Origin: an uncultured bacterium
Lineage (GTDB): Bacteria > Patescibacteriota > Patescibacteriia > UBA1558 > GWA2-36-10
Reading direction: 5' to 3'
Length of the DNA stretch: 10,034 bases
NCBI GenBank assembly: GCA_937912185.1
Contig: CALDOH010000096.1
Coordinates: forward strand, 1 to 10,034
Below, in pieces: positions 1-10,034 of the stretch. How positions within the stretch are numbered: the first letter of the stretch is position 1; each line of letters begins with the position of its first letter. The position numbers and the translations under genes were made by a program. Below the pieces are notes generated by a model. It saw nothing but the letters and a program-made list of their open reading frames with translations. It searched no databases and had not been told where the DNA came from.

Positions 1-288
1 AGTCGTTCCGAAGGATTGGGCAATGCCTTTTTATCAGCTATGGCCTCTAGACTACCTGTAGTAGCTACCCAAGAAGGCGGTTTAGCTGAATTTATCAGCG
101 ATGAAACTGCTTGGGTGGTAGACAAAGATTCTCCCGAGCAGATCGCTGATGCTATCAAAGAAATCTTATCAAATCCTGATAAAGTAAAAATTAGAGCTGA
201 ACAAGCCCACCATATGGTAGCTCAGGAATACAATTGGGATCTGGTAACAAAAAATATGCGAGAAAAAGTATTTTCCAAAATATTATAA
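1..288 (+). CDS. Glycosyltransferase family 4 (GT-B), C-terminal fragment
   Basis: The reading frame is open from base 1, so the gene starts outside the window and only its last 95 residues are visible. They form the nucleotide-sugar-binding half of a GT-B fold glycosyltransferase of family GT4 (RfaB/WcaL-like). The fragment opens with SRSEGLGNAFLSAMA followed by LPVVAT and EGGLAEFI, the classic loop that binds the donor sugar nucleotide. Next come VVDKDSPEQIADAIKEILSN and a terminal helix with YNWDLVTKNM, the usual GT4 ending. The first Glu of the family's E-x7-E motif is present (visible residue 4), but the second position is Ser (visible residue 12), a substitution that could alter donor handling. 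Its stop overlaps the next gene's start by one base (TAATG at 286-290), so the two are probably translated together. Acceptor and sugar cannot be told from the fragment; a cell-surface glycan or glycolipid is the likely product. Confidence 0.9.
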   Translation, partial: SRSEGLGNAFLSAMASRLPVVATQEGGLAEFISDETAWVVDKDSPEQIADAIKEILSNPDKVKIRAEQAHHMVAQEYNWDLVTKNMREKVFSKIL

Positions 289-827
289 TGACTTTAATAG
301 AAGAAGCAGCTAAAATCATGCTAGCTGCTCACCAAGATCAAAAACGAAAAACCGACGGTTCTCCCTATATCGTCCACCCAACGGCAGTCGCTACTAAGTT
401 GTCTGATTTGGATTTTGATGATGCTGTAGTAGCTGCTGCCCTAGTACATGACGTACTTGAGGACACAGATTTCCCTGAAGAAAAATTGCGAGAAAAATTA
501 GGTGATGAAGTTTGGACTATTGTCAAAGCTCTCAGTGAAGACCAAGCTTTGGAGTGGGAAGAACGTAAACAAGCCTACATTGATACTATAGCTAAGTCCT
601 CTGATAAAATAAAAGCTGTTTCTATTGTCGATAAAATTCACAACTTAGAATGTCTAATAGCTGGCCACGCTCAAATGGGTCCCTCTATCTGGGGAAAATT
701 CAATCGTGGTAAAGAGAAAAAAATGTGGTTTGAAAAAGAATTGCTAAAAGTATTCAAAAAAACCTGGTCACATGACCTGGTCGATGAATATGAAAAATTA
801 ATTGAGCGAGCTGAGCAACTCAATTAA
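288..827 (+). CDS. Stand-alone HD-domain hydrolase, small alarmone hydrolase-like (SpoT/MESH1 type)
   Basis: A 179-residue protein starting at the ATG that overlaps the upstream stop (TAATG); an in-frame TTG at 234 would lie inside the upstream gene and is less likely. It carries the metal-binding HD motifs of the (p)ppGpp 3'-pyrophosphohydrolase domain in order: His30 in YIVHP, His54-Asp55 in LVHDVLEDT with Glu58-Asp59, and Asp115 in VDKIHNL. Basic residues at 19-21 (KRK) and the following DGSPY match the nucleotide-binding start of the family. There is no synthetase, TGS or ACT domain, so this is not a full RelA/SpoT; the length is almost that of animal MESH1. In known relatives the enzyme removes the 3'-pyrophosphate of (p)ppGpp with Mn2+ in the cytoplasm; MESH1 also acts on NADPH. 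The substrate here is inferred. The C-terminal third (from about residue 124) is less conserved, with a basic KFNRGKEKK stretch. A broader HD-phosphohydrolase role is the alternative. Confidence 0.85.
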   Translation: MTLIEEAAKIMLAAHQDQKRKTDGSPYIVHPTAVATKLSDLDFDDAVVAAALVHDVLEDTDFPEEKLREKLGDEVWTIVKALSEDQALEWEERKQAYIDTIAKSSDKIKAVSIVDKIHNLECLIAGHAQMGPSIWGKFNRGKEKKMWFEKELLKVFKKTWSHDLVDEYEKLIERAEQLN

Positions 828-828
828 T
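797..828 (-). terminator. Possible intrinsic terminator hairpin at the convergent gene ends
   Basis: A perfect 10-bp inverted repeat, attaattgag (797-806) and ctcaattaat (819-828), encloses a 12-base loop. Read on the minus strand, the hairpin follows the end of the kinase gene and runs straight into TTTT then CATATT, which fits a weak rho-independent terminator for the long minus-strand string. The stem has only two G-C pairs, so it would be marginal. Read on the plus strand it is followed, about 20 bases later, by a T-rich stretch (848-860), so a bidirectional role is possible but weaker. The structure lies within the last codons of the HD hydrolase and spans both stop codons. Confidence 0.35.
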
Positions 829-1912
829 GTAATTTCTCTTGTCTCTTTTTTTCTTCTTCATCACGAAGCGAATCTCGCAACCCTCTATAGTTGGCCATCA
901 TTCCTTCATCTAGCTTTTTATCACTCAAGACAGACTCTAACACATTGGTCCAAAGATCAATGCGTTTTTTATTCAAAATTTCTAAATTTCCACTAGCTCG
1001 AGATAAAGTATTTGCATAATACCAAATAAGCTCCGTCAATCTAAAAACCCTCATCAAACGAAGTGACAAAAACTCCTGCTGTCCCCGGTTGTCTTTGACG
1101 TAGCCCAACAGAGCTTGCTCTAGGTCTGGATTATAAAGTGTCATAAAATTTATAAACCTAGCCCAAGACTCATATTTGTTACCAAAACGTAGAGAAGAAT
1201 GGTCTAAGAGGTAAATATCATTTCCTGAGATACGTAAATTATGTGGTACAAAATCCCAATGGGTCAAAAAATCTGAATATAGATCAATAGTAACTGAGTT
1301 TTTGCCAAGAAAATCACGAGCCGTTGCCAAGAGCGTCTTTAGCTTTTCCTGCCCTGACAAAATGGTGAGTATTTGCTCTGAATATTTATCAAAATTATTT
1401 AAGTATTGCTGAGCATCCCAAATACCAAAGGTCCTAGATATAATACTAGCGTGCTCATAGGTCGTAGCCTGGACTGCCTCTTGAGCTTCAAAAGACTTGA
1501 GCGCCAAGAAAAATTGTTCCTCCAGTGGCCGAGAAGTAAAAGTGGCCTCTTGTTCAATGAATTCCGTAATAAAAATTGTATGAGCACCTGACTCTACAAA
1601 AAGAATCTCTTGAGGATAGAAAAATATATGATAAGCAAAATTTATTTTGGCCAAAACCTGGCGGCCACTATACTCAGCTCTTATCTCCTCTATCATTTTA
1701 GGATCTGAGCTGGCCTTAATAATCACTTTTTTCTTATCACTTAACCTATGACCAATCAACACTAATTTTTTGTCACCAGAGACATAGCGTTCGCCACCAA
1801 TGTGTATCTGCTCCTTATCCAAAGAAAAACCAAGCTGCTCCAAAATAGGACTGACAGCCCTAAGCTCAGTCTCTCTATACTCCTGCCATAATTTTTGGTG
1901 ATCACTAGCCAT
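824..1912 (-). CDS. Aminoglycoside phosphotransferase/choline kinase-fold small-molecule kinase
   Basis: A 362-residue soluble protein with the core of the APH/choline-kinase branch of the protein-kinase fold. The catalytic loop HWDFVPHN (His218, Asp220, Asn225) matches Brenner's HxDxxxxN, and LLDHSS (Asp237) takes the place of the metal-binding DFG Asp. Lys66 in KKVIIKAS is the likely ATP-binding lysine of the N-lobe, with FITEFIE (about 114-120) as the hinge. It is followed by RFGNKYESWARFINF and a helical C-lobe ending in a highly charged tail (DEEEKKRQEK). The family transfers ATP phosphate to small molecules such as sugars, choline or aminoglycosides; the substrate is unknown and antibiotic resistance should not be assumed. 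The start is ATG one base after the upstream glycosyltransferase stop (TAACATG), so the pair is probably co-translated and may act on the same glycan or lipid precursor. Its stop shares TTAA with the convergent HD gene. Confidence 0.75.
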   Translation of the reverse strand: MASDHQKLWQEYRETELRAVSPILEQLGFSLDKEQIHIGGERYVSGDKKLVLIGHRLSDKKKVIIKASSDPKMIEEIRAEYSGRQVLAKINFAYHIFFYPQEILFVESGAHTIFITEFIEQEATFTSRPLEEQFFLALKSFEAQEAVQATTYEHASIISRTFGIWDAQQYLNNFDKYSEQILTILSGQEKLKTLLATARDFLGKNSVTIDLYSDFLTHWDFVPHNLRISGNDIYLLDHSSLRFGNKYESWARFINFMTLYNPDLEQALLGYVKDNRGQQEFLSLRLMRVFRLTELIWYYANTLSRASGNLEILNKKRIDLWTNVLESVLSDKKLDEGMMANYRGLRDSLRDEEEKKRQEKLH

Positions 1913-1913
1913 G

Positions 1914-3053
1914 TTATTTTAGTAATAATTCAAAAATACTATTTAACTTTTTGATATGCGCTGACCAAGAAAACCTTTTGTCCAAATTTTCTTTAGCCTG
2001 GGCTGTCAGTTTGTTACTCAATTCATTATCGCTAAAAATTTGTCCTATCTTCTTGGCCAAATCATCTTTATTGTCTACTTCAAACAAAAGAGCTCCACCA
2101 TAGTCAGCCACAATTTCTTGAGCAACGTCGGTAGCAGCCGCCACTACTGGCAGTCCCGCTAGCCAGCCCTGGGATATTCCATGAGAAAAATCATTGGCTT
2201 TGAGATTGTACACATACAAAGCAGAACTTTGACGTAGATAATAATTTTGTGCCTGTGAAACTTTACCTAAAAATTTAACCTTCTCTACTATACCAAGATC
2301 GTGAGCTATTCTCTGAAACTTATCTTTGGCAGGACCGTCTCCGCTAATAACTAACTTAGACTCTGGAAAATCTTTTTGTACAGTAGCAAAGGCCTCAATG
2401 ATATCAGCGATACCAGACCAATCAACCAAAGTCCCGATAGTAAATATTTGCTGTTTTGTCTTGCTGGCAAGAAAAGGCAGTCTTATCTTTTTATCTTCGG
2501 CAATATAATTTACAAAAACCCTTTGCTCACTCAATCCATAGACATCAGAAATTATCTTAACCAATGTTTCTGATGGAGCTATTACGGCTGAGGCCTGTCG
2601 AAGAATCCAGCCTTGCAACTTCATAATCAGACGTGTCCTTTTGTTGCTACGATGGCTACGCAAAAAACTGTTGTATGATTTGCTAGTTAAGTGCAAACTA
2701 CTAGCCCGCTTCCAGGCTTCATCTTCAGCAAAGTTAATTACCACTGGAGTTTTAGAAAAAAGCTTAACAATTATAACTGGTAGGCCTACTGCTACAGAAT
2801 TTTGTACATAGATTAGATCAGCCTTTTTGGCTAGAGAAAAAAGCTTCCTAGTATAATTAAAAAGTCGCAACCAAAGTGGCTGACGTTTGCTAAGTGCTAA
2901 AATGTTTAGTCCCTCTGATTTTTCTACTTGATTGGCATAAGCCAAAATACTAACCTGATGATTTTTTTGTAAATACCGAACTACATCTTGGCTATAAGTA
3001 GCTAGACTTTCTATTTCTGGTGGGTATAAGGCTGTAGCGACAATAATTTTCAT
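1914..3053 (-). CDS. Glycosyltransferase family 4 (GT-B) with altered donor-site motif
   Basis: A complete 379-residue GT-B glycosyltransferase. The N-terminal Rossmann half starts KIIVATALYPPEIESLATY (the GT4 start, though the usual glycine-rich GG is absent) and includes the linker VIAPSETLVKII (157-168). The C-terminal donor half has IGTLVDWSGIADIIEAF (206-222), LVISGDGPAKDKFQ (234-247), VKFLGKVSQ (259-267) and GLPVVAA (300-306). The E-x7-E position that normally contacts the sugar nucleotide reads Asn287-x7-Gln295, so both glutamates are replaced by amides; Asp288 could partly substitute. The protein may use an unusual donor or have weak activity. No membrane segment is evident; it would act at the cytoplasmic face. 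ATG at 3053 is the first residue of a natural GT4 start and is preceded directly by one arm of a 15-bp inverted repeat. The gene is followed after one base by the kinase. Donor and acceptor are unknown. Confidence 0.9.
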   Translation of the reverse strand: MKIIVATALYPPEIESLATYSQDVVRYLQKNHQVSILAYANQVEKSEGLNILALSKRQPLWLRLFNYTRKLFSLAKKADLIYVQNSVAVGLPVIIVKLFSKTPVVINFAEDEAWKRASSLHLTSKSYNSFLRSHRSNKRTRLIMKLQGWILRQASAVIAPSETLVKIISDVYGLSEQRVFVNYIAEDKKIRLPFLASKTKQQIFTIGTLVDWSGIADIIEAFATVQKDFPESKLVISGDGPAKDKFQRIAHDLGIVEKVKFLGKVSQAQNYYLRQSSALYVYNLKANDFSHGISQGWLAGLPVVAAATDVAQEIVADYGGALLFEVDNKDDLAKKIGQIFSDNELSNKLTAQAKENLDKRFSWSAHIKKLNSIFELLLK

Positions 3054-3195
3054 CCCGTTAGAAATTCATTTTGTTAACTGTGGTGAAATTACTCTTCATT
3101 ATTATATTATTTTATAAATAACACTATCCGTAGATTCTATAAACTGACCATATTCTATTACTCATTCATATAATCCCGTCAATTTCTAACGGGAT
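3052..3195. repeat. 15-bp perfect inverted repeat pair bounding a 114-bp spacer
   Basis: The left arm atcccgttagaaatt (3052-3066) is the exact reverse complement of the right arm aatttctaacgggat (3181-3195). The left arm touches the glycosyltransferase ATG (3053-3051 on the minus strand), supplying its AT. TTCAT lies beside the left core (3049-3053) and again one base outside the right core (3195-3199). This resembles a small mobile element with terminal inverted repeats and a short target duplication, although in such AT-rich DNA the TTCAT match may be chance. Alternatively, the arms are regulatory and pair in the mRNA. Confidence 0.7.
3101..3106 (-). promoter_or_regulatory. Possible -10 box for the glycosyltransferase-kinase pair
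   Basis: The minus strand reads TATAAT here, a perfect match to the sigma-70 -10 consensus, 47 bases upstream of the ATG at 3053. No TTGACA-like hexamer is found 16-18 bases further up (17 bases up is GGATAG) and no extended -10 TG is present. In DNA this AT-rich a consensus hexamer can arise by chance. If it is used, the transcript would start close to 3094 and would not contain the right arm of the inverted repeat. Confidence 0.22.
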
Positions 3196-3196
3196 T
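3172..3196. promoter_or_regulatory. Local hairpin sharing an arm with the inverted repeat
   Basis: aatcccgt (3172-3179) pairs with acgggatt (3189-3196), an 8-bp perfect stem around a 9-base loop. In the minus-strand transcript it lies just downstream of the methyltransferase stop (3234). No T-run follows on either strand, so it is not a typical intrinsic terminator; transcript 3'-end protection or attenuation are options. The stem uses most of the right arm of the long-range repeat, so the two structures cannot form at once. Confidence 0.5.
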
Positions 3197-3233
3197 CATA
3201 TGTCCTTTATTTTGCCCTAAATTAGACTCCTAG

Positions 3234-3758
3234 TCAAACCCGATAAAAGCTTATTTTGGCTCCACTGCCTGGAAATTCAAAAACTTTCTCCGGCTGGACT
3301 CCATGAATTTTGTCGTTTAAAACTATTACCAAAGTACCCGGCTTGGCTTCTAGGCTTATTTTTTGCCAAGCACTTTGGACGACCTTATCAACCAAAAATA
3401 AATACAACACATCCGCATCACTCAAGTCTACCTTAAAAAAATCCTTACCCTTAATTTTTGCTTTTGATTTTTTACGAATTGCCTTGAACTGCGCGTACCA
3501 ACAAATGATTGGCGAAAGTTCATAACCAACTAGTTTGGCTGGTTGATATTTTTCTGCTCTAAACAAAAATTCAGCTGTACCACAACCAAGCTCATATATA
3601 TTATCCGTTTTCTTGATATCTAGATTAGCAAATACTTTTTCCAAACGACTATCCTTGGATTTTATGTGTGGTACTCGAGTAAAATAATAAACCACTATAT
3701 TATATAGCAAAAATAGAATCACTATTAAACCTAAACTTAGAAAAAAATAAAACATCAT
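3234..3758 (-). CDS. Membrane-anchored class I SAM methyltransferase, FAM173 (lysine methyltransferase)-like
   Basis: A 174-residue protein with one N-terminal membrane segment (about residues 4-25, FYFFLSLGLIVILFLLYNIV) and a short Rossmann methyltransferase domain. Motif I is YELGCGTAEFL (55-65), which binds S-adenosylmethionine; the acidic motif II is VGYELSP (Glu80), and DADVLYLFLV (114-123) forms the motif IV strand. The order membrane helix, ELGCG, GYEL-P, WYAQFKA is strikingly like the FAM173 family, whose eukaryotic members (ANTKMT, ATPSCKMT) methylate a lysine of a membrane protein. Basic residues after the helix (R28, K33, K35) suggest a cytoplasmic catalytic domain. The substrate is unknown; an integral membrane protein such as the ATP synthase c ring is a guess from homology. 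Two ATG codons occur in tandem; the first (3758) overlaps the upstream stop as ATGA, implying translational coupling. It is the last gene before the 180-bp gap. Confidence 0.8.
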   Translation of the reverse strand: MMFYFFLSLGLIVILFLLYNIVVYYFTRVPHIKSKDSRLEKVFANLDIKKTDNIYELGCGTAEFLFRAEKYQPAKLVGYELSPIICWYAQFKAIRKKSKAKIKGKDFFKVDLSDADVLYLFLVDKVVQSAWQKISLEAKPGTLVIVLNDKIHGVQPEKVFEFPGSGAKISFYRV

Positions 3759-4651
3759 TTACTAAAATAACCAATTATATAACTAGTAGTATTTTGATCT
3801 CCTCCCAAAATTTTAGCTGAATTACTATGATCAATCAATTCAAAATCATTGGTCTCCGACAAACGCATGGCTTCCAATAGAACTATCAAAGCTGGCGGTG
3901 AATCTAGATAATCACTGTTTAAATTACTCAGCAAAAAATAATCTCTATTATAAATAGCCTCTAGGGTTATTTGATCATTTCGCTCTGCTGTCTCTAAATC
4001 AAGATAGTGAGAAAAATCTATTGAGCTCAAGATAAGCGTCTTTTTATCTTCCAGCAGTAGACTAATTTTTTGAGCTAACGCCAAAGACATACTTTGATCA
4101 TGACGAGAAGTCAAAATTATTGGTGCTACTTTGGCCTCGGGAAAATAGTATTTTACAAATGGAATAATTGTTTTGATAGAATGCTCTGGTATAAAATTTT
4201 CCTGATCATAAACCACTGCCCCACTCTCCGTCAAATCATCTAAAATACTTTCAGCTTGATAAACTGGACCAAGAGATGTCTGCCAATAAGTCTCAGCACT
4301 AATAGCTGGCCAAGCAGCCACATCACTGTGCTTAGGACCCAAAATTATAAAAGTATCTACACTCTGTTCTTTGGCTAGTTGAGCAAAAAACTTGGCCAAA
4401 TGATCGCTAGCTATTTCATGATGAGGCAAGGTAGCCCCCACTAGCCTATCTCTTATTTTGAACTTTTCTGGTTGGGCAATCGCTCTATAAAACAAGTTTT
4501 CATCAAAGTCTACTTTAATTGGCTCAAGTTCTCTAAAAGCCCTGGCTTCATCAAAATGTTCTATAGCCTGATCATTTCTGTTGTAAAATAAAATTACACC
4601 AGCGATAATGAGTATCACCAATGTAATTATTATTGGTTTAAGCTTAATCAT
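3755..4651 (-). CDS. Membrane-anchored MEMO1/AmmeMemoRadiSam system protein B-like
   Basis: A 298-residue protein: a signal-anchor helix (about residues 7-23, IIITLVILIIAGVILFY) followed by a MEMO-family domain of the LigB extradiol-dioxygenase fold. Family motifs appear in order: VGATLPHHEIA (71-81), FIILGPKHSD (101-110), the WQTSLGPV segment (123-130), EHSIKTIIPFVKYY (156-169) and LSSIDFSHY (208-216). Likely metal ligands are His77 or His78, His108, Asp212 and His215. The position of the conserved Cys near the C-terminus of human MEMO1 seems to fall in LDSPPALIVLLEA, where no Cys is present. Lysines before the helix and acids after it predict an extracytoplasmic domain, unlike the cytosolic human protein. 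The biochemical role of the bacterial family is not settled; AMMECR1 and radical-SAM partners are not in the window. The ATG overlaps the macroglobulin stop by four bases (ATGA), and its own stop overlaps the methyltransferase start the same way. Confidence 0.85.
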   Translation of the reverse strand: MIKLKPIIITLVILIIAGVILFYNRNDQAIEHFDEARAFRELEPIKVDFDENLFYRAIAQPEKFKIRDRLVGATLPHHEIASDHLAKFFAQLAKEQSVDTFIILGPKHSDVAAWPAISAETYWQTSLGPVYQAESILDDLTESGAVVYDQENFIPEHSIKTIIPFVKYYFPEAKVAPIILTSRHDQSMSLALAQKISLLLEDKKTLILSSIDFSHYLDLETAERNDQITLEAIYNRDYFLLSNLNSDYLDSPPALIVLLEAMRLSETNDFELIDHSNSAKILGGDQNTTSYIIGYFSK

Positions 4652-7600
4652 GGACGGCTAATATTGACCTGACTGCCAGTAGAATAATCAAAGATTGAAT
4701 TGTCCTTGTAGTGTTGAACTAAAATTGGCTCAACTACATACTGCCCTGGATTGACCACTCTGGCATAATAAACAAAATAATCTGAACAGTTGCTATCCCA
4801 ACCTCGATTGACATTAAATTTTATACGTTGGCCGTCAATGTTGTAAGGATAACGGAAACTACAACCATGACTATTGTACATGTTGCGACTATAAGGCCTG
4901 GTCACCGGTGCCATACCACTAGGCATCAAATCTGTCACCTGATAATAACCCTCGACTGCATCTCCGGCTATCCCTGGATAGATCCTCACTTCTACCAAAT
5001 CATTTTCCTTGAAGCTATTTGTCTTTTGACCATCAACATAGTACTCCTTGCGAATATTCAATTGTGGACTAGAATCAGCTGGCATAGTAACCATCGGCAC
5101 TTCATAGGAACTAAGCAATCCAACCTTGCCTTCAATGTCAGAAAATTTAATGTCCTTGAGCTCTTCTGGTGTAACTGACAATTTATAGCTACCCCCCTTG
5201 CTCAAAGTTTTCTCAATCTTCTGACCCCCTACTTCAACCTTGAACTTAACTTCACCTGGATTAAGGTTTGGCAAAGCTCCGACGACATAACTTAATTTTT
5301 CTAAATTTATCAAAATATCTTTGGTATGATTGTCCTGTACATACTGCCAAAGCGATTCATGGTAAGGATCATTAATAGCCCCAGACAAAATTGCGGCCAA
5401 AGAAGTGTGAGCTAAATGATCGTCTTTGTCACCACCGGTATTTAACCTCGTATACATATCTCCCATTTCTTCACCATATTCACTCATGATATCCAAATAC
5501 ATTTTACGAGCCAGCTCACCGTCACCTATCTTTTGGGCTCCCAAAGCGATGTATAATCTTTCTTTGACCGTGAGACCACCTAGCTTGGCAAAATTCTGAA
5601 GAGGAAGCAAAACCGGCTCACCCAAACTAGCTAAGCCAAACAGAGCAACGGCGACTTCTTCTTGATTGGATTCATTGCTGTTATAGGTGATATAGAAATA
5701 ATTAGCTAAATTGATAGCATCAAACTCTTCGCTAGCTACATAAGCCAAACGAGCACTCAACTCTAGCTCGGCATCGCTATATGGCAAAAGAGCAATACCA
5801 CCATTATTCAATTGATACGTATCAGACTCAAACTTACCTTGATAGTAAGAATCCTCATCAAAATAACTTTTGAGCATTTTTCTAGCCAAGACACGTGATA
5901 GTTCTTGATCTACTCTATCACCATAGGTCCAGGACAATCTCCTAAGCTGCCGATATACCATGCCTTGATTTCTATCACTAAAAGTAAGGTTCGTTCTAAA
6001 CTGATCACTACCTTCTGGCTTTAGGTTTTTGTCTAATACATAAAAATTCTGCACACTCTCTCTGAGTCGTGACTCGACTACTTCTATTGGCTTGATGACT
6101 GTATCTTGATAATTTCCAAAATCAACTGTAGTGCTAATCTTGTGTTGGCCTGGGGTCAATTGAGGTAGGTCAATGTAATTTGGCTGAAAGGCTCGCCCAC
6201 TCTTTTCACTTTGAGAAAAATTAAGCGTGTCAGCACTCATACTAAAAGCTACATTATCACCTGAGCTAAGAGCAGTACCATAGGCTCTCAATTTTATAGT
6301 TGGTTTATCAGCTATTAGGTACTCTTTAGTATAAGAGGCTTCTACAAAAACTGGTAGAGAAACATTTATGTTGGCGGTATTAGAGCCAGCAAATAAAGTA
6401 TTGCTGACAGCCTGAGTAGTGATGCGCCATGAAGTGATATTGTCTGGTAATGTCAGACTAGTACTAGCCTGACCATTGGAATTGGTATCCAGTGAAGTAA
6501 ATAAAGCATTATCAACAAACTCCTCTCTAGGACCACCCTTATCATTGTGAACATAGATGCCGTTGGCAATATAAGTATTATATGGCGAGATGGTTAGATT
6601 ATAAACTTTCACTAATTCATGTTTAGCCTCGATAGAGTCAATTAATGTTTGTTTACCATCTTCATCTATTAAGTAATCTCCAACTTTAGCCTCACCAATC
6701 ATCTGCCAAGCACCGTTTACAAACACTCTATGCTCTGGAGTCACTTTGAGTTTGTTGTTGATTATCAGATAACCGTCAACTGTGTGAGAAACTATATTCA
6801 CCACATCAGCCTCTACTAGTCGATGACTTTTTTCATCAGCAAAGGTGAGTACCTTGTCGCCAGTTTTGACATCTTCAATATTTTTTTCACTACCATCAGC
6901 CATCTTGATCTTTGTATCAGCTAGGAAACAACCGCCGCCTTCAGCCATAGGAGCAGAACCAAAAGCCTCGGCTGAACGATGAGAACTGTAGAAAGTCAGC
7001 TCACCAGCACTCATATAGACGTTGTAAATACTAGCCAAAGTATCTACCTGTTCATTTCTTAGTTGGTAATAAGCTTCATCAACCAAATTTATGTTAACGC
7101 CGGCTTTAACCGGACCACCATTTTCATCAGTCACCTTAACTGAAATATTTACTTCTTCACCTGGTACATAATCTTTTTTATCAGTTTGAATGTCGATATT
7201 AAGACGACGGCTTTCTTTGTCAAAAGCTACTAAATTGCCAGTAATGCCTCCATAACCCCAAGTATTATAAGAGGTATTATGATAAGTTGTACCATCAAAC
7301 CAAACTCCCTTGGCATAAATATTTGGTATGTATTGCTCCTTAAAAGTAAAGTTGTGTTCTGGTTGATTGCTGGTTTCGTGTTCTATCAAACCTCTTTGCA
7401 AATGATAATAAAGATAATTTTTTTGTTCTGTTTCTGGTAACAATACTTCATTATTTAAAAATTCAAATTCAACCTGTTCACCAATAGCAAAATTACTATC
7501 ATCGGCATTTTTAAATTGAAGCTTATAATAATCATTATCAGCAGACCTAGTATAGCGAGAATATAGATAACGTTTTTGAACATCGTGACGGCCACTGCCA

Positions 7601-10023
7601 TCATCTATAACTACTCTGACATAATAACTCTTATCTTTATTTACCGTTAGATTATAAACATGCTCCCCATTTCCGTCAGTTGTACCAGAATATTCTGTCA
7701 GTGGTGTTTCAATTCTGTTGTACTTATATTTTTTATGAGTTATCTTGTTGATAAAATCATAATACTCGCCCGTTTCTTCTTTCTCATAAGTAACTTCAAC
7801 TATCCCTGCTCGCAAAGATTTACCAACAGCTGGCCCACCCTTGGGACTATAATCTTCACCACTGTTTATCTTGTTTAGATCTATATTATAAACCGAAGTA
7901 GTGATGGTTGCTTGGTTACTGTTTTTTTCTTTAGAAAATTTTACAGCAGAACCAATCTTTGGCCCATAGACACTAGCATAAGCATAAGTAGTGATCTCGC
8001 CTTCTTCTGATTTGCTTGGAGCAATATAAACATTTGTACTCTTGGGATAATAACAATAACTATCTGTATTACCACAGTCAGTATATGTGGTTGGCAAGGA
8101 TATATGTGCCTTGCCCAAATCATCGGTAACAATATCCATTTTCTTGCCATTATAAGAGTAGGATAAATCGAGATCAGCTACTGGCGTACCCTCAAAAAAA
8201 CTACTAGTGATATCTACCTCTACATTATCTCCAGCAAAAACTGCCTTTTTCTCTGGCAAAGCCTCTAGCTTATATGCTGGCTTGGTATAACTTTGAACAC
8301 TTATATATTTACTATAGACAACTTCATCGTCTACCAAAAGCTGTAGACTATAACCACCGGGAGTTAAATTTTTCAAGCGCATATTACCAATACCGGTATT
8401 ACTAGTATCAAGCTCCACCAACTCTTCGGCAATAGGAATCTGCTCATTATAATAATTATAATAACGACTATTGGACAACCTGACTTTTACTTGGCCATTT
8501 ATATGCTCGCCACTTCTTGGTTTTATAAAAGCCCAGAAATTTATTACATCATCTGGCTGATACATGGTCCGGTCGGTATAAAAATGGTGCCAATAAAAAT
8601 CTGTGTTGGAACTAGAAGAAAAATAGCTTCGATATAGCCAAAAAGGCACCACCATAACTGAGCTACCGGATTCAACTTTTAGATATTTATCTTTTTTATC
8701 ATTCTCCTCATTATTAATACCAAAGGCTTGCTCACTACTAAAGGTGGCTACACCATCTGAATCTGTAGTGGCAGAAACATTTGAATTTGCCACTTTGATG
8801 CTGGCTCCAGTCACCGGACCCTTGGTGTCTAGGCTATTTACCCAAACCAAAGTATCTGTCTTGGTGATACTAGAATAAGCTGAAATATTGCTAACTTGGA
8901 TATAAGCCTGACTAAAACGACCATTATACTCAGCCTCAATCAAATAAAATCCTTTGTCTAATGCCTCTGGTAAGACCAGATACTTAGTATTTTCGTATTC
9001 TGTCAAAGGCAAATTATAACTAGCAACATCGGTCAGTTTTGAACGGTCAAATTTGTGAGCGTCACGAGAATAAGTAGCCCAATAAGGGATGTGATCGCCG
9101 CTCTGTAAAGCTTCTATAAAATGATCCGCACTATTGAAAGCAAAAATCTTTACTGGAAATTCACTTTGAGTAACATTATAACTTCGCATAGCAAAGGCTG
9201 GCTCCATAGTATCAGGAAATTCATTGAAATTGACACTAAAACCAAAACTAGAACTAGAAATTTGACCTCTTTGCTCATTGGTCGGACTAGTTTCAAAAGA
9301 AAATACATAATCCTCAGCCAAGGAAGTGTCACTTCCTTCAACAGTCACCCCTTTTTTCATAGTAACAGTATAAACCGTACCTGGATCTAATTTCTTTGGT
9401 ACGAATACTAAAGTTCGTTTATGTTTTTCATAATGACCATCTAGAGCTGGCTCAATACTAATCTTATCTTCATAGTTGGCAAAATTTTCATGGCTAAAGG
9501 TCAACTCAATACCGGTATCAGTTGGTACATAAGTGGCTTGATTGCGGGGTAGGGTGTGTAATACCTTGAATTGATCTTTGACTTGAAAAGCCCAAGAATA
9601 ATTTCTTTTCTGCTCGTCTCCTTGATCATCTATATATTTTGAATCAATTGCCAAACGATAGACCTGTCTAGCTTCCAAAGGCGTCTTGGGAATAACTTTG
9701 AAGTTATGTTCATCAATTTGAGTAATTTCATAGTCTACTGCTGGAGAAAAACTAATGTTGTCAGCCAGTGAATCAAAACTTTTGATTGCGTCTTTACTCT
9801 TGATCATAAAGGTTGTACCAGCAGCTATGCCAGTACTGTCGATTGAGGCTGCTTCAACTTCAAAATTGTCCTGAGCATAAGCTGTATTGATAAGTAGCTT
9901 TGAAAAATCACCAGGAGTATCGGGAACCAATCCTTTATTAAACCCAAAATAAAAATAGCCCAACAAAACAGCCGCAATTAGAAATACCGCAATGATGGGT
10001 GTCCAAACTTTTGCTTTAAACAT
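4648..10023 (-). CDS. Alpha-2-macroglobulin-like surface protein with an embedded Hint (intein-like) domain
   Basis: A complete 1791-residue protein; an in-frame stop just upstream (10029-10027) makes ATG 10023 the earliest start. A signal anchor (residues 8-28, no lipobox Cys) is followed by two SbsA/Big_5-type Ig-like domains (about 54-148 and 149-245), then macroglobulin domains. MG2 is marked by TDRTMYQPDDVINFWAF (483-499). The bait-region domain is at about 940-1031 (DYVPGEEVNISVKV and LVDEAYYQL). A Hint domain occupies 1032-1160. The A2M domain starts at PREEFVDNALF (1165-1175) and continues with LPDNITSWRITTQAVS; an alpha-toroid follows (about 1340-1600), and an MG10-like end (about 1660-1791, TDLMPSG). 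The thioester CxEQ is missing; its site reads YGDRVDQELSR around 1367-1377. Bacterial macroglobulins are envelope protease traps, often beside PbpC, which is not seen here. The protein should face outside the membrane. It has only five Cys: C650/C657 and C1721/C1746 as likely disulfides, and Cys1032 of Hint. It leads the three-gene overlapping set. Confidence 0.92.
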   Translation of the reverse strand: MFKAKVWTPIIAVFLIAAVLLGYFYFGFNKGLVPDTPGDFSKLLINTAYAQDNFEVEAASIDSTGIAAGTTFMIKSKDAIKSFDSLADNISFSPAVDYEITQIDEHNFKVIPKTPLEARQVYRLAIDSKYIDDQGDEQKRNYSWAFQVKDQFKVLHTLPRNQATYVPTDTGIELTFSHENFANYEDKISIEPALDGHYEKHKRTLVFVPKKLDPGTVYTVTMKKGVTVEGSDTSLAEDYVFSFETSPTNEQRGQISSSSFGFSVNFNEFPDTMEPAFAMRSYNVTQSEFPVKIFAFNSADHFIEALQSGDHIPYWATYSRDAHKFDRSKLTDVASYNLPLTEYENTKYLVLPEALDKGFYLIEAEYNGRFSQAYIQVSNISAYSSITKTDTLVWVNSLDTKGPVTGASIKVANSNVSATTDSDGVATFSSEQAFGINNEENDKKDKYLKVESGSSVMVVPFWLYRSYFSSSSNTDFYWHHFYTDRTMYQPDDVINFWAFIKPRSGEHINGQVKVRLSNSRYYNYYNEQIPIAEELVELDTSNTGIGNMRLKNLTPGGYSLQLLVDDEVVYSKYISVQSYTKPAYKLEALPEKKAVFAGDNVEVDITSSFFEGTPVADLDLSYSYNGKKMDIVTDDLGKAHISLPTTYTDCGNTDSYCYYPKSTNVYIAPSKSEEGEITTYAYASVYGPKIGSAVKFSKEKNSNQATITTSVYNIDLNKINSGEDYSPKGGPAVGKSLRAGIVEVTYEKEETGEYYDFINKITHKKYKYNRIETPLTEYSGTTDGNGEHVYNLTVNKDKSYYVRVVIDDGSGRHDVQKRYLYSRYTRSADNDYYKLQFKNADDSNFAIGEQVEFEFLNNEVLLPETEQKNYLYYHLQRGLIEHETSNQPEHNFTFKEQYIPNIYAKGVWFDGTTYHNTSYNTWGYGGITGNLVAFDKESRRLNIDIQTDKKDYVPGEEVNISVKVTDENGGPVKAGVNINLVDEAYYQLRNEQVDTLASIYNVYMSAGELTFYSSHRSAEAFGSAPMAEGGGCFLADTKIKMADGSEKNIEDVKTGDKVLTFADEKSHRLVEADVVNIVSHTVDGYLIINNKLKVTPEHRVFVNGAWQMIGEAKVGDYLIDEDGKQTLIDSIEAKHELVKVYNLTISPYNTYIANGIYVHNDKGGPREEFVDNALFTSLDTNSNGQASTSLTLPDNITSWRITTQAVSNTLFAGSNTANINVSLPVFVEASYTKEYLIADKPTIKLRAYGTALSSGDNVAFSMSADTLNFSQSEKSGRAFQPNYIDLPQLTPGQHKISTTVDFGNYQDTVIKPIEVVESRLRESVQNFYVLDKNLKPEGSDQFRTNLTFSDRNQGMVYRQLRRLSWTYGDRVDQELSRVLARKMLKSYFDEDSYYQGKFESDTYQLNNGGIALLPYSDAELELSARLAYVASEEFDAINLANYFYITYNSNESNQEEVAVALFGLASLGEPVLLPLQNFAKLGGLTVKERLYIALGAQKIGDGELARKMYLDIMSEYGEEMGDMYTRLNTGGDKDDHLAHTSLAAILSGAINDPYHESLWQYVQDNHTKDILINLEKLSYVVGALPNLNPGEVKFKVEVGGQKIEKTLSKGGSYKLSVTPEELKDIKFSDIEGKVGLLSSYEVPMVTMPADSSPQLNIRKEYYVDGQKTNSFKENDLVEVRIYPGIAGDAVEGYYQVTDLMPSGMAPVTRPYSRNMYNSHGCSFRYPYNIDGQRIKFNVNRGWDSNCSDYFVYYARVVNPGQYVVEPILVQHYKDNSIFDYSTGSQVNISRP
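6544..6930 (-). other. Hint domain, BIL type A-like, inserted in the macroglobulin bait linker
   Basis: Residues Cys1032-Asn1160 of the macroglobulin (129 residues). Block A is CFLADTKIKMADGSEKNIED, with Cys as first residue after a Gly-Gly-Gly. Block B is KVTPEHRVFV with the TxxH pair Thr1095/His1098, followed by GDYLIDEDG. The end is VYNLTISPYNTYIANG followed by IYVHN, giving the His1159-Asn1160 needed for Asn cyclisation. There is no room for a homing endonuclease. The next residue is Asp1161, not Cys, Ser or Thr, so classical splicing is not expected; this matches type A bacterial intein-like domains, known to cleave at either end and sometimes to splice by another route. Removing the domain would leave a continuous linker EGGG-DKGGPREEF, so the insertion looks clean. 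All catalytic residues look intact, so it is probably active. Confidence 0.9.
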
Positions 10024-10034
10024 AATTTATAAAT

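What the first reader, a model, noticed from the sequence alone, without database searches (positions are those of the whole stretch)
6544..6930. A complete Hint/BIL domain inside the bait region of an alpha-2-macroglobulin
The macroglobulin carries an intact intein-like domain (Cys1032, Thr1095-x-x-His1098, His1159-Asn1160) precisely between the bait-region domain and the conserved A2M domain. In known macroglobulins this is where an attacking protease cuts to trigger the trap. Here the protein has its own self-processing module at that place. Predicted products are an N-terminal piece of 1031 residues, a 129-residue Hint and a C-terminal piece of 631 residues, or a partly cleaved form. I do not know of a described macroglobulin with this architecture; that is my recollection only, not a search result.
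Basis: partly seen in the sequence, partly recalled or inferred. Interest (0 to 1): 0.85.

Follow-up and report, generated by a model that had tools for sequence, protein, structure and literature searches.

The report
Self-cutting domain inside bacterial protease trap
A large surface protein resembling our own protease trap carries, just where an attacking protease would normally cut it, a complete domain of the kind that cuts itself out of proteins; many relatives in tiny, mostly uncultured bacteria share this, so such traps may be set off or finished by their own chemistry.

Summary
Window 4648-10023(-) encodes a 1791-aa alpha-2-macroglobulin (A2M); residues 1032-1160 (window 6544-6930) are an intact Hint domain with a bacterial intein-like (BIL) fold. 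It is not a one-off: two homologue searches, both with queries that contained the Hint, list 240 distinct proteins (queries included), all with the Hint in the bait loop, mostly from Patescibacteria. One group (this one) lacks the A2M thioester; the other has it in 112 of 120. The four catalytic residues are invariant, and the Hint is under purifying selection like its host. Hint-less homologues (Bacillota, Chloroflexota, other Patescibacteria) have a continuous, usually Gly-rich loop there. The +1 residue is Ser/Thr in 4 of 240 and never Cys: by sequence a type A BIL, not a canonical intein. Most likely the domain excises itself after export, opening (or partly rejoining) the bait loop without a protease. 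Activity, products and trigger are untested. That the Hint replaces a lost thioester is not supported: thioester-bearing A2Ms have it too. My paper searches found no A2M-Hint report. New variant of a known kind. In passing: a conserved A2M-Memo operon (55 of 74 loci).

The parts
4648..10023 (-). A2M-Hint gene, 1791 aa, with a hydrophobic N-terminal segment (signal anchor by eye), Big_5, bMG3/MG2, A2M_BRD, Hint, A2M, TED-like and C-terminal parts
6544..6930 (-). Hint / BIL domain, residues 1032-1160 (129 aa)
6928..6930 (-). Cys1032, block-A nucleophile; Gly1031 just before it is the predicted N-side cut
   Evidence: Cys in 120 of 120 listed relatives; Gly-1 in 118 of 120
6730..6741 (-). Thr1095-x-x-His1098, block B
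   Evidence: His 120 of 120, Thr 118 of 120 with 2 Ser
6544..6549 (-). His1159-Asn1160, block G; predicted C-side cut after Asn1160
   Evidence: both 120 of 120; TIGR01443 intein_Cterm 21.5 bits, cut-off 15.6
6538..6543 (-). Asp1161-Lys1162, +1 and +2: no Cys/Ser/Thr at +1; Lys conserved
   Evidence: +1 is D/E/Q/N in 114 of 120 and Lys lies within +1..+3 in 120 of 120; in the thioester group 113 of 120 and 119 of 120
6931..7002 (-). N-side bait linker, residues 1008-1031, ending in a Gly-rich AEGGG motif; predicted disordered
   Evidence: pLDDT under 50 at model residues 104-125 = 1008-1029; conserved flank
6334..6507 (-). start of the conserved A2M domain after the bait, residues 1173-1230
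   Evidence: PF00207
5266..5967 (-). TED-like helical domain, about residues 1353-1586, with Arg1370 where the thioester Cys would be
   Evidence: AlphaFold2; Arg1370 in 120 of 120 and no CxEQ motif in the domain
3755..4651 (-). Memo-like protein, membrane-anchored by sequence; operon partner (4-bp overlap) of the A2M, not of the Hint as such
   Evidence: PF01875 E=7e-28, TIGR04336 E=1e-32; synteny

Best explanation
An A2M of a Patescibacterium carries a type-A-BIL-like autoprocessing domain in its bait loop. Proposed course: the anchored protein is exported and folds; Cys1032 attacks the Gly1031 carbonyl and forms a thioester; Asn1160 cyclises and frees Asp1161; the 129-aa Hint leaves. The bait is thereby opened without any protease, giving an anchored N-terminal chain (1031 aa) and a C-terminal chain (631 aa), with some re-joining when the new amino end attacks the thioester. 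Shown: location, fold, invariance of the catalytic set, purifying selection, continuous loop in Hint-less relatives. Inferred: that it reacts, in which order, that cutting outweighs re-joining, and that the cut causes the conformational change that protease cuts cause in E. coli A2M.
For: BIL fold and sequence match. Catalytic residues invariant in both lists and in the wider set of 75 Hint+ rows: Thr and His 75 of 75, Cys 75 (one of them misaligned, read), His-Asn in 74, the other being masked with X. Hint dN/dS 0.03-0.14 in the 9 of 14 close pairs where dS could be computed, as in the flanks (0.07-0.18); 5 pairs were saturated. In 20 of the 23 Patescibacteria genomes (of 379) with PT-HINT above cut-off it sits in an A2M. 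The domain ends where human A2M resumes at 721-730, just after the human bait (690-728, recalled), and the flanks align to E. coli A2M 853-1097, a stretch that includes its disordered bait 923-942 (PMC4498604, passages). No +1 nucleophile: for such BILs cleavage products dominate (PMC4031507, passages; PMC7664689, passages).
Against: No activity data. The joined flanks resemble the uncut loop of Hint-less Bacillota homologues, which suits splicing just as well. In thioester-bearing relatives a cut on maturation would waste the thioester, so constitutive cutting makes little sense there. The +1 residue is not random (mostly D/E/Q) and a Lys at +2 is almost invariant; the model does not explain this.
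Confidence: 0.5

Rival explanations
1. Intein-like splicing: the Hint removes itself and re-joins the bait loop (amine-driven type A BIL splicing), so the mature A2M is whole and the Hint is a nearly silent or regulatory insert.
For: Hint-less homologues have a continuous Gly-rich loop at the spot; of 60 Hint-less rows 37 have AExG(G), and in 24 of those the next residue is Glu, where filled genes have the +1 Asp/Glu. Patchy presence at one site: 10 state changes on the A2M tree, at least 7 forced by well-supported branches. It would spare the thioester in the thioester-bearing relatives.
Against: +1 Cys/Ser/Thr in only 4 of 240 although one codon change could supply it; no endonuclease (129 aa); in reports on BILs cleavage dominates. 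Hint and A2M histories are partly congruent (r=0.68), and lateral moves of the Hint between A2M groups are not established (AU p 0.034 and 0.089, 0.276).
Confidence: 0.27
2. Triggered or conjugating device: the Hint thioester is held until contact, thiol, pH or another nucleophile triggers it; the N-terminal half is then handed to an amine (host surface, own wall, or the conserved Lys at +2), or, in thioester-bearing relatives, self-cutting arms the TED thioester without a protease.
For: Surface-anchored proteins of a group with many episymbionts; Hint in thioester-bearing A2Ms (112 of 120 listed); Lys near +2 in 239 of 240. Hedgehog shows that a Hint can pass its thioester to an outside nucleophile (PMC7664689, passages).
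Against: Nothing here tests a trigger or a conjugate; a Lys near the C-junction also occurs in Hints of other proteins (3 of the 9 examined) and may belong to the Hint itself.
Confidence: 0.13
3. The Hint is a folded, inert spacer in the bait loop, a relic that no longer reacts.
For: No activity data exist; the bait loop tolerates inserts of many lengths.
Against: All four catalytic residues invariant in 120 of 120 and again in the second list; relics lose them. dN/dS like the host domain.
Confidence: 0.07
4. A pre-toxin Hint that releases a C-terminal toxin, as the name 'polymorphic toxin-type HINT domain-containing protein' on several database entries suggests.
For: The Pfam model is called Pretoxin HINT, and several listed relatives bear that name.
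Against: What follows the Hint is the rest of an A2M (A2M, TED-like and C-terminal domains), shared with Hint-less homologues.
Confidence: 0.02

Closest known systems
Type A bacterial intein-like (BIL) domains, such as CthBIL4 (PDB 2lwy) and TthBIL2 (6y75/6tmm)
   Different: host is an A2M and the site is its bait loop; +1 is mostly D/E/Q with a nearly invariant Lys at +2; activity unknown
Bacterial alpha-2-macroglobulins (E. coli YfhM/ECAM, Salmonella A2M)
   Same: MG domains, bait position, TED-like and C-terminal domains
   Different: a 129-aa self-processing domain in the bait; no thioester in this member
Complement C3/C4/C5, with the anaphylatoxin domain inserted at about the same place (place of that domain recalled)
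   Same: C3 and C5 alpha-chain alignments to the model begin about 9 residues after the Hint (model residue 578-579 to C3 767, C5 770)
   Different: anaphylatoxin is an unrelated fold released by an outside convertase; here the insert itself has cutting chemistry
A2M-like proteins of Patescibacteria in print (Vampirococcus lugosii, PMC8080830; hydrothermal Gracilibacteria, PMC9793634)
   Same: large surface A2M of a patescibacterium, proposed to resist host proteases (passages)
   Different: no Hint mentioned in the passages seen; I did not check those sequences for one

Membership tests
Hint superfamily / BIL | Hint fold | tested here: met
Hint superfamily / BIL | Cys1, block-B Thr-x-x-His, C-terminal His-Asn | tested here: met
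Type A BIL | no Cys/Ser/Thr needed at +1 (definition as in PMC4031507 and PMC9185962, passages) | tested here: met
   Asp1161 here; Ser/Thr in 4 of 240, Cys in none
Type A BIL | self-cleavage and/or splicing activity | not testable with these tools
   needs expression and mass spectrometry
Class 1 intein | +1 Cys, Ser or Thr | tested here: not met
   Asp1161
Large, endonuclease-bearing intein | homing endonuclease inside | tested here: not met
   129 aa, Hint core only
Polymorphic toxin pre-toxin Hint | Hint directly before a C-terminal toxin domain (recalled) | tested here: not met
   A2M, TED-like and C-terminal A2M parts follow
Bacterial alpha-2-macroglobulin | MG, bait-region and A2M domains in order | tested here: met
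Bacterial alpha-2-macroglobulin | TED with CxEQ thioester motif | tested here: not met
   TED-like helices present but Arg1370 at the site; no CxEQ there in 120 of 120. Hence 'A2M-like without thioester'
Bacterial alpha-2-macroglobulin | traps proteases | not testable with these tools
   needs biochemistry
Hedgehog (Hog) domain | sterol-recognition region after the Hint (recalled) | not tested

The most novel reading that the evidence does not exclude
A protease trap that springs itself: in a widespread group of Patescibacteria A2Ms the bait is opened by a built-in Hint domain rather than by the prey's protease. In thioester-less members the Hint's own Gly-Cys thioester may serve as the covalent coupling point; in thioester-bearing members self-cutting may arm the TED thioester, turning an immune-type trap into a self-arming covalent adhesin toward host or neighbour cells.
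Probability: 0.15. Interest if true: 0.92.

Novelty: new variant of a known kind. Interest (0 to 1): 0.7.

Why it matters
A2M and complement proteins are switched by an outside protease cutting the bait or releasing an inserted domain. A recurrent bacterial A2M family with its own cutting or splicing domain at that very spot would be a protease-independent way to switch, or to mature, this fold. It gives a BIL domain a plausible working context and offers a concrete, testable surface mechanism for bacteria of which many are episymbionts. It also warns that the database name 'polymorphic toxin-type HINT' is misleading for these proteins.

Tried and rejected
Hint as substitute for the lost thioester: rejected as a general rule. 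All four combinations occur: Hint with thioester (L032, L033; 112 of 120 listed), Hint without (this family), neither (among others L020-L022, L065-L070 and the Bacillota loci), thioester without Hint (L036, L037, L039, L044, L045, L047-L051).

Lateral transfer of the Hint between A2M groups: first suggested by L032, whose Hint differs from main-group Hints at 44-53% of positions while its A2M core differs at 78-83%, and by a tree in which Hints of the thioester-type clade do not group (AU p 0.089 for 4 rows, 0.034 for 6). A larger sample did not reject one clade (87 rows, p 0.276; three rows labelled TEplus there, L033, L034, L062, were put in by the core-tree clade, and L034 and L062 show no CxEQ motif). 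Not claimed. The A2M tree is FastTree with long branches meeting; the fragment L016 was wrongly counted as Hint-less (11 changes); without it 10, at least 7 forced.

Regex slips: one search missed the Hint of L005 (129 residues); mis-measured L138 (128); L062's Cys is shifted by one column. L080 has masked bases at the end of its Hint; L132's ORF is split, its loop read as empty. In one search the thioester count by Hint state uses trimmed rows and misses five thioesters seen; the one CxEQ-like hit in the list (P0088, residue 720; also P0040 residue 12) is not at the TED site.

Paper searches: A2M+Hint domain 0, A2M+BIL 0, intein+A2M 5 unrelated by title (listing only), BIL+CPR 0, 20 listed of 383 with no 'Hint domain' in any of the 20, A2M+CPR 4, AmmeMemoRadiSam+A2M 0, intein+Patescibacteria 2 (listing only). 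Only open-licence PubMed Central papers are held. The original BIL papers (Amitai 2003, Dassa 2004, Aranko 2013) are not among what I could read; they are known here through passages of reviews.

Full report
What is there. The minus-strand ORF 4648-10023 is a 1791-aa A2M-like protein. Pfam places Big_5 at 151-245, bMG3 at 377-460 and MG2 at 480-528 (both just under their cut-offs), A2M_BRD at 840-988, PT-HINT at 1039-1161 and A2M at 1173-1230. The window's genome (866 kb in 163 contigs, 89% complete) has one PT-HINT and one PF00207 match, both this gene. Its nearest named relatives are Candidatus Parcubacteria MAGs, 71% identical (L072, L073).

Not a one-off. A homologue search with residues 960-1290 gave 499 proteins at E<=1e-3; the 120 listed, query included, all carry PT-HINT with A2M domains. 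A second search from a thioester-bearing relative gave 1095; its 120 listed all contain Cys...His-Asn in the bait. The two lists share no sequence (240 distinct). Both queries contain the Hint, so the listings favour Hint carriers and do not measure frequency. A less biased view: of 379 Patescibacteria genomes searched with the family profile, I count 20 with the Hint in the bait, one cut by a contig end in the Hint (G057), 26 A2M-bearing genomes without it, and two unresolved (G139, G360); that profile too was built from Hint carriers. PT-HINT is above cut-off in 23 of 379 genomes, in 20 of them inside an A2M. Among 80 named loci (best 80 of 292; one search pattern lay in the Hint), 45 carry the Hint. 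Most of these are titled as Patescibacteria lineages, one as candidate division WOR-1, and some only as 'bacterium'. The 35 without it are 28 Bacillota, 2 Chloroflexota, 3 Uhrbacteria, 1 Falkowbacteria and 1 unclassified Patescibacterium.

Constraint. In the 120 proteins: Cys1032, His1098, His1159 and Asn1160 120 of 120, Thr1095 118 plus 2 Ser, Gly-1 118, Hint length 129 in 120 of 120. +1: Asp 58, Gln 27, Glu 27, Ala 3, Asn 2, Gly 2, Thr 1. In the second list: Asp 46, Gln 45, Glu 20, Ser 3, Gly 3, Asn 2, Ala 1; lengths 129 (92), 128 (26), 134 and 144. A Lys lies within +1..+3 in 120 and 119. dN/dS of the Hint is 0.03-0.14 in 9 pairs (0.06-0.10 in the three with dS below 1), like the flanks; 5 of 14 pairs were saturated.

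Empty sites. Of 60 Hint-less rows, 37 have AExG(G) at the spot; the next residue is Glu in 24, Gly in 9, Asp in 3, Ser in 1. Filled sites read AE-x-GG, then the Hint, then D/E/Q-Lys-Gly. Cutting out the Hint precisely would leave a loop like the Hint-less ones. The Lys is not seen after that Glu in Hint-less loops (by eye). A conserved motif in a bait region is itself odd, since baits are usually described as disordered.

History. On a tree of the A2M core, Hint presence needs 10 changes, at least 7 forced. Hint and A2M distances correlate (r=0.68; 0 of 999 permutations as high) but less than A2M pieces with each other (0.80-0.83). Long shared history with losses, several gains, or both remain open; lateral moves are not established.

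Mechanism. Type A BILs lack the +1 nucleophile, make the N-side thioester and cyclise the Asn; cleavage dominates, and splicing can follow by attack of the freed amine (PMC4031507, passages). E. coli A2M is activated when the cut bait is untethered (PMC4498604, passages). Together these suggest opening of the bait without a protease. Against constitutive cutting: in thioester-bearing relatives it would expose the thioester with nothing to trap; there, splicing or a trigger is more sensible. I therefore give cutting 0.5, splicing 0.27, triggered or conjugating 0.13, inert 0.07, toxin release 0.02.

Thioester. This family has Arg1370 at the site in 120 of 120; the second list has GC[VTIMNS]EQ in 112 of 120. 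Hint and thioester are uncoupled in both directions.

Known and new. A2Ms in Patescibacteria are in print as possible shields against host proteases (PMC8080830, PMC9793634, passages); BILs are known. I found no report of the fusion in the searches listed under Tried and rejected. Both parts are known kinds; the combination and its place are new as far as I could search, hence 'new variant of a known kind'.

Noticed in passing
window 3755-4651 (-) and loci L072-L151: Conserved A2M-Memo operon: a same-strand Memo homologue starts within 1.6 kb downstream of the A2M in 55 of 74 loci with at least 1 kb of room (31 of 44 with Hint, 24 of 30 without), in Patescibacteria, Bacillota and Chloroflexota. 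50 of 56 have a hydrophobic N-terminal stretch, and His77, His108, His157, Asp212, His215 are kept in 54-56 of 57 aligned. No paper holds AmmeMemoRadiSam and macroglobulin together.
   Followed up: partly
L032, L033, L063: Memo homologues also lie beside A2Ms of the distant, mostly thioester-type clade; in L032 a short ORF between Memo and A2M looks sigma-factor-like by eye only.
   Followed up: no
P0121-P0240, L032, L033: A second, thioester-bearing A2M group with the Hint in the bait; includes Peregrinibacteria, Shapirobacteria, Daviesbacteria, Roizmanbacteria, Moraniibacteriota and a Margulisiibacteriota entry by name.
   Followed up: partly
window 6538-6540 (Lys1162): A Lys within three residues after the Hint is kept in 239 of 240 listed proteins and was not seen after the matching Glu in Hint-less loops; role unknown.
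   Followed up: partly
L112-L151, Hint-less Bacillota: The bait loop of Hint-less, thioester-less Bacillota A2Ms often keeps an AExGGEGG motif, strange for a bait region.
   Followed up: no
L052-L057: Related Hints in other large Patescibacteria proteins (334 to over 4000 aa ORFs); three of the nine Hint or intein proteins examined there (L054, L056, L057) have His-Asn-Lys at the junction.
   Followed up: no
window 824-1912 (-): A 362-aa ORF without any Pfam match at E<=0.01, kept next to a glycosyltransferase gene in L073 (69% identical).
   Followed up: no
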